Shown here: in pieces, positions 1-64,000 of the stretch | Layout of the letters: each line of letters begins with the position of its first letter | Position numbering within the stretch: the stretch's first letter is position 1 | Program-made: the position numbers and the translations under genes | Notes under the pieces: model-generated | What the model was told of the DNA's origin: nothing | The model's input: the letters and a program-made list of their open reading frames with translations, nothing else | Database searches by the model: none | NCBI GenBank assembly: GCA_947258755.1 | Contig: CAMYJO010000002.1 | Coordinates: 68,768-132,767, forward strand | Reading direction: 5' to 3' | DNA: 64,000 nt | DNA from: an uncultured Gammaproteobacteria bacterium | GTDB lineage: Bacteria > Pseudomonadota > Gammaproteobacteria > JAADHQ01

Positions 1-60
1 GACAGGGTAGGCGGGGTATTTCCGGGCCTTCTCCTTATATTGTGACAGGTTATTGAAAAC

Positions 61-89
61 TTGCCTTTCTGCCCGAGTTGGCATATAAG
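61..89 (+). promoter_or_regulatory. Putative sigma70 promoter upstream of tusA
   Basis: TTGCCT (61-66) and TATAAG (84-89) are separated by exactly 17 bp, a good sigma70-like match about 90 bp before tusA. Assigned by eye only. Confidence 0.4.
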
Positions 90-125
90 TGTGGGCTTCA
101 ATACTAATATCAAGTTTAAGTGACC

Positions 126-152
126 GGCATCTAGTGATGCCTGTTTATTTTT
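126..152 (+). terminator. Hairpin with T-rich tail in the tusA leader
   Basis: GGCATC (126-131) and GATGCC (136-141) form a perfect 6-bp stem with a TAGT loop, followed by a T-rich stretch to 152. It could end an upstream transcript. Because it lies downstream of the best promoter candidate (61-89), it could instead be an attenuator-like leader hairpin for tusA. Confidence 0.4.
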
Positions 153-177
153 AGAACCTAAGAAATGAGGTATAACA

Positions 178-408
178 ATGGCTAATTTTGATACAGAATT
201 GGACGCATCAGGTCTGAACTGCCCGCTGCCAATCTTGCGTGCAAAGAAATCACTGGCAGGTATGGAAGCAGGGCAAGTGCTGCATATTATTGCGACTGAT
301 CCCGGCTCGGTTAAAGACTTTGAAGCTTTTTCAAAGCAGACTGGCAATGAGCTGATGGAATCCAAGGAAGAAGGCGGCAAGTTCTTTTTTCTGATCAAGA
401 AATCGTAA
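178..408 (+). CDS. tusA: TusA-family sulfur carrier protein
   Basis: The 76-residue protein has the usual TusA length and fold signature. The N-terminal GLNCPLP segment (about residues 12-18) carries the CPxP motif, whose cysteine holds sulfur as a persulfide, and a C-terminal strand ends in FFLIKKS. TusA proteins pass sulfane sulfur between rhodaneses, DsrE-type proteins and acceptors in the cytoplasm. The gene lies 61 bp upstream of a DsrE2-like gene, the pairing seen in rhd-tusA-dsrE2 operons of sulfur oxidisers. A role in dissimilatory sulfur transfer is therefore likelier than only tRNA thiolation, but that is inference. AGAAATGAGG precedes the ATG as a ribosome site. Confidence 0.88.
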   Translation: MANFDTELDASGLNCPLPILRAKKSLAGMEAGQVLHIIATDPGSVKDFEAFSKQTGNELMESKEEGGKFFFLIKKS

Positions 409-469
409 TACTGGCCTGGCCAGTATTTTTGATTATATTTCTCTAGCTTTCACATAGTGAGGTAAGCCG

Positions 470-952
470 ATGTCGGACGAAAAGAAACTCGCAATCATTG
501 CTACCAAGGGTACCCTGGACTGGGCTTATCCTCCTTTCATCCTGGCTTCAACAGCTGCTGCGTTGGGTTATCAAGTACAGATATTCTTCACCTTCTATGG
601 TTTGCAGCTATTGAAAAAAAATTTGGCTCTGAAGGTTTCGCCATTAGGTAATCCTGGCATGCCTATGCCAATGGGTATGGATAAATGGTTTCCGGTATTG
701 GGTACTGCTATTCCCGGTATGCAAGCCATCATGACTACGATGATGAAAAATAAAATGAAGTCCAAGGGAGTGGCCAGCGTTGACGAGCTCAGGGATTTAT
801 GTGGTGAGGCAGAAGTTAAGATGATTGCGTGTCAGATGACCGTTGATCTGTTTGACATGCCGCCCTCAGAGTTTGTCGATGGTCTGGAATTTGGTGGTGC
901 GGCAACTTTCTTTGAATTTGCCGGAGAAGCAGATATTACATTGTATATCTAG
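470..952 (+). CDS. dsrE2: DsrE2-like sulfurtransferase (DsrE/F/H superfamily)
   Basis: The 160-residue protein starts MSDEKKLAIIATKG and contains a hydrophobic stretch near residues 22-50, a Met/Pro-rich central loop (GNPGMPMPMGM) and cysteines near residues 106 and 117 (RDLCGEAEVKMIACQM). This is the layout of the DsrE2 peroxiredoxin-like branch, which is larger than DsrE. The second cysteine aligns with the DsrE-type persulfide site. Known family members exchange sulfane sulfur with TusA, and the adjacent tusA supports that here. A strong terminator follows, so the pair looks like a self-contained operon. The exact branch (DsrE2A or DsrE2B) is not resolved. Confidence 0.8.
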   Translation: MSDEKKLAIIATKGTLDWAYPPFILASTAAALGYQVQIFFTFYGLQLLKKNLALKVSPLGNPGMPMPMGMDKWFPVLGTAIPGMQAIMTTMMKNKMKSKGVASVDELRDLCGEAEVKMIACQMTVDLFDMPPSEFVDGLEFGGAATFFEFAGEADITLYI

Positions 953-975
953 TATCCAGTACAAGCAGTGTTATC

Positions 976-1008
976 AAAAAACCGATCCGACAGGATCGGT
1001 TTTTTTTT
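976..1008 (+). terminator. Rho-independent terminator after dsrE2
   Basis: ACCGATCC (981-988) pairs perfectly with GGATCGGT (993-1000) around a GACA loop. A run of A precedes the stem and about eight T follow it. Confidence 0.92.
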
Positions 1009-1322
1009 ACCTGTGATTGCAGCTGCGCTGTTACCAGCAGGTGCATGCATGGCGCTATTTATGCATGAAATTAAGGGTATTTAAGCGCTTGCATTCAGGC
1101 TTACCTGCGCTGAAGTGGTGCTATAGTCTTGTATTGCAAGCAGTAAAAATTAGTGGTCGTACAGTGCGTATAGCTGCCGAGCGTTAATGAAAACTGACAG
1201 AATATAAAAATATTGACATATTGCAATTTGCCTGCAAATATTACGTCACAATTAAATGCATGTTGTCTTTTTGCAACCTTTGTTTCTGCATATTGCAGTC
1301 TCATTTGAGGAGTCAGATTATA
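1009..1322. other. Non-coding leader region before the FadL-like gene
   Basis: No convincing gene is visible. On the plus strand there is an extended -10 element (TG at 1119-1120, TATAGT at 1122-1127) and, closer to the gene, TTGACA at 1213-1218 with only a weak AT-rich -10 near 1237-1242. The sequence holds imperfect ATATTGCA/TGCAAATAT repeats around 1218-1242, which might bind a regulator. Confidence 0.35.
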
Positions 1323-2615
1323 ATGAAAAATATGTTTAAGAAATCGCTCGTGCTGGCCATCAGCGCGGGTATTGCAGGTTTGTCATTCCAGGCCCAGGCT
1401 ACGAATGGTTATTTTGCCCATGGCTACGGAATCAAGGCCAAGGGTATGGCCGGAGCCGGTGTAGCTTTGTCACAGGATTCTCTGGCTGCGGCGACGAACC
1501 CGGCCGGCATGGTACGTGTGGGCTCCCGTTGGGACGCCGGCGCTGATATATTTATTCCTGACCGTACAGCGACTACCGCCTGGGGTAGCGCGGGCAATGC
1601 TACTTCTACAACCTATGATGGCAACGGTGATGGCTTTGGTGAATCATGGTTTCTGATTCCTGAATTCGGTTACAACAGAATGATTGATAAAAATATGTCA
1701 TTCGGGGTCTCCGTGTTTGGAAACGGTGGTATGAATACCAGTTATAGCAGCCCTATTTTTTCCACTGGCGCTACAGGCGCACCTGCGTCAAACACCAATA
1801 CTGGTGTGGATCTTATGCAATTATTTATATCTCCAACAATATCCATAAAGCTTGATGACAAGAACTCCCTCGGTATGGCTGTGAATCTTGTTTATCAACG
1901 CTTTGAAGCAACAGGCATGACGGATTTTGGCGTGGCAAATAATGGCTATGACTCATCTGTAGGTGTCGGTTTGCGCGTTGGCTGGATGGGGGAATTAACT
2001 GACACAGTAACGGCAGGATTTACTTATCAGCCGAAAACTAATATGGAGCAATTAGATAAATACAATACGTTATTTGCAGAGCAAGGTGATTTTGATATAC
2101 CGGCAACTTATGCGCTTGGTTTTGCCTGGAAAGCGACGCCAAAAATGACCGTTGCATTTGATGCGATGCGTATCGATTACGGCGGTGTGAAATCTATTTC
2201 AAATCCGAATAATTTTTCGGTAGATGGTAGTGCGACCAGTGCCGGGTTTGGCTGGGAAGATATGGACATTTATAAGCTGGGTGTGAATTATCAAGTGAGC
2301 AAGGATCTGGTTGTTCGTGCGGGATGGAATCATGGCAAGCAGCCAATTCCTGCGGGAGAAACACTGTTCAATGTAGTTGCGCCTGCGACCGTTGAAGATC
2401 ATCTGACACTTGGTTTCACGATGAATATGAAAGGTGGTGCTGAATTATCAGGCTTCTATATGCACGCCCTTGATAATGATGTGAACGGTGTGCCAGGAGG
2501 TTCGGCTACAGGTTTCCCGTCTGGCCCTACTACTCCAGGATCATTTGCACCAGGCGCTGCGAACATCGGCATGAGTCAGAACTCCTTTGGTCTGGCCTAC
2601 GGCAAAGAATTCTGA
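1323..2615 (+). CDS. OmpP1/FadL/TodX-family outer-membrane transporter
   Basis: The 430-residue protein forms a beta-barrel that moves hydrophobic compounds (fatty acids or hydrocarbons) across the outer membrane. The ATG at 1323 is chosen because GAGGAG (1307-1312) lies 10 bp upstream and a signal peptide follows at once: MKNMFKK, a hydrophobic core, then AQA before TNGYF. A start 34 codons upstream would bury the signal. The mature N-terminus (TNGYFAHGYG, then KGMAGAGVA and NPAGM) is the FadL/OmpP1 hatch signature, and the last residue is the terminal Phe typical of barrels. It is flanked by terminators, so it is probably monocistronic. The substrate is not determinable. Confidence 0.9.
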   Translation: MKNMFKKSLVLAISAGIAGLSFQAQATNGYFAHGYGIKAKGMAGAGVALSQDSLAAATNPAGMVRVGSRWDAGADIFIPDRTATTAWGSAGNATSTTYDGNGDGFGESWFLIPEFGYNRMIDKNMSFGVSVFGNGGMNTSYSSPIFSTGATGAPASNTNTGVDLMQLFISPTISIKLDDKNSLGMAVNLVYQRFEATGMTDFGVANNGYDSSVGVGLRVGWMGELTDTVTAGFTYQPKTNMEQLDKYNTLFAEQGDFDIPATYALGFAWKATPKMTVAFDAMRIDYGGVKSISNPNNFSVDGSATSAGFGWEDMDIYKLGVNYQVSKDLVVRAGWNHGKQPIPAGETLFNVVAPATVEDHLTLGFTMNMKGGAELSGFYMHALDNDVNGVPGGSATGFPSGPTTPGSFAPGAANIGMSQNSFGLAYGKEF

Positions 2616-2641
2616 GGCAGTCTGTAAGCTAACCTGAGTAT

Positions 2642-2672
2642 AAAAAGGTCATGTAGATACATGGCCTTTTTT
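2642..2672 (+). terminator. Rho-independent terminator after the FadL-like gene
   Basis: AAAAAGGTCATGT (2642-2654) pairs with ACATGGCCTTTTT (2659-2671) with one G-T wobble, and the T-run forms the 3' arm. It ends 30 bp before the next gene. Confidence 0.85.
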
Positions 2673-2701
2673 GTTTGAACATTGTATTGAGGATTTATGT
2701 A

Positions 2702-3622
2702 ATGCAAAAAAAACGCAATGCTTTATCTGTTTTCAATCTTCCGCTGCTGATTTTGGCTTTATTGATCCAGCCAGTGCAGGCAGAAGTCAAACTGAAACCG
2801 CATGTATTGGCTTCACAGCAATCGGGTGATGTCGCTGAGATCCTGCAGAGTACCCGTACTTCACTGGAGTCTGCGGGATTTGAAATAGCCGGTGAATACA
2901 GCCCCTATAAAGGCACAACCATTCTTGTCATTAGTAATGATGCATTGAAAAAAAATGCGGCGGCATCAACCCATGGCGGTTTTGGTGCCATGCAACGCGT
3001 ATCGGTGACTAGTGCTGACAACAAGGTACAGGTTGCCTTTACCAACCCTGTCTATATGGCCAATGTCTACCGTTTGAAAAACGATTTGTCCGGCGTAGGT
3101 CAGACACTGGAAAACGCCCTGGGTAAGGTCAAGGAGTTTGGTTCCGAGGAGGGTAAATCGGCTAAGGAATTGCGCAAATATCATTACAAGGTGTTTATGC
3201 CTTACTTTGATGATCCATACGAGTTGAAAAGTTTTGACAGTTATGACGATGCCGTTAAAGCGGTTGAGGCAGGCTTGAAGGCCGGTTGGGGAGGGACCTC
3301 GAAGGTCTATCGAATCGATGTTCCTGGCAAGCAGGAGAGCGTCTTTGGTGTCGCTTTGACGCGTGAATGCAGTGGTGATGAATTTATCATGAACAAGATC
3401 GATTTTGCAGACATCAAGTCGGCGACCCATTTGCCTTATGAGTTGATGGTGTCAGGCAAAGAGGTGATCGCCTTACATGCGAAATTTCGTATCGCGCAAA
3501 GTTTCCCCGACTTGAGTATGGTCGGTAGTAACAGCTTCTTTTCGATCATGTGCGCCCCGGGTGAGATCGAAGAGGCCCTGGGCAGTATCGTCAAGGGAGA
3601 ATCTGAATCCAGCGAGGAATAA
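2702..3622 (+). CDS. Uncharacterised secreted protein, DUF302-like N-terminal half
   Basis: The predicted protein has 306 residues. The start is set at ATG 2702, with GAGG at 2689-2692 upstream; a TTG nine codons earlier sits in the terminator tail. A signal peptide is evident: MQKKRNAL, a hydrophobic stretch, then PVQA before EVKL. The first 130 residues of the mature protein (a helix, then SAGFEIAGEYSPYKGTTIL, later a VQVAFTNP strand) resemble the layout of DUF302 domains. I cannot confirm membership. The C-terminal half holds two cysteines (RECSGDEF, SIMCAPGE) that could form a disulfide. It may be a periplasmic partner of the adjacent FadL-like porin, which is inference from adjacency only. 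Confidence 0.7.
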   Translation: MQKKRNALSVFNLPLLILALLIQPVQAEVKLKPHVLASQQSGDVAEILQSTRTSLESAGFEIAGEYSPYKGTTILVISNDALKKNAAASTHGGFGAMQRVSVTSADNKVQVAFTNPVYMANVYRLKNDLSGVGQTLENALGKVKEFGSEEGKSAKELRKYHYKVFMPYFDDPYELKSFDSYDDAVKAVEAGLKAGWGGTSKVYRIDVPGKQESVFGVALTRECSGDEFIMNKIDFADIKSATHLPYELMVSGKEVIALHAKFRIAQSFPDLSMVGSNSFFSIMCAPGEIEEALGSIVKGESESSEE

Positions 3623-3641
3623 TCCGCATTTACTACAATCT

Positions 3642-3670
3642 AGCCCCGCTTCCTGGCGGGGCTTTCTTTT
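3642..3670 (+). terminator. Rho-independent terminator
   Basis: AGCCCCGC (3642-3649) pairs perfectly with GCGGGGCT (3656-3663), followed by TTCTTTT. Confidence 0.9.
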
Positions 3671-3782
3671 CTAAGTTCTTGATATATCTGTATTCTAAAT
3701 ATAGGGCATGGGCTTAAGTTTTACCCTGTATAGGCCGATAGCAATAAAAACTATCATAAGTTCGTCACCAGGGGCTAAGGCT

Positions 3783-4988
3783 ATGTCAGGGAACGTTATT
3801 TCCAGCTTGTTTCGCAATGCCGGCGTTTTACGCCGTTTATTTGTCTCTTTTATGCTCATCGGCCTGGTCGTCGGTGTCATCTTTCCCGTTCTTATCGAGC
3901 CTATCCTTGAAATAGCCCCTGAACACAAGCCATGGTTTTACCTGGCCTGTATTGCTGGCGGTGTATTCGTTACCGTAGCCAATAGCCTGGTCGTCTATTT
4001 TCAATTATTGAAAAAGCTGACACCGGTGTCAGTGATGGCTAAAGATTTGTCGGAGGGTGATATCAGCCACCGTTGTGAATTAAACAGTAATGACATGATC
4101 GGTGGCATCGCCGCCAATATGAATACCATGGCCGAAACCCTGGAAGCTGCGTTCGCAGATATCGGCCATGCAACCCAGCAAGTGGGTGATGCCTCTGTAC
4201 GTCTGAAACATGTCAGCGATGAAACCGATACCTGCCTGCAAAACCAGCAGCAGGAAACCGAACAGGTGGTGGCGGCAATGAATGAAATGACATCGACGTT
4301 TCAGGAAGTGGCTGGCAATGCCGAGAAGGCAGCCGATGCCTCCAGCCATGCTAAAGCACAGGCCCAGGACGGCGCCCTGGTGGCAACCGAGGCCATTGGT
4401 GGTCTGGACTCTTTGGTCGGTAGTATTGGCGAGGCCGCCGGTGTCGTGGATAGTCTGAGGACCGACTCGGATAATATCGGTACGGTGCTGGATGTGATTC
4501 GTGGCATTGCCGAACAGACCAATCTACTGGCCCTGAATGCTGCGATTGAGGCGGCACGTGCCGGCGAGCAGGGTCGCGGATTTGCGGTCGTCGCCGATGA
4601 GGTCAGAACACTGGCCAGTCGCACCCAGCAGTCTACCCAGGAAATCCAGACCATGATTGAGGCCTTGCAGTCGAACACGGTTTCTGCCGTGAATGTCATG
4701 AATCAGGTCAGGTCGCAGGCCGAAGATAGCAGTCAGCAGGTTGAGCATGGTGCCGAAGCCCTGGCCGAGATCGCCGGCGCGGTAGCAACCTTGGATTCGA
4801 TGAATTCGCAGATCGCCCTGGCAGCGGAGCAGCAGAGCACTGTTGCCGAGGAAATCAACCGCAGTATTTATACTATCAGCGAGTCAACAGAACAGACCGC
4901 GGCCGGAACACAGCAAACAGCCTCTTCAAGTGAGCAGCTCAACGGCCTGGTGACACAGCTGCGCTCGGTCGTTTCGAAGTTTCATTAA
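3783..4988 (+). CDS. Methyl-accepting chemotaxis protein with almost no periplasmic domain
   Basis: This is a 401-residue chemoreceptor that signals through CheW/CheA. The start at 3783 is preferred because AGGGG (3770-3774) is well placed; an upstream ATG at 3708 would add 25 residues. Two membrane segments (about residues 19-44 and 51-74) are separated by only about eight residues, then come a HAMP-like linker (about 75-130) and the signalling domain. The hairpin tip is intact: [20 protein letters not shown] followed by [15 protein letters not shown]. With no ligand-binding domain outside, it probably senses an internal or membrane-energy signal, or works through a partner. No chemotaxis genes flank it. 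Confidence 0.9.
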
Positions 4989-5185
4989 ACGTCCGCCTTC
5001 CCTGGTACCGGCGTTGTGCCGGGTCCCTGGTTAAATTATCCCGTATTAATAAATAATGTTATTATCCTATTTGTGATTGACGGTCGTGGCTGGCGTTCTA
5101 TGTCCAGTTCACGGTTACCTCCCTGTTAGCGTTTAGGGTGATGTCGGTTTAGTTGTCGATGAGCCATGTCACATAAGGATGTCAT

Positions 5186-6229
5186 ATGCCCAGATTCTTT
5201 ACTATTTTCAGTCTGCTATGGTTCTTGCTGAGCTTGTCCTCATCCGTACATGCCGAGGATGCAGGACCGAGCGAAACGGTTCGGGCCATGGGCGTGGCGG
5301 AAGTCAGGGTTTTTAATGGTCTTGTCGAGGCCGTGCAACAATCCACTGTATCCGCGCAAACCAGTGGCCGCATAATCGAAATTAATTTTGATGTCCAGGA
5401 CTATGTCAAGAACGGACAGGTGCTGATGCGCTTCAGCGACAAGGAACAGAAATCTCGCCTCAACAGTGTGCGTTCGAGTATGAAAGAGGCACAGGCCAAT
5501 GCTGAGCAGGCGGCCAAGGAATTCCAGCGAATCAAGCGTATTTATGATAAGAAACTGGTGGCCAAATCAGCCCTGGACAAAGCCGTGGCCGCCAACAAGG
5601 CCGCCGAGGCGCGCCTGAAGGCGGCACGCGCCAAGGTGGCTGAGGCCCAGGAGCAGTGGGAGCATACCGTGGTACGTGCTCCCTATAGTGGCATTGTCGT
5701 CGAGCGCCATGTGCAAGTAGGCGAATCTGCGCGCAGTGGCCAGGCCCTGATGACGGGCTTGTCACTGGATCACCTGCGTGTTGTTGTCGAATTGCCGCAG
5801 GATGTTTCTTTGCCGGCGCGCACCGATAAACGCATGTATGTCATGTGGCCGGCCGACAAGAAGGTACGAATCGATCCAGCGAATATCACGATTTTTCCCT
5901 ATGCCGATGTCAAGACGCATAGTTTCCGGGCGCGCTTGACACTACCGCAAGGACTATCGGGTCTGTATCCCGGCATGTTGATCAAGACAGGCGTTGAAGT
6001 GGGCAAGTCAGCGCAGATATTGGTACCGGCCACCGCCGTGGTGCAACGCAGCGAGGTGGCCGCGGTCTATGTGCAGGATGCAGCGGGCAAGGTTTCATTC
6101 AGGCAGGTGCGTACCGGTCGTCGACACGAGGATCGCATCAGCATACTGGCGGGCCTGCGCGAAGGTGACACATTGTTGCTCGATCCATTCAAGGCCATGA
6201 ACGCATTAAAGGCCCAGCGGGCCAGGTGA
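5186..6229 (+). CDS. RND efflux periplasmic adaptor (membrane-fusion protein)
   Basis: The 347-residue protein links an inner-membrane RND pump to an outer-membrane channel. AAGGA (5175-5179) sets the ATG. A signal peptide is present (MPRFFTIFSLLWFLL, cleavage after VHA). The first lipoyl half follows (QTSGRIIEINFDVQDYVKNGQVLM, in part about residues 55-80), then a coiled-coil hairpin rich in Ala/Lys/Glu (about 88-155), the second lipoyl half (VVRAPYSGIVVERHVQVGE, about 162-180) and a beta-barrel/membrane-proximal end. It lies 7 bp upstream of the pump gene, so the two form an operon. No outer-membrane channel gene is nearby, and a shared TolC is likely. Substrate unknown. Confidence 0.93.
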   Translation: MPRFFTIFSLLWFLLSLSSSVHAEDAGPSETVRAMGVAEVRVFNGLVEAVQQSTVSAQTSGRIIEINFDVQDYVKNGQVLMRFSDKEQKSRLNSVRSSMKEAQANAEQAAKEFQRIKRIYDKKLVAKSALDKAVAANKAAEARLKAARAKVAEAQEQWEHTVVRAPYSGIVVERHVQVGESARSGQALMTGLSLDHLRVVVELPQDVSLPARTDKRMYVMWPADKKVRIDPANITIFPYADVKTHSFRARLTLPQGLSGLYPGMLIKTGVEVGKSAQILVPATAVVQRSEVAAVYVQDAAGKVSFRQVRTGRRHEDRISILAGLREGDTLLLDPFKAMNALKAQRAR

Positions 6230-6236
6230 CAGGCGC

Positions 6237-9200
6237 ATGAGTGATAAACTGGGTATTTCCGGTCGGATTGCGAAAACATTCCTGTTATCTGAGATTACGC
6301 CATTGTTGGCCATATTGGGCCTGCTGCTGGGTGTGTTTGCGGTATTGATCACGGCACGCGAGGAAGAGCCGCAAATTAATGTCACTTTTGCCAACGTCTT
6401 TATTCCCTTTCCTGGTGCCAGCGCAAAGGAAGTGGAGCATCTGGTCAGCACGCCGGCCGAACAGGTATTGAGCGAGATTGAAGGCATCAAACACGTCTAC
6501 TCGATTTCGCGCCCCGGCATGTCGGTGTTGACGGTGCAGTACAAGGTCGGTGAGGACCGAACCGCGGCCATTGTGCGCTTATACAATACTATCTATTCCA
6601 AGCAGGACTGGCTGCCGCAAAACCTCGGTGTCGCACAGCCGATCATCAAACCGAAAGGTATTGATGATGTTCCTATTGTTAGCCTGACCCTGTGGTCGGC
6701 AAATCAGGAAGTCGCGACCTACGACCTGCAACAGGTCGCGCATGCGCTTGAGGCGGAGTTGAAAAAGGTCCCCGGTACGCGTGATATCTATACCATCGGT
6801 GCCAGCGAGCGCGTTTTGCATGTACTGCTAGATCCGCAAAAGGCTGCGGCCTATGGGGTCTCGATGCGCTCACTGAAAACGGCACTAAGTTCAGCTAACC
6901 AGTCGACTGATGCTGGGGTGCTGGTCAATCGTAATCGTGAAATACCGGTACAGGCCGGCCGATTTCTGGTTAATGCCGACGACGTCAAATCCCTGGTGAT
7001 CGGACTGCATGATGGCAAGCCGGTGTATTTATCCGATGTTGCCACGATTCGGCAGGAGTCAGATCAGCCACAGTCTTACGTATGGTTTGGTAGTGGCCAG
7101 GCAGTTGCGCAGAAAGGGGTCAATGTGCAGGGTGAGTTCCCGGCCGTGACCATCGCTGTGGCTAAAAAACCGGGTACCAATGCGGTGGACATATCCCGTC
7201 AGGTTATCGAACGATTAAAGCAGGTCGAGGGCGTCTATATCCCGGATGATATCGAGGTCACGGTAACACGGAACTATGGAGCCACGGCCAATGAAAAGGC
7301 GCAGACGCTGATTGGCAAGCTAATTTTTGCCACTGCATTCGTTGTCTTGTTGGTCTTGTTTGCACTTGGCTGGCGCGAAGCGCTTATTGTTGGTATCGCA
7401 GTTGTGATTACCCTGGCCATGACCCTGTTTGCATCCTGGGCCTGGGGTTTTACCCTGAACCGGGTATCCCTGTTTGCGCTTATTTTTTCGATCGGCATTC
7501 TGGTTGATGATGCCATCGTCGTGGTCGAAAATATTCATCGGCACATGCAAATGGGGGTAAAAAAACTGAGCGAGGCAATCCCGTTGGCCGTCGATGAGGT
7601 TGGTGGGCCAACCATCCTGGCCACCTTTGCCGTGATTGCAGCCTTGTTGCCGATGGCCTTTGTCAGTGGCCTGATGGGGCCTTATATGAGCCCGATTCCA
7701 ATTAACGCCAGTATCGGTATGTTGATCTCGCTGGCGGTCGCCTTCATTGTTACGCCCTGGTTGACTTACAAGGTGCTCGCCAGGGTTGAGCATGCATCGA
7801 CTCATCAAGAGAGTGGTGCACAAAAAAAGATTAACCGCCTGTTCAGAAGTCTGTTGACGCCCTTTCTGCAAGGGACAGAGGGCCGCCTGAAGCGCATTAT
7901 GCTGACTATTGTAATCCTGATTTTGATCGTATTGTCTCTGGGTCTCGCCGTCAGCCAGTCGGTGGTATTAAAAATGCTGCCATTTGATAACAAGTCCGAG
8001 TTTCAGGTGGTGATCGACATGCCTGAGGGCACGACGCTGGAAGATACCACAGCGGTCATGCGCAGGCTCAGTGCGCATATTGCCACGGTGCCTGAAGTGG
8101 TTGATTATCAGGCCTATGCTGGCAGCGCTTCGCCGATTAATTTCAATGGTCTGGTCAGACAATATTACTTGCGCGAAGGGGCCTTTGTCGGTGATATCCA
8201 GGTCAATCTGGTGCACAAATCCGAACGCTCGCGCAAGAGTCATGAAATCGCCCAGGCGATGCGCGTGCCGTTGCAACAGATTGGCAGGGCCATGGGGGCC
8301 AATGTCAAGATAGTCGAGGTACCACCGGGGCCGCCGGTGATGTCGCCGTTGGTGGCGGAAATATACGGTCTCGACTATCTAACCCAGGTGGACGTGGCCA
8401 AGCAGGTGCGCAAGGTCTTTGCGGGCACTGATAATATCGTCGATATCGATGACAGTGTTGAGGCCAACGCGGAAAAATTACTGCTGCAGGTGGATAGGCA
8501 GAAAGCGGCCCTGTTTGGTATTTCACAACAGGACATTAGCGAATTGGTATTTGCCGCTTTGCAAGGTGTGGATATCGGCTATCTGCACGGTACTGATGTC
8601 AAATACCCGGTGCCGATTCGCATCGAGTTACCGGCCGCAGACAAGGCTTCAGCCCGATCCCTGTTAGACTTGAAGGTGGCGGCCAGTGATGGCAGTTTGG
8701 TGGCCTTGTCTGAGTTTGTCAGCATTGTAAACACGCAGCGCGAGATCAGTATTTATCATAAAGACCTGATGCCGGTGGTGTTTGTGACCGCTGATATGGC
8801 CGGTGAGCTGGATAGCCCCTTATATGGCATGTTTGATATCCGTTCTCAACTGATGCAAAAGCCGATATTGCATGGTGAGCCATTGCAACAAAATCTGCTG
8901 GGCCCGCCGCAGGCACCACACCAGTATGGCCTGAAGTGGGATGGCGAATGGCAGATCACCTATGAGACCTTCAGGGATATGGGCATCGCCTATTCGATTG
9001 GACTGCTGATGATCTATTTACTGGTGGTTGCGCAGTTTGGCTCCTATCTGGTGCCATTGGTGATCATGGCGCCGATCCCTTTGACCATTATTGGTGTTAT
9101 GCCGGGTCATGCCTTACTCGGTCAGCAGTTTACCGCTACGTCGATGATCGGCATGATTGCACTGGCCGGCATCATTGTGCGTAACTCTATTCTGTTGGTG

Positions 9201-9452
9201 GACTTTATCAATGGTGAAGTCAGTAAAGGTGTGGATTTCCAGGAGGCCGTCATTCAGTCCGGCGCCGTGCGTGCCAAGCCCATTGTGCTGACCGGTCTTG
9301 CCGCCATGCTCGGTGCTTTGTTTATCCTCGATGACCCCATTTTTAGTGGGCTGGCGATCTCGCTGATATTCGGCATCCTGGTATCGACCTTGCTGACCCT
9401 GGTCGTGATCCCTGTTATGTACTATGCCTTCATGAATAAGCGTATGGCCTGA
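6237..9452 (+). CDS. RND-family efflux pump, inner-membrane permease
   Basis: At 1071 residues it has the usual RND length, with a first membrane helix near residues 20-40, two large periplasmic loops and two groups of membrane helices. The proton-relay pair of TM4 is present in GILVDDAIVVVENIHRHM (two Asp near residue 422). In TM10 the position usually holding Lys in AcrB reads IIVRNSILLVDFI, with Arg. The Asp pair fits an exporter of organic compounds rather than a metal pump, but the substrate cannot be read. The subfamily is the short-adaptor, AcrB-like group. A LysR gene follows on the same strand after 126 bp. Confidence 0.93.
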   Translation: MSDKLGISGRIAKTFLLSEITPLLAILGLLLGVFAVLITAREEEPQINVTFANVFIPFPGASAKEVEHLVSTPAEQVLSEIEGIKHVYSISRPGMSVLTVQYKVGEDRTAAIVRLYNTIYSKQDWLPQNLGVAQPIIKPKGIDDVPIVSLTLWSANQEVATYDLQQVAHALEAELKKVPGTRDIYTIGASERVLHVLLDPQKAAAYGVSMRSLKTALSSANQSTDAGVLVNRNREIPVQAGRFLVNADDVKSLVIGLHDGKPVYLSDVATIRQESDQPQSYVWFGSGQAVAQKGVNVQGEFPAVTIAVAKKPGTNAVDISRQVIERLKQVEGVYIPDDIEVTVTRNYGATANEKAQTLIGKLIFATAFVVLLVLFALGWREALIVGIAVVITLAMTLFASWAWGFTLNRVSLFALIFSIGILVDDAIVVVENIHRHMQMGVKKLSEAIPLAVDEVGGPTILATFAVIAALLPMAFVSGLMGPYMSPIPINASIGMLISLAVAFIVTPWLTYKVLARVEHASTHQESGAQKKINRLFRSLLTPFLQGTEGRLKRIMLTIVILILIVLSLGLAVSQSVVLKMLPFDNKSEFQVVIDMPEGTTLEDTTAVMRRLSAHIATVPEVVDYQAYAGSASPINFNGLVRQYYLREGAFVGDIQVNLVHKSERSRKSHEIAQAMRVPLQQIGRAMGANVKIVEVPPGPPVMSPLVAEIYGLDYLTQVDVAKQVRKVFAGTDNIVDIDDSVEANAEKLLLQVDRQKAALFGISQQDISELVFAALQGVDIGYLHGTDVKYPVPIRIELPAADKASARSLLDLKVAASDGSLVALSEFVSIVNTQREISIYHKDLMPVVFVTADMAGELDSPLYGMFDIRSQLMQKPILHGEPLQQNLLGPPQAPHQYGLKWDGEWQITYETFRDMGIAYSIGLLMIYLLVVAQFGSYLVPLVIMAPIPLTIIGVMPGHALLGQQFTATSMIGMIALAGIIVRNSILLVDFINGEVSKGVDFQEAVIQSGAVRAKPIVLTGLAAMLGALFILDDPIFSGLAISLIFGILVSTLLTLVVIPVMYYAFMNKRMA

Positions 9453-9520
9453 GCTCGTGCAAGCCTGAAATCGACAGCGTTTGGCTATCTTGGCATTATT
9501 TTGGGGGTATAATTTTATTT

Positions 9521-9542
9521 TATGTTAATTTTTGGTAACATA
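9521..9542. promoter_or_regulatory. Palindrome upstream of the LysR gene, candidate autoregulatory site
   Basis: TATGTTA (9521-9527) and TAACATA (9536-9542) are perfect 7-bp arms separated by 8 bp, just downstream of a TATAAT (9508-9513) and 37 bp before the start codon. The arm spacing suits a LysR-type dimer site. Assignment is by inspection. Confidence 0.5.
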
Positions 9543-9578
9543 CCCGCCTCCCTATAAGACCAGAGCAAGAGACCTTCC

Positions 9579-10487
9579 ATGGCCGACCGAAGATTACAAG
9601 TATTTCATACAGTTGCAAAGCTGTTGAGTTTTACCAAGGCTGCCGAAAGCCTGCATATGACGCAGCCGGCGGTGACATTTCAGGTCAGGCAACTGGAGGA
9701 GCATTTTAATACGCGTCTGTTTGATCGTACCCATAATCGCATCAACCTGACCGAGGCCGGCAAGCAGGTTTATGGCTATGCCGACAAGATCTTCGAACTG
9801 TATGCGGAGATGAACAATGCCGTGCGTGAGGTTACCGGTGAAGTCAGTGGCGCGCTGGTGATTGGTGCCAGTACTACGATCGCCGAATACATGCTGCCGG
9901 CCCTGCTGGGTGACTTCAAGGTCAAGTATCCCGATGTGACCGTCCACCTGAAGGTCTCCAATACCGATGGTATCGTGCACATGGTCGAGAACAATGATAT
10001 CGACCTGGGCGTGGTCGAGGCGCCTGTCAGTAACAAGAACCTGGTGGTCGAAGTTTGCCGTCAGGATGAACTGGTAGCCATCATCTCACCGCAGCATGAA
10101 CTTGCCAATGCGGCTGTGATGCCTTTATCTGAGCTGGTGCATCATCCGTTCATCTGTCGTGAAGAGGGTTCTGGTACGCGTGAGGTCATCGCCGAGCACA
10201 TGCATGTCAATGATGTTGACAATACCGACATCAATGTCTGTATGGAGTTGGGTAGTCCGGAGGCCGTCAAAGGCGCGGTCGAGGCTGGCATGGGAATGTC
10301 TGTGACCTCCAGGGCAACGATCAGTAAGGAACTGCAGCTCGGCACCCTGGTGGCATTGCAGCTTGATCCGCCGTTGCAAAGACCGTTTTCGTTTGTTCAC
10401 CAAAAACAGAAATTCCGCCATCGCGCCATGGATGAGCTGCTGGAGTTTGCGCGACAGTACTGTAAAGATCATTCCAGTCCAGATTAG
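9579..10487 (+). CDS. LysR-family transcriptional regulator
   Basis: The 302-residue protein has an N-terminal winged helix-turn-helix (about residues 3-62), where SFTKAAESLHMTQPAVTFQV is the classic LysR recognition segment, and a periplasmic-binding-like effector domain (about 90-295). The domain start VSGALVIGASTTIAEYMLP is close to the CysL/CbbR branch, whose members control sulfite reduction or carbon fixation. I cannot assign the effector. No obvious target gene is divergent, so it may act on the upstream RND operon, on itself (palindrome at 9521-9542) or elsewhere. Confidence 0.9.
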   Translation: MADRRLQVFHTVAKLLSFTKAAESLHMTQPAVTFQVRQLEEHFNTRLFDRTHNRINLTEAGKQVYGYADKIFELYAEMNNAVREVTGEVSGALVIGASTTIAEYMLPALLGDFKVKYPDVTVHLKVSNTDGIVHMVENNDIDLGVVEAPVSNKNLVVEVCRQDELVAIISPQHELANAAVMPLSELVHHPFICREEGSGTREVIAEHMHVNDVDNTDINVCMELGSPEAVKGAVEAGMGMSVTSRATISKELQLGTLVALQLDPPLQRPFSFVHQKQKFRHRAMDELLEFARQYCKDHSSPD

Positions 10488-10551
10488 TCTGGGTCAAAAG
10501 CTTATCTGTCCGCTTTTAAATCAAAGCACTGGTCAATAATCGGCAGAAGTA

Positions 10552-10560
10552 TGCCATAAT
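10552..10560 (+). promoter_or_regulatory. Extended -10 element abutting the 10568 gene
   Basis: TG (10552-10553), one base, then CATAAT (10555-10560). Transcription would begin at about 10566-10568, on the start codon itself, and no Shine-Dalgarno is visible (TTTCCCCC). The -35 region is poor. Confidence 0.35.
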
Positions 10561-10567
10561 TTCCCCC

Positions 10568-10921
10568 ATGGCAGAAAAACAGAAAAAACAGCTATTGCAG
10601 TATTTCGAAGGTCTTGATGACAACCGTCGCGTTGCCTTGATGGAATATGCTGATTTTTTATATCAGCGTTCAGAGAAAAAACAGCTACCCCTGTCCGAGC
10701 CGCAGATGACCACGCGCCCCGATCAGGAATCCGTGGTGGGTGCAATCAAAAGACTGTCAGAATCCTATGCCATGCTGGACAAGCAAGCTATGCTGCATGA
10801 ATTGTCCGGCTTGATGGCACAGCATATGTTGCAGGGCCGTCCGGCCAGTGAAGTTATTGATGATATCGAGGCTGCGTTTGCAGCGCAGTACCAGCGGTTG
10901 CTGGACAAGCAGGAGCGCTGA
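10568..10921 (+). CDS. Small conserved-looking cytoplasmic protein of unknown function
   Basis: The 117-residue, helix-rich protein has no signal or membrane segment. Its N-terminus (LLQYFEGLDDNRRVALMEYADFLYQR, in part residues 9-34) resembles the short helical module seen in DUF2281-like or antitoxin-like proteins. The C-terminal half is another amphipathic region (EVIDDIEAAFAAQYQRLLDK). The stop codon is one base before the start of the PerM gene, so the two are coupled. No partner toxin is visible, so a toxin-antitoxin role is not supported. Function unknown. Confidence 0.75.
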   Translation: MAEKQKKQLLQYFEGLDDNRRVALMEYADFLYQRSEKKQLPLSEPQMTTRPDQESVVGAIKRLSESYAMLDKQAMLHELSGLMAQHMLQGRPASEVIDDIEAAFAAQYQRLLDKQER

Positions 10922-10922
10922 T

Positions 10923-12002
10923 ATGCAACTCATTAAAGACTGGTTCCGTCGTTATTTATCTAATCCGCAGGTGGTCATCCTGCTGACCTTCCTGTTACTG
11001 GGATTTGTGCTGATTATTTATGCGGGCACTATTCTCGCACCTGTGCTCGCCAGTATTGTTATCGCCTATTTATTGCAAAGTATCGTGCGTAAAATGCAGC
11101 GCCTGAATTTGCCGCGTATGCTGGCGGTGCTGATCGCATTTGCATTGTTTCTGGCCACTTTATTTCTGCTGTTGTTTTATCTGATTCCGGAATTATCCAA
11201 GCAGGTCACCCAATTGGTGCCGCAATTACCGCAAATGATCGAGAAAGGCTTAACCCAACTGCAAGTATTTCTGCAACGTAGCCATTTTGTCACTGAAGAC
11301 CAGATACTTGAGATCATCAATAATATTAAAAGCGAAATATCCAGTTATGGGCAGTCGCTGGTGGTCTCTGTTTCTACTTCGATACCGGATATTATCAGCA
11401 TTATTGTTTACCTGGTGTTGATGCCACTGCTGGTTTTTTTCTTCCTCAAGGACAAGGAAATACTAGTCGCATGGGCGCGCAACTTTATGCCCAGGAATAC
11501 CGAACTCAGTACCGAGGTCTGGCATGATGTCGATGCGCAGATCGGCAATTATGTGCGTGGCAAGATGCTGGAGATCATGATCGTCTGGATAACTTGTTAC
11601 ATCGTGTTTGCGCTGATGGGTTTGAACTATGCGATGTTGCTGGCGGCAGCGGTCGGTTTTTCTGTGATCATCCCGTATATAGGCGCGGTCGTGGTCACTA
11701 TCCCGGTCGCCCTGGTGGCTTACTTTCAGTGGGGCTGGAGCTCGGATTTTATTTATCTGATGGTCGCCTATTTTATTATCCAGGCTATTGATGGCAGTGT
11801 GATCGTACCCTTGCTGTTTTCTGAGGTGGTCAATCTGCATCCGATTGCGATTATTGTCGCGGTGTTGTTCTTTGGTGGTTTGTGGGGATTCTGGGGCGTG
11901 TTTTTTGCGATACCATTGGCGACCGTTGTGCAGGCGATTATCAAGGCATGGCCGAAAGAGGGAAGCATTGACAGTACCCAGGCTGCTGAGCAGGATGCTT
12001 AA
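10923..12002 (+). CDS. AI-2E/PerM-family membrane protein
   Basis: The 359-residue protein has about eight membrane segments: a pair near residues 15-60, one near 70-95, then a soluble stretch (about 95-160) and a C-terminal group. The GLNYAMLLAAAVGFSVIIPYIGA segment (in part) is the conserved core of the PerM/YdbM (UPF0118) family. Members are described as autoinducer-2 exporters, Na+/H+ antiporters or permeases of unknown substrate, so no substrate is claimed. The start at 10923 follows the previous stop directly; a start 25 codons upstream would lie in the previous gene's frame region. It converges with the GlcD-type gene, 12 bp apart. Confidence 0.88.
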   Translation: MQLIKDWFRRYLSNPQVVILLTFLLLGFVLIIYAGTILAPVLASIVIAYLLQSIVRKMQRLNLPRMLAVLIAFALFLATLFLLLFYLIPELSKQVTQLVPQLPQMIEKGLTQLQVFLQRSHFVTEDQILEIINNIKSEISSYGQSLVVSVSTSIPDIISIIVYLVLMPLLVFFFLKDKEILVAWARNFMPRNTELSTEVWHDVDAQIGNYVRGKMLEIMIVWITCYIVFALMGLNYAMLLAAAVGFSVIIPYIGAVVVTIPVALVAYFQWGWSSDFIYLMVAYFIIQAIDGSVIVPLLFSEVVNLHPIAIIVAVLFFGGLWGFWGVFFAIPLATVVQAIIKAWPKEGSIDSTQAAEQDA

Positions 12003-12014
12003 TCAACATCGACC

Positions 12015-13394
12015 TTAATCGGGCAGCATCTTACCTGGGTTCATAATGTTGTTTGGATCGAATTGTTGTTTGATTTTTTTCATAAGCATCAGCGTAGCAG
12101 GATCTATTTCACGATCTACAAAGTTCTTTTTTTCCAGGCCGACGCCATGTTCACCCGACAAGGTTCCCCTCAGTGACAACACCAGATCAAATACCTCACT
12201 GAGGCAGTGTTGCGCATTTTCCATTTGTTTGTGATCGTCCGGGTTGACCAATAGATTGACGTGGATGTTACCGTTACCGGCATGGCCGAAGTTAACGATC
12301 GGGATGTCATATTGCTGTGATAGCCTTTCCAGGCCTTGCAGTAATGCCGGAATTTTGGAGACTGGGACGACCACGTCTTCATTGATTTTTTTTGGTGCGA
12401 TCTTGCGTAAGGCCGGCGACAAAGCCTTGCGCGTTCGCCACAGCGCTTGCCTTTCGGCTTCATTCTGCGCGATCTTGATCGACAGCAATCCGCTATTCTG
12501 TGCGGCGCTCTCGATGGCGTGGATGGATTGATCGATACTTTCTTCGTTGCCATCGACCTCGATCATTAATAAGGCGCCGGCTTCGGGTAATGTCATATCG
12601 GCATAATCGCGGATCATGTTGATGGCGGCCTTGTCAATGAATTCCAGTGCACAGGGGATAAGCGGTTGCGCCATAATGCTGGACACGGCTGCGGCCGCAC
12701 TTTGTATGTCGGTGTATATCGCCTGCAAGGTCCGAGTGCATTGCGCCAGTGGGGTCAATTTTAATGTCGCTTCAGTGATGATGGCCATGGTCCCTTCCGA
12801 ACCGATCAGCAGTCGTGTCAGATCATAGCCGACCACCCCCTTACTTGTGTATACGCCGGTGCAGATTTCTTCGCCGCTGCCAGTAATTGCCTTCAGGCCG
12901 AGGGTGTTTTCGCGTGGGGTGCCATACTTGACCGCGCGCGGTCCTGCTGAGTTATAGGCAAGGTTGCCACCGATAGTGCAGAATTCGGCGCTGGTCGGGT
13001 CCGGCGGCCAGAAAAAACCATGTTCAGCGGCGGCACGTTGTAATTGCATATTGGTGACACCTGGTTCGGCGACGATGTAGCGGTCCTGCGGCGATACTTC
13101 CAGAATCTTGTTCATGCGTTCCAGTGATAGCACCAGGCCACCATTGATGGGGACTGTGGCGCCAGTGGTGCCGGTGCCACGGCCGCGAACAATGACCGGT
13201 ACTGTATAGTCATTGCAGAGCTGGATGATGGTTTTGATGTGGTCACTGCTGGTGGCAAATACGACCAGATCGGGATTGACCTGGCGCCGACTATTGTCAG
13301 CACCATAGGGCCAGCGATCGGCAGCCTCGGTTAATACATTTTCGCTACCGAGGCTCTCTTTCAGGGCGCTAATAAATTCAGTGCTTAGTAACAT
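12015..13394 (-). CDS. FAD-linked oxidase, GlcD / D-lactate dehydrogenase type
   Basis: This 459-residue flavoprotein oxidises a 2-hydroxy acid such as glycolate or D-lactate. The N-terminal FAD-binding PCMH domain (about 38-215) shows VIVRGRGTGTTGATVP, the pyrophosphate-binding loop, then PPDPTSAEFCTIGGNLAYN and GYDLTRLLIGSEGTMAIITE. The C-terminal substrate domain (about 218-457) has NFGHAGNGNIHVN and GTLSGEHGVGLEKK, which hold the conserved His residues. The other glycolate oxidase subunits (GlcE, GlcF) are not next to it, so it may be a stand-alone D-lactate-type dehydrogenase. Substrate not determinable. Confidence 0.88.
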   Translation of the reverse strand: MLLSTEFISALKESLGSENVLTEAADRWPYGADNSRRQVNPDLVVFATSSDHIKTIIQLCNDYTVPVIVRGRGTGTTGATVPINGGLVLSLERMNKILEVSPQDRYIVAEPGVTNMQLQRAAAEHGFFWPPDPTSAEFCTIGGNLAYNSAGPRAVKYGTPRENTLGLKAITGSGEEICTGVYTSKGVVGYDLTRLLIGSEGTMAIITEATLKLTPLAQCTRTLQAIYTDIQSAAAAVSSIMAQPLIPCALEFIDKAAINMIRDYADMTLPEAGALLMIEVDGNEESIDQSIHAIESAAQNSGLLSIKIAQNEAERQALWRTRKALSPALRKIAPKKINEDVVVPVSKIPALLQGLERLSQQYDIPIVNFGHAGNGNIHVNLLVNPDDHKQMENAQHCLSEVFDLVLSLRGTLSGEHGVGLEKKNFVDREIDPATLMLMKKIKQQFDPNNIMNPGKMLPD

Positions 13395-13435
13395 AGCCTA
13401 TGACTGGATGGCGGGTTGAGTACAGCGGCATAGAA

Positions 13436-13477
13436 ACGCTAAGCCCACGGCTGTTCTCGTGCTGTGCCGCTTAGCGT
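13436..13477 (-). terminator. Inverted repeat between dolP and the GlcD-type gene
   Basis: ACGCTAAGC (13436-13444) and GCTTAGCGT (13469-13477) are perfect 9-bp arms. On the minus strand the stem lies just beyond the dolP stop and is followed by a short TTT. It probably ends dolP transcription, but the U-tract is weak. Confidence 0.5.
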
Positions 13478-13485
13478 AATTGATG

Positions 13486-14142
13486 TTAGAAAGTCGTTGT
13501 CTCGGGCATCGGCGTGGTTTGAGCGTCAGTATCGGTCATTGGCGTGTTTTGTGGGTAATTATTGCCTTCGAATTCAAATATTTTGACCACGCGTTGAACG
13601 CCACCAACTCTTCTGACGACATCGACGACATCAGTCGCTTCTGCCTGCGTCAACAGACCCATCAGGTAGACGGTGCCGTTTTCGGTGACTACCTTAACGC
13701 GGGTTGGATCGAAACCCTTGTGACCTTTTACTTTTAGCAGGCTGGTCTTGACCTTGCTTGTGACCCAGGTGTCGGTACTGCGGGATCCCAAGGAGCTGGG
13801 TGCTGCAATAGTTAGCTCATTGTGCACTTTCTTGACTTTCGGAACCGTGAGTACGCTTGCTTCCGCCCTGGCTCTAAGCTCGGCTGAAGGGGTCTGGCCA
13901 CTGAGGAGGACGATGCCATTATAGCTGGTGACGCTGATATGACTCTGTTTTTCCAGATCCTGATCCTTGGCTATGGCATCGTAGGCCTTTAGTTCAATGT
14001 TCTGGTCTTCGACGAATGAGCCCAATGTGCGGCGATCATGAGCGGCACCGACGGCGCTACCGCCAACGATAACGGCAGGCGCACAAGCCGTGAGAATTGA
14101 ACTTACAAGCAGGGAAATAAGGATTTTATGCGTGCGGGTCAT
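13486..14142 (-). CDS. dolP: Dual-BON-domain outer-membrane lipoprotein (DolP/YraP)
   Basis: The 218-residue lipoprotein has a signal peptide ending in LTAC (Cys at residue 20) and two BON domains, roughly residues 45-115 and 125-190. They show the repeated pattern IVLLSGQTP... and VYLMGLLTQAEA. DolP binds anionic lipid at division sites and supports outer-membrane integrity and septal wall hydrolysis. The cluster with yraN and lpoA matches the known lpoA-yraN-diaA-yraP group, minus diaA. A Thr/Pro-rich tail follows the second BON domain. Confidence 0.88.
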   Translation of the reverse strand: MTRTHKILISLLVSSILTACAPAVIVGGSAVGAAHDRRTLGSFVEDQNIELKAYDAIAKDQDLEKQSHISVTSYNGIVLLSGQTPSAELRARAEASVLTVPKVKKVHNELTIAAPSSLGSRSTDTWVTSKVKTSLLKVKGHKGFDPTRVKVVTENGTVYLMGLLTQAEATDVVDVVRRVGGVQRVVKIFEFEGNNYPQNTPMTDTDAQTTPMPETTTF

Positions 14143-14373
14143 GTTTGGGTGCTCCTATGGGAACTCATGTTCTCTCGGTTATCATCACAAGGTCAGTCAT
14201 CATCGCCAAGTGTACCTGTTGTCTGTGCGTTGTGCCATTAGTTGGTGCTCGGTTTTTAATATTACTTTAGTGTAGTATATCCTGTTTTTTTTCATCTTGC
14301 TGGGCGCGCCGCAAGCAGGATGGCATTGATGCGGGATTCAACGACAGTAGCTTTTGTCGGATTTATAGTTGGA

Positions 14374-14730
14374 TTAAGACATAAATGCATTTTTTATCCA
14401 ATCTATCTTAATGGCAGTGAGTGGTCCATTCAGGGATATGACATCAAAGCGGCAGGCCTGGTTCAATTTTTTACGTACAGTCAGGTAATGTTTTGCACTT
14501 TGGACTAATTTGCTTTGTTTGCGGCTATCAATGCTCTCGGCTGCCGAACCAAAGTGCTGTGACTTTCGATAACGGACCTCGACAAACACCAGGGTTTGAT
14601 GATCTTCCATGACCAGGTCAATTTCACCCTGACGGCAGCGGTAGTTAGATTCTTTATGAGTCAAGCCGTGCTGTTGTAAGTAATCGCGGGCCAGTTGTTC
14701 AGTGTGTTTACCAATTGCAATGCTGTCCAT
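14374..14730 (-). CDS. yraN: YraN/UPF0102 endonuclease-fold protein
   Basis: The 118-residue protein has the typical UPF0102 length. Its motifs include GKHTEQLARDYL, then CRQGEIDLVMED and FVEVRYRKSQHFG. The E-x-D and E-V-(K/R) pattern is that of the Holliday-junction-resolvase/endonuclease fold. The cellular role is not established. It lies 45 bp downstream of lpoA on the same strand, and together they form the conserved lpoA-yraN pair. Confidence 0.92.
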   Translation of the reverse strand: MDSIAIGKHTEQLARDYLQQHGLTHKESNYRCRQGEIDLVMEDHQTLVFVEVRYRKSQHFGSAAESIDSRKQSKLVQSAKHYLTVRKKLNQACRFDVISLNGPLTAIKIDWIKNAFMS

Positions 14731-14775
14731 TAGCGTTTTGCCTCCGTGGATTGGCTGTTTAATCTGTGCTGATGT

Positions 14776-16683
14776 CTATGGCTCGGTACTCAGTGATGGC
14801 ACCCTTGGTTGGATTTTGTTTAATGGCTTGATCTTGCCGTCTTCGAAGCGGCCCCATTTGAGGGTGCGATGAATGCGGTTGTACTCACCCAGATGGAGTC
14901 TGCCGGTGGCGCCATCGAAACGCTCGGCGGGATGACTCTGTAGCCATCTCAATTGGGCGAGAATCAGGTAGGCATCGACACCGAGCGCATACAGGCGTGT
15001 ATAGCGTTTCATTTTTCCGGGCCAGAGGCTGTTAAGTTGCTGGCGCAATGGATCGGATTGGTCGGGTGTTGACAACATCCAGTCGGAATCGCACATCACA
15101 ACGCCTCCCATGTCCTTGTTTTGCTGCTCCGTTTGTTGGCCGCTATAGGAGCTCGAGGTGGTGTATACCGGTATGTCGGCGGCATGGTGAAAACGTAGTT
15201 GCGGCACGATTTGACGCGCCTGTTTGGGAAAGGCTGCCATAAAGATAAAGTCGACATCCTGTCTGCGTCTGGGTACAAATTTTATATCCGCCGCTAAGGC
15301 GTTACGCAGTTGATTATAGCGGCGTTCGCTCTCATCGATGTTGAGCATACGCTTTATCGGTGCAGAGAAGTCGTTGCCGCGAAAATCATATTGTGCATGT
15401 TGTAAGATGACGCCTCCCAATTGCTGAAAGCGTTCGCTGAAAGCCCGCGCCATACGTTTTCCCCAGTCACCCTGAGGCGTGATCGTGATCGCACGATTCA
15501 TGCCTTCGAGGCTGGTACGTTCGGCGATTTGTCGTGCTTCATCTTCCGGGTTGAGGCCGAATTGAAATAGATTGTCAGCCGAAAAGAGATTATTGTCAGT
15601 CTGGTTCAGAGTCAGTACCGGCACCGGGTAGTTAGGCATGCTGGCCAATTCGGCGACCTTCAGTTTGTCCAGTGGGCCGACAATAAATTCGGCACCATCG
15701 GTGACGGCCTGTTGATAAAGGTCGATGATGGATTGCTGATTGCTGGATGAATCATAGAGTTTGATTTCGGTGCGCAGTTGACTGCCATTTTGCTGGTAAT
15801 GGGCGGCCAGGAACCCATCGCGAATAGCATTGGCAGGTTTGGACAGTTTACCGTGCATGGGTAATATCAGCGCAAGTTTTTCCGGTTTTTTGATAGCGCG
15901 AAAATGTGCGCTCAGATTTTCCAGGATCCTGCCACTGGCGGGATGCAGTGGATAGTTTGCTTGCCATTGCCTGATGCGGGTTTCGAATGCGGCAGTCGAA
16001 CCCATCAGGGTCTTACTTATTTTGACCAGTTGCAGCCAGCCACTGAGGATATTGGGAGGGGGTTTCAGGGCCATTTGTTGCAAGAAAACCGGTGACAGCT
16101 GCAGCAGGCCTTGCCACAGTTGCTCGCGATTCAAGGCAATTTTGTCGGCCTCCAGCAGTAGCGGCTCTAACTGGATGCGTTCACGCGCACTTTCCAGTGG
16201 GTTGCCAGACTGTAGATAGGCATTGGCACGTAGCTCATGAGTCAATGCACGTACCGTCACAGGCAGGGTGTCGTCGACAATCAATAAGGCCAGGGCCTTA
16301 TCCGCTTGATCCTGTTGCAGCAGCAGTTCCGCCTGAAGTTGGCGTCGGCGCGTTTGCAGAATTGGGTCTGTAGGACTCGGCGGGATACTTTGCAATACCT
16401 TGTCGGCCTGTTCAATGTCACCGGCATGGATGAAGAGACGAGTGGCGCGGATCAATAAGTCGGTGCGACCGGGCTCCCGGGTCTGTTCGGCGCGCTGCAG
16501 CAATAAGTGAGCGGCCTCGCGATATTGTCCTTGTTGTTCCAGTATCTGCGCCTGTGTAGGTATGCCGGGTTGTTCAACCGGAGCTGGTCTACGGTCGCGG
16601 ATGCCTTCACAGGCGGGTAATAACAGGATCAGTAGCACACAGGCAATGAGTGTAGTTAGAGGTTGTGACAGATTTATCTTCAT
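14776..16683 (-). CDS. lpoA: LpoA, lipoprotein activator of PBP1A
   Basis: This 635-residue outer-membrane lipoprotein reaches through the periplasm to activate penicillin-binding protein 1A. The signal peptide ends at the lipobox LLPAC (Cys near residue 25). A TPR-like helical N-domain (about 40-260) follows, rich in Gln and Leu repeats, then a C-terminal domain of the periplasmic-binding fold (about 265-625: LALILPMHGKLSKPANAIRDG, DGAEFIVGPLDK). It is divergent from rsmI, as in E. coli, with only 69 bp between their start regions. Confidence 0.92.
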   Translation of the reverse strand: MKINLSQPLTTLIACVLLILLLPACEGIRDRRPAPVEQPGIPTQAQILEQQGQYREAAHLLLQRAEQTREPGRTDLLIRATRLFIHAGDIEQADKVLQSIPPSPTDPILQTRRRQLQAELLLQQDQADKALALLIVDDTLPVTVRALTHELRANAYLQSGNPLESARERIQLEPLLLEADKIALNREQLWQGLLQLSPVFLQQMALKPPPNILSGWLQLVKISKTLMGSTAAFETRIRQWQANYPLHPASGRILENLSAHFRAIKKPEKLALILPMHGKLSKPANAIRDGFLAAHYQQNGSQLRTEIKLYDSSSNQQSIIDLYQQAVTDGAEFIVGPLDKLKVAELASMPNYPVPVLTLNQTDNNLFSADNLFQFGLNPEDEARQIAERTSLEGMNRAITITPQGDWGKRMARAFSERFQQLGGVILQHAQYDFRGNDFSAPIKRMLNIDESERRYNQLRNALAADIKFVPRRRQDVDFIFMAAFPKQARQIVPQLRFHHAADIPVYTTSSSYSGQQTEQQNKDMGGVVMCDSDWMLSTPDQSDPLRQQLNSLWPGKMKRYTRLYALGVDAYLILAQLRWLQSHPAERFDGATGRLHLGEYNRIHRTLKWGRFEDGKIKPLNKIQPRVPSLSTEP

Positions 16684-16752
16684 ATTGTGTTTGCGGCCCC
16701 GTTAAAGTTGAAGAACCTAGTCAGGGCTGTTAGTTTGCGTATTTATAGTCAG

Positions 16753-17622
16753 ATGTCAGGTGGTCTATTGTCAGTAAAATCGGGTCTATTGTACGTGGTT
16801 GCAACGCCAATTGGTAATCTTGGGGATATTAGCCTGCGTGCAAAACAGATTTTAACAGAAGTTGACTTTATTGCTGCTGAGGATAGCCGGCGAACGCGAC
16901 CATTGCTCAAACACCTCGGTATCAGCAAGGATATTATTTCCTTGCATGAGCATAACGAGCGTCAGCGGGTTCAGGGTCTACTGACAAGGATTGAGGCCGG
17001 CGAGAGCATGGCTCTGGTGTCTGATGCCGGAACACCCTTGATCAGCGATCCCGGTTATCACCTGGTCAAACAGGCGCGGTCGATGGGCATCACGGTCAGC
17101 CCGGTGCCAGGCGCCAGTGCCCTGGTGGCGGCGTTGTCGGTCAGTGGCTTGCCGACAGATCATTTTCGTTTCCAGGGCTTTCTACCGTCCAAACGTAGCG
17201 CGCGCCGGACACAATTAGCAGAGCTGGTGGATGAAACCGTGACGCTGGTATTTTATGAGTCCAGTCATCGCATCGTCGAATCTGTTGAAGACATGTGCGA
17301 GATCCTGGGTGGCGATCGCGAGGCTATTTTGGCCAGAGAATTGACCAAGGTTTATGAAACCGTGCTGGGGCAGAGCCTGGAGGCTATATTGGCGGCTTTA
17401 CAGGCCGATGCAAACCAGTCCAGAGGTGAGTTTGTGTTGGTTGTCAGGGGTGCTGCTAAAGAGGTCGCTGCCGACCTCAGCGAGGCCGATAAACTACTGG
17501 CATTACTGCTGCCGGAAATGTCGGTTAAATCCGCCAGCCGTCTGGTATCTACCTATATGGGCCTATCCAAGAATGAGGTTTATCAGCGCGCACTAAAGTT
17601 GCAGCAGGATGCAGACAGCTAG
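16753..17622 (+). CDS. rsmI: RsmI, 16S rRNA (cytidine1402-2'-O)-methyltransferase
   Basis: This SAM-dependent enzyme of the tetrapyrrole-methylase fold methylates the 2'-OH of C1402 in 16S rRNA. The start is uncertain. ATG 16753 gives 289 residues; TTG 16768, with AGGTGG just upstream, gives 284 and is close to the 286 of E. coli. The signature LYVVATPIGNLGDISLRA follows at once, then AAEDSRRTRPLLKHL, VSDAGTPLISDPGYHLV and PVPGASALVAALSVSGLP. The in-frame ATG at 16687 would add residues upstream of the conserved start. RNase P RNA lies downstream. Confidence 0.95.
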   Translation: MSGGLLSVKSGLLYVVATPIGNLGDISLRAKQILTEVDFIAAEDSRRTRPLLKHLGISKDIISLHEHNERQRVQGLLTRIEAGESMALVSDAGTPLISDPGYHLVKQARSMGITVSPVPGASALVAALSVSGLPTDHFRFQGFLPSKRSARRTQLAELVDETVTLVFYESSHRIVESVEDMCEILGGDREAILARELTKVYETVLGQSLEAILAALQADANQSRGEFVLVVRGAAKEVAADLSEADKLLALLLPEMSVKSASRLVSTYMGLSKNEVYQRALKLQQDADS

Positions 17623-17677
17623 CCATCAAGTGTGCGCTCAGCTTGCCACGGATGCGCTGCGCATCGACAGTTTATTC

Positions 17678-17686
17678 TGGTATAAT
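17678..17686 (+). promoter_or_regulatory. rnpB promoter (extended -10)
   Basis: TGG followed by a perfect TATAAT (17681-17686) places the start at about 17693, where the P1 helix of RNase P RNA begins. The -35 region is weak and overlaps a GATGCG-CTG-CGCATC hairpin (17651-17665). Confidence 0.75.
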
Positions 17687-17692
17687 AGACTT

Positions 17693-18026
17693 GGAAGTCG
17701 GCCAGGCAGTCGCTGTTCAGTGTTCTTAGAGCGCTGGATGGAGGAAAGTCCGGGCTCCACAGGGCAAGGTGCCAGGTAACGCCTGGGGGGCGTGAGCCTA
17801 CGGAAAGTGCAGCAGAAAATATACCGCCGATGGCCGCACCGCGCGCATGGCAACATGCGTGGCAGGGTAAACCCCACCTGGAGCAAGACCAAATAGGGGG
17901 GCAGTGATCCTTGGATCATAAAATATGGCCCATATTGTCCCCGGGTAGGTCGCACGAGGCATGCAGTGATGTATGTCCCAGATGAATGACTGTCTTTGAC
18001 AGAACCCGGCTTATCGGCCGACTTCC
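17693..18026 (+). ncRNA. rnpB: RNase P RNA, bacterial class A
   Basis: This is the catalytic RNA of RNase P, which matures tRNA 5' ends. The ends pair to form P1: GGAAGTCGGCC (17693-17703) with GGCCGACTTCC (18016-18026). Inside are the universally conserved blocks: GAGGAAAGTCCGGGCTCC (about 17741-17758), CAGAAAATATACCGCC (about 17813-17828), GGGTAAACCCCACC and, near the 3' side, CAGATGAATGACTG (about 17979-17992) before AGAACCCGGCTTA. Length is normal for type A. CTTCTTTTTTC directly after P1 could act as a terminator tail. The rsmI-rnpB-mraZ order occurs in other Gammaproteobacteria. Confidence 0.97.
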
Positions 18027-18235
18027 ACTTCTTTTTTCAAAAATACCAATAAATCAATATAAAACAATATTTTAACTAATTTTAGTTAACAATTCACTAT
18101 AATATCCTTCCTCAACTAGCTGATAAATAAATTTATTATTTATGCGGCGCTTCCATTAACTGCACTTAATACCAGGATTATATCTAAGTGTCTGTATCTA
18201 AAATGATCTTTTGACAATATTGTCCCTCTATTTCC

Positions 18236-18264
18236 TTGACAAAAGCCACTTTTCCCACCAATAT
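18236..18264 (+). promoter_or_regulatory. Candidate dcw (mraZ) promoter
   Basis: TTGACA (18236-18241) is a perfect -35. At 17-bp spacing the -10 would be CAATAT (18259-18264), a weak match, as might be expected for a regulated promoter. The first MraZ box starts at 18265. Confidence 0.45.
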
Positions 18265-18309
18265 TGGATAATTATGGAGATTAATGGATAAAAGTGGAAA
18301 AAAGTGGAT
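18265..18309 (+). promoter_or_regulatory. MraZ operator: five TGGAN boxes at 10-bp period
   Basis: TGGAT (18265), TGGAG (18275), TGGAT (18285), TGGAA (18295) and TGGAT (18305) recur at exact 10-bp spacing with 5-bp spacers. MraZ is known to bind direct TGGGN repeats with 5-bp spacers upstream of its own gene, so this is very likely the MraZ operator with A in the fourth position. The last box also supplies the GGA nearest the mraZ start. Confidence 0.82.
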
Positions 18310-18319
18310 AACTGCCGTC

Positions 18320-18739
18320 ATGTTTAGAGGGGTCAACATCATCAGCCTGGACGCGAAAGGCCGTTTCGCGATGCCGACACGGTATCGGGAAGCCTTGGCC
18401 GAGTCGTGTGCCGGCAAGCTGGTGGCCACGGTTGACCACGATCATTGCCTGTTGATCTATCCGTTCCCGGAGTGGGAAGAAATCGAACGCAAGCTGGTCA
18501 GGCTGCCTAGTTTCAACAAACAAGCGCGTAGCCTGCAGCGGCTGTTGATTGGTCATGCGACCGAACTGGATATGGATAACAACGGCCGCATGCTATTGAC
18601 CACGCCATTACGCAGCTTTGCCGGCCTGGATAAAAAAGCAGTGCTGATCGGTCAAGGAAACAAGTTTGAATTCTGGATTCGGATGGGTTACCTCCGGAGC
18701 TGGAATCGCTGTCCCTGTAACGGTAATGGAAAAACATGA
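18320..18739 (+). CDS. mraZ: MraZ regulator with an altered C-terminus (internal deletion with frameshift)
   Basis: MraZ is the DNA-binding repressor of the dcw cluster. The start [15 protein letters not shown] (18320) matches the family; an in-frame ATG at 18284 lies inside the operator. Both DxxxR DNA-binding motifs are intact (DAKGR, residues 11-15, and DNNGR near residue 92). After NKFEFW the frame departs from the family and ends in an unrelated tail ([14 protein letters not shown]..., 139 residues in total). The expected ending [11 protein letters not shown]-stop is present in another frame at about 18688-18720, with its TAA 5 bp before rsmH. About 15-20 codons have therefore been lost. 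This is either a real truncation of the terminal helices or an assembly fault. Confidence 0.88.
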
Positions 18740-19664
18740 TACGCACCAATCGGTATTACTGGATGAGGTGCTGGAAGGATTGAATATCAGGCCCGAGGGC
18801 GTCTATTTTGATGGCACCTTTGGTCGCGGTGGCCATGCGGCTGCCGTGTTGCAGCGTCTCGGCCCGCAAGGCAGATTGCTGGCAATGGATAAGGATCCGG
18901 ATGCCATCCGCTTTGCGGCAGAGAAATTCGCAAATGATGACAGGTTTGAAATCAGGCAGGGCAGTTTTGCAATGATGGCTGAGATGGTTGATGAAGCAGG
19001 GTTACTGGGACAAGTCGATGGTGTTCTGCTCGATCTTGGCGTGTCTTCACCACAGCTTGATAACGCCGGGCGTGGCTTTAGTTTCATGAAGGATGGTCCA
19101 TTGGATATGCGTATGGATAGCAGTCAAGGCCAGTCGGCCGCAGATTGGTTGGCGTCTGCTGATGAGCAACTTATTTCTGAAGTGATACGTGACTATGGTG
19201 AGGAACGATTTCATCGCCGTATTGCCCGTGCCATCGTCGAACAGCGTGAGCATGAACGGCTTGCAACAACGCTGCAGTTGGCCGGGCTGATTGAGAAGGC
19301 CGTGCCGAAACGCGAGAAGGGTAAGCATCCGGCCACGCGTAGTTTTCAGGCGATCCGAATATTTATCAATCGCGAGCTTGATGATTTGCGTGAGGGATTG
19401 GAGCAGGCGGTTACTATTTTACGCAAAGGTGGGCGTTTGGCGGTAATCAGTTTTCATTCGCTTGAGGACAGGTTGGTAAAGCGGTTTTTGCGACAGAAAG
19501 CACAGGGCCAGCGTTTACCGCTGGATTTGCCGGTGCAATATGAAGATACCGGCGCGGAACTGAAATTGGTGGGCAAGGCTTTGCGTGCCGGGGCAAAGGA
19601 AATTGAAGAAAATGTCAGGGCGCGCAGTGCCACGTTAAGGGTGGCAGAGAAAATTACTGCATGA
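18726..19664 (+). CDS. rsmH: RsmH, 16S rRNA (cytosine1402-N4)-methyltransferase
   Basis: The 312-residue enzyme N4-methylates C1402 of 16S rRNA, the same nucleotide that RsmI modifies. The start [19 protein letters not shown] aligns with the E. coli protein (313 residues). SAM-binding [15 protein letters not shown] (about residues 35-49), [18 protein letters not shown] (about 103-120) and the C-terminal [12 protein letters not shown] are diagnostic. It overlaps the frameshifted mraZ end by 14 bp and ftsL by 4 bp. No clear Shine-Dalgarno is visible, so translation probably depends on ribosomes leaving mraZ. Confidence 0.96.
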
Positions 19665-19927
19665 AGGCCCAGTCGTTACTGGTTTTGTTGTTTGTGTTAG
19701 TGCTTGCTTCAGCAGTGGCAGTTGTCTTCAGTAAGCATGAAAGCCGCACACTTTTTGTGCAATGGCAAGCCTTGATAAAGGAACGGGATCGGATGGACAT
19801 CGAGTGGGGCCGTATGCAGCTTGAGCAAAGTACATGGGCCACGCATGGCAGGATCGAGCGGCTGGCAAGGAAAAAACTGGATATGAAAATCCCACAGGCA
19901 GAAAGCGTAGTCATTATTCGACCATGA
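19661..19927 (+). CDS. ftsL: Cell division protein FtsL
   Basis: This 88-residue bitopic membrane protein belongs to the FtsQLB divisome subcomplex. A short cytoplasmic N-terminus (MKAQS) is followed by one membrane helix (about residues 6-24) and a periplasmic coiled coil (about 28-75). The ending [20 protein letters not shown] is the FtsL signature. The ATG overlaps the rsmH stop (ATGA), and the ftsL stop overlaps the ftsI start. The sequence is poorly conserved in general, and gene position supports the call strongly. Confidence 0.93.
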
Positions 19928-21636
19928 AGAAACAACAAAAAATAATCACATATGACAAACGCCGGATTGTCTTGTTATTGTTGTTTGTCGCCATTGTTGC
20001 ATTGCTGGTGTGGCGTGTTGTCTACCTGCAGGTCTTTAACAAAGACTTTTTACAGAATCAGGGCGCTGCCCGCCATTTACGTACCGTCGATACGGCTGCG
20101 AATCGGGGCGTGATAATGGATCGGCATGGTGAGGCGCTGGCCATTAGTACGCCGGTCGAGTCGGTCTGGGTCAATCCATCCTTATTGGTGAATCAGCGGC
20201 AGTTGTTGCCAAAGCTGGCACGTATGCTAGGGCTTGATCTGGAGCAGGTTGAGCGAACGCTGGCGGCGCGTATGGATCGTGAGTTTGTTTACCTGAAGCG
20301 CCATGTTAATCCGGATACTGCCAGGCAGGTATTGGACCTGCAGGCCGAAGGCGTGTTTACCCAGCGCGAGTATCGTCGCTATTATCCAACCGGTGAGGTC
20401 GCCTCACATGTGATTGGTTTTACCAACATTGACGACCTTGGTCAGGAAGGTGTTGAGCTCGCCTATGAAGACTGGTTAAAAGGTACGCCCGGTAAAAAAC
20501 GAGTCATTAAAGACAGGCTTGGCAGGGTTATCGAGGACCTGGAAAATATTCATACCGCAGCCCCGGGCAAAGACCTGCATCTGAGTCTGGATCGTCGCAT
20601 CCAGTATCTGGCCTATCGAGAGTTGAAGGCAGCCATCAAGCTGAATAAGGCACGTTCGGGTTCGGCGGTGATGCTGGATGTCAAAACCGGTGAAGTGCTG
20701 GCGGCGGTCAATCAGCCTTCATTCAATCCCAATAATCGTAAAAAAATGCGTAGCTCGCAATATCGCAATCGTGCGGTGACCGATGTCTTTGAGCCGGGCT
20801 CAACAATCAAGCCGTTTACCATCGCCATGGCCCTGGAGAGTCGTAAGTATCGTCCAGCAACGATAATCAATACCGCACCCGGCTCGCTCAAGGTGGGGCG
20901 TAACACCATTCGTGATTTAAATAACTATGGCAGCATTAATCTAACGAATGTGATTACCAAGTCCAGTAATGTCGGTGCCAGTAAGATCGCGTTGTCGCTG
21001 ACACCTGAACAGATGTGGGTCATGTATAACCGTCTGGGTTTCGGTAGTGTTACCGGTAGTGGTTTCCCGGGTGAATCGGCCGGTTTGCTAAGTCACTTTT
21101 CCCGTTGGCACAAGATCGAACAGGCAACCTTGTCGTTTGGTTATGGCCTGTCGGTGACGCCATTGCAACTGGCGCATGCCTATTCGATTTTGGCGGCTGA
21201 TGGTCGTTCGCGGCCAGTGTCCTTTCTGCGCCAGGATGAGCCGGTGTTGGCCGAACAGGTCTTGCCGGTGAAGGTGGCGCAACAGGTGCGCGAAATGATG
21301 AAGACCGTGGTCAGCAGCGAAGGCACAGGCCTACAGGCCAGCGTGCAGGGTTATCAGGTTGCCGGTAAGACCGGCACCATACACAAGACTGCAGCGGGTG
21401 GTTATGCCAATGATCGTTATATTGCGGTCTTTGCCGGTCTGGCTCCGGCCTCGGATCCTCGTCTGGTGCTGGTGGTGATGATCAATGATCCGGCTGGTGA
21501 ACAATATTATGGCGGCCAGGTAGCAGCACCGGTATTTTCGCGGGTGATGTCCGGGGCCTTGCGTCTGATGGATGTAGCGCCCGATAACCTGCCGGTCATA
21601 CAAACCAGTTTGCCACAGGACGAGGGGCGCTCATGA
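19924..21636 (+). CDS. ftsI: FtsI (PBP3), septal peptidoglycan transpeptidase
   Basis: This 570-residue class B penicillin-binding protein cross-links septal peptidoglycan. The start [14 protein letters not shown] overlaps the ftsL stop. A membrane helix (about residues 15-35) is followed by the pedestal domain (about 55-215) and the transpeptidase domain (about 250-555). The active-site motifs are STIK (Ser293), SSN (347-349) and KTGT (482-485). It works with FtsW, encoded six genes downstream. Length is close to the 588 residues of E. coli. Confidence 0.97.
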   Translation: MKKQQKIITYDKRRIVLLLLFVAIVALLVWRVVYLQVFNKDFLQNQGAARHLRTVDTAANRGVIMDRHGEALAISTPVESVWVNPSLLVNQRQLLPKLARMLGLDLEQVERTLAARMDREFVYLKRHVNPDTARQVLDLQAEGVFTQREYRRYYPTGEVASHVIGFTNIDDLGQEGVELAYEDWLKGTPGKKRVIKDRLGRVIEDLENIHTAAPGKDLHLSLDRRIQYLAYRELKAAIKLNKARSGSAVMLDVKTGEVLAAVNQPSFNPNNRKKMRSSQYRNRAVTDVFEPGSTIKPFTIAMALESRKYRPATIINTAPGSLKVGRNTIRDLNNYGSINLTNVITKSSNVGASKIALSLTPEQMWVMYNRLGFGSVTGSGFPGESAGLLSHFSRWHKIEQATLSFGYGLSVTPLQLAHAYSILAADGRSRPVSFLRQDEPVLAEQVLPVKVAQQVREMMKTVVSSEGTGLQASVQGYQVAGKTGTIHKTAAGGYANDRYIAVFAGLAPASDPRLVLVVMINDPAGEQYYGGQVAAPVFSRVMSGALRLMDVAPDNLPVIQTSLPQDEGRS

Positions 21637-23165
21637 ATATGGCAAGCGCGCAACAAGGCAGTCAGCGCCTGAGTCAGTTACTCGAAGGTTTTGCGATTGT
21701 AGAGCAAGACATGGACCGTGAGGTCAATGCCTTGTTTATCGATAGCCGCGAAGCCAGTGAGGGTGGCTTGTTTATGGCCTGTGCAGGTACGCAGGGTCAT
21801 GGTGTTGATTATATGTCGCAGGCCTGTGCCGCAGGTGTGGCGGCCATAGCCTGGGAGCCGACCGCAGATTATCCGCTGTCTCCACAGCAGGCGGCTGACT
21901 GTGCCGATGTGCCGCTTATCGCCGTTGAGAATCTGCATCAACAACTAGGTTATATCGCCGATCGTTTTTATGGTCACCCGTCACATGATCTGCATGTTAT
22001 TGGTATTACCGGTACCGATGGCAAGACTTCATGTAGTCACTTTCTCGCCAATGCCTTGCAGCATGATGAGCGTCCGACCGGTTTGATCGGTACTCTGGGT
22101 TATGGTTTGACCGGCGCGTTAACGGCGGCCACACATACCACGCCGGATGCGATTCGTGTGCATCAATTATTGCATCAAATGCGTGAGCAGGGTGCGCAAT
22201 ATGTGGTCATGGAGGTGTCTTCGCATGCGCTGGATCAAGGACGTGTGAATGGTGTGCTGTTTGAGGTGGCTGTGTTGACCAATGTCAGCCGCGACCATCT
22301 CGATTATCACGGTGATCAGGATACTTATGCCAGGGCCAAGGAACAATTATTTTATTCGCCTGGATTGGCGCATGCTGTGATCAATGGTGATGATGACTAT
22401 GGCCGGCAATGGCTAAACTCGCTGCCACAAGATCTGCATTGTGTTGTCTATGGCGTGAATGCGAATGCTGCTGATGAGCAGATGCTTGAGATCAGTGCAT
22501 TGCAGTTGAGTGATGATGGCATAGACTGGCAGGTGCGCAGCCCATGGGGTGAAGCGCAATTGCATAGTCATCTGTATGGCCGCTTTAATGTTTATAACCT
22601 GGCCGCGGTATTATCAACGCTCGCAGTACTGGACGTCTCCTGGGCCGACGCCTGTCGCCTGGTGGAGCAACTGCAGACAGTACCCGGACGTATGGAGTTT
22701 TGTCGTTCAAATAATAATTCATCGTCACCTCTGGTTATTATCGACTTTGCACATACACCGGATGCCCTGCAGCAGGTGTTGCTGGCGTTGAAAGAGCATG
22801 GTTTCGGTCGTATTTGTTGTGTGTTTGGTTGCGGTGGTGATCGTGATCGAGGTAAGCGGGCATTAATGGGTCGCGCTGCCGAGACACTGGCTGATCAGTT
22901 GGTGCTGACGGATGATAATCCCCGTTCCGAGTCCGGTGATGACATTATCGAAGATATACTCGGTGGGATTGCTGATCGTCAACATGTACACATTGAGCGG
23001 GACCGTAAGGCCGCAATCGCCTGGGCAATCGAGCAGGGCGATGAAAACACTGTTGTCCTGGTGGCGGGCAAGGGCGATGAAAGCTATCAGTGGGTGGGTG
23101 ACAGCAAGCTGGAATTCAGCGATCGCCAGGTCGTGCAGTCATTGTTACAGGGAGGGCTGCACTGA
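21633..23165 (+). CDS. murE: MurE, UDP-MurNAc-tripeptide synthetase (meso-DAP adding)
   Basis: This 510-residue cytoplasmic ATP-dependent ligase adds the third amino acid to UDP-MurNAc-L-Ala-D-Glu. The DNPR motif (428-431), which marks meso-diaminopimelate specificity, is present, so the cell wall is the usual Gram-negative A1gamma type. The P-loop reads TGTDGKTS (about 125-132, Lys131) instead of the more common TGTNGKTT. The carbamylated-Lys region YARAKEQLF and the C-terminal GKGDESYQ are normal. It overlaps ftsI by 4 bp and murF by 1 bp. Confidence 0.97.
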   Translation: MNMASAQQGSQRLSQLLEGFAIVEQDMDREVNALFIDSREASEGGLFMACAGTQGHGVDYMSQACAAGVAAIAWEPTADYPLSPQQAADCADVPLIAVENLHQQLGYIADRFYGHPSHDLHVIGITGTDGKTSCSHFLANALQHDERPTGLIGTLGYGLTGALTAATHTTPDAIRVHQLLHQMREQGAQYVVMEVSSHALDQGRVNGVLFEVAVLTNVSRDHLDYHGDQDTYARAKEQLFYSPGLAHAVINGDDDYGRQWLNSLPQDLHCVVYGVNANAADEQMLEISALQLSDDGIDWQVRSPWGEAQLHSHLYGRFNVYNLAAVLSTLAVLDVSWADACRLVEQLQTVPGRMEFCRSNNNSSSPLVIIDFAHTPDALQQVLLALKEHGFGRICCVFGCGGDRDRGKRALMGRAAETLADQLVLTDDNPRSESGDDIIEDILGGIADRQHVHIERDRKAAIAWAIEQGDENTVVLVAGKGDESYQWVGDSKLEFSDRQVVQSLLQGGLH

Positions 23166-24511
23166 TGCAGATGCAGTTGTCCGAGGCCGCAGCCCATATG
23201 CCAGCCGAGCATATTGGTAAAGACATCGCTTTCACGCAGGTCAGTACCGATACTCGGTCGCTGGCACAAGGTGATTTGTTTGTCGCGCTCGAAGGTGAGC
23301 ATTTTGATGGTCATGAATATCTGCAACAGGCTCGTGAGGCTGGCGCAGTTGCGGCGATGGTTAGTCGCAGCGCCGATGGCGACCTGCCGCTGTTGAAGGT
23401 GGATGATACCCGTCAGGGGCTCGGCCGACTGGCTGCTGTCTGGCGTCAGCATTTTACTCTGCCAGTGGCGGCCGTGACTGGCAGTAACGGTAAAACGACC
23501 GTCAAGGAGATGCTGGCTGCGATTCTGCGTCAGCGCGGTGAGGTGCTCGCGACCCGTGGAAATCTGAATAATGACATTGGTGTGCCACTGACACTGTTGC
23601 GATTGCAGGAACGCCATCGCTATGCAGTGATCGAGATGGGCGCCAACCATGCGGGTGAGATTCGCTATTTGTGTACATTGGCGCGTCCGGATGTGGCGGT
23701 AGTCACTAATGCCGCTGCCGCCCACCTGGAAGGCTTTGGCAGTATTGACGGCGTGGCAAAGGCCAAGGGCGAGATCTTCAGCGGTCTGCAAAGCGACGGT
23801 GTAGCGGTGATTAATGCCGATGATGTCTACGCGCCATTATGGATGCGGCTGGCGGGTGACAGAAAAGTGATTCGCTTTGGTCTCAACAAAGATGCCGATG
23901 TGAGTGCTAACTGGCAGCAACAGGATGATGGTGTACGTCTCGATTTATACACGCCAAAAGGGTCGATTGTACTGCAATTGCACTTACACGGCCGCCATAA
24001 TGTCATGAATGCATTGGCTGCGGCTGCAGCGGCACTGGCCCTGGGAGCCGACCTGGATATGATTCAAGCGGGTCTAGCCGATATCAAGGCGGTGGCAGGC
24101 CGTCTACAGACATTACCGGGTCTGGCCGGTATGCAGATTTTAAATGATACCTATAATGCCAACCCGGCATCCTTTAAGGCTGCGCTGGACGTATTGGCCG
24201 GGATGCAGGGGCAGAAGTGGTTGGTGCTTGGCGATATGGGTGAGTTGGGTGGTGATGCCGAGCAGCTGCATGCTAGTTGTGGACTGCAGGCACATGCAAG
24301 CGGCGTGACTCGACTGTATGCATTGGGTGAGTTATCACGCAATGCGGTAGATAGTTTCGGTCAGGGTGCTTACTGGTTTGCTGACCATGATGAATTGATT
24401 CGACAGCTAAAACAGGATTGGCAAGGTCAGGGTGCCGTGCTGATAAAGGGTTCGCGCCTGATGCGCATGGAAGAGGTCGTCAACGCACTACATGCAGGAG
24501 ACGTTGAATGA
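23165..24511 (+). CDS. murF: MurF, UDP-MurNAc-pentapeptide synthetase
   Basis: This 448-residue ligase joins D-Ala-D-Ala to UDP-MurNAc-tripeptide, completing the cytoplasmic pentapeptide precursor. The N-terminal domain shows [16 protein letters not shown]. The P-loop TGSNGKTT is at 105-112, with [10 protein letters not shown] and [11 protein letters not shown] in the central and C-terminal domains. It starts within the murE stop (TGATG) and its own stop overlaps the mraY start (ATGA). The D-Ala-D-Ala substrate is made by Ddl, encoded in the same cluster. Confidence 0.97.
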
Positions 24512-25587
24512 TTCTTTATCTGGCAGAATATCTCGAGCAATTTCATAGCGGCTTTAGTGTTTTTCAATATATCACTTTACGTTCCGTGCTCGCAGCGATT
24601 ACTGCGTTACTGATTTCGTTCATGGTCGGGCCTTATATGATTCGTCGCTTGAGTCGTTATCGTATCGGCCAGGTAGTGCGTGATGACGGACCAGAGACAC
24701 ATCTGAACAAGGCCGGTACACCGACTATGGGCGGGGCCTTGATTCTAGTAGCCATTGCGATCACGACTTTATTGTGGGGCCGTCTTGATAACAAATATGT
24801 CTGGGTAGTGTTGTTGACGACACTGGCATTTGGTGCAGTGGGCTGGGTCGATGATTATCGCAAGTTGGTATTGCAGGATCCTCGAGGTCTGGCTTCGCGT
24901 TACAAGTATCTGTGGCAATCTGTTATCGCCCTGGTGGTTGCTGTTTACCTCTATTACACCGCGCAGCCGGTGGATACTCAATTGGTCGTGCCGTTTTTCA
25001 AAAATGTAAACCCGCAGTTGGGCTGGTTGTTTGTGCCTTTGGCTTATTTTGTCGTCGTCGGTAGCAGTAATGCCGTTAACCTGACTGACGGCCTGGATGG
25101 CCTGGCAGTGATGCCGACGGTTCTGGTTTGCGGCGCCCTCGGTTTGATCGCCTACCTAACCGGACATGCGCAGTTTGCAAAATATCTATCCATTCCACAT
25201 CTGGTTGGTGTCGGCGAGATAGCCGTTTTTTGTGGCGCCCTGGTCGGTGCCGGCTTGGGCTTTCTCTGGTTTAATGCCTATCCAGCGATGGTGTTCATGG
25301 GTGATGTCGGTGCGCTGGCCTTGGGTGCGGCACTCGGTATTGTCGCTGTTGTTACTCGTCAGGAGTTGGTGCTGTTGATCATGGGTGGCGTGTTTGTCAT
25401 GGAGACGGTGTCGGTCATCCTGCAAGTGGCCTCATTCAAATTGACTGGTAAACGTATTTTTAAAATGGCGCCATTGCATCATCATTTTGAATTGAAGGGT
25501 TGGCCGGAGCCGCGCGTGATAGTGCGTTTCTGGATTATTACTGTGATTCTGGTGCTGGTTGGACTGGCAACATTGAAAATACGTTAA
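24508..25587 (+). CDS. mraY: MraY, phospho-MurNAc-pentapeptide translocase
   Basis: This 359-residue integral membrane enzyme with about ten helices transfers phospho-MurNAc-pentapeptide to undecaprenyl phosphate, giving lipid I. Signatures are [17 protein letters not shown] (about 71-87), [13 protein letters not shown] with the Asp-Asp pair (about 110-122), [13 protein letters not shown] (about 188-200), [14 protein letters not shown] and the His-rich [12 protein letters not shown] near the C-terminus. It overlaps murF by 4 bp and lies 17 bp before the first likely murD start. Confidence 0.98.
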
Positions 25588-25604
25588 AGAATCAAGTGAG
25601 CAAG

Positions 25605-26966
25605 ATGCAGTTACAGAGGACAGTCATAAATAAAATGGTAACGGACAAACACAGGGTGTTGATAGTGGGTCTGGGTAAGACCGGTTTGTCCTGTGCGCGT
25701 TATTTATATTCCCAGGGAATTGAGGTGGCGATTACGGATAGCCGTGATCAGCCTCCCGGACTGGCGACACTCCGCGCTGAGCTGCCTGATGTCGCAGTAT
25801 TTACCGGTGGTTTTGATGAGCAGGTGTTTGCCAGTGCCGATGAACTGATTGTTAGTCCGGGGGTATCACTAAAACATCCGTTACTTGTGCAGGCCTTCGA
25901 GCAAGGTAAAAAAATTCTTGGTGATGTCGAGTTGTTCGCTCAGCATGTGAGTGCGCCGGTGTTGGTCATTACCGGTTCCAATGGTAAGAGTACGGTGACC
26001 AGTCTGGTCGGTATCATGGCCAGGGAGTCGGGTAAGGATGTTCGCATCGGCGGTAATATAGGCAAACCTGTGTTGGAATTGATTGAAGAGACTGAGCCGG
26101 ATTGCTATGTGCTCGAATTATCCAGTTTTCAGCTTGAATATACACACTCATTGAAGGCTGAGGTGGCCACGGTATTAAATATTTCCGCAGACCATATGGA
26201 TCGTTATGACGACTTGCAGGAATATATGGATGCAAAGCAAAGGGTTTTCCGCGGCAATGGTGTGATGGTCCTGAATCGTGATGATGAGCAGGTCATGAGT
26301 ATGGCTGAGCCACTCAGAAAGATTATTACTTTTGGTCTTGATGAGGCGCAGTCTAATCAATATGGTGTTTGCGAGTATCGGGGTGAACAATATTTATGTC
26401 GCGGCAGCAAGCCTTTGATGGCCTGTCATGAGTTACTGATTCCGGGAAAACATAATATCGTCAATGCGCTGGCGGCTCTGGCAATAGGTGAAGCCGCGGG
26501 ATTCTCGCAGTCAGCTATGTTAAGGGCCTTGAAAGGTTTTCAGGGTTTGCCGCATCGTACTCAGTTTGTCATCGAGTCAGACGATGTGCGTTGGTATAAC
26601 GATTCCAAAGGAACCAATGTTGGTGCAAGCTGTGCGGCACTGTCCGGTATGCAAGGACAGGTGGTATTGATTGCCGGTGGCGAAGGCAAGGGAGCGAATT
26701 TCAGCGGCCTGGTTCCGGTTGTTGCGGAAAAAGCGCGTGCCGTTATATTGATCGGTAAGGACGCCGAAGTGATCGCGCAGGTCCTGCAAGGGCATACCGA
26801 AATTGAGTTTGCCTCAGACATGCAAGATGCCGTCATCAAGGCCAAGCGTCATGCGCATCGTGGAGACGCTGTGTTGTTGTCTCCTGCTTGTGCCAGTTTT
26901 GATATGTTCGAAGATTACCAGCAACGCGGCGAAGTCTTCATGCAGATGGTCAGGAGGTATGCATGA
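25605..26966 (+). CDS. murD: MurD, UDP-MurNAc-L-alanine:D-glutamate ligase
   Basis: This cytoplasmic ligase adds D-Glu to UDP-MurNAc-L-Ala. The start is uncertain. ATG 25605 gives 453 residues with a weak GTGAG ahead; ATG 25635 gives 443, nearer the 438 of E. coli, with AGAGGA 14 bp upstream. The body is clear: VLIVGLGKTGLSCARYL, P-loop ITGSNGKSTVTSLVG, LELSSFQLEYT, ILNxSADHMDRY-type segment, LPHRTQFV and NDSKGTNVGA. The family order (MurD between MraY and FtsW) is standard, and the gene overlaps ftsW by 4 bp. Confidence 0.96.
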   Translation: MQLQRTVINKMVTDKHRVLIVGLGKTGLSCARYLYSQGIEVAITDSRDQPPGLATLRAELPDVAVFTGGFDEQVFASADELIVSPGVSLKHPLLVQAFEQGKKILGDVELFAQHVSAPVLVITGSNGKSTVTSLVGIMARESGKDVRIGGNIGKPVLELIEETEPDCYVLELSSFQLEYTHSLKAEVATVLNISADHMDRYDDLQEYMDAKQRVFRGNGVMVLNRDDEQVMSMAEPLRKIITFGLDEAQSNQYGVCEYRGEQYLCRGSKPLMACHELLIPGKHNIVNALAALAIGEAAGFSQSAMLRALKGFQGLPHRTQFVIESDDVRWYNDSKGTNVGASCAALSGMQGQVVLIAGGEGKGANFSGLVPVVAEKARAVILIGKDAEVIAQVLQGHTEIEFASDMQDAVIKAKRHAHRGDAVLLSPACASFDMFEDYQQRGEVFMQMVRRYA

Positions 26967-28159
26967 GTCATTCGCAAGCCGTCACCGAGTCAGTCAGCCA
27001 TGATCAGGCCTTGCATAACAAGGGTTGGGACATGGTGCTGCTGTATGTCACCTTGGCCATACTCGGTCTGGGTCTGGTGATGGTGATGTCTGCATCGATA
27101 CCGATGGCGGAGAAGCAATTGGGTCGTCCCTTTGCCTATTTCCAAAAGCAATTTGTGTATGTGCTGATGGGGTTGCTGGGAGCCTATCTGGTCGCGAGAA
27201 TACCGATGCGTCAATGGCAAAAAGCCGGACCAGTGTTATTGTTGCTTGGGTTTATATTATTGATCGCGGTGCTGTTGCCGGGAGTCGGCAAGCAGGTCAA
27301 TGGTAGTATGCGCTGGTTGCCTTTGGGTATTTTTAATCTGCAGGTTTCGGAGCTGGTCAAGCTGATTGTATTTATTTACCTGGCGGGTTATTTGGTCCGT
27401 CGCGGCGATGAAATCCGTTCAACGATCGGCGGCTTCTTGAAGCCGATGCTGGTATTGATACTGGCCTCAGTGTTGTTGCTATTGGAGCCTGATTTCGGTG
27501 CCACGACCGTGATGCTGGCGACGGCGCTGGGCATGATGTACATGTCTGGTGTCGGTTTACTTAAATTTGCCACGCTGATTCTGGCTACGGCTTCGGCCAT
27601 GAGTCTGCTAGCCCTGGTTTCGCCTTACCGCGTCGCGCGCATTCTCAGTTTTATGAACCCATGGGAAGACCCCTACAATAGTGGATTTCAATTGACCCAA
27701 TCACTGATTGCGTTTGGTCGTGGTGAGTGGTTTGGCGTCGGCCTGGGTGGGAGTATACAAAAACTCTTTTATTTACCGGAAACACATACGGATTTTCTGT
27801 ATGCCATTCTGGCCGAAGAGCTTGGTCTGCTCGGCGCCGTGACCGTGATTATGTTATTTGCTTTATTGGTCTGGCGTGCTTTCCTGATCGCTGCGATGGC
27901 CGAACGTGAGCAACAGTTTTTCTCTGCCTACCTGGCCTATGGCATCGGCATATGGATTGGCCTGCAGGCCTTTATCAATGTCGGTGTCAATATGGGTGTA
28001 TTGCCGACCAAGGGTTTGACCCTGCCGTTAATGAGTTATGGTGGCAGCAGTATTGTCGTGACATTGCTGGCCATTGGCTTATTGATGCGCATCGGTTTCG
28101 AGGCCCAGAACCAGGACAAGCAACTGGCTTGGGCAAAAAAGAGGCGGGTGGCGAAATGA
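26963..28159 (+). CDS. ftsW: FtsW, septal peptidoglycan glycosyltransferase (SEDS)
   Basis: This 398-residue polytopic protein polymerises lipid II at the septum in partnership with FtsI. About ten membrane helices begin near residue 24. The conserved SEDS segments are present: VNGSMRWLPLGIFNLQVSEL (about 112-132), LLLEPDFGATTV (Glu-Pro-Asp-Phe), PYNSGFQLTQSLIAFGRGEW, LPETHTDFLYAILAEELGL and PLMSYGGSSIV near the C-terminus. It overlaps murD and murG by 4 bp each. Confidence 0.97.
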   Translation: MSHSQAVTESVSHDQALHNKGWDMVLLYVTLAILGLGLVMVMSASIPMAEKQLGRPFAYFQKQFVYVLMGLLGAYLVARIPMRQWQKAGPVLLLLGFILLIAVLLPGVGKQVNGSMRWLPLGIFNLQVSELVKLIVFIYLAGYLVRRGDEIRSTIGGFLKPMLVLILASVLLLLEPDFGATTVMLATALGMMYMSGVGLLKFATLILATASAMSLLALVSPYRVARILSFMNPWEDPYNSGFQLTQSLIAFGRGEWFGVGLGGSIQKLFYLPETHTDFLYAILAEELGLLGAVTVIMLFALLVWRAFLIAAMAEREQQFFSAYLAYGIGIWIGLQAFINVGVNMGVLPTKGLTLPLMSYGGSSIVVTLLAIGLLMRIGFEAQNQDKQLAWAKKRRVAK

Positions 28160-29268
28160 ACAACGCAAAAACCCCTGCCAAGCAGCGCCCGGTATTGATT
28201 ATGGCTGGCGGTACCGGTGGCCATGTGTTTCCGGCCCTGGCCGTAGCTCAGGAGATCCTGTCACGAAACATCCCGGTTGTCTGGCTCGGCACTCATCAAG
28301 GTATAGAGGCACGACTTGTGCCAGCAGCCGGAATTCCAGTGGAGTGGGTTAGCGTCAGCGGCTTACGCGGTAAAGGCCTTGGTCGAATACTCAAGGCGCC
28401 TTTTATGCTAATGCATGCTGCCTGGCAATGTTTTCGTATTCTGTTGCGCATCAAGCCGATGTTGGTACTGGGTATGGGTGGTTTTGTCACCGGCCCCGGT
28501 GGGGTGATGGCGCGTCTGATGGGTAAGCCATTGTGTGTGCATGAGCAGAATGCCATCAGTGGTATGACTAATCGTTATCTGTCGCGTATCAGCACCCGTC
28601 TCATGCAGGGGTTTCCGGGTAGCTTTCCTGAGTACAGAAAACCCGTGACCACGGGCAATCCGGTGCGCACGGATATTTTGCAAATTCCCGCTCCCGAACA
28701 AAGACTGGCAGCGCGACAGCACCCCATACATTTGTTGGTACTGGGTGGCAGTTTGGGCGCGCAGGCATTGAATGAACTGGTACCTCAGGCTTTATCGAAG
28801 CTGGCGCCAGAAAATCGTCCTATGGTCCGGCATCAAACCGGAGAGCGAAATATAGATCAGGCCCGCGAGGCTTACCGTCAGGCCGGTGTGCAGGAAAACT
28901 GTGAAGTCTTGCCATTTATCGATGACATGGCTGAGGCCTATGCCTGGGCGGATTTCGTCATTTGCCGTGCCGGGGCGTTGACGATATCTGAGTTGACCGC
29001 AGTCGGTGTTGGCGCCTTGCTGGTGCCGTACCCACATGCGGTCGATGATCATCAGACTCATAATGCAGAATTTATGCTGACAGCGGGCGCTGCCTTGCTG
29101 GTACAGCAACGTGATCTAGATGCGGACAAGTTGCACAGCTTGTTGCTGGGCTTGGTCACTGACAGGAATCGTTTGTTACTGATGGCGAAGGCAGCTTATG
29201 CATTGGCTAAAAAGGATGCGACTCAGCAGGTAGCGGATATTTGTTTGCAAGCAGGTAGGCAGGAATGA
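28156..29268 (+). CDS. murG: MurG, lipid II-forming GlcNAc transferase
   Basis: This 370-residue GT-B enzyme at the inner face of the membrane adds GlcNAc to lipid I. The start [19 protein letters not shown] at 28156 overlaps the ftsW stop; a start 68 codons upstream lies in the shadow of ftsW. The G-loop [10 protein letters not shown] is at about 18-27, with [23 protein letters not shown], the second G-loop [12 protein letters not shown] and the UDP-GlcNAc site [11 protein letters not shown]. It overlaps murC by 4 bp. Confidence 0.97.
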
Positions 29269-30716
29269 GTATGGATACCTCCAGGGTGAAAATGATGCAC
29301 GATATGCAGGACCCGATGGGACGCATGCGCCGTATTCATTTTGTTGGCATTGGTGGTGCCGGCATGAGTGGTATTGCCGAGGTCCTTATTAATCTTGAGT
29401 ATTCTGTTTCCGGCTCCGATATTGCAGAAAATGCGGTGACCCGTCGGCTGGCCGATATGGGTGCACAGATATTTATCGGCCATGATGCCGCTAATGTCAG
29501 CGCGACTGATGTGGTGGTGGTTTCGACTGCGATCAAGCATGACAACCCCGAAGTGCTGGCGGCGCAGCAGTCCCGTATTCCAGTGATACCACGTGCAGAG
29601 ATGCTCGCTGAACTAATGCGTTTCAGGTTTGGTGTTGCCATTGCAGGGACGCATGGAAAAACAACAACGACCAGCCTGGTTGCCAGTGTTTTGGCCGAAG
29701 GTGAACTTGATCCTACTTTTGTCATTGGCGGTAAATTGACGAGTACCGGAACCCATGCGCGCCTCGGAGAAAGTCGCTACCTGGTGGCCGAGGCCGATGA
29801 GAGTGATGCATCATTTTTGTACCTGCAGCCGATGATCGCTGTCGTCACCAATATCGATGCCGACCACCTCGAGACCTATGATGGAGATTTTGAACGCCTG
29901 CAGGCAACTTTCCTGGAGTTTTTGCATCACCTGCCATTTTATGGCCAGGCGATTTTGTGCCTGGACGATGATGATGTGCGGCGTTTATTACCCGAACTTA
30001 GTCGGCCAACGATTACCTATGGCACCTGTGAAGATGCGGATATCCGTGCCAGTAATATTGTCCAGCAGGGTCAGCAAACACGTTTTGATGTTCATTTTAT
30101 TGATAGCGATGACGTCCTCGACATTACCCTGAATATGCCCGGCAAGCACAATGTACTGAACGCACTTGCAGCGATTGCGATAGCGCGTGATTTGGGTGTT
30201 GCTGATGACAGTATTCAACGGGCCTTATTGCAATTTCAAGGGATCGGCCGACGTTTCCAGAGTTATGGCGATATCAATGTGGCTCAAGGACAGGTGTTAT
30301 TGGTTGATGACTATGGTCATCATCCAAGTGAGGTTGCGGTGACGGTTGATGCCATTCGTAAGGGTTGGCCAGCACGCCGCCTGGTGGTTGTTTTCCAGCC
30401 GCATCGCTACACACGTACGCGTGATTTATTTGAAGACTTTGTGCAGGTGCTGTCGGCGGTGGATGTATTGGTGTTACTGGAAATTTATGCCGCCGGCGAA
30501 GAGCCGATCAGTGGTGCAGATGGACGCGCCTTGACCGCTGCGATTCGTGCCAGAGGTCAGGTAGAGCCAGTATTTGTGGAAAGGATTGATGAGTTGTCCG
30601 AGGTCCTGCCAGGTTTGTTACATGATGATGATATCTTGCTGACACTCGGCGCCGGTAGTATCGGTACGGTTGCACCGCAACTGTTGCAGACATTGGGGGT
30701 AGAGAATAATGAATAA
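29265..30716 (+). CDS. murC: MurC, UDP-MurNAc:L-alanine ligase
   Basis: This 483-residue cytoplasmic ligase adds L-Ala to UDP-MurNAc. The first 22 residues are not conserved, so a start at ATG 29316 or 29325 (before [15 protein letters not shown]) is possible. The annotated ATG overlaps murG and suits coupling. The dinucleotide-like loop [13 protein letters not shown] (about 28-40), the P-loop GTHGKTTTT (128-136), [20 protein letters not shown] and [10 protein letters not shown] are all canonical. A small ORF overlaps its last 8 bases. Confidence 0.97.
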
Positions 30717-30878
30717 GACCGTGACAAGAAACTTGCGTTTTGGCTGTGGTGCATCTCTGCGTAGCACCTTCCTGTTTTCCCGACAACAAGACTGCGAGTC
30801 GATACGGGAATGGACTGGAAAGGAGCAGGAAAATCTCCAGAAAGCTCAACGGCAACGTAGTCGTGGAAATTGTAAGTA

Positions 30879-30879
<1 letters not shown>
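30709..30879 (+). CDS. Small basic ORF coupled between murC and murB, function unknown
   Basis: A 56-codon ORF starts [19 protein letters not shown] and ends QRSRGNCK. Its ATG overlaps the end of murC by 8 bp, and its TAA shares a base with the murB ATG (TAATG), so it tiles the 162-bp gap exactly in frame. The product is strongly basic (many Arg/Lys/Gln), has four cysteines, and lacks a signal or membrane helix. Continuity and double coupling argue for translation. The lack of any recognised family and its short length argue for caution; it may only carry ribosomes to murB. Unrecognised. Confidence 0.45.
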
Positions 30880-33546
<2,667 letters not shown>

Positions 33547-33554
<8 letters not shown>

Positions 33555-34782
33555 GAAATCAGAGCGTAACCTGATCGTTGGCTTGGATATTGGCACCTCT
33601 AAAGTGGTCGCGATAGTCGGCGAAGTTAATGTGTCAGGCGATATAGAGATCATTGGATTGGGGTCGCATCCATCGAGAGGCTTAAAAAAAGGTGTGGTGG
33701 TCAATATCGAGTCCACGGTGCAATCAATTCAGCGTGCTGTAGAAGAAGCTGAGTTAATGGCCGGTTGCCAAATCCATTCAGTGTTTGCCGGGATTGCCGG
33801 TAGCCACATACGCAGTCTTAATTCGCACGGTATTGTCGCCATCAGGGATAAGGAAGTTTCAAATGCGGATGTTGATCGTGTTATCGATGCTGCACGCGCG
33901 GTTGCGATTCCTGCAGACCAGCGCATCCTGCATATTATTCCGCAGGAGTTTCTGATTGATAATCAGGAAGGCATACAAGAGCCGGTGGGAATGTCCGGTG
34001 TACGGCTTGAGGCCAAAGTGCATATGATCACGGGTGCGGTTAGCGCGGCGCAAAATATCGTTAAATGTGTGCGCCGCTGCGGTCTGGAAGTAGACGATAT
34101 TATTCTCGAGCAAATGGCCTCCAGTTACTCGGTGTTGACCGATGATGAAAAAGAGCTGGGGGTGTGCATGGTGGATATAGGTGGTGGCACTACCGATATT
34201 GCTGTGTTTACTGAGGGTTCGATTCGGCATACGGCTGTTATCCCTATTGCCGGTGATCAGGTTACCAATGATATCGCCGTCGCGCTGCGCACGCCGACGC
34301 AGTATGCCGAGGAAATCAAGATCAAATATGCCTGTGCATTACGTCAACTGGCGAGTTCAGATGAAACCATTGAGGTACCGAGTGTGGGCGACCGTGCACC
34401 ACGCCGGCTCGCCCGACAAACCCTGGCCGAAGTAGTTGAGCCTCGTTATGAGGAGTTGATGACACTGGTGCAGGCTGAATTGCGTCGCAGCGGTTTCGAG
34501 GATCTGGTTGCAGCCGGCATTGTATTGACCGGTGGTAGTTCGAAAATGGAAGGGCTGATAGAACTGGCCGAGGAAATTTTTCATATTCCAGTGCGTCTGG
34601 GTTCACCACAGTATGTCACCGGCCTGGTTGATGTGGTGCGTAATCCGATTTATGCCACTGGTGTTGGTTTGTTGTTGTTTGGCAAAAAGAATAGCGAACT
34701 GCGTCTGTCAGAAATGCCGGCAGGCACAGGGATGAAAGGGATCTGGGCCAGAATGAAAGGCTGGTTTCAGGGTAATTTTTAA
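33547..34782 (+). CDS. ftsA: Cell division protein FtsA
   Basis: This 411-residue actin-like ATPase anchors FtsZ to the membrane and recruits late division proteins. The start MSRKSERNLIVGLDIGTSK contains the phosphate-1 loop (about residues 11-20). VDIGGGTTDIAVF (phosphate 2) and VLTGGSSKMEGL (adenosine loop) follow. The C-terminal amphipathic membrane-targeting helix is clear (MKGIWARMKGWFQGNF). The ATG overlaps ftsQ; the in-frame ATG 30 codons upstream falls in the ftsQ reading region and is rejected. Confidence 0.97.
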
Positions 34783-34855
34783 ATTTCTGCCAATGAAGCG
34801 GCAGTTTTATGAGTGTTGTTTACAAAATGTCTTAATTGACTGAGGAGGGGTAATC

Positions 34856-36010
34856 ATGTTTGAACTAATGGATTCTTTTAGTGAGAACGCAGTAATAAAA
34901 GTAGTGGGTGTCGGTGGCGGTGGTGGTAATGCCGTGCAGCATATGGTCAAGGCAGGTATCGAAGGCGTTGACTTCATATGTTTGAATACCGATTCACAGG
35001 CATTAACCAGTACGCAGGCGAAAACCACTTTGCAGATTGGTAGTAATATCACCAAGGGGCTGGGTGCCGGTGCTAATCCGGAAGTCGGCCGGCAAGCGGC
35101 GATTGAAGATCGTGAGCGTATTATGGAAGTTATCCAGGGTTCCGATATGTTGTTTATCACGGCCGGAATGGGCGGTGGTACCGGAACCGGAGCAGCTCCG
35201 ATCGTTGCACAAATGGCCAGGGAGATGGGTATTCTGACGGTCGCCGTTGTCACCAAGCCATTTGGTTTTGAAGGCAAGCGACGTATGGGTGCTGCCAATG
35301 CCGGCATCGGTGAGTTAGGTAAAAATGTTGATTCGTTGATCACGATACCGAATGAGAAGTTGTTACAGGTATTGGGTAAATCGATCAGTCTGCTGGATGC
35401 GTTCAAGTCTGCCAATGATGTTTTGCTCGGTGCCGTGCAGGGTATTGCTGAACTGATCACACGCCCGGGTCTGATCAATGTTGACTTTGCCGATGTCCGG
35501 ACCGTGATGTCTGAAATGGGTATGGCCATGATGGGTAGCGGTGTCGCCGCCGGTGAAGACCGGGCGCGTGAAGCGGCAGAAGCTGCGGCTGCCAGCCCGC
35601 TGTTGGAGGATGTTGATTTGACTGGCGCACGCGGCATACTCGTCAACGTTACTGCCGGACTGGATATGAGTATCGGTGAGTTTGAAGAGGTTGGCATGGC
35701 GATCAAGGACTTTGCTTCGGATGAGGCGAATGTCGTGGTCGGTACTGTGATCGATCCAACTCTAAGTGATGAGCTACGTGTCACTGTCGTTGCCACCGGT
35801 ATAGGTCATGGCCGTGCGGCACAGGTTGAAGAGGTCACGCCGGTGAAGATGGTTCAGCGCAACAAGAGTGGTGAAGTCGATTATGGCGAGTTGGATCGAC
35901 CAACCGTGATCCGCAATAAGGTCTCGGGTGGTGACACGACTGTACCGTCCTTGGATTCGGATCTCGATTATCTTGATATCCCGGCTTTTTTGCGTAAGCA
36001 GGCAGACTAA
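34856..36010 (+). CDS. ftsZ: Cell division protein FtsZ
   Basis: This 384-residue tubulin-like GTPase forms the Z-ring. GAGGAGGGG just upstream is the strongest ribosome site of the cluster and fits the high expression of FtsZ. The GTP-binding signature GGGTGTG lies near 106-112 and the T7 catalytic loop [11 protein letters not shown] near 205-215. A short linker (about 320-365) leads to the C-terminal peptide [13 protein letters not shown], which binds FtsA, ZipA and ZapD, all expected here (zapD is encoded downstream). Confidence 0.98.
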
Positions 36011-36031
36011 GTACTTGTAAAATATGAACAA

Positions 36032-36075
36032 TCACATTGCCCTGGTATCTACCCCTCCCGCCATGGGCAATGTGA
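36032..36075 (+). promoter_or_regulatory. Long inverted repeat in the ftsZ-lpxC spacer
   Basis: TCACATTGCCC (36032-36042) and GGGCAATGTGA (36065-36075) are perfect 11-bp arms around a 22-base pyrimidine-rich loop. There is no T-run after the stem, so it is not a standard terminator. It could stabilise the ftsZ mRNA 3' end or attenuate read-through into lpxC. An AT-rich stretch at 36165-36200 may hold the lpxC promoter. Confidence 0.45.
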
Positions 36076-36238
36076 CTGTCCAATACCATTGATTGATGTT
36101 GTTGAATACACAGGGGTGCTGTAACCGGAAGGGGTGTGCTAAAACTTTGAACTATCTCACTATTCAGGTGTTATATGCTATGTTATTATCCGCAAAATTA
36201 AGCGTACTTATATTAGTCGCCAGAGGTGGAACAGGACA

Positions 36239-37150
36239 ATGATCAGACAAAGAACGTTAAAAAATGTAATCCGCGCGACCGGCGTGGGCTTGCATACAGG
36301 CAAGAAGGTTTATCTGACCTTAAGACCTGCAGCTGCCAATAGCGGCATTATCTTTCGTCGTGTCGATTTGGATAACCCTGTCGAGATCAAGGCCAGTCCT
36401 GAGAATGTCGGTGATACCCGTTTATCAACCAGTTTGGTAAAAGGTGATGTACGCATCTCCACTGTTGAACATCTTTTATCTGCGATGGCGGGACTGGGTA
36501 TCGATAATGCCTATGTCGATGTCAGTGCACCGGAAGTACCCATTATGGACGGTAGTGCCGGACCCTTTGTTTTTTTAATTCAGTCCGCCGGTATTGTTGA
36601 ACAGAATGCGGCCAAACGTTTTATCCGTATCAAACGTACGATCAAGGTTCAGGAAGATGACAAATGGGCACAATTCGATCCGTTTGAAGGCTTCAAAGTT
36701 GGTTTTGCCATTGACTTTGATCATCCTGTTTTCAAATCCAGGGAACAACGTGCGGAAGTCGATTTTTCCACCACATCATTTGTAAAAGAAGTCAGCCGTG
36801 CGCGTACCTTTGGTTTTATGCGTGATATAGAGCAGTTACGCGAACGCGAACTGGCCTTGGGCGGTAGCCTGGATAATGCGATTGTTGTTGATGACTACCG
36901 CGTACTGAATGAAGATGGCCTGCGTTATGAAGACGAATTTGTTAAACACAAGATCCTAGATGCCATTGGCGATCTTTATTTACTGGGTCATAGCCTGATC
37001 GGTGCCTTTAGTGGTTATAAATCCGGACATGCGCTGAATAACCGTTTACTTTGTGCATTACTGGCGGACAAGCAGGCCTGGGAAGAGGTCACCTTTGATG
37101 ATGTTGAGTCAGCGCCGATCCTGTATATGCAGCCGATCCAGGCAACTTAA
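36239..37150 (+). CDS. lpxC: LpxC, UDP-3-O-acyl-GlcNAc deacetylase
   Basis: This 303-residue zinc hydrolase catalyses the committed step of lipid A synthesis. The start [21 protein letters not shown] is standard. Zinc ligands are His78 (STVEHLLSA) and the [14 protein letters not shown] segment (His near 237, Asp near 241), with catalytic His in SGHALNN near 265. The NVGDTRLST and [19 protein letters not shown] motifs are intact. The ftsZ-lpxC order is conserved in Gammaproteobacteria. It converges with the DUF721 gene. Confidence 0.98.
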
Positions 37151-37212
37151 TATTTTTTAACTGACAAAGGGATGTGTTGCTGAGTAATCTGATCAACGGC
37201 TATCTCCCTTTA

Positions 37213-37680
37213 TTAACGTTTATTGCTATTTTTCTTTTGCGCCAGCTTCAGTAATGAGGCCTTCAGCTTGGAATCGTCCAGAGATCCGGCGAGCGCTTGA
37301 ATGATGTCCTGACTTTTTGAAGACAGCGCAGCGCGATGATTTTTACGTGTGTCTTTTGTCTCTGTTTGTCGGTCACGATTAGGGATGATCCTGATGGCGA
37401 CATGGTTGATTTTCCCGTTCGTGTGTTGATGCAGTTTTTTTTCCAGATCCGGTAGTACGAATCTGAGTCTGGATTTCCAGGCCGGTGATTCGACCATCAG
37501 CACCAAGGTATTACCAGATATATTTAATGGTTTAATGTGTGCTCGTAGCTGCTCGGGCACCTGTTTCTGTAAAAAAACTTCAATAGTTTTAAGCGCATAT
37601 AACGTTTCTGTGATTGAGTTGGCAATCAAAGTGTTATTTTTCAACAGCTTGTGCAGTTTCTGGTATTTTAGTTTTGACAT
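37213..37680 (-). CDS. DUF721 / DciA-like protein
   Basis: This 155-residue protein has the DUF721 pattern: an N-terminal helix region, then the domain core with VPEQLRAHIKPLNISGNTLVLMVESPAWKSRLRFVLP (in part, about residues 39-75) and a basic, Lys/Ser-rich tail. DciA proteins of this family load the replicative helicase in bacteria lacking DnaC, which makes that role plausible but not shown here. The gene sits on the opposite strand between lpxC and the M23 peptidase, as in many Gammaproteobacteria. It shares a 72-bp AT-rich divergent promoter region with the peptidase gene. Confidence 0.82.
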   Translation of the reverse strand: MSKLKYQKLHKLLKNNTLIANSITETLYALKTIEVFLQKQVPEQLRAHIKPLNISGNTLVLMVESPAWKSRLRFVLPDLEKKLHQHTNGKINHVAIRIIPNRDRQTETKDTRKNHRAALSSKSQDIIQALAGSLDDSKLKASLLKLAQKKNSNKR

Positions 37681-37752
37681 CTTTCGCCGATAAAGTAGAT
37701 ATATTATGATACTAGATCATTTGGCTCACAAAAAACTACAGGCTTTAACAAC

Positions 37753-38685
37753 ATGAATATTATCCTGCTTGGTCAATCAGGCAAAAAACCGTTCAGTGTG
37801 AACTCATCACAACCCGGCTTTTACATGAGTCTGTTGGCCATTATACTGATTTTTTCCGCCGGCCTGTTGTCCGTAGGTTTCTGGGTAGGTGGAGTTGCAC
37901 AGGTTAACAAATCCATCGATCCGAGGATTGTGCAGCAATGGAAAGAGACTGTCGAGGCGCAAAAACGGGCCCTGGCAGAAAGTAAAAAGAATACTCAGGC
38001 ACATATTAACGCCTTGTCACAACGATTGGGTGAATTGCAGGCACACGTTTACCGCGTTGATGCCCTGGGCAGTCGCCTGACCGAGATGGCCAAATTGGAT
38101 AAGGGTGAATTCAACTTCAAACAGGCCCCGGCACTGGGTGGTCCAGAGAATAGTATCGAACTGCCTGCAGCAAATTCCAGCGATGTTATTGCTGCACTGG
38201 ACGCGTTGGCCCTGCAATTACAGGACCGCGAGCAACAACTGAGCTCTCTTGAATCGATGATGTTGTATGGTGAATTACAGGAAGAGGCCCTACCAGCTGG
38301 TCGGCCTATTACCAAGGGCTGGATGTCATCTTTCTATGGTGCTCGTAACGACCCTTTCACAGGTAAACGCCATTTCCACAAGGGCATAGATTTCGCCGGC
38401 AAAATGGGCTCCGATGTTGTTTCAGTGGCCGCAGGCGTCATTACCTGGTCCGGCGACCGTTATGGCTATGGTAAAATGGTCGAGGTGGACCACGGCAATG
38501 GTTATGCGACTCGTTATGCACATAACTCCGAAAACGTGGTCAAGCTTGGGGACAAGATCAATAAAGGTCAGTTGATTGCGAAAATGGGTAGCAGTGGTCG
38601 TTCCACTGGTCCTCATGTTCATTTTGAAGTAGTCAAGAACGGCCGCGTTGTCGATCCACAAAAATACCTGGCGGCCACACGCTAA
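37753..38685 (+). CDS. M23-family membrane-anchored endopeptidase (LytM domain)
   Basis: The 310-residue protein has an N-terminal membrane anchor (about residues 25-50), a coiled coil (about 62-105) and a C-terminal LytM domain (about 195-305). Zinc motifs are complete: HKGID (His and Asp near 213-217) and HVHFE (near 292-296), so it is probably catalytic rather than an EnvC-type activator. Members cut peptidoglycan cross-bridges during growth or division. The place directly before secA is common in Gammaproteobacteria. A terminator hairpin follows. Confidence 0.92.
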   Translation: MNIILLGQSGKKPFSVNSSQPGFYMSLLAIILIFSAGLLSVGFWVGGVAQVNKSIDPRIVQQWKETVEAQKRALAESKKNTQAHINALSQRLGELQAHVYRVDALGSRLTEMAKLDKGEFNFKQAPALGGPENSIELPAANSSDVIAALDALALQLQDREQQLSSLESMMLYGELQEEALPAGRPITKGWMSSFYGARNDPFTGKRHFHKGIDFAGKMGSDVVSVAAGVITWSGDRYGYGKMVEVDHGNGYATRYAHNSENVVKLGDKINKGQLIAKMGSSGRSTGPHVHFEVVKNGRVVDPQKYLAATR

Positions 38686-38704
38686 TCCCACTCTGCTCGT
38701 GATA

Positions 38705-38745
38705 CTGAAAAATACCCCGGCGCGGGTGATTTTCAGCTGCTTTTT
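38705..38745 (+). terminator. Terminator after the M23 peptidase gene
   Basis: CTGAAAAATACCC (38705-38717) pairs with GGGTGATTTTCAG (38723-38735) with one mismatch and one wobble, followed by CTGCTTTTTC. Confidence 0.7.
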
Positions 38746-38887
38746 CTTGCATACCCGTTATTTTTGAACATTAGCCCTGATTCCTGGTCGGATTTAGGCT
38801 GGTTGTGCTATTAAGCATGAGAAAATCATATAAATCAGTTATCATTACGCACTCATTTCACAACAAATAATGTAGATTCTGCAGACC

Positions 38888-41599
38888 ATGGTTGCCAAAG
38901 TATTCAGAAAAATGTTCGGTAGTCGCAATGATCGCTACCTGAAGAAAATCACAAAAACCGTTCGTGCCATTAACGATCTGGAAGAGAGCCTCAGTAGCCT
39001 TGATGATGAAGCGCTAAAGGCAAAAACCGATGCCTTTCGTCAGCGTTACCAACAAGGTGAATCCCTGGACGACCTGTTAACCGAGGCCTTTGCTGTATGC
39101 CGTGAGGCCGGTAAGCGTGTCCTTAACATGCGTCATTTTGATGAACAAATGATCGGCGGTATCGTTCTGCATGAAGGCAAGATCGCCGAGATGCGTACCG
39201 GTGAGGGCAAGACTCTGGTTGCGACCCTGGCTACCTATCTGAATGCATTGAGCGGCCAGGGTGTACATGTCGTCACCGTCAATGATTACCTGGCGCGTCG
39301 TGATGCCGAATGGATGGGGCAGCTGTATGGTTTTCTCGGCCTCAGTACCGGTGTCATCGTCAATGATATGGTCCATGCCGACCGAAAGGCGGCCTATGCT
39401 GCCGATATTACCTATGGTACCAATAATGAATTCGGCTTCGATTACCTGCGCGACAATATGGCCTTTAGTACCGAGGAAAAGGTACAGCGCGAACTGAATT
39501 TCGCTGTTGTCGATGAAGTGGATTCGATTTTGATCGACGAGGCGCGCACACCACTGATTATATCTGGTCCAACCGAAGAGAACCCTGAGATCTACGTGAG
39601 TATCAATAAGTTGATGCCGCAATTGCAGCGCCAGGAAGAGGAAGAGGGTCCTGGAGATTTCAGTGTCGACGAAAAGGCCAAGCAGATTTATCTGACTGAA
39701 TCGGGTCATCAACATATAGAGGAATTACTCACTCAGGCTGGCCTGCTACAGGAAAATGAAAGTCTGTATGATGCGGGCAATATCATGCTCATGCATCATG
39801 TCAATGCCGCTATCCGCGCACATGTGCTATTTGAAAAGGATGTGGATTATATCGTCAGTAATGGCGAAGTCGTCATTGTCGATGAGTTTACCGGCCGAAC
39901 ACTGGCTGGGCGACGATGGTCAGATGGCCTACACCAGGCCGTTGAAGCCAAAGAGGGTGTCAAGGTCCAGAGCGAGAACCAGACCCTGGCCTCGATCACA
40001 TTCCAGAATTATTTCCGTTTGTATAACAAGCTGGCCGGTATGACCGGTACTGCCGATACCGAGGCCTTCGAGTTCCAGTCCATCTACGGCTTGGAAGTCA
40101 TCGTGATTCCGACGCATCGACCGATGGTACGCCAGGATCATGCCGATCAGGTCTACCTGAATCAGGCAGATAAATATGCCGCTATCGCAGAAGATATAAA
40201 GGATTGTGTTGAACGCGGCCAGCCGGTTCTGGTTGGCACCACGTCGATCGAGGTTTCGGAGCAACTGGCTGCTTTGCTGAAGAAAGAAAAGGTCAAGCAC
40301 GAAGTGTTGAATGCCAAACAGCATGCGCGCGAGGCTGAGATTGTAGCGCAGGCCGGGCGTTCTTCGGCAGTCACGATTGCCACCAATATGGCTGGTCGAG
40401 GTACTGATATTGTCCTTGGCGGCAACCTTGAGGTTGAGCTGAAGCAGGCCGGTGATATCGATGCGTCGGCCGAACAAAGTTTGCGTGATGCCTGGCAGGC
40501 ACGCCACGACAAGGTGCTCGAGCAGGGTGGTCTACACATTATCGGTACCGAACGGCATGAGTCTCGCCGTATCGATAATCAGTTGCGTGGTCGTTCAGGT
40601 CGTCAGGGTGACGCCGGTTCATCCAGATTTTACTTATCCCTGGAAGATAATCTGATGCGCATTTTTGCCTCCGAACGCGTCGGTAGTCTGATGCAAAAGC
40701 TGGGTATGGAGGAGGGCGAGTCCATCGAGCATCCATGGGTTTCCAAGGCCATTGCCAATGCGCAACGCAAGGTTGAGACCTATAATTTTGATATACGCAA
40801 GAATCTGCTTGAATTTGATGATGTTGCTAACGACCAGCGTAAAGTCATCTATGAGCAACGTAATGAATTGATGGCGACCGAGGATATTTCGGAAACGATT
40901 GCGGCCATCCGCGTCGATGTGGTCAATGATGTTATCAGCACCTATATTCCACCGGGTAGTCTGGATGAGCAATGGGATGTTGACGGGCTGACAGAGGCGC
41001 TTGCGCATGAGTTTGACCTGAAGCTGGATATTCAACAGTGGCTGGATGACGATGAGGACTTGCATGAAGAGCCGCTGCGCGAACGCATCCTCAGTGAATT
41101 AGAAAAGCAGTATGCAGAAAAAGAAGCGCAGGCCGGTACTGAGGTAGTACGTCATTTTGAAAAAGCGATTATGCTGCAGGTACTGGATACCATGTGGAAA
41201 GAACATCTGGCAGCCATGGATTACCTGCGCCAAGGAATACATTTGCGGGGTTATGCGCAGAAGAATCCCAAGCAGGAGTATAAACGTGAGGCCTTCGAAA
41301 TGTTCACCAGTTTGCTTGAGCGAATCAAGTATGATGTTGTGACGGTATTGTCCAAGGTCAAGGTCAGCGCTGAAGAGGATGTAGAGGCCGTTGAGGAACA
41401 GCGTCGTAGTCATGCACCGATGCAGTTTGAGCATGCGGCGGCGCCTATGGCAACGGCTGGTGAAGCGGGTGAAGCTGAGGAACAGCCCGTCGAGCAGGAA
41501 AAACCATTTGTGCGTAGCGAAGAAAAGGTAGGGCGAAATTCACCTTGTCCTTGTGGCTCCGGTAAGAAATACAAGCAATGTCACGGTAAGCTTAGCTGA
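38888..41599 (+). CDS. secA: SecA, preprotein translocase ATPase
   Basis: This 903-residue motor drives Sec-dependent export with SecYEG. NBD1 carries the Walker [12 protein letters not shown] (about residues 102-112) and [15 protein letters not shown] (about 206-220); NBD2 carries [15 protein letters not shown] and [10 protein letters not shown]. The C-terminus has the zinc-binding [15 protein letters not shown] that contacts SecB and lipid. The acidic Glu/Ala-rich linker before it is normal. No SecM-like arrest gene lies upstream; the M23 gene takes that place. Confidence 0.98.
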
Positions 41600-41620
41600 G
41601 CGAGGGTTTTTTGTGTCTGT

Positions 41621-41652
41621 AAAGCAGCAACCCGCGGGTTGCTGCTTTTTTT
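41621..41652 (+). terminator. Rho-independent terminator after secA
   Basis: AAAGCAGCAACCC and GGGTTGCTGCTTT (41621-41645 region) form a perfect 13-bp stem with a two-base centre, followed by a T-run to about 41652. Confidence 0.92.
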
Positions 41653-41789
41653 ATGTCAGTAGGAATAGTAGTTGGTCTATTATTGGCAAATTTAATTCGT
41701 TAAGTTTCGCGAGAGGCTGGCCTGAAAGGCATTTTGCAGTTAATCTAGGATGCTTGTGAATACATTTTATTATTGGACCAGGTGAAAAA

Positions 41790-43004
41790 ATGGCAATCGG
41801 GTTGAAAGCACTTCCAACAATGCATCCCATCGAGGGTGTTCGTCTGGCTGTGGCGGAAGCGGGTGTGCGCTATCAGGGGCGCAACGATGTCGTATTGATT
41901 GCCTGTGATGAAGGTACCAGCTGTGCAGGCGTGTTTACTCAAAATGCCTTTTGTGCAGCACCCGTGGTGATTGCCAAGCAGCATATGTCGACTGCCAGTC
42001 CTCGGGCATTGTTGATCAATTCGGGAAATGCCAACGCCGGTACCGGTGAGCAGGGCATGCAAGCTGCACTGGATTGTTGCGCGAGTGCCGCCGATGCCAT
42101 TGCTTGTCAGTCGTCACAGGTTCTACCGTTTTCGACCGGTGTTATCGGTGAATCCCTGGCGGCCGAAAAAATCCAGTCGGTGTTGCCGGCAATGGCGACA
42201 CGTCTGCAGACAGATCAATGGCAACAGGCTGCTGAAGCGATCATGACCACGGATACCGTGGCCAAGGGCGTCTCGGTCAAAATCGAACTGCAGGGTCAAA
42301 CGTTAACTTTAACCGGTATTGCCAAGGGTTCCGGCATGATTCACCCGAATATGGCAACGATGCTGGCCTTCATTGCCACCGATGCGAACATCGAGCAGGC
42401 CTTGTTACAGGAATGTTTGCAGCAGGCCGTACAGCAATCCTTTAATCGCATTACAGTGGATGGCGATACCTCAACCAATGATGCCTGTATGTTGTTGGCC
42501 AGCGGTAAAAGTGCGGTGCAGGTGGATCGGGGTAGTATGGAGCTGCAACAGTTTGTGGCAGCGCTGACGGATGTTTGCTTGCAGTTGGCGCAGAGTATCA
42601 TTCGCGATGGTGAGGGTGTAAGCAAGTTCATCAGTGTGTTGGTCGAGCAGGGTGCGACTGCACAGGAATGTCTGGATGTGGCCTATACTGTGGCCCTGTC
42701 GCCATTGGTGAAGACGGCTTTTTTTGCCAGTGACCCGAACTGGGGTCGTATCCTGGCGGCAGTCGGTCGAGCGGGTATCCAGGACATGCGCGTTGAGGAT
42801 ATCAAGATCTACCTTGATGATGTCTGCATTGTTGAACACGGTGGGCGCGCCGGTACTTATACTGAACAGCAGGGTCAGCGTGTAATGGCGCAGGAAGACA
42901 TTACGATTCGCATCAGTCTGGGGCGCGGCCAAAGCAGCGAGACGGTATGGACGACCGATTTGTCCTACGACTACGTCAAGATTAATGCCGAGTATCGTAC
43001 CTGA
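41790..43004 (+). CDS. argJ: ArgJ, glutamate N-acetyltransferase (ornithine acetyltransferase)
   Basis: This 404-residue enzyme of the cyclic arginine pathway moves acetyl from N-acetylornithine to glutamate. The self-cleavage site is seen in GSGMIHPNMATMLAF, where the Thr after Ala becomes the N-terminal nucleophile of the beta chain (about residue 192). TGVIGESL (oxyanion region), NRITVDGDTSTNDACMLL and SDPNWGRILAAVGR are also canonical. CAGGTGA precedes the ATG. Bifunctionality (acetyl-CoA use) cannot be judged. The gene separates secA from mutT, which are adjacent in E. coli. Confidence 0.96.
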   Translation: MAIGLKALPTMHPIEGVRLAVAEAGVRYQGRNDVVLIACDEGTSCAGVFTQNAFCAAPVVIAKQHMSTASPRALLINSGNANAGTGEQGMQAALDCCASAADAIACQSSQVLPFSTGVIGESLAAEKIQSVLPAMATRLQTDQWQQAAEAIMTTDTVAKGVSVKIELQGQTLTLTGIAKGSGMIHPNMATMLAFIATDANIEQALLQECLQQAVQQSFNRITVDGDTSTNDACMLLASGKSAVQVDRGSMELQQFVAALTDVCLQLAQSIIRDGEGVSKFISVLVEQGATAQECLDVAYTVALSPLVKTAFFASDPNWGRILAAVGRAGIQDMRVEDIKIYLDDVCIVEHGGRAGTYTEQQGQRVMAQEDITIRISLGRGQSSETVWTTDLSYDYVKINAEYRT

Positions 43005-43020
43005 TTCGGTTGCTATAACC

Positions 43021-43983
43021 ATGGTGTCGGACCAAGCTGAGAGAATACATGTTGCCGTTGCGGTGATCGAGAATGCGCATCAGCAGGTGCTGATAGCGAA
43101 ACGTCCCGCGCATGTGCATCAGGGTGATCTGTGGGAGTTTCCGGGCGGTAAAGTGGAGACTGGGGAGCTGGTCAGTGAGGCCCTGGCACGTGAATTGTAT
43201 GAAGAGCTGGGAGTTACTGTGGCCCGGATGCATCCATTGATCCAGATCCGGCATGACTATGCTGATCGTAAGGTACTGTTGGATGTCTATCGGGTCGAGG
43301 CCTTTTCCGGGACGGCGCATGGCAAGGAAGGTCAGCAGGTACAGTGGGTCAAGTGCGATGCGTTGTTTGACTGGCCGATGCCAGAGGCAAACCTGCCGAT
43401 TACGCGCGCGTTGCAATTACCTCAACGTTACCTGATAACACCCGCAGAAAGTTCTAACGCTACTGTCTTCGTCGACCATTTAGAATCGTGTTTGCAGGCT
43501 GGTATCAGCTTGCTGCAGTATCGAGATAGTGAAATCGATGCGCAGCAATATTTAGTGATGGCGCAGCGGATTATTGATCTGGCGAATCATTATAATGCGC
43601 AGGTCATGTTGAACTGCCCACTGCAGCTATTTCATCAATGCCAGGGCGCGGGGCTGCATTTGACCAGTGCTAGTCTGATGGGCTTAGTTGAAAGGCCGGT
43701 GCCCGTGGGTGTTTATCTATCGGCGTCCTGCCATGATGCTGCCGAAGTGCAACAAGCAAACAAGATCGGGGTTGATTTTATTGTTGTCGCACCGGTATTG
43801 CCTACGCGTAGTCACCCTGATGCAAAGCTCCTGGGCTGGCAACAATTCGAGTTACTGACAGCGTTGGCGCAGATGCCGGTATATGCGCTGGGCGGCCTGA
43901 ATGAGAGCGATATCCGTATTGCACAAACACATGGGGCGCAGGGTATTGCGGCTATTCGTTCACTGTGGGGTGATGGTGTATGA
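43021..43983 (+). CDS. Nudix (MutT) hydrolase fused to a ThiE-like domain
   Basis: The N-terminal half (about residues 8-130) is MutT-like and cleans 8-oxo-dGTP. The Nudix box GGKVETGELVSEALARELYE with the following ELGV is complete. The C-terminal half (about 135-318) has a thiamine-phosphate-synthase barrel pattern (LLQYRDSEID, GLHLTSASL, ALGGLN) but reads MLNCPLQL where ThiE has its N-D-R substrate motif, so catalytic ThiE activity is doubtful. Such fusions are known in Gammaproteobacteria. ATG 43021 is chosen; ATG 42985 would overlap argJ by 20 bp. It overlaps the next gene by 4 bp. Confidence 0.9.
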   Translation: MVSDQAERIHVAVAVIENAHQQVLIAKRPAHVHQGDLWEFPGGKVETGELVSEALARELYEELGVTVARMHPLIQIRHDYADRKVLLDVYRVEAFSGTAHGKEGQQVQWVKCDALFDWPMPEANLPITRALQLPQRYLITPAESSNATVFVDHLESCLQAGISLLQYRDSEIDAQQYLVMAQRIIDLANHYNAQVMLNCPLQLFHQCQGAGLHLTSASLMGLVERPVPVGVYLSASCHDAAEVQQANKIGVDFIVVAPVLPTRSHPDAKLLGWQQFELLTALAQMPVYALGGLNESDIRIAQTHGAQGIAAIRSLWGDGV

Positions 43984-44483
43984 AGTTTCCTTGGCAGCGT
44001 TTTATAAACCAACGTAGTGTGCTGATCATATTGATGATGTTATTGATCGCCTATTTTCTGCAACTACGTGAAGGCTATTTTAGTGTTGATCGGCAGTCGA
44101 CGGTCTATCTACAACAGCAGCTGGTTGTTGATAGGGACTGTGATGTCACTCAGGGAAAATGTAACAGTAGTCGTGACGAGCTGCGTTTGTCGCTAGCATT
44201 ATTGGAACAGCCAGGGGCGTTACAGTCGTTTCCGGCCGAAGTTAATGTGGAAGGACTGGGCAGTCCTGAGCACCTGGATATCGGCCTGGTGTTTAGTATG
44301 AAGGGAATGGATATGGGTGATTTGCGCCAAAAACTGGTGTTTGATCGCCAAACGAAGACGTGGCGTGGCCAGGTGATTTTACCAATCTGTAGTACGGGTC
44401 GCCGTGACTGGCTTGCCAGAGTTGATGTGATCAATGGGGATACTATCTATACCGCTGCATATGAGTTTACATTGACGAGGTAG
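43980..44483 (+). CDS. Single-pass membrane protein with a YtkA/FixH-like periplasmic domain
   Basis: The 167-residue protein has one membrane helix (about residues 12-28) and an exported domain. The segment FSMKGMDMGDLRQKLVFD, then WRGQVILP, CSTGRRDW and a final ITYTAAYEF-like strand, recalls the YtkA/FixH beta-sandwich pattern (Met-x-Met core, Gly-Arg-Trp-like turn). That resemblance is from inspection and is not a confirmed family hit. Two cysteines early in the domain (DRDCDVTQGKC) may pair. The start overlaps the MutT-ThiE stop (ATGA). Function unknown; metal binding is possible. Confidence 0.7.
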   Translation: MKFPWQRFINQRSVLIILMMLLIAYFLQLREGYFSVDRQSTVYLQQQLVVDRDCDVTQGKCNSSRDELRLSLALLEQPGALQSFPAEVNVEGLGSPEHLDIGLVFSMKGMDMGDLRQKLVFDRQTKTWRGQVILPICSTGRRDWLARVDVINGDTIYTAAYEFTLTR

Positions 44484-44503
44484 TGCAGGGGGCTGTTTAC
44501 TGA

Positions 44504-44695
44504 TCAGTAGTCGTCGTGTTCGGGTAGTTCAGCAGAGTCAGGAATGCGGGGCTTCTCATCTAGCCATTCACCCAGGTCGATCAAGCTGCAACGTTTGCTG
44601 CAAAAAGGTTTCCATTTGGATGCTTCATTCCACTGTACCGGCTTCTTGCAGGTTGGGCAATGGACGCATTGATTGTTTTGTTTGTTCTGTTTCAT
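44504..44695 (-). CDS. yacG: YacG, zinc-binding DNA gyrase inhibitor
   Basis: This 63-residue protein has the four-cysteine zinc site [10 protein letters not shown]...[15 protein letters not shown], the YacG hallmark. YacG binds GyrB and blocks DNA binding by gyrase. It lies 15 bp downstream of zapD, in the conserved coaE-zapD-yacG order of Gammaproteobacteria. Confidence 0.95.
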
Positions 44696-44710
44696 TGGGC
44701 AATCTGACGC

Positions 44711-45478
44711 TTAGATCATGCAGCAGGACATTTCAAATTCAATATCATGATTAACTTGTTGCGGACGCTTCTCATCATGTTCCTGGCGTAGGAAGCGAAC
44801 AGTGAAGCGGTGCTTGCCACCACTTATTTCTGGGTAGCAGTCCAGTTCTGCAGGTAGGCTGATTCTCAATATCTGACAAGGGTTGGCCGGGTCAAGATTG
44901 CGCTGAAAGAAACCATTTTCGGCCAATTCCAGGCGTGGTACGGCGCTGTTGCGAATCAGTTGCAGGATTAGTTCAATGGCCTTGCGCATGGTGTCGAAAC
45001 CGGAGATCCATGTTGTCAGTGCAGCGATTCTTTCTTCACTACTTTTTTGTAGCCAGAAATGATAGCCAGGCAGATCCATTTCGCAAGTGCCACCCGGGAC
45101 GGTAGCCCGTTGCCGGATGCTGGCGATGAATTCATTATGCTTGAGGGCATGGCCAAAAGGCAGGCTGTCAGAAAATAATTTGTTGCTGAAAGAATCCAGC
45201 TCCAGTAACACCTGGTCAAGTCGCTGGTGGTCGACCTGGGGATTTTCAAATAACAGGGTCAGGCTTTGGGTGTGACGCTCCAGCTCTTTCAGTATTTCCG
45301 TTTTCAGATCACTACGACTGACCAGATCATGAATTTCAATGATCGTCCCCAGTGCCGCGCGGCTATTCCAGGCGGACGTGCCATTGAGGCTGTAGTCGGC
45401 TTGTTTGAATAGGTATTCCAGGCGCAGGAATGAGCGGATGCGCTCGTTCAAGGGCTGTTCATAGTTAATTTTTCTCAC
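44711..45478 (-). CDS. zapD: ZapD, FtsZ-bundling protein
   Basis: This 255-residue cytoplasmic protein binds the C-terminal peptide of FtsZ and bundles protofilaments. The start YEQPLNERIRSFLRLEYLF and the HDLVSRSDLKTEILKELER region are typical, as is PGYHFWLQKSSEERIAAL. ZapD is confined to part of the Proteobacteria and helps place the organism. The gene order with coaE and yacG is conserved. Confidence 0.94.
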   Translation of the reverse strand: MRKINYEQPLNERIRSFLRLEYLFKQADYSLNGTSAWNSRAALGTIIEIHDLVSRSDLKTEILKELERHTQSLTLLFENPQVDHQRLDQVLLELDSFSNKLFSDSLPFGHALKHNEFIASIRQRATVPGGTCEMDLPGYHFWLQKSSEERIAALTTWISGFDTMRKAIELILQLIRNSAVPRLELAENGFFQRNLDPANPCQILRISLPAELDCYPEISGGKHRFTVRFLRQEHDEKRPQQVNHDIEFEMSCCMI

Positions 45479-45559
45479 GTATTGCCGTCCGCGAATTACT
45501 GTTGTCTAGCGTTTCTATATTGATATTTCGTCAAAGATAACATGACATGGGGATAAAAA

Positions 45560-46162
45560 TCAGGCATTTTTGCTCATTTCTATGTATTGCTGATGTAAGC
45601 GAAAGATTTCCTGTCTTAGCAGGTCGATATCATCACTGTCATTGATGATTACATCATCTGCAACCGCCAGACGTTGCGGCCGTGAGCACTGAGCCTGCAA
45701 GATGGCATTAAATTGTGGCTCGCTCAAGCCAGGGCGACGCAGGACCCGTTCTCGTTGGGTGCTCTCGCTACAATCCAGTGCCAGGATCCGGTCGCAAATA
45801 GCCTGTTGACCGCTCTCCACTAACAGCGGGATGACCAAAACACAATAGTCTGCATCGATAGATTCGCGTTGACGTAGCATTTCTTTGCGAATAGCCGGAT
45901 GCATAATGGCTTCGAGTTCCTGGCGACGGTCGCTGTCATTGAAAACGAGTTCACGTAATGCAGCTCGGTCCAGCAAGCCATCGGCCTGTTTCAATTCGGC
46001 GCCAAACCTCTCAAGCAGTAGTTCTAGTGTGGCTTGTCCGGGTTCGACGATTTGATGGGCTATCGCATCTGCATCGATAACGGGGACCTGCAGTTCAGAG
46101 AAAACCGCTGCTGCTGTGGATTTTCCACAACCGATACCGCCTGTGAGTCCAATAGTAAGCAT
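45560..46162 (-). CDS. coaE: Dephospho-CoA kinase CoaE
   Basis: This 200-residue enzyme catalyses the last step of coenzyme A synthesis, phosphorylation of the ribose 3'-OH of dephospho-CoA. The P-loop GLTGGIGCGKSTAAAVF (about residues 5-21), the VIDADAIAHQIV substrate region, HPAIRKEM and VIPLLVESG are all intact. It lies 36 bp downstream of pilD on the same strand. Confidence 0.96.
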   Translation of the reverse strand: MLTIGLTGGIGCGKSTAAAVFSELQVPVIDADAIAHQIVEPGQATLELLLERFGAELKQADGLLDRAALRELVFNDSDRRQELEAIMHPAIRKEMLRQRESIDADYCVLVIPLLVESGQQAICDRILALDCSESTQRERVLRRPGLSEPQFNAILQAQCSRPQRLAVADDVIINDSDDIDLLRQEIFRLHQQYIEMSKNA

Positions 46163-46198
46163 ATGTTTAATTTCTAGCTTGTTGGTATGCAGTTTATG

Positions 46199-47077
46199 CT
46201 ACAGACTTAGGCCGGTAAAGTCCTTATAGGCTTGCACGATATCATGTCCCCATACGAGGCTGATCCAGCCAGCCATGGCCAGGTAGGGTCCGAAAGGAAT
46301 TGGTAGCTGGCGGTCTCTGCCCAGCACTAAAATAAGACTGATGCCGACCACAGCGCCAACGACTGACGATAGCAGGGCTATCATCAGCAATGATTGCCAG
46401 CCCAGCCAGGCGCCAAAAAGCGCCAGTAACTTGAAGTCACCGTAACCCATGCCTTCCTTGCCGGTCAGTAAATGATGAATCTGATAGATGCTCCACAAGG
46501 ACAGGTAACCGGCCATAGCACCAATGACGCTGTCTTCAAGGCTAGCAAATGTGCCGTTGATATTCAGTAACAGGCCCAGCCATAAGACCGGCAGGGTGAT
46601 GTTGTCTGGCAGTAGCTTGGTGTCGTAATCGATGACCGATAAGGAGATCAGTGACCAGGTTAATACCATCGCCGCCAGGGCCTGTAGTCCAAAACCAAAA
46701 TGCCAGGCGACATACGCGGTCATCAGGCCGCAGAGCAGCTCGATAGCGGGGTAGCGTAACGAAATTTTGTTTTTGCATTGCGAGCATTTACCCAGTAGGA
46801 ACAAATAGCTGAATACCGGGATATTTTCCCAGGGTTTTATCTTGTGGTCGCAGTGTGGACAGGTCGATGCCGGTGTGGCCAGATTAAATTTTTCTTCAGC
46901 CGTTGTTTGCTGCTCAAGCTCGAGAAATTCCTGGCATTGACTGCGCCATTCTTTTTGCAGCATAACTGGCAGGCGATAGATGACTACGTTCAGAAAGCTG
47001 CCGACGACCAGGCCGAATATCAGACTGATAATGATAAAGGCCAGCGGGTGGGTGTCGAGGTATTCGAGGATTAGCAT
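46199..47077 (-). CDS. pilD: PilD, type IV prepilin peptidase and N-methyltransferase
   Basis: This 292-residue membrane protease cleaves and methylates type IV prepilins and type II secretion pseudopilins. The N-terminal SFLNVVIYRLP and the zinc-binding cysteines (73, 76, 98, 101) of the methylase domain are present. The aspartic-protease motif DYDTKLLPD and the GxGD-type GMGYGDFKLLA follow. About eight membrane segments are predicted. With pilC and pilB it forms the pilBCD operon. Confidence 0.95.
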   Translation of the reverse strand: MLILEYLDTHPLAFIIISLIFGLVVGSFLNVVIYRLPVMLQKEWRSQCQEFLELEQQTTAEEKFNLATPASTCPHCDHKIKPWENIPVFSYLFLLGKCSQCKNKISLRYPAIELLCGLMTAYVAWHFGFGLQALAAMVLTWSLISLSVIDYDTKLLPDNITLPVLWLGLLLNINGTFASLEDSVIGAMAGYLSLWSIYQIHHLLTGKEGMGYGDFKLLALFGAWLGWQSLLMIALLSSVVGAVVGISLILVLGRDRQLPIPFGPYLAMAGWISLVWGHDIVQAYKDFTGLSL

Positions 47078-47130
47078 TCAGATTTTTATAGTGTGCGGGG
47101 TGCTGTCAACAGCACCCCTGACCCGGGAAT

Positions 47131-48351
47131 TTATACAACCTGGCCCAGTTTGAATATTGGCAGGTACATGGCAATAACGAGGCCGCCGACCAGAACACCA
47201 AGAACGGCCATAATTAACGGTTCGAGCAGGCTGCTGAGGGAGTCAACGGCATTATCGACTTCGTCTTCATAGAAATCCGCGACTTTTGCCAGCATGTCAT
47301 CGAGAGCGCCCGATTCTTCACCGATGGCAACCATTTGTATTACCATATTTGGAAACAGGCCAGCATCCTTCATCGACAAATTTAATTGACGACCGGTAGA
47401 AACCTCGTCGCGAATGCGCAGTATCGCATCCGAATAGACAATATTGCCGGTCGCGCCAGCGACTGAATCCATGGCTTCCACCAGCGGTACGCCGGCGGCG
47501 AACATGGTTGACAGGGTCCTGGAATAACGGGCAATCGCCGCCTTGTTCAGGATGGGACCAACAATAGGGATTTTCAGGGCCATTTTGTCGAGGAAATGTC
47601 CGAACTTGGTCGACCGTTGTTTCAACTGGATAAAGCCATAGATAATGGCGATGGTGCCAGCAAGTACCGCAAACCACCAATCCTGCATAAATCGCGACAG
47701 GCCGATGACCATCTGCGTAAAGGCCGGCAGGCTAGCACCAAATCCGCTAAACAGCTCTTCGAATTGCGGGACAACGAAAATCAACAGGATCGCGGTGACG
47801 ATGCCGGCGACAACAATAACCGCGGTTGGGTAGAACAGGGCTTTCTTGATTTTGGCCTTGATGGCCTCGGTCTTTTCTTTGTAGGTCGCGATTTTATGCA
47901 ACAGGTTCTCAAGGATACCGGCATGTTCGCCAGCCCTGACCAGATTGCAAAACAGTTCATCAAACTGAAGCGGGTGCTTGGCCAGTGATTCGGCCAGTGG
48001 GTTTCCGGACTCGACGTCGTTCTTGATCGTCATCAGCAATTCCTGCATGCGCGGATTATCGTGCCCACGGCCGATGATTTCGAATGCTTGTACCAGTGGT
48101 ACTCCGGACGACATCATGGTTGCCAACTGGCGACTGAAAATGGCGATATCCCTGGATGTTATTTTCTTACCCTTGGTGGAGCTGAACAAAGTCGATTTCT
48201 TGCGCACTTTTTTGGGTGCGATGCCGCGTTTTCTGAGTTCTGCCTTGACCATGGCAGGGGTGCTGCCCTGGCTTTCGCCCTTGACCTTGACGCCACGTTT
48301 GTCAGACCCTTCCCATAGAAACACACTCTGTTTGATTGCTTTTTCTGCCAT
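47131..48351 (-). CDS. pilC: PilC, type IV pilus inner-membrane platform protein
   Basis: The 406-residue protein anchors the assembly ATPase PilB and feeds pilin into the fibre. Two repeated GspF/PilC domains are visible: FSRQLATMMSSGVPLVQAFEI (in part, about 68-90) and YSRTLSTMFAAGVPLVEAM (about 275-293). They alternate with membrane segments (near 175-195, 220-245 and 380-400). An N-terminal cytoplasmic extension (GVKVKGE) is typical. It starts 3 bp downstream of pilB on the minus strand. Confidence 0.96.
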   Translation of the reverse strand: MAEKAIKQSVFLWEGSDKRGVKVKGESQGSTPAMVKAELRKRGIAPKKVRKKSTLFSSTKGKKITSRDIAIFSRQLATMMSSGVPLVQAFEIIGRGHDNPRMQELLMTIKNDVESGNPLAESLAKHPLQFDELFCNLVRAGEHAGILENLLHKIATYKEKTEAIKAKIKKALFYPTAVIVVAGIVTAILLIFVVPQFEELFSGFGASLPAFTQMVIGLSRFMQDWWFAVLAGTIAIIYGFIQLKQRSTKFGHFLDKMALKIPIVGPILNKAAIARYSRTLSTMFAAGVPLVEAMDSVAGATGNIVYSDAILRIRDEVSTGRQLNLSMKDAGLFPNMVIQMVAIGEESGALDDMLAKVADFYEDEVDNAVDSLSSLLEPLIMAVLGVLVGGLVIAMYLPIFKLGQVV

Positions 48352-48354
48352 TGA

Positions 48355-50073
48355 TTAGTCCTTTGTAATCCGGTTTATTTCTTCCAGACTAGTTAAGCCT
48401 TCTTTAACTTTATTTAAACCTGAGCGACGCAGATCATTTGTTCCTTCTTTCTTGGCCTGAGCAGCGATCTCCAGTGCATTGCCGCCGGCCATTATTATTC
48501 GGCCTGTTTCTTCAGACACGGGCATAACCTGGTAGACGCCCAGGCGACCCTTGTAACCATTCGTACACTGATCGCAGCCTGTGGGGCCATAGACTTTCAG
48601 ATCGGCGATCTCATCCTTAAGGAAGCCTTCTTCCAGCAAAGCTTCAGCGGGGATCTTTTCTTCCTTTTTGCAATGTGTACACAGGCGCCGGGCTAGACGT
48701 TGGGCGATAATTAGACTGATAGATGAGGCGATATTGAACGGGGGTATGCCCATGTTGACCAGACGTGTCAAAGTTTGTGGCGCATCATTAGTATGTAATG
48801 TCGATAACACCAGGTGGCCTGTCTGTGCGGCCTTGATCGCGATTTCGGCCGTCTCCAGGTCACGAATCTCACCAACCATGATAATATCTGGATCCTGACG
48901 CAGGAAGGCGCGTAATGCGGCCGAAAAGGTCATGCCGGTCTTCGCATTCATGTGTACCTGATTTATACCCGGCAGGTTGATTTCAACAGGGTCTTCAGCG
49001 GTGGAGATATTTTTATCCGGGTTGTTGAGGATATTGAGTGCAGTATATAACGACACCGTCTTACCACTACCCGTTGGACCGGTTACCAGTACAAGCCCCC
49101 AGGGTTTGTGAATGGCGTCTATGAATAGTTTTTTCTGGTGATCTTCATAACCGAGAATATCGATATCCAGGTTCGCTGCACTGGAATCAAGGATACGCAT
49201 AACGATCTTTTCGCCGAACAGGGTCGGACAGGTATTAACACGAAAGTCTACCGCGCGCGTCTTTGAGATGTTCATCTTAATACGGCCGTCCTGTGGGACG
49301 CGGCGCTCGGCGATATCCATGCGTGCCATAACCTTGATGCGTGCGGTTACGCGCGAAGCCAGGTTGATGGGTGGTGCGGCAATTTCATGCAGGATACCAT
49401 CTTGTCTGAAGCGTACACGATAGGTTTTTTCATAGGCCTCAAAGTGTATGTCGGACGCACCCTTATTTATCGCATCCAGCAGGACTTTGTTAACAAAACG
49501 GACGACAGGGGTGTCATCAATGTCGGCATCATCTTCATCCTTGGATTCAGTATCCTCGCCACCTTCGATTGACAGGTTATCCAGGTCTTCATCCAGTAGC
49601 CCCTCCATAGGCGTTTCTTGTGCTGCAAGTGCTTTTTCGATGACGTTTTTAAGTTGTTCTTCCTCAACCAAGACGGCATCGGTATTGATGCCGGTATTGA
49701 ACTTGATCTCGTCCAGGGCTTGCAAATTGGTCGGATCTGAGATGGCAACAAACAAGCGATTGCCCCTGCGCATTAGTGGCAGTGTATGATGTTTGCGAAT
49801 CAGCTTTTCATCGACCAGGCTGATATAGCTAGCTGAGGCTTCGAGGTCCAGGCAATTGATATCAAACAGCGGCACACCAAATTCTTGTGATGCGGCATTG
49901 GCTATCTGCTTGCCGTTCAGAATTTTGTTTTCAACCAGGTGAGTGACCAGGGTGGTTTTGTTTTTCCGAGCAGCCTTTAATGCAGTTTCGGCTACACCCT
50001 CTTCAATAAGACCATCATGCACCAGTCTTCTTGCCAGACCGCTAAGCTGAATTTTTGGATTGGTTGTTGCCAT
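48355..50073 (-). CDS. pilB: PilB, type IV pilus extension ATPase
   Basis: This 572-residue hexameric ATPase powers pilus extension. An N-terminal MshEN/GspE domain (about 15-150) precedes the ATPase core: Walker A TGPTGSGKT (331-339), the Asp box DPVEI, Walker B LRAFLRQDPDIIMVGEIRD (about 390-408) and the His box (LSTLHTNDAP). A zinc tetracysteine is seen in CTHCKKEE (about 472) and CDQC (about 510). No pilA, pilT or pilin-like gene follows upstream; the glycan island begins there. Confidence 0.96.
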   Translation of the reverse strand: MATTNPKIQLSGLARRLVHDGLIEEGVAETALKAARKNKTTLVTHLVENKILNGKQIANAASQEFGVPLFDINCLDLEASASYISLVDEKLIRKHHTLPLMRRGNRLFVAISDPTNLQALDEIKFNTGINTDAVLVEEEQLKNVIEKALAAQETPMEGLLDEDLDNLSIEGGEDTESKDEDDADIDDTPVVRFVNKVLLDAINKGASDIHFEAYEKTYRVRFRQDGILHEIAAPPINLASRVTARIKVMARMDIAERRVPQDGRIKMNISKTRAVDFRVNTCPTLFGEKIVMRILDSSAANLDIDILGYEDHQKKLFIDAIHKPWGLVLVTGPTGSGKTVSLYTALNILNNPDKNISTAEDPVEINLPGINQVHMNAKTGMTFSAALRAFLRQDPDIIMVGEIRDLETAEIAIKAAQTGHLVLSTLHTNDAPQTLTRLVNMGIPPFNIASSISLIIAQRLARRLCTHCKKEEKIPAEALLEEGFLKDEIADLKVYGPTGCDQCTNGYKGRLGVYQVMPVSEETGRIIMAGGNALEIAAQAKKEGTNDLRRSGLNKVKEGLTSLEEINRITKD

Positions 50074-51527
<1,454 letters not shown>

Positions 51528-51629
51528 TTTTGATGTGCAGCGCTGATGATAACGTCTACAGGATTAGTTTAGATATTTTACGCTTCTGGGTCGATCTCAA
51601 CTAGGGAAATTCGGAAAGGTTTGACAAGC

Positions 51630-52793
51630 ATGATTCCATACGGTCGTCATGATATTAATCAGGAAGACATTGATGCAGTTATTGATGTCTTGCATTCTGA
51701 TTATTTGACTCAAGGGCCTACTGTTCCCGCATTTGAGCAAAGTGTTGCAGGTTATTGTGATGTTCGCTATGCCGTTGCAGTTAACAGTGCGACAAGTGCC
51801 TTGCATATCGCATGTCTAGCTTTGGGTGTTTCAAGCGGCGATATAGTCTGGACAACACCAATTACTTTTGTGGCCAGCGCAAATTGTGCGCTCTATTGTG
51901 GTGCGTCTATTGATTTTGTCGATATCGATCCTCGCACATCTAATATGAGCGTGGATCGCTTATCTGAAAAACTAGCGCAAGCGAAAAAAAACGGATCTCT
52001 GCCTAAGGTAGTTATTCCTGTGCATCTATGTGGCCAGTCCTGTGACATGAAGGCTATACACAAACTTGGCACACAATATGGATTTAGGATAGTCGAAGAT
52101 GCATCGCATGCCATAGGTGGAAAATTTCGTGATGAACCAATTGGCAGCTGTCGTTACAGCGATATCACAGTTTTTAGTTTTCATCCTGTTAAAATAATCA
52201 CTACAGGTGAAGGCGGGATGGCTTTGACCAACGATTCAAAGCTAGCTAAACAAATGCAGTTGTTGCGTAGCCATGGTATAACCCGAGATGTGAGCGAGTT
52301 GTCCCAAGATAGCGATGGGCCTTGGTATTACCAACAAATCGATCTTGGCTTCAATTACCGCATGACTGATATTCAGGCGGCCATAGGTTTAAGTCAATTG
52401 AGACGGTTAGATGAATTTGTGAGCAAGCGGCATGTCATTGCCAAACGATATGACAGTTTATTGCCTGATCTACCAGTAGTTGTTACGTGGCAAGACCCAG
52501 AGAGTTATTCGGGCTTTCATCTGTATGTAATTAGATTGAAGCTAGAAGAAATAACAAATTCACATTTAAAGGTTTTTAAGGAGCTTAGAAATAAAGGTAT
52601 TGGGGTTAATTTGCATTATATCCCCGTGTATAGACAGCCATATTATGAACAATTCGGGTTTAAAGCAGGGTATTGTCCTGAAGCTGAGAAATACTATTCA
52701 GAGGCGATTAGTTTGCCGATGTATCCTCGATTAACAGAGATGCAACAGGATGAAGTTATTTCTGCACTTAGTTCGGTTCTTAAAAAATGTTGA
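51630..52793 (+). CDS. pseC: PseC, UDP-4-keto-sugar aminotransferase
   Basis: This 387-residue PLP aminotransferase of the DegT family makes UDP-4-amino-4,6-dideoxy-beta-L-AltNAc from the PseB product. The start MIPYGRHDINQEDIDAV is standard for PseC; ATG 51630 has GGAAAGG 10 bp upstream, and a TTG three codons earlier is less likely. PLP-binding Lys188 lies in FSFHPVKIITTGEGG, with EDASHAIGG earlier and GFNYRMTDIQAAIG later. It follows pseB after about 100 bp. Confidence 0.93.
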   Translation: MIPYGRHDINQEDIDAVIDVLHSDYLTQGPTVPAFEQSVAGYCDVRYAVAVNSATSALHIACLALGVSSGDIVWTTPITFVASANCALYCGASIDFVDIDPRTSNMSVDRLSEKLAQAKKNGSLPKVVIPVHLCGQSCDMKAIHKLGTQYGFRIVEDASHAIGGKFRDEPIGSCRYSDITVFSFHPVKIITTGEGGMALTNDSKLAKQMQLLRSHGITRDVSELSQDSDGPWYYQQIDLGFNYRMTDIQAAIGLSQLRRLDEFVSKRHVIAKRYDSLLPDLPVVVTWQDPESYSGFHLYVIRLKLEEITNSHLKVFKELRNKGIGVNLHYIPVYRQPYYEQFGFKAGYCPEAEKYYSEAISLPMYPRLTEMQQDEVISALSSVLKKC

Positions 52794-52821
52794 AAATGAT
52801 TACTGTAGGAGCGGAATAGAT

Positions 52822-53463
52822 TTGAAGCAAAAAGATATCTTTTTGCAATCTGAAGGAGACGCCTGGTTTTCCAGAAATCAACGAGACGTCGTTACAAAAA
52901 AACTCCCAGATGACGATGTTTTGTTGTTAGAGATACTCGATTTTCTACCAAACAACGTAGAGAAGATAAAGGTGCTTGAGATTGGTTGTGGTGACGGGAC
53001 GCGGTTATCCTGGATTAAAGATAATCTGAATGCCGATTGTTATGGAATAGAGCCGTCCGCTCAAGCGGTCAAACAGGCATGCGCTAAAGGTATCAATGTG
53101 CGGCAAGGTACAGCTGATATGCTTCCATTTGAGAACCAGAGTTTTGATATTGTGATTTTTGGTTTTTGTCTCTATCTTTGTGATCGTGAAGATTTGTTTC
53201 GTATAGCTGGCGAGGCAGCCCGGGTAGTACGTTCACCTGGGTGGTTAGTGATTATGGATTTTTATAGCCCGACACCACGAGAAAGATCTTATCATCATTG
53301 CACTGGCGTCCAGTGCTATAAAATGGACTACAGGACTTTGTTTACTTGGCATCCTGATTATGAGTGCATGACTCATAAAATAAGGCATCATGCGGAACTT
53401 GGTTATACGGATGACCCGGATGAGTGGATTGCAGTTTCAGTGCTGCGTAAGTATACGAGGTGA
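52822..53463 (+). CDS. SAM-dependent methyltransferase of the glycan cluster
   Basis: The start is set at TTG 52822 because AGGAG (52807-52811) is correctly spaced, giving 213 residues; an ATG at 52750 lies inside pseC. The N-terminus (SEGDAWFSRN, about residues 11-20) is a motif seen in methyltransferases of nonulosonic-acid clusters. The SAM-binding site is VLEIGCGDGTRLSWI (about 52-66), followed by LPFENQSFDIVIF. It is class I (Methyltransf_11-like). The substrate is not known, perhaps a sugar or a linked N-acyl group in this pathway. Confidence 0.82.
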   Translation: MKQKDIFLQSEGDAWFSRNQRDVVTKKLPDDDVLLLEILDFLPNNVEKIKVLEIGCGDGTRLSWIKDNLNADCYGIEPSAQAVKQACAKGINVRQGTADMLPFENQSFDIVIFGFCLYLCDREDLFRIAGEAARVVRSPGWLVIMDFYSPTPRERSYHHCTGVQCYKMDYRTLFTWHPDYECMTHKIRHHAELGYTDDPDEWIAVSVLRKYTR

Positions 53464-53471
53464 TACATTGC

Positions 53472-54341
53472 ATGAGTCGTCTAGCTCTTGGTGCGGTGCA
53501 GTTTGGTTTGCCTTATGGAATTGCAAATGAAACAGGTCAAGTTACACGATTAGCTGCGAGTAAAATGCTTCATCTGGCAGCGATGAATGGGATCGACACA
53601 CTGGATACTGCTATCGCCTATGGCGAAAGTGAAATCTGCTTGGGTGAGGTGGGTGTCAAGGGCTTCAGGCTGGTAACTAAGTTGAGTGCAGTACCAGATG
53701 ATTGTCCTGATGTGGGTATGTGGGTTCAAAAGCAAGTGAAGGATTCACTGGTTCGGCTTGGCGTGCGGTCCGTGTACGGTCTATTGCTGCACCGCTCGTC
53801 ACAATTGCTTGGTAAATATGGCAGGGAGCTATATCAAGCATTGCAAGATTTAAAGCAATCAGGCCAGGTACAAAAAATTGGAATATCTATTTATTCTCCA
53901 GACGAACTGGAAGAGCTAACTTCTTATTATCATTTTGATTTAGTGCAAGCACCTTTTAATATATTTGATATTCGTTTGTCTATGTCAGGATGGTTGCAAC
54001 GACTGAAGGAAAAAGGCATAGAAATTCATGTGCGCTCAGTCTTTTTGCAGGGCCTGTTATTGATGAGTAGAGAGGGTATCCCGGAGAAGTTTACGCCATG
54101 GGCAGGTTTATTGAATAAGTGGCATGAATGGCTACTGCAGAATAATGTTTCTGCTATTCAAGCTTGTCTGGCATATCCGTTGTCGTTTCCAGAAATCGAC
54201 CGGGTTATTGTTGGCGCAGATAGTGTTGCGCAATTAGAGGAAATTATTCAAGCGGCACAGGAAAATATTCCCATTGAAATACCCGATTTTCATTGTGAAG
54301 ACGAAAAATTAATTAATCCCTCCAACTGGAATAACCTGTGA
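53472..54341 (+). CDS. Aldo/keto reductase
   Basis: The 290-residue protein has an NADPH-dependent AKR barrel. The start MSRLALGAVQFGLPYGIAN (53472) has GAGG 11 bp upstream; a GTG four codons earlier overlaps the previous stop. Catalytic residues are visible: Asp and Tyr in LDTAIAYGESE (about 43-53), Lys in LVTKLSA and His in GLLLHRSSQ. Members of this branch occur in glycan and spore-coat polysaccharide clusters. Its place between pse genes suggests reduction of a keto-sugar or side-group intermediate, which is inference. It overlaps the next gene by 4 bp. Confidence 0.85.
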   Translation: MSRLALGAVQFGLPYGIANETGQVTRLAASKMLHLAAMNGIDTLDTAIAYGESEICLGEVGVKGFRLVTKLSAVPDDCPDVGMWVQKQVKDSLVRLGVRSVYGLLLHRSSQLLGKYGRELYQALQDLKQSGQVQKIGISIYSPDELEELTSYYHFDLVQAPFNIFDIRLSMSGWLQRLKEKGIEIHVRSVFLQGLLLMSREGIPEKFTPWAGLLNKWHEWLLQNNVSAIQACLAYPLSFPEIDRVIVGADSVAQLEEIIQAAQENIPIEIPDFHCEDEKLINPSNWNNL

Positions 54342-56365
54342 AAATAATTGCTATCGTACAGGCCCGCATGGATTCAAAGCGGTTCCCAAATAAGGTAATG
54401 CGAACAATTATGGGTGTGCCTATGATTGAGTTATTGCTTAATCGGCTTATGTTGACCAGACGCATTGATAAGATTGTACTGGCAACTACAAATGGCCTTT
54501 GCGATCAAAAATTAGTAGATCATGTCAGCAAGCTCGGCTTTGATGTCTACCGGGGTAGTGAAAATGATGTACTGGGACGATATTATCATGCAGCTTTACC
54601 CTATACGCCTGATGTTGTTGTCCGTATTACCGGAGACTGCCCTCTAATAGATCCAGTTGTGGTCGACGAAGTGTTGGCGACTTTTGCAGAAGCTGGTGTT
54701 GATTATCTAAGCAATATTTCACCGCCAACCTATCCAGATGGTCTTGATGTAGAAGTGCTTACTTTTGAGGCACTTGAACAGGCGCACAGAGAAGCAACTC
54801 ATGTTAGAGAGCGTGAGCATGTTACTCCATATATAAGGGAGTCTGGAAAATTTAAGATAAAAAATATGGCTTATAAAGAAGACTGTTCTAATAAAAGATG
54901 GACGGTTGATGAGCCTGAAGATTTTGAAGTGATTGCTAACGTTTTTAAAAACTTTTACCCAAGAACTGACTTTAGTTGGCTTGAGGTGCTTGAGCTAAAT
55001 AAACAAAATCCACAAATCTTTTCCGCCAATCAACATCTAACAAGAAATGAGGGTGCGAATATGGGAACAGGACAGAAGCTCTGGAATAGAGCTAAAAGAG
55101 TTATTCCTGGCGGCAATATGCTTCTCTCTAAACGGGCAGAGCTTTTTTTACCTGAACAGTGGCCGTCATATTTTAGTAAGGCCAAAGGTTGTAAGGTCTG
55201 GGATCTCGATAATAATGAATTCACTGATATGAGTCTTATGGGGATTGGTACCAATACGCTTGGTTATGGACATCCTGAAGTCGATGATGCTGTACGTTCA
55301 GTTATAGATAAAGGAAACATGTCTACTTTAAATTGCCCAGAGGAAGTTTATCTTGCTGAGCGTTTAGTAGAACTTCATCCGTGGTCAGATATGGTGCGTT
55401 TTGCTCGTTCGGGTGGAGAAGCTAATGCTATAGCTATTCGTATTGCGCGCGCAGCTTCAGGTAGGGATAAGGTGGCTATTTGCGGCTATCATGGTTGGCA
55501 TGATTGGTATCTGGCAGCAAATTTAGGCGATGATCAAAATCTGTCAGGTCACTTACTTCCCGGACTTGCACCTAATGGGGTACCGAAAGATCTGAAGGGT
55601 AGTGTGTTACCTTTCGAATATAATGATTTTGCAGGGCTAGAAAAACTTGTAGCGGAAAATGACATTGGTGTTATTAAAATGGAGGTTTCGCGTAATAAAG
55701 GCCCTGAAATTGGCTATCTTGAAAAGATTCGAAAGCTCGCCACGGATAAAAATATAGTACTAATCTTTGATGAATGCACTTCAGGTTTTCGACAAACACT
55801 GGGCGGTCTGCATAAACAATTTGGTGTAGAGCCAGATATAGCTGTTTTTGGTAAGGCTTTAGGTAATGGTTATGCTATTACAGCAATTCTTGGTCGGCGT
55901 AATATAATGGATGCGGCGCAAACTTCATTTATTAGCAGTACATTTTGGACTGAGCGGATTGGACCAGTTGCTGCATTAAAAACACTTGACGTAATGGAGC
56001 GAGAGCGCTCATATGAGCACATAAGCAATGCGGGGGAAAAAATTAACCAGGGGTGGCAGCAACTTGCCGACAAGTATGAGTTGGATATGCAGATATATGG
56101 CTTACCTGCATTGACTGGTTTTTCATTTAATAGTCCAAATGCCCTGGCGTATAAAACTTTTATAACACAAGAGATGCTGAGTAAGGGATATCTTGCTGCA
56201 ACAGGCGTGTATGTCTGTATCGAACACACGGATAAAATTATAAGTGAATACCTCGAAAATATAGACGATGTATTTGGAATTATTAAGGAATGTGAAGAAG
56301 GAAGAGATATTAACAGTCTGTTGAAAGGGCCTGTTTGTCATAGTGGGTTCAAGCGGATAAATTAA
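54338..56365 (+). CDS. Fusion: SpsF-type nucleotidyltransferase + class-III (GSA-like) aminotransferase
   Basis: This single 675-residue ORF has two enzymes. Residues 1-240 are an SpsF-like nucleotidyltransferase (IVQARMDSKRFPNKVM, VRITGDCPLIDP, SNISPPTYPDGLDVEV). Residues about 245-665 are a class-III PLP aminotransferase of the glutamate-1-semialdehyde aminomutase type (LWNRAKRVIPGG, RFARSGGEANAIAIRIAR, IFDECTSGFR, FGKALGNGY with PLP Lys506). There is no frame break at the joint, only a short linker after NQHLTRNEG. The first half may activate a sugar with CTP; the second may aminate or isomerise a sugar. Both roles are inferred. Confidence 0.87.
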   Translation: MKIIAIVQARMDSKRFPNKVMRTIMGVPMIELLLNRLMLTRRIDKIVLATTNGLCDQKLVDHVSKLGFDVYRGSENDVLGRYYHAALPYTPDVVVRITGDCPLIDPVVVDEVLATFAEAGVDYLSNISPPTYPDGLDVEVLTFEALEQAHREATHVREREHVTPYIRESGKFKIKNMAYKEDCSNKRWTVDEPEDFEVIANVFKNFYPRTDFSWLEVLELNKQNPQIFSANQHLTRNEGANMGTGQKLWNRAKRVIPGGNMLLSKRAELFLPEQWPSYFSKAKGCKVWDLDNNEFTDMSLMGIGTNTLGYGHPEVDDAVRSVIDKGNMSTLNCPEEVYLAERLVELHPWSDMVRFARSGGEANAIAIRIARAASGRDKVAICGYHGWHDWYLAANLGDDQNLSGHLLPGLAPNGVPKDLKGSVLPFEYNDFAGLEKLVAENDIGVIKMEVSRNKGPEIGYLEKIRKLATDKNIVLIFDECTSGFRQTLGGLHKQFGVEPDIAVFGKALGNGYAITAILGRRNIMDAAQTSFISSTFWTERIGPVAALKTLDVMERERSYEHISNAGEKINQGWQQLADKYELDMQIYGLPALTGFSFNSPNALAYKTFITQEMLSKGYLAATGVYVCIEHTDKIISEYLENIDDVFGIIKECEEGRDINSLLKGPVCHSGFKRIN

Positions 56366-56413
56366 CACTATGTATCACGCAACTTCTTTTTGCCTATCAG
56401 CATGTAATCAGAG

Positions 56414-58000
56414 ATGAAGATAATCTTTCGCGTTGATGCCTCGCAACAAATCGGTTCCGGCCATGTTATGCGTTGCCTCACTTTGGCTGAAGCACTATCT
56501 GATTTAGGTGGCTCAGTGGAATTTATCACACGTGCTCATCCAGGGAATATGAACGAGTATATAAGCAGTAAGGGCTTTAAGGTACATTCACTACCAATTC
56601 CACCAGGTACTGAGATTAAACAGGGCTTGAGTGGGTATGAACATTGGCTTGTAGTCACACAGGAGGGGGATGCTGATAGTAGTATACAGGTACTTGCGGA
56701 TACTCAAGTTGACTGGTTAATTGTCGACCACTATGCGCTGGGCCATGCCTGGGAAGAGAAACTAAGGCCTTTCGTTCGTAAGATCATGGTGATTGATGAT
56801 TTGGCCAACCGCCAGCATGATTGCGATGTATTGCTTGATCAGAATTATATTCATGATTGCAGACGTTATGAACCGTTACTCTTGCCAGCAACGACTCAAT
56901 TGCTGGGTCCTGGCTATGCCCTGTTGAGGAAGGACTTTGCGAAAAATCGCTGTTGTAATGCGAGGGAATACGGGGTAGTCAATAATATCTTCGTATTTTT
57001 TGGTGGATCTGACCCAGATAACATGACATCAATAGCGCTGAGAGCATTGACTAGGCCAGATCTGAAGCATCTGCTGGTGGACGTGGTGATTGGATCAGCC
57101 AATCCGAATTTCATAGAAGTGAGAGCATTGGTGACAAAACACCCGAATGCTCGCCTTCATGTGCAGGTTGAGAACATAGTAGAATTAATGTGTAAATCCG
57201 ATGTTGCACTAGGGGCGGGAGGCACTACAACCTGGGAGCGGTTGGCAGCAGGTTTGCCCAGTATTGTAGTGACCATTGCAGAGAATCAGGTTGCCTTAAT
57301 AAGAGACCTGGATCAGGATGGATATCTTAAATGGCTGGGAAATGCTGTTCAGATGGATTCTGACAAGATGCATGATGCTCTGCTTGAGGTAATTCGAAAC
57401 CCTCACCAGCTTCAAACGCAATCTAGAAAAGGCCAAAAGTTAATAGATGGTATGGGCGTCCGAAACACTGCCAGGTTGCTATTAAAGGGACCTGAAATTG
57501 ATACCCTGACAGTTCGAAAAGCAAAAGCCACAGACTGTCTACTTTATTGGTACTGGGCCAATGATCCAGTGGTCAGATTAAATGCCTTCAATCAGCAAGC
57601 TATAAAATGGGAAGATCATCAGTCTTGGTTTAAAAAACGGTCAAATGACCCTGACACGATTCTGCTGGTGATAGAGTGTCAATATGGGCCGATCGGGCAA
57701 GTGCGGTTTGATCGTACAGATACACATTTTATGATTAGTTACTCAATTGTTAGGCAATTTCGAGGAGTTGGCTTGGGTAATTCAATGCTCAAAATTGCAA
57801 TCAATTACCTGCAGCCGGAGGAGCCAATTACATTGATTGGCGATGTAAGAGAGACTAATGTAGCTTCTAGAAAGATATTTGAGCAATTAGGGTTCAGTGA
57901 ATCTACTCTTCCTCCACGAAAGGGGGCGCTTCGATATCAGTTGCTGTTTGACCCTTCAAAGCAAAATGGGGAAGCTACGGTTCAACTAGCTGAGGACTGA
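56414..58000 (+). CDS. pseG: PseG-PseH fusion: UDP-sugar hydrolase and N-acetyltransferase
   Basis: This 528-residue ORF joins two steps of pseudaminic acid synthesis. Residues 1-360 are PseG, a GT-B-like hydrolase that removes UDP from UDP-2,4-diacetamido-2,4,6-trideoxy-L-altrose (FRVDASQQIGSGHVMRCLTL with catalytic His17, IDDLANRQHDCDVLLDQN, FFGGSDP, GAGGTTTWERLAAGLP). Residues about 365-515 are a GNAT domain in the PseH position (TVRKAKATDCLLYWYWANDPVVR, RGVGLGNSMLKIAI, NVASRKIFEQLGF). PseH acts before PseG in the pathway, so the fusion may channel the intermediate. Separate pseG and pseH genes are the usual state. Confidence 0.9.
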   Translation: MKIIFRVDASQQIGSGHVMRCLTLAEALSDLGGSVEFITRAHPGNMNEYISSKGFKVHSLPIPPGTEIKQGLSGYEHWLVVTQEGDADSSIQVLADTQVDWLIVDHYALGHAWEEKLRPFVRKIMVIDDLANRQHDCDVLLDQNYIHDCRRYEPLLLPATTQLLGPGYALLRKDFAKNRCCNAREYGVVNNIFVFFGGSDPDNMTSIALRALTRPDLKHLLVDVVIGSANPNFIEVRALVTKHPNARLHVQVENIVELMCKSDVALGAGGTTTWERLAAGLPSIVVTIAENQVALIRDLDQDGYLKWLGNAVQMDSDKMHDALLEVIRNPHQLQTQSRKGQKLIDGMGVRNTARLLLKGPEIDTLTVRKAKATDCLLYWYWANDPVVRLNAFNQQAIKWEDHQSWFKKRSNDPDTILLVIECQYGPIGQVRFDRTDTHFMISYSIVRQFRGVGLGNSMLKIAINYLQPEEPITLIGDVRETNVASRKIFEQLGFSESTLPPRKGALRYQLLFDPSKQNGEATVQLAED

Positions 58001-58070
58001 CTTTGAGTTGCATGGGGCTGCTTATGGACTCAAGATATAAAAATGCACAAAACATTATGGTAAAAAAGCT

Positions 58071-59117
58071 ATGGGAATAAACATTGGTGAAGTGGTGATA
58101 GCGCAGGATACACGTCCGTTTATTATTGCAGAGATGTCAGGTAACCATAATCAATCGCTAGAGCGTGCGTTATCAATTGTCGAAGCAGCCGCAGCTGCAG
58201 GCGTTCACGCCCTTAAACTTCAAACGTATACTGCTGATACAATCACGCTCGATATTGAAGAGGGTGATTTTTTCATAAGCGATGAAAGTAGCTTATGGAA
58301 GGGTAAAAGTCTTCATGAGCTCTATGGGCAAGCGTATACTCCCTGGGAATGGCATCAGCCGATTATGAGGCGGGCAAATGAGTTGGGCATGATCTGCTTT
58401 AGTTCACCGTTCGATGACTCGGCAGTCGACTTTCTTGAAGGCTTGAATGTACCGGCCTACAAGATTGCCTCATTTGAGAATACTCACTTGCCATTAATCA
58501 GAAAAGTGGCTTCGACTGGTAAGCCGATGATTATTTCAACCGGTATGGCATCAGTGGCTGAAATTCATGAGGCAGTTACTGCAGCGCGAGAGGCAGGCTG
58601 CGAAGAATTGATATTGCTTAAATGTACAAGCACATATCCTGCTAGCCCGGAAAATAGCAATGTATTGACTATTCCGCATATGCGAGAATTGTTTGGCTGT
58701 GAAGTAGGTTTGTCTGACCACACAATGGGGGTTGGCGTATCAGTTGCCGCAGTGGCACATGGTGCAACCGTAATTGAAAAACACTTCACCCTATCTCGGT
58801 CAGATGGTGGAGTAGATAGTAGTTTTTCATTGGAGCCGCATGAGCTTAAATCTTTGGTGATAGAAACTGAGCGTGCATGGCAGTCACTCGGTGATGTTGT
58901 TTATGGCGCTACAGGTGGCGAAGATAAGTCGCAAATGTTCAGGCGGTCACTCTATGTCGCTGAAGACATGGCAGCAGGAGAAAGCTTTACCGAACAAAAT
59001 CTGAAAGTTGTTCGTCCAGGTATGGGATTGCCAGCAAAGTACTATGAGTTGTTACTTGGGCGAAAGGTAAGAATGGATGTGAAAAAGGGGACAGCTGTAA
59101 GCTGGGATTTGGTGTGA
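58071..59117 (+). CDS. pseI: PseI, pseudaminic acid synthase
   Basis: This 348-residue NeuB-family enzyme condenses the 6-deoxy-AltdiNAc sugar with phosphoenolpyruvate to give pseudaminic acid. The N-terminal barrel starts PFIIAEMSGNHNQSLERAL (about residues 16-34), typical of PseI rather than NeuB or LegI. LKLQTYTADTITL, CFSSPFDDSAVDFLE, KIASFENTHLPLI, LLKCTSTYPA and LSDHTMGVGV follow, and a C-terminal SAF antifreeze-like domain (about 290-348) ends the protein. A 70-bp gap separates it from the PseG-PseH gene. Confidence 0.95.
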   Translation: MGINIGEVVIAQDTRPFIIAEMSGNHNQSLERALSIVEAAAAAGVHALKLQTYTADTITLDIEEGDFFISDESSLWKGKSLHELYGQAYTPWEWHQPIMRRANELGMICFSSPFDDSAVDFLEGLNVPAYKIASFENTHLPLIRKVASTGKPMIISTGMASVAEIHEAVTAAREAGCEELILLKCTSTYPASPENSNVLTIPHMRELFGCEVGLSDHTMGVGVSVAAVAHGATVIEKHFTLSRSDGGVDSSFSLEPHELKSLVIETERAWQSLGDVVYGATGGEDKSQMFRRSLYVAEDMAAGESFTEQNLKVVRPGMGLPAKYYELLLGRKVRMDVKKGTAVSWDLV

Positions 59118-59225
59118 GAACAATTTAAGCTAATCACGCTAAAAATTGCTTATTGTATGTTTTCGTAGAGATTCAAGGTTATTTTAACAACAATTTATAT
59201 GCTTGCTTATTCTAAAAATACTAAT

Positions 59226-59960
59226 ATGAAAATTGTAGCTACCATCGAAGCCCGAATGACATCTTCTCGCTTGCCGGGAAAAGTATTGATGGAGAGTTTA
59301 AACAAGCCTATGTTGCATCATCTTGTAACACGCCTGCGTGAAGTGCCTTCTGTGGATGCTATTGTTTTGGCGACCACCACAAATACAACAGATGATATAT
59401 TGGTGTCATTCGCGGAAAGTGAAGGTATCGCTTGTTTTAGAGGAAGTGAAGATGATGTAATGGAAAGGGTAATAGGGGCAGCAAGCTCTGTTAATTCAGA
59501 TGTAGTAGTAGAGATAACGGGTGATTGCCCGATTATCGACCCAGAGATAATTGAGCAAGCGATAAGAATGTTTTTAGTTAATGGTGCAGATTATGTGAGT
59601 AATGCAGATATTCGTAGTTACCCTGATGGGATGGATGTCCAGGTTTTTCGATTAGATACATTGAAACGATCGGCATCAATGACGACGAATTCACTTGAGC
59701 GTGAACATGTCACATTGCATATTCGTAATCATCCTGAGTTATTTTCCAAGCTACACCTTGTTGCTCCACCTGAGATACATTGGCCTGAGCTTAGGCTGAC
59801 TCTTGATGAAATAGCTGACTACGAATTATTAAAACGTATTATAGAATATTTTGGACGGGATCGACCTCTCTTTACTTGTCTGGATATAGTACGTTTGCTG
59901 CGAAAGAATATTGATTGGATAGAAATTAATCAAGCAGTGCAACCAAAAGGTGATACCTAA
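59226..59960 (+). CDS. Second SpsF-type nucleotidyltransferase
   Basis: The start at 59226 (MKIVATIEARMTSSRLPGKV) matches the conserved family N-terminus and gives 244 residues; ATG 59199 would add nine, and neither has a strong ribosome site. The fold is that of the CMP-sugar synthetase/SpsF group: EITGDCPIIDPEIIEQA, YVSNADIRSYPDGMDVQVF, TLDEIADYELLKRI. It is related to the N-terminal half of the 54338 fusion. SpsF-type proteins differ from classical PseF at the P-loop (EARMTSSRLPGK rather than ARxGSKxIxxKN), so activating Pse with CTP is only a candidate role. Confidence 0.83.
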   Translation: MKIVATIEARMTSSRLPGKVLMESLNKPMLHHLVTRLREVPSVDAIVLATTTNTTDDILVSFAESEGIACFRGSEDDVMERVIGAASSVNSDVVVEITGDCPIIDPEIIEQAIRMFLVNGADYVSNADIRSYPDGMDVQVFRLDTLKRSASMTTNSLEREHVTLHIRNHPELFSKLHLVAPPEIHWPELRLTLDEIADYELLKRIIEYFGRDRPLFTCLDIVRLLRKNIDWIEINQAVQPKGDT

Positions 59961-59961
59961 T

Positions 59962-60921
59962 TTGAGAAAGAGTGTTCTAATCGTTGGTTTAGGCCAGATA
60001 GGTATGGGGTATGATCTTCATCTAGATCCCGCATTACATGTTTATTCACATACACGGGCCTTCAGCCTACACCCAGAATTTAACTTGTTAGCTGCAGTTG
60101 AGCCTGATGAGAAAAAACAAGAAGCTTTTATTCAAACTTATAAATCGCCTGTATATAGTGATGTTGATTCCGCGCTCGCACAGCATCAGCCTGATGTAAT
60201 AGTGATTGCTGTGTCTACTCAATTACATGCTGAGACTTTGTATAAAGTCCTGGATAAGAGCAATCCAAAGGTAATATTGTGCGAAAAGCCTTTGTCATAT
60301 AATTCCGATGATGCTCGAAAGATGGTTCAATTATGCGAAGCCAAGGGGGTGAAGTTATATGTGAACTATATGCGCCGTTCCGATCCAGGAGTTATTAAAA
60401 TAAAAAAATTGATTGACTCAGGAGAGTGTCAAATTCCTATTAAAGGCGTGGTCTGGTATTCTAAAGGATTTCTACATAATGGGTCGCATTTTTTTAATTT
60501 AATAGAGTATTGGTTAGGTCCAATGGAAAATTATAGCTTATTGGAAAGAGGACGCTTATGGGACGGTGTAGATCCTGAGCCGGATGTGCGAGTGAAGTTT
60601 AACAAAGGTACTGTAATTTTTTTATCTGCCTGGGAGGAAGCATTTTCACATTATACGATTGAGCTACTTTCTATGAGCGGTAGGATTAGATATGAACAGC
60701 AAGGCGCTATGATTCAATGGCAATCTGTTAAGGATGACCCTGTGTATAAAGGGCATAAGCTATTGGCGCCCAACTCAGAAGAAATCAGTTCAGATATGGC
60801 ACGCTCTCAATGGAATGTGATAAATCAATTGAGCCAGGTAATGTCAGGACAGGATGGGTATCTCTGTGCGGGTTCAGATGCACTTAATACCCTTGAAAAT
60901 ATGAGTTTGATTCTTAAGTAG
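59962..60921 (+). CDS. Gfo/Idh/MocA-family oxidoreductase
   Basis: The 319-residue protein is a probable NAD(P)-dependent sugar dehydrogenase. TTG 59962 is taken as start because AAGG (59947-59950) is well spaced; GTG 59950 is the alternative and overlaps the previous stop. The Rossmann segment VLIVGLGQIGMGYDLHL (about residues 5-21) and the conserved CEKPLSYNSDDARKM (about 108-122), with Glu-Lys-Pro, are the family signature, followed by a beta-sheet C-domain. It precedes an aminotransferase, a pair that commonly builds 3-amino or 4-amino sugars by oxidation then amination. Confidence 0.85.
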   Translation: MRKSVLIVGLGQIGMGYDLHLDPALHVYSHTRAFSLHPEFNLLAAVEPDEKKQEAFIQTYKSPVYSDVDSALAQHQPDVIVIAVSTQLHAETLYKVLDKSNPKVILCEKPLSYNSDDARKMVQLCEAKGVKLYVNYMRRSDPGVIKIKKLIDSGECQIPIKGVVWYSKGFLHNGSHFFNLIEYWLGPMENYSLLERGRLWDGVDPEPDVRVKFNKGTVIFLSAWEEAFSHYTIELLSMSGRIRYEQQGAMIQWQSVKDDPVYKGHKLLAPNSEEISSDMARSQWNVINQLSQVMSGQDGYLCAGSDALNTLENMSLILK

Positions 60922-60929
60922 AGTTCATT

Positions 60930-62219
60930 ATGACAGTAAAAACTTTAGCACTTTTTGGTGGATCTAAAGCAATTCCTGAACCATTTAAGCGTTATAATTC
61001 AATTGGTCAGGAAGAGCTTGAAAGTGTTAAATCAATAGTTGAAAGTGGTGTGTTATCACAGTTTTTGGGTTGTTGGGACCCTGATTTTTACGGCGGTCCT
61101 AAGGTTCAGGAATTTGAGCGTCAATGTGAAGCATATTTTGGTGTTAAGCATGCTATTACAGTTAATTCCTGGACATCCGGCCTGATAGCGGCTGTTGGAG
61201 CTATTGGTATTGAGCCTGGCGACGAAGTCATTGTCAGTCCCTGGACAATGTGTGCAAGTGCTACTGCTATTCTTATGTGGAATGCAATACCCGTATTTGC
61301 AGACATTGAACCAGAGACATTCTGCATTAATCCATCATCTATTGAGAAAAATATAACACCTTATACAAAGGCCATTCTGGCGATAGACATCTTTGGTCAC
61401 TCCGCTGATATGGATGCAATTATGGATATTGCAGAACGCCACGGCCTAAAAGTGATCTCTGACACAGCGCAAGCACCAGGTACATTATATAAAAGTCAAA
61501 AAACAGGTACATTAGCGCATGTCGGAGGTTATAGCCTGAACTACCATAAACATATTCATACGGGTGAGGGAGGGTTGCTGGTTACGAATGATGATGATAT
61601 TGCAGAGCGTTTACAATTGATCCGAAATCATGCAGAGGCCGTGGTGGAAGATAAGGGCGTACATAATCTTACAAATATGGTCGGCTATAATTTTCGCTTA
61701 GGTGAAATGGAGTGTGCCATAGGAATTGAGCAATTGAAAAAGCTGGATGATCTTGTCGCAGGACGTCAACGTGCAGCTGAACGCTTGACTGCAGGTTTGC
61801 ATGAATTGGAGGGGCTTCGTACACCTATTGTCAATCCTGATTGCACCCATGCCTATTATATGTATCCGCTCATACTGGATATTGATAAGCTTGGCGTATC
61901 CCGGACACGAATTATTGAGGCGTTGGCAGCTGAGGGTGTCGATGGGCTGGCTGGTGGCTATGTGAATGTGCATCTTTTGCCTATGTATCAGCAGAAAATC
62001 GCATTTGGTTCGAAAGGTTTTCCCTGGACATCGGATATTTGCAGACGTGATGTGAATTATACTAAAGGCATATGTCCGGTTGCTGAAGGACTACATGATT
62101 CAAGTTTTTTGGGTTATGAAATGTGTGTTTATGAACTAACAGATACTGATGTTGATTTGATAATTCAGGCTTTTAAAAAAGTTTGGGCGAATATAGAAAA
62201 GCTCAAATTAGTTGAATAA
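60930..62219 (+). CDS. DegT/DnrJ/EryC1/StrS-family sugar aminotransferase
   Basis: The 429-residue PLP enzyme aminates a keto-sugar nucleotide. LGCWDPDFYGGPKVQEFER and VKHAITVNSWTSGL open the protein. VISDTAQAPG and Lys207 in LNYHKHIHTGEGG mark the PLP site, and NFRLGEMECAIGIEQLKKL is the family dimer region. At 429 residues it is longer than PseC (387). GSKAIPEP near the start and an HNLTNMVGYNFR-type loop place it in a different DegT branch. It follows the Gfo/Idh/MocA gene by 8 bp, so the two probably act in sequence. Confidence 0.9.
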   Translation: MTVKTLALFGGSKAIPEPFKRYNSIGQEELESVKSIVESGVLSQFLGCWDPDFYGGPKVQEFERQCEAYFGVKHAITVNSWTSGLIAAVGAIGIEPGDEVIVSPWTMCASATAILMWNAIPVFADIEPETFCINPSSIEKNITPYTKAILAIDIFGHSADMDAIMDIAERHGLKVISDTAQAPGTLYKSQKTGTLAHVGGYSLNYHKHIHTGEGGLLVTNDDDIAERLQLIRNHAEAVVEDKGVHNLTNMVGYNFRLGEMECAIGIEQLKKLDDLVAGRQRAAERLTAGLHELEGLRTPIVNPDCTHAYYMYPLILDIDKLGVSRTRIIEALAAEGVDGLAGGYVNVHLLPMYQQKIAFGSKGFPWTSDICRRDVNYTKGICPVAEGLHDSSFLGYEMCVYELTDTDVDLIIQAFKKVWANIEKLKLVE

Positions 62220-62233
62220 AAGGTGCATTTAAT

Positions 62234-62767
62234 TTGGCTGATAAGACTTTAATGCTAAGAGGCGATAACATACGTTTACAGTCTGTAAGTGATGAAAGCA
62301 TAACGGATGAATATGTTAATTGGCTAAATGATAAAGAAGTGGTCCGTTTTAGTAATCAACGCTTCATGCAACATAGTAAGGAAAGCTGTTTAGCTTATTT
62401 GCAGTCTTTTCAGGGCACAGATAATATATTTCTTTCTATTAATGAGATTAAAAATGATCGAGCAATTGGCTCAATTACGGCCTATTTGAATATCCATCAT
62501 GGCACTGCAGACATGGGTTTACTGATAGGAGATCGCTCAGTCTGGGGGAATGGGTATGGGCTCGAAGCGTGGCAGCTACTGATGGGATATTTGTTTAATG
62601 ATGCAAAAATAAGAAAAGTTACTGGTGGAACAGTGCGTGATAATATCGCTATGATTAAGATAATGGAGCGATCGGGTATGCATCTTGAAGCTATCAGGAA
62701 AAAACAAGAGCTGATAAGCGGTGTTGCAATAGATGTGCTTCACTTTGCAAAGTTTTTAGATGTTTGA
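62234..62767 (+). CDS. GNAT-family N-acetyltransferase
   Basis: The 177-residue RimJ/RimL-type acetyltransferase starts at TTG 62234, with AAAGGTG about 10 bp upstream; ATG 62252 (MLRGDNIRLQSV) is the alternative. Motifs are VNWLNDKEVVRFSNQR, ADMGLLIGDRSVWGNGYGLEAW (acetyl-CoA loop, in part about 91-112) and GTVRDNIAMIKIMERSGM. It probably acetylates the amino-sugar made by the preceding aminotransferase. It overlaps the next gene by 8 bp. Confidence 0.87.
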   Translation: MADKTLMLRGDNIRLQSVSDESITDEYVNWLNDKEVVRFSNQRFMQHSKESCLAYLQSFQGTDNIFLSINEIKNDRAIGSITAYLNIHHGTADMGLLIGDRSVWGNGYGLEAWQLLMGYLFNDAKIRKVTGGTVRDNIAMIKIMERSGMHLEAIRKKQELISGVAIDVLHFAKFLDV

Positions 62768-63680
62768 TTCAAATACAAAGTTAGCTATTGTATGTCATGA
62801 CGCTGGTGGTGCAGAGATACTATCAAGTTATATAAAGCAGCAAGGCATAAATCCGTACTATTGCATTGAGGGGCCTGCCCTCGGAATATTTGAGCGAAAA
62901 ATAGGAGCGGTTGAATCTATAGCGCTTGATAAGGCTCTGAGTCTGGCTGATTGCTTTCTCTGTGGTACAAGTTGGCAATCTGATCTTGAATGGCATGTTT
63001 TTGAGCGAGCGAAAAATACCGGGAAAAAGACCATCGCTTTTCTTGATCACTGGGTAAATTATCAGGAGCGTTTTATTCGGAATGGAGTCCAACATCTACC
63101 TGGCGAAATATGGGTGGGAGATGCTTATGCAATGGACATGGCCAGTGATATATTTCCTGACATACCTGTTACATTAGTAAATAATCCGAGTTTTGAGGAT
63201 GTTCGCAACCAATTTTCAAAGATAACTGTTGATAATAGCTTAGAGGCAGGCAGACTTAGTGTACTTTTTTTAAGTGATAACCTGGGTGAAGCCATGTTGA
63301 AATTACATGGAGATCAGCGACATGTGGGTTATACTGATTTCGATGCGCTTGAATATCTGATTCAAAATCTGGATGTACTAGGTGGGGATGTTGCTAAAGT
63401 CACCATCCGCCCGCATCCTTCTGAGTCGGGCGAGAAATATCGATGGGCTAACGAACGTTATAAAGGATTGGTAGAAATAGGTGGGCATATAACATTACTA
63501 GAGGAATTAGCGAGAAACGACGTTATTGTTGGTGGTGAAAGCATGGCTATGGTCATTGCATTGATTTGTGGTAAACGTGTTATTAGTTGTATTCCTCCTG
63601 GTGGTAAAGATTGCTCATTGCCATATGATGACATACAGAAAATGCATAAGCTTATCGCTGCTCGTTGCAAGCTTTGTTAA
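62760..63680 (+). CDS. Putative GT-B-like glycosyltransferase of unknown specificity
   Basis: I do not recognise a firm family for this 306-residue protein. It starts MFDSNTKLAIVCHDAGGAEIL and has alternating Rossmann-like strands (LADCFLCGTSWQSDLEWHVF, KTIAFLDHWVNYQERF, SVLFLSDNLGEAM). KVTIRPHPSESGEKY and VIVGGESMAMVIALICGKRVIS then follow. The His-Pro-Ser-Glu motif and the glycine-rich GGESMAM loop recall nucleotide-sugar sites of capsule and sialyltransferase-like GT-B enzymes. No membrane segment is present. It may attach the sugar made by the cluster. Confidence 0.65.
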   Translation: MFDSNTKLAIVCHDAGGAEILSSYIKQQGINPYYCIEGPALGIFERKIGAVESIALDKALSLADCFLCGTSWQSDLEWHVFERAKNTGKKTIAFLDHWVNYQERFIRNGVQHLPGEIWVGDAYAMDMASDIFPDIPVTLVNNPSFEDVRNQFSKITVDNSLEAGRLSVLFLSDNLGEAMLKLHGDQRHVGYTDFDALEYLIQNLDVLGGDVAKVTIRPHPSESGEKYRWANERYKGLVEIGGHITLLEELARNDVIVGGESMAMVIALICGKRVISCIPPGGKDCSLPYDDIQKMHKLIAARCKLC

Positions 63681-63782
63681 ATATAATAGCTAATATATTT
63701 TGCTCCTAAGTCGCAGTTTCGATTTGAATGTTCAGTTGATCCAATTATATTAATAATCCTATACGAGTAGCTATTATTCATT

Positions 63783-64000
63783 ATGTTAAGACTTTTACAA
63801 ATGGTTTTTTCACTTTTCTCCAGGCAGGAAAAGAAGAAATTAGCTTGGCTTTTATTGTCTATTTTAGTTGCTGGTATATTAGAAGCAACCAGTATCTCTT
63901 CTGTGATGCCATTTATGGCGGTAGTAGGCAATCCTGATATAATTCATACTAATATATATTTAAACGATATATATACTTATCTGGATTTTTCCAGTACGGA
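63783..64000 (+). CDS. PglK/WlaB-like ABC flippase, N-terminal part (cut by window end)
   Basis: An open frame runs from ATG 63783 off the end of the window (72 codons seen). The start MLRLLQMVFSLFSRQEKKKL, a membrane helix (LLLSILVAGILEATSISSVM, in part) and MPFMAVVGNPDII match the N-terminus of PglK/WlaB-type lipid-linked oligosaccharide flippases, which begin with a short basic helix then a VMPF(I/M) turn. The ATPase domain lies outside the window. Presence at the end of a glycan cluster fits export of a lipid-linked glycan. Confidence 0.65.
   Translation, partial: MLRLLQMVFSLFSRQEKKKLAWLLLSILVAGILEATSISSVMPFMAVVGNPDIIHTNIYLNDIYTYLDFSST

Follow-up and report, generated by a model that had tools for sequence, protein, structure and literature searches.

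Within a pse operon of the 64,000-nucleotide stretch of DNA analysed here (the window), a single reading frame encodes an SpsF-type cytidylyltransferase domain joined to a class-III, glutamate-semialdehyde (GSA)-type PLP aminotransferase domain. The SpsF domain most likely makes a CMP sugar in place of a missing PseF, and this activation is well supported, being the sole step with direct genomic support. The protein as a whole may serve two late steps in the synthesis of nonulosonic acids, its product being an 8-amino form of pseudaminic acid (Pse), a reading to which we assign a probability of about 45%. The folds of the two halves were already known; what is new here is a specific role for a widespread fusion. 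It had been foreseen that the fusion might turn out to be a widespread enzyme with a known, unrelated function; it is indeed widespread, but no function for it was found in the open-access literature.

The operon is ordered pseB, pseC, a methyltransferase gene, an aldo/keto reductase (AKR) gene, the fusion, pseG-pseH and pseI, followed by a second SpsF module (Table 1). PseB, PseC, PseG and PseI all score over their NCBIfam cut-offs; the PseH domain fused to PseG is under that of TIGR03585 (42.9 versus 93.1 bits). The AKR gene ends at 54341 and overlaps the start of the fusion by 4 bases, which agrees with the original prediction that the fusion lies in a pse operon right after an AKR. The slot occupied by the methyltransferase is filled at other loci by a GNAT or FemAB protein. 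The union of pseG and a pseH-like GNAT domain in one frame (56414–58000) is shared with several Chlorobium and Burkholderiales loci.

Table 1. Features of the pse operon and the adjoining module (positions in the window)
Feature	Position	Strand	Description
pseB	50529–51527	+	TIGR03589, 559.6 bits (cut-off 407.75)
pseC	51621–52793	+	TIGR03588, 572.2 bits (cut-off 423.5)
SAM methyltransferase	52750–53463	+	PF08241; slot between pseC and AKR
Aldo/keto reductase (AKR)	53460–54341	+	PF00248, 105.9 bits; proposed C8 dehydrogenase
SpsF-GSA fusion	54338–56365	+	GTG start, 675 aa, no internal stops
N-terminal SpsF-type cytidylyltransferase domain of fusion	54338–55030	+	PF02348; residues ~1–231
C-terminal class-III (GSA-type) PLP aminotransferase domain of fusion	55058–56362	+	PF00202; residues ~241–675
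pseG fused to pseH-like GNAT domain	56414–58000	+	TIGR03590, 302.5 bits (over cut-off)
pseI, pseudaminic acid synthase	58071–59117	+	TIGR03586, 495.8 bits (cut-off 340.25)
Second, stand-alone SpsF-type cytidylyltransferase	59199–59960	+	PF02348, 107.2 bits; start of separate module
Gfo/Idh oxidoreductase, DegT aminotransferase, small ORF	59950–62767	+	PF01408, PF01041 (Pfam)

Pfam profiles match the fusion at residues 4–172 (PF02348, CTP_transf_3; 105.7 bits against a cut-off of 22.6) and 278–618 (PF00202, Aminotran_3; 141.4 bits against 30.5), bearing out the earlier assignment of a nucleotidyltransferase and an aminotransferase to one polypeptide. With PF02348 over cut-off and the nucleotide and metal sites kept, the protein belongs to the CMP-ulosonate cytidylyltransferase superfamily, and residues Q8, A9, R10, S13, R15, K19, D100, D191 and D195 are invariant among 42 aligned fusions. 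It is likewise a class-III aminotransferase, since PF00202 is over cut-off and the PLP lysine and aspartate are present; these residues, K506 and D478, mapped onto GSAM by alignment, are invariant in the same 42 sequences. The fusion scores well below the equivalog cut-offs of both PseF (TIGR03584, 22.5 bits against 205.7) and the HemL aminomutase (TIGR00713, 195.1 bits against 527.3), although the fold and catalytic residues of the GSA domain are like those of HemL. The same genome also encodes, as a distinct gene, a class-III protein about as long as HemL (C23). In an AlphaFold model built from the 42 fusions (mean pLDDT 85.6, with loop 262–278 and the final five residues poorly predicted), the first domain superimposes on a Leptospira borgpetersenii cytidylyltransferase (6oew; Z 34.2, rmsd 1.7 over 235 residues) and the second on GSAM (2cfb; Z 36.0) and FumI (6hbv; Z 35.3), the best fold matches of the PLP domain being aminotransferases and aminomutases. 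Both domains share one ORF in 81 of the 89 GSA-domain ORFs at 111 loci, the SpsF domain being absent from the ORF in the other 8; because of this arrangement and the invariance of the key residues, the fusion is genuine and not a product of chance. The two halves are adjacent genes at three loci (L058, L081 and L084), and at L077 the GSA half stands alone with PseF ∼6 kb downstream.

A species-level genome scan yielded at least 581 stretches encoding a relative of the fusion, and the 80 that were kept cover 13 phyla, so that relatives occur in at least 13 bacterial phyla. Carriers include free-living bacteria (Pelagibacteraceae and Prochlorococcus) and the cultured Marinobacter persicus and Neptuniibacter caesariensis, and an archaeal plasmid gives one match over the whole length of the fusion (45.9%). 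E. coli genomes gave no DNA match, and none of the 48 matching phage records reaches 80% query coverage. By script, an AKR lies directly upstream (within 250 bases) at 68 of the 80 loci, overlapping the fusion or lying no more than 20 bases from it at 63 of these; L030, whose AKR is joined to a second SpsF, brings the count to 69. Three of the loci lacking an upstream AKR begin at a contig end. PseI/NeuB was recognized at 57 of the 80 loci, PseC at 54, PseB at 53 and PseG at 36; 12 loci, of which several are short contigs, showed neither PseB nor PseI. Fusions of AKR to SpsF occur at L030, L043 and L107. A SAR86 genome (L062:6421–7998) encodes a PseF-AKR fusion directly upstream of the SpsF-GSA fusion, so that both nucleotidyltransferase types are tied there to the same AKR.

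The SpsF domain is assigned as a substitute for PseF because PseF is absent from the genome of origin and depleted in loci that carry the fusion. No PseF over cut-off was found in that genome, which is rated 100% complete; its PF02348 proteins are the fusion, the second SpsF, one weak match and one strong match on another contig that is taken to be KdsB. PseF over cut-off is present in 3 of 40 fusion-bearing genomes (those of 40 of the 80 kept loci) and in 14 of 25 other PseI genomes of the same class. Among loci with pseB, pseC and pseI, it occurs at 2 of 36 with the GSA domain versus 13 of 15 without; as the GSA-positive loci were mostly chosen by similarity to the fusion, the SpsF count follows by construction, but the PseF depletion does not. 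The two GSA-negative loci counted as lacking PseF are L107, which has an SpsF-AKR fusion, and L128, where PseF is on the other strand. In a domain tree, a quick reconstruction with several long branches and 41 fused rows, the split between SpsF-type and PseF-type sequences has a support of 100, and the fused label requires 6 changes versus 27.6 in shuffles. PseF and the fusion share the PF02348 superfamily and a place in the pathway and are complementary in occurrence, but differ in the TIGR03584 score and in this split of the tree.

SpsF-type proteins have been linked to similar clusters before. A Vibrionaceae paper proposes that a Vibrio SpsF-AKR fusion stands in for an absent NeuA (PMC7371886), and a Caulobacter paper describes FlmC as cytidylyltransferase-like, without PseF homology, and as completing a set of six genes with which flagellin is glycosylated in E. 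coli (PMC7591256). These proteins (SpsF/FlmC-type, including the SpsF-AKR fusion of Vibrio B9-25K2, with FlmC likened by description) resemble the window's protein in placing an SpsF domain in Pse clusters without PseF; they differ in that the partner here is a class-III aminotransferase.

PseF is retained beside the fusion at L018 and L067, so substitution for PseF does not account for the SpsF domain at every locus. These two loci, the presence of two SpsF-type proteins in the window and the location of SpsF next to PseI at L122, L125 and L129 (directly after it at L122 and L129) are the grounds for an alternative in which the stand-alone SpsF at 59199 replaces PseF and the fusion makes a CMP sugar other than CMP-Pse. 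We regard this as unlikely: the window's second SpsF was matched at only 10 of 82 loci, which leaves the fusion as the sole candidate at most of them. At L125, PseI and SpsF form a natural fusion; these links between SpsF and PseI also speak for the activating role of the SpsF domain. The original prediction that the enzyme implies an extra modification divides in two: an extra amination is the best reading, but the SpsF domain supplies the missing PseF rather than an extra activation.

The point made at the outset, that the standard PseB-C-H-G-I-F route has no step for a class-III aminotransferase, is also correct. In the mechanism that we propose, PseB, PseC, PseH, PseG and PseI would form pseudaminic acid, as the family matches support. 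The AKR would then oxidise the secondary alcohol at C8, CH3-CH(OH)-R, to a methyl ketone, which the GSA-type domain would transaminate to CH3-CH(NH2)-R, and the SpsF-type domain, standing in for PseF, would use CTP to activate the sugar, the well-supported step. This would yield CMP-8-amino-8-deoxy-pseudaminic acid, either as such or N-substituted, and activation could precede or follow the chemistry at C8. We infer the oxidation and amination at C8 from the enzyme families, the operon types and the known sugars taken together. FumI, one of the two close fold matches, acts on CH3-CH(NH2)-R. Residues D49, Y54, K74 and H111 of the AKR, which we take to be the D-Y-K-H catalytic tetrad of aldo/keto reductases, are each present in 82 of 82 aligned rows, and the protein classifies as an active AKR of PF00248; with this tetrad and the PLP residues K506 and D478 all conserved, activity is expected of both the AKR and the PLP domain. 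The nearest solved relatives of the AKR are weak matches and include L-galactose dehydrogenase, an oxidising AKR.

A second kind of operon bears on the position of this chemistry. It contains pseB, AKR, the fusion, an RmlD-like reductase, NeuB and a GT2 in varying order, and PseC and PseG are absent (L036, L037 and L052, and likewise L033, with pseB unseen in its stretch). As the PseC route would provide no C7 amine in these operons and the AKR-fusion pair is nevertheless present, C7 chemistry is not a common feature, and C8 or C4 is the likelier site of the shared reaction; of the possible positions we favour C8 over C5 and C7.

Sugars of the proposed type have precedents. A review reports an 8-amino-3,5,7,8,9-pentadeoxy nonulosonic acid, its ring manno and its C8 left undetermined, from the O-polysaccharide of Flexibacter maritimus (now Tenacibaculum maritimum), with a placement of the acyl groups that differs from one sentence to the next, and it also covers Kdo8N in Shewanella (PMC3210612). 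The Kdo8N transaminase (5k8b) resembles the DegT protein of the window and not the GSA domain. The logic of the Kdo8N route is alike: a terminal-side hydroxyl is oxidised and aminated, and the product is then CMP-activated.

The DegT protein, which is KdnA-like, belongs to the second module (59199–62767), which may be another set for ulosonic acid amination and could claim the C8 chemistry equally well. It matches 5k8b with 172.5 bits over nearly its full length, although perosamine synthetases score higher, and the small ORF is called a GNAT on a weak acetyltransferase match alone. In the domain tree the second SpsF falls in its own stand-alone clade with those of L008, L015, L034 and L040. 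Genes related to the module were seen at these four loci and at L061, and a similar gene order follows PseI at L129, a locus without the fusion.

Because a third amine might need an acyltransferase, an excess of such enzymes might be expected at GSA loci. When all ORFs of 36 GSA and 15 non-GSA loci were recounted with a broader GNAT profile, the excess was not significant (1.0 versus 0.67 per locus, p = 0.13); we prefer this recount to an earlier GNAT-or-FemAB count (p = 0.001), which was biased by profiles trained on GSA loci. Two or more GNATs occur at 7 of the 36 GSA loci versus none of the 15 without GSA, and L016 combines a true PseH (117.1 bits) with a second GNAT adjoining the AKR.

The O-chains of Legionella pneumophila non-1 serogroups are legionaminic acid epimers that are not known to carry a third amine, and such chains in serogroups 6 and 12 would favour an epimerising role for the pair. 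As one paper describes, the Sg6 and Sg12 O-antigen cluster encodes PseG, a GSA-type protein, a cytidylyltransferase, an AKR, DegT, CapD and NeuB, with the two halves as split genes (PMC3694923). This split version may argue against C8 amination and for the alternative that the AKR inverts the configuration at a hydroxyl-bearing carbon (C4 or C8) while the PLP domain epimerises the amine carbon, giving 8-epi or 4-epi forms. Consistent with such a role, epimers at both C8 and C4 exist, and no pathway is known for 4-epilegionaminic acid (PMC5595891); the PDB matches include class-III racemases; and at L107 an AKR-SpsF fusion has an SDR dehydrogenase for its partner in place of the GSA domain. Several points make an epimerase improbable: by comparison of the published names, conversion of Pse to 4-epilegionaminic acid would take four inversions, the operons lacking PseC offer no C7 amine to invert, and the closest folds are those of aminotransferases and aminomutases. 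Less probable still is that the product of the PLP domain is not a sugar amine but an amino-acyl or amino-alcohol group for attachment to the sugar, a role to which the FemAB-family protein (TIGR04421) in the slot before the AKR at L008 and L012 and the nearby formyltransferases and PIG-L deacetylases could point, but CTP_transf_3 enzymes activate ulosonic acids, so that a partner fused to one is expected to act on the sugar, and the annotated neighbour families include no acyl-activating enzyme.

The FemAB-family protein of L008 (L008:5811–6881, between pseC and the AKR; 308.9 bits, cut-off 250) possibly transfers an aminoacyl group to the new amine.

Several published or apparent counterparts of the fusion were considered and set aside. 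Sinorhizobium RkpN is a plain PseF-like protein with 46% identity to PseF, and the best match in NGR234 spans the second domain only (29.9%). The acinetaminic acid genes aciABCD form a module that builds on legionaminic genes with SDRs (PMC5595891). The text of the paper on Shewanella sfmABCDE contains no aminotransferase or cytidyl- terms, a Clostridium Pse paper names no SpsF-GSA fusion, and semialdehyde and aldo terms are absent from a Leptospira paper. A 679-aa frame with PseF in one genome (G188) results from read-through of another frame lying upstream and is no true fusion.

If C8 amination is correct, it would give a function to a widespread protein, annotated in databases as glutamate-1-semialdehyde aminomutase in its second half, show how a sugar whose structure was reported in 2003 is made, make 8-amino nonulosonic acids predictable from genomes and explain how many Pse clusters work without PseF. 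To our knowledge, 8-amino-8-deoxy pseudaminic-type acids are known from a single fish-pathogen O-antigen. We suggest, tentatively and with somewhat less confidence than the enzyme assignment itself, that the AKR-fusion pair is the first identified route to these acids and is common in free-living bacteria, which would make 8-amino nonulosonic acids a large, overlooked class of sugars on bacterial surfaces. A positively charged amine at C8 would alter the charge and recognition of the glycan.

ORFs resembling pilB, pilC and pilD lie upstream of the Pse operon in the window. About 11 kb past the window end, the same genome carries two type IV pilin genes (L145:12199–13191) together with glycosyltransferases, a UDP-GlcNAc 2-epimerase and a 645-aa protein without a Pfam match, all near the Pse operon; the pilin may be decorated by the Pse sugar.
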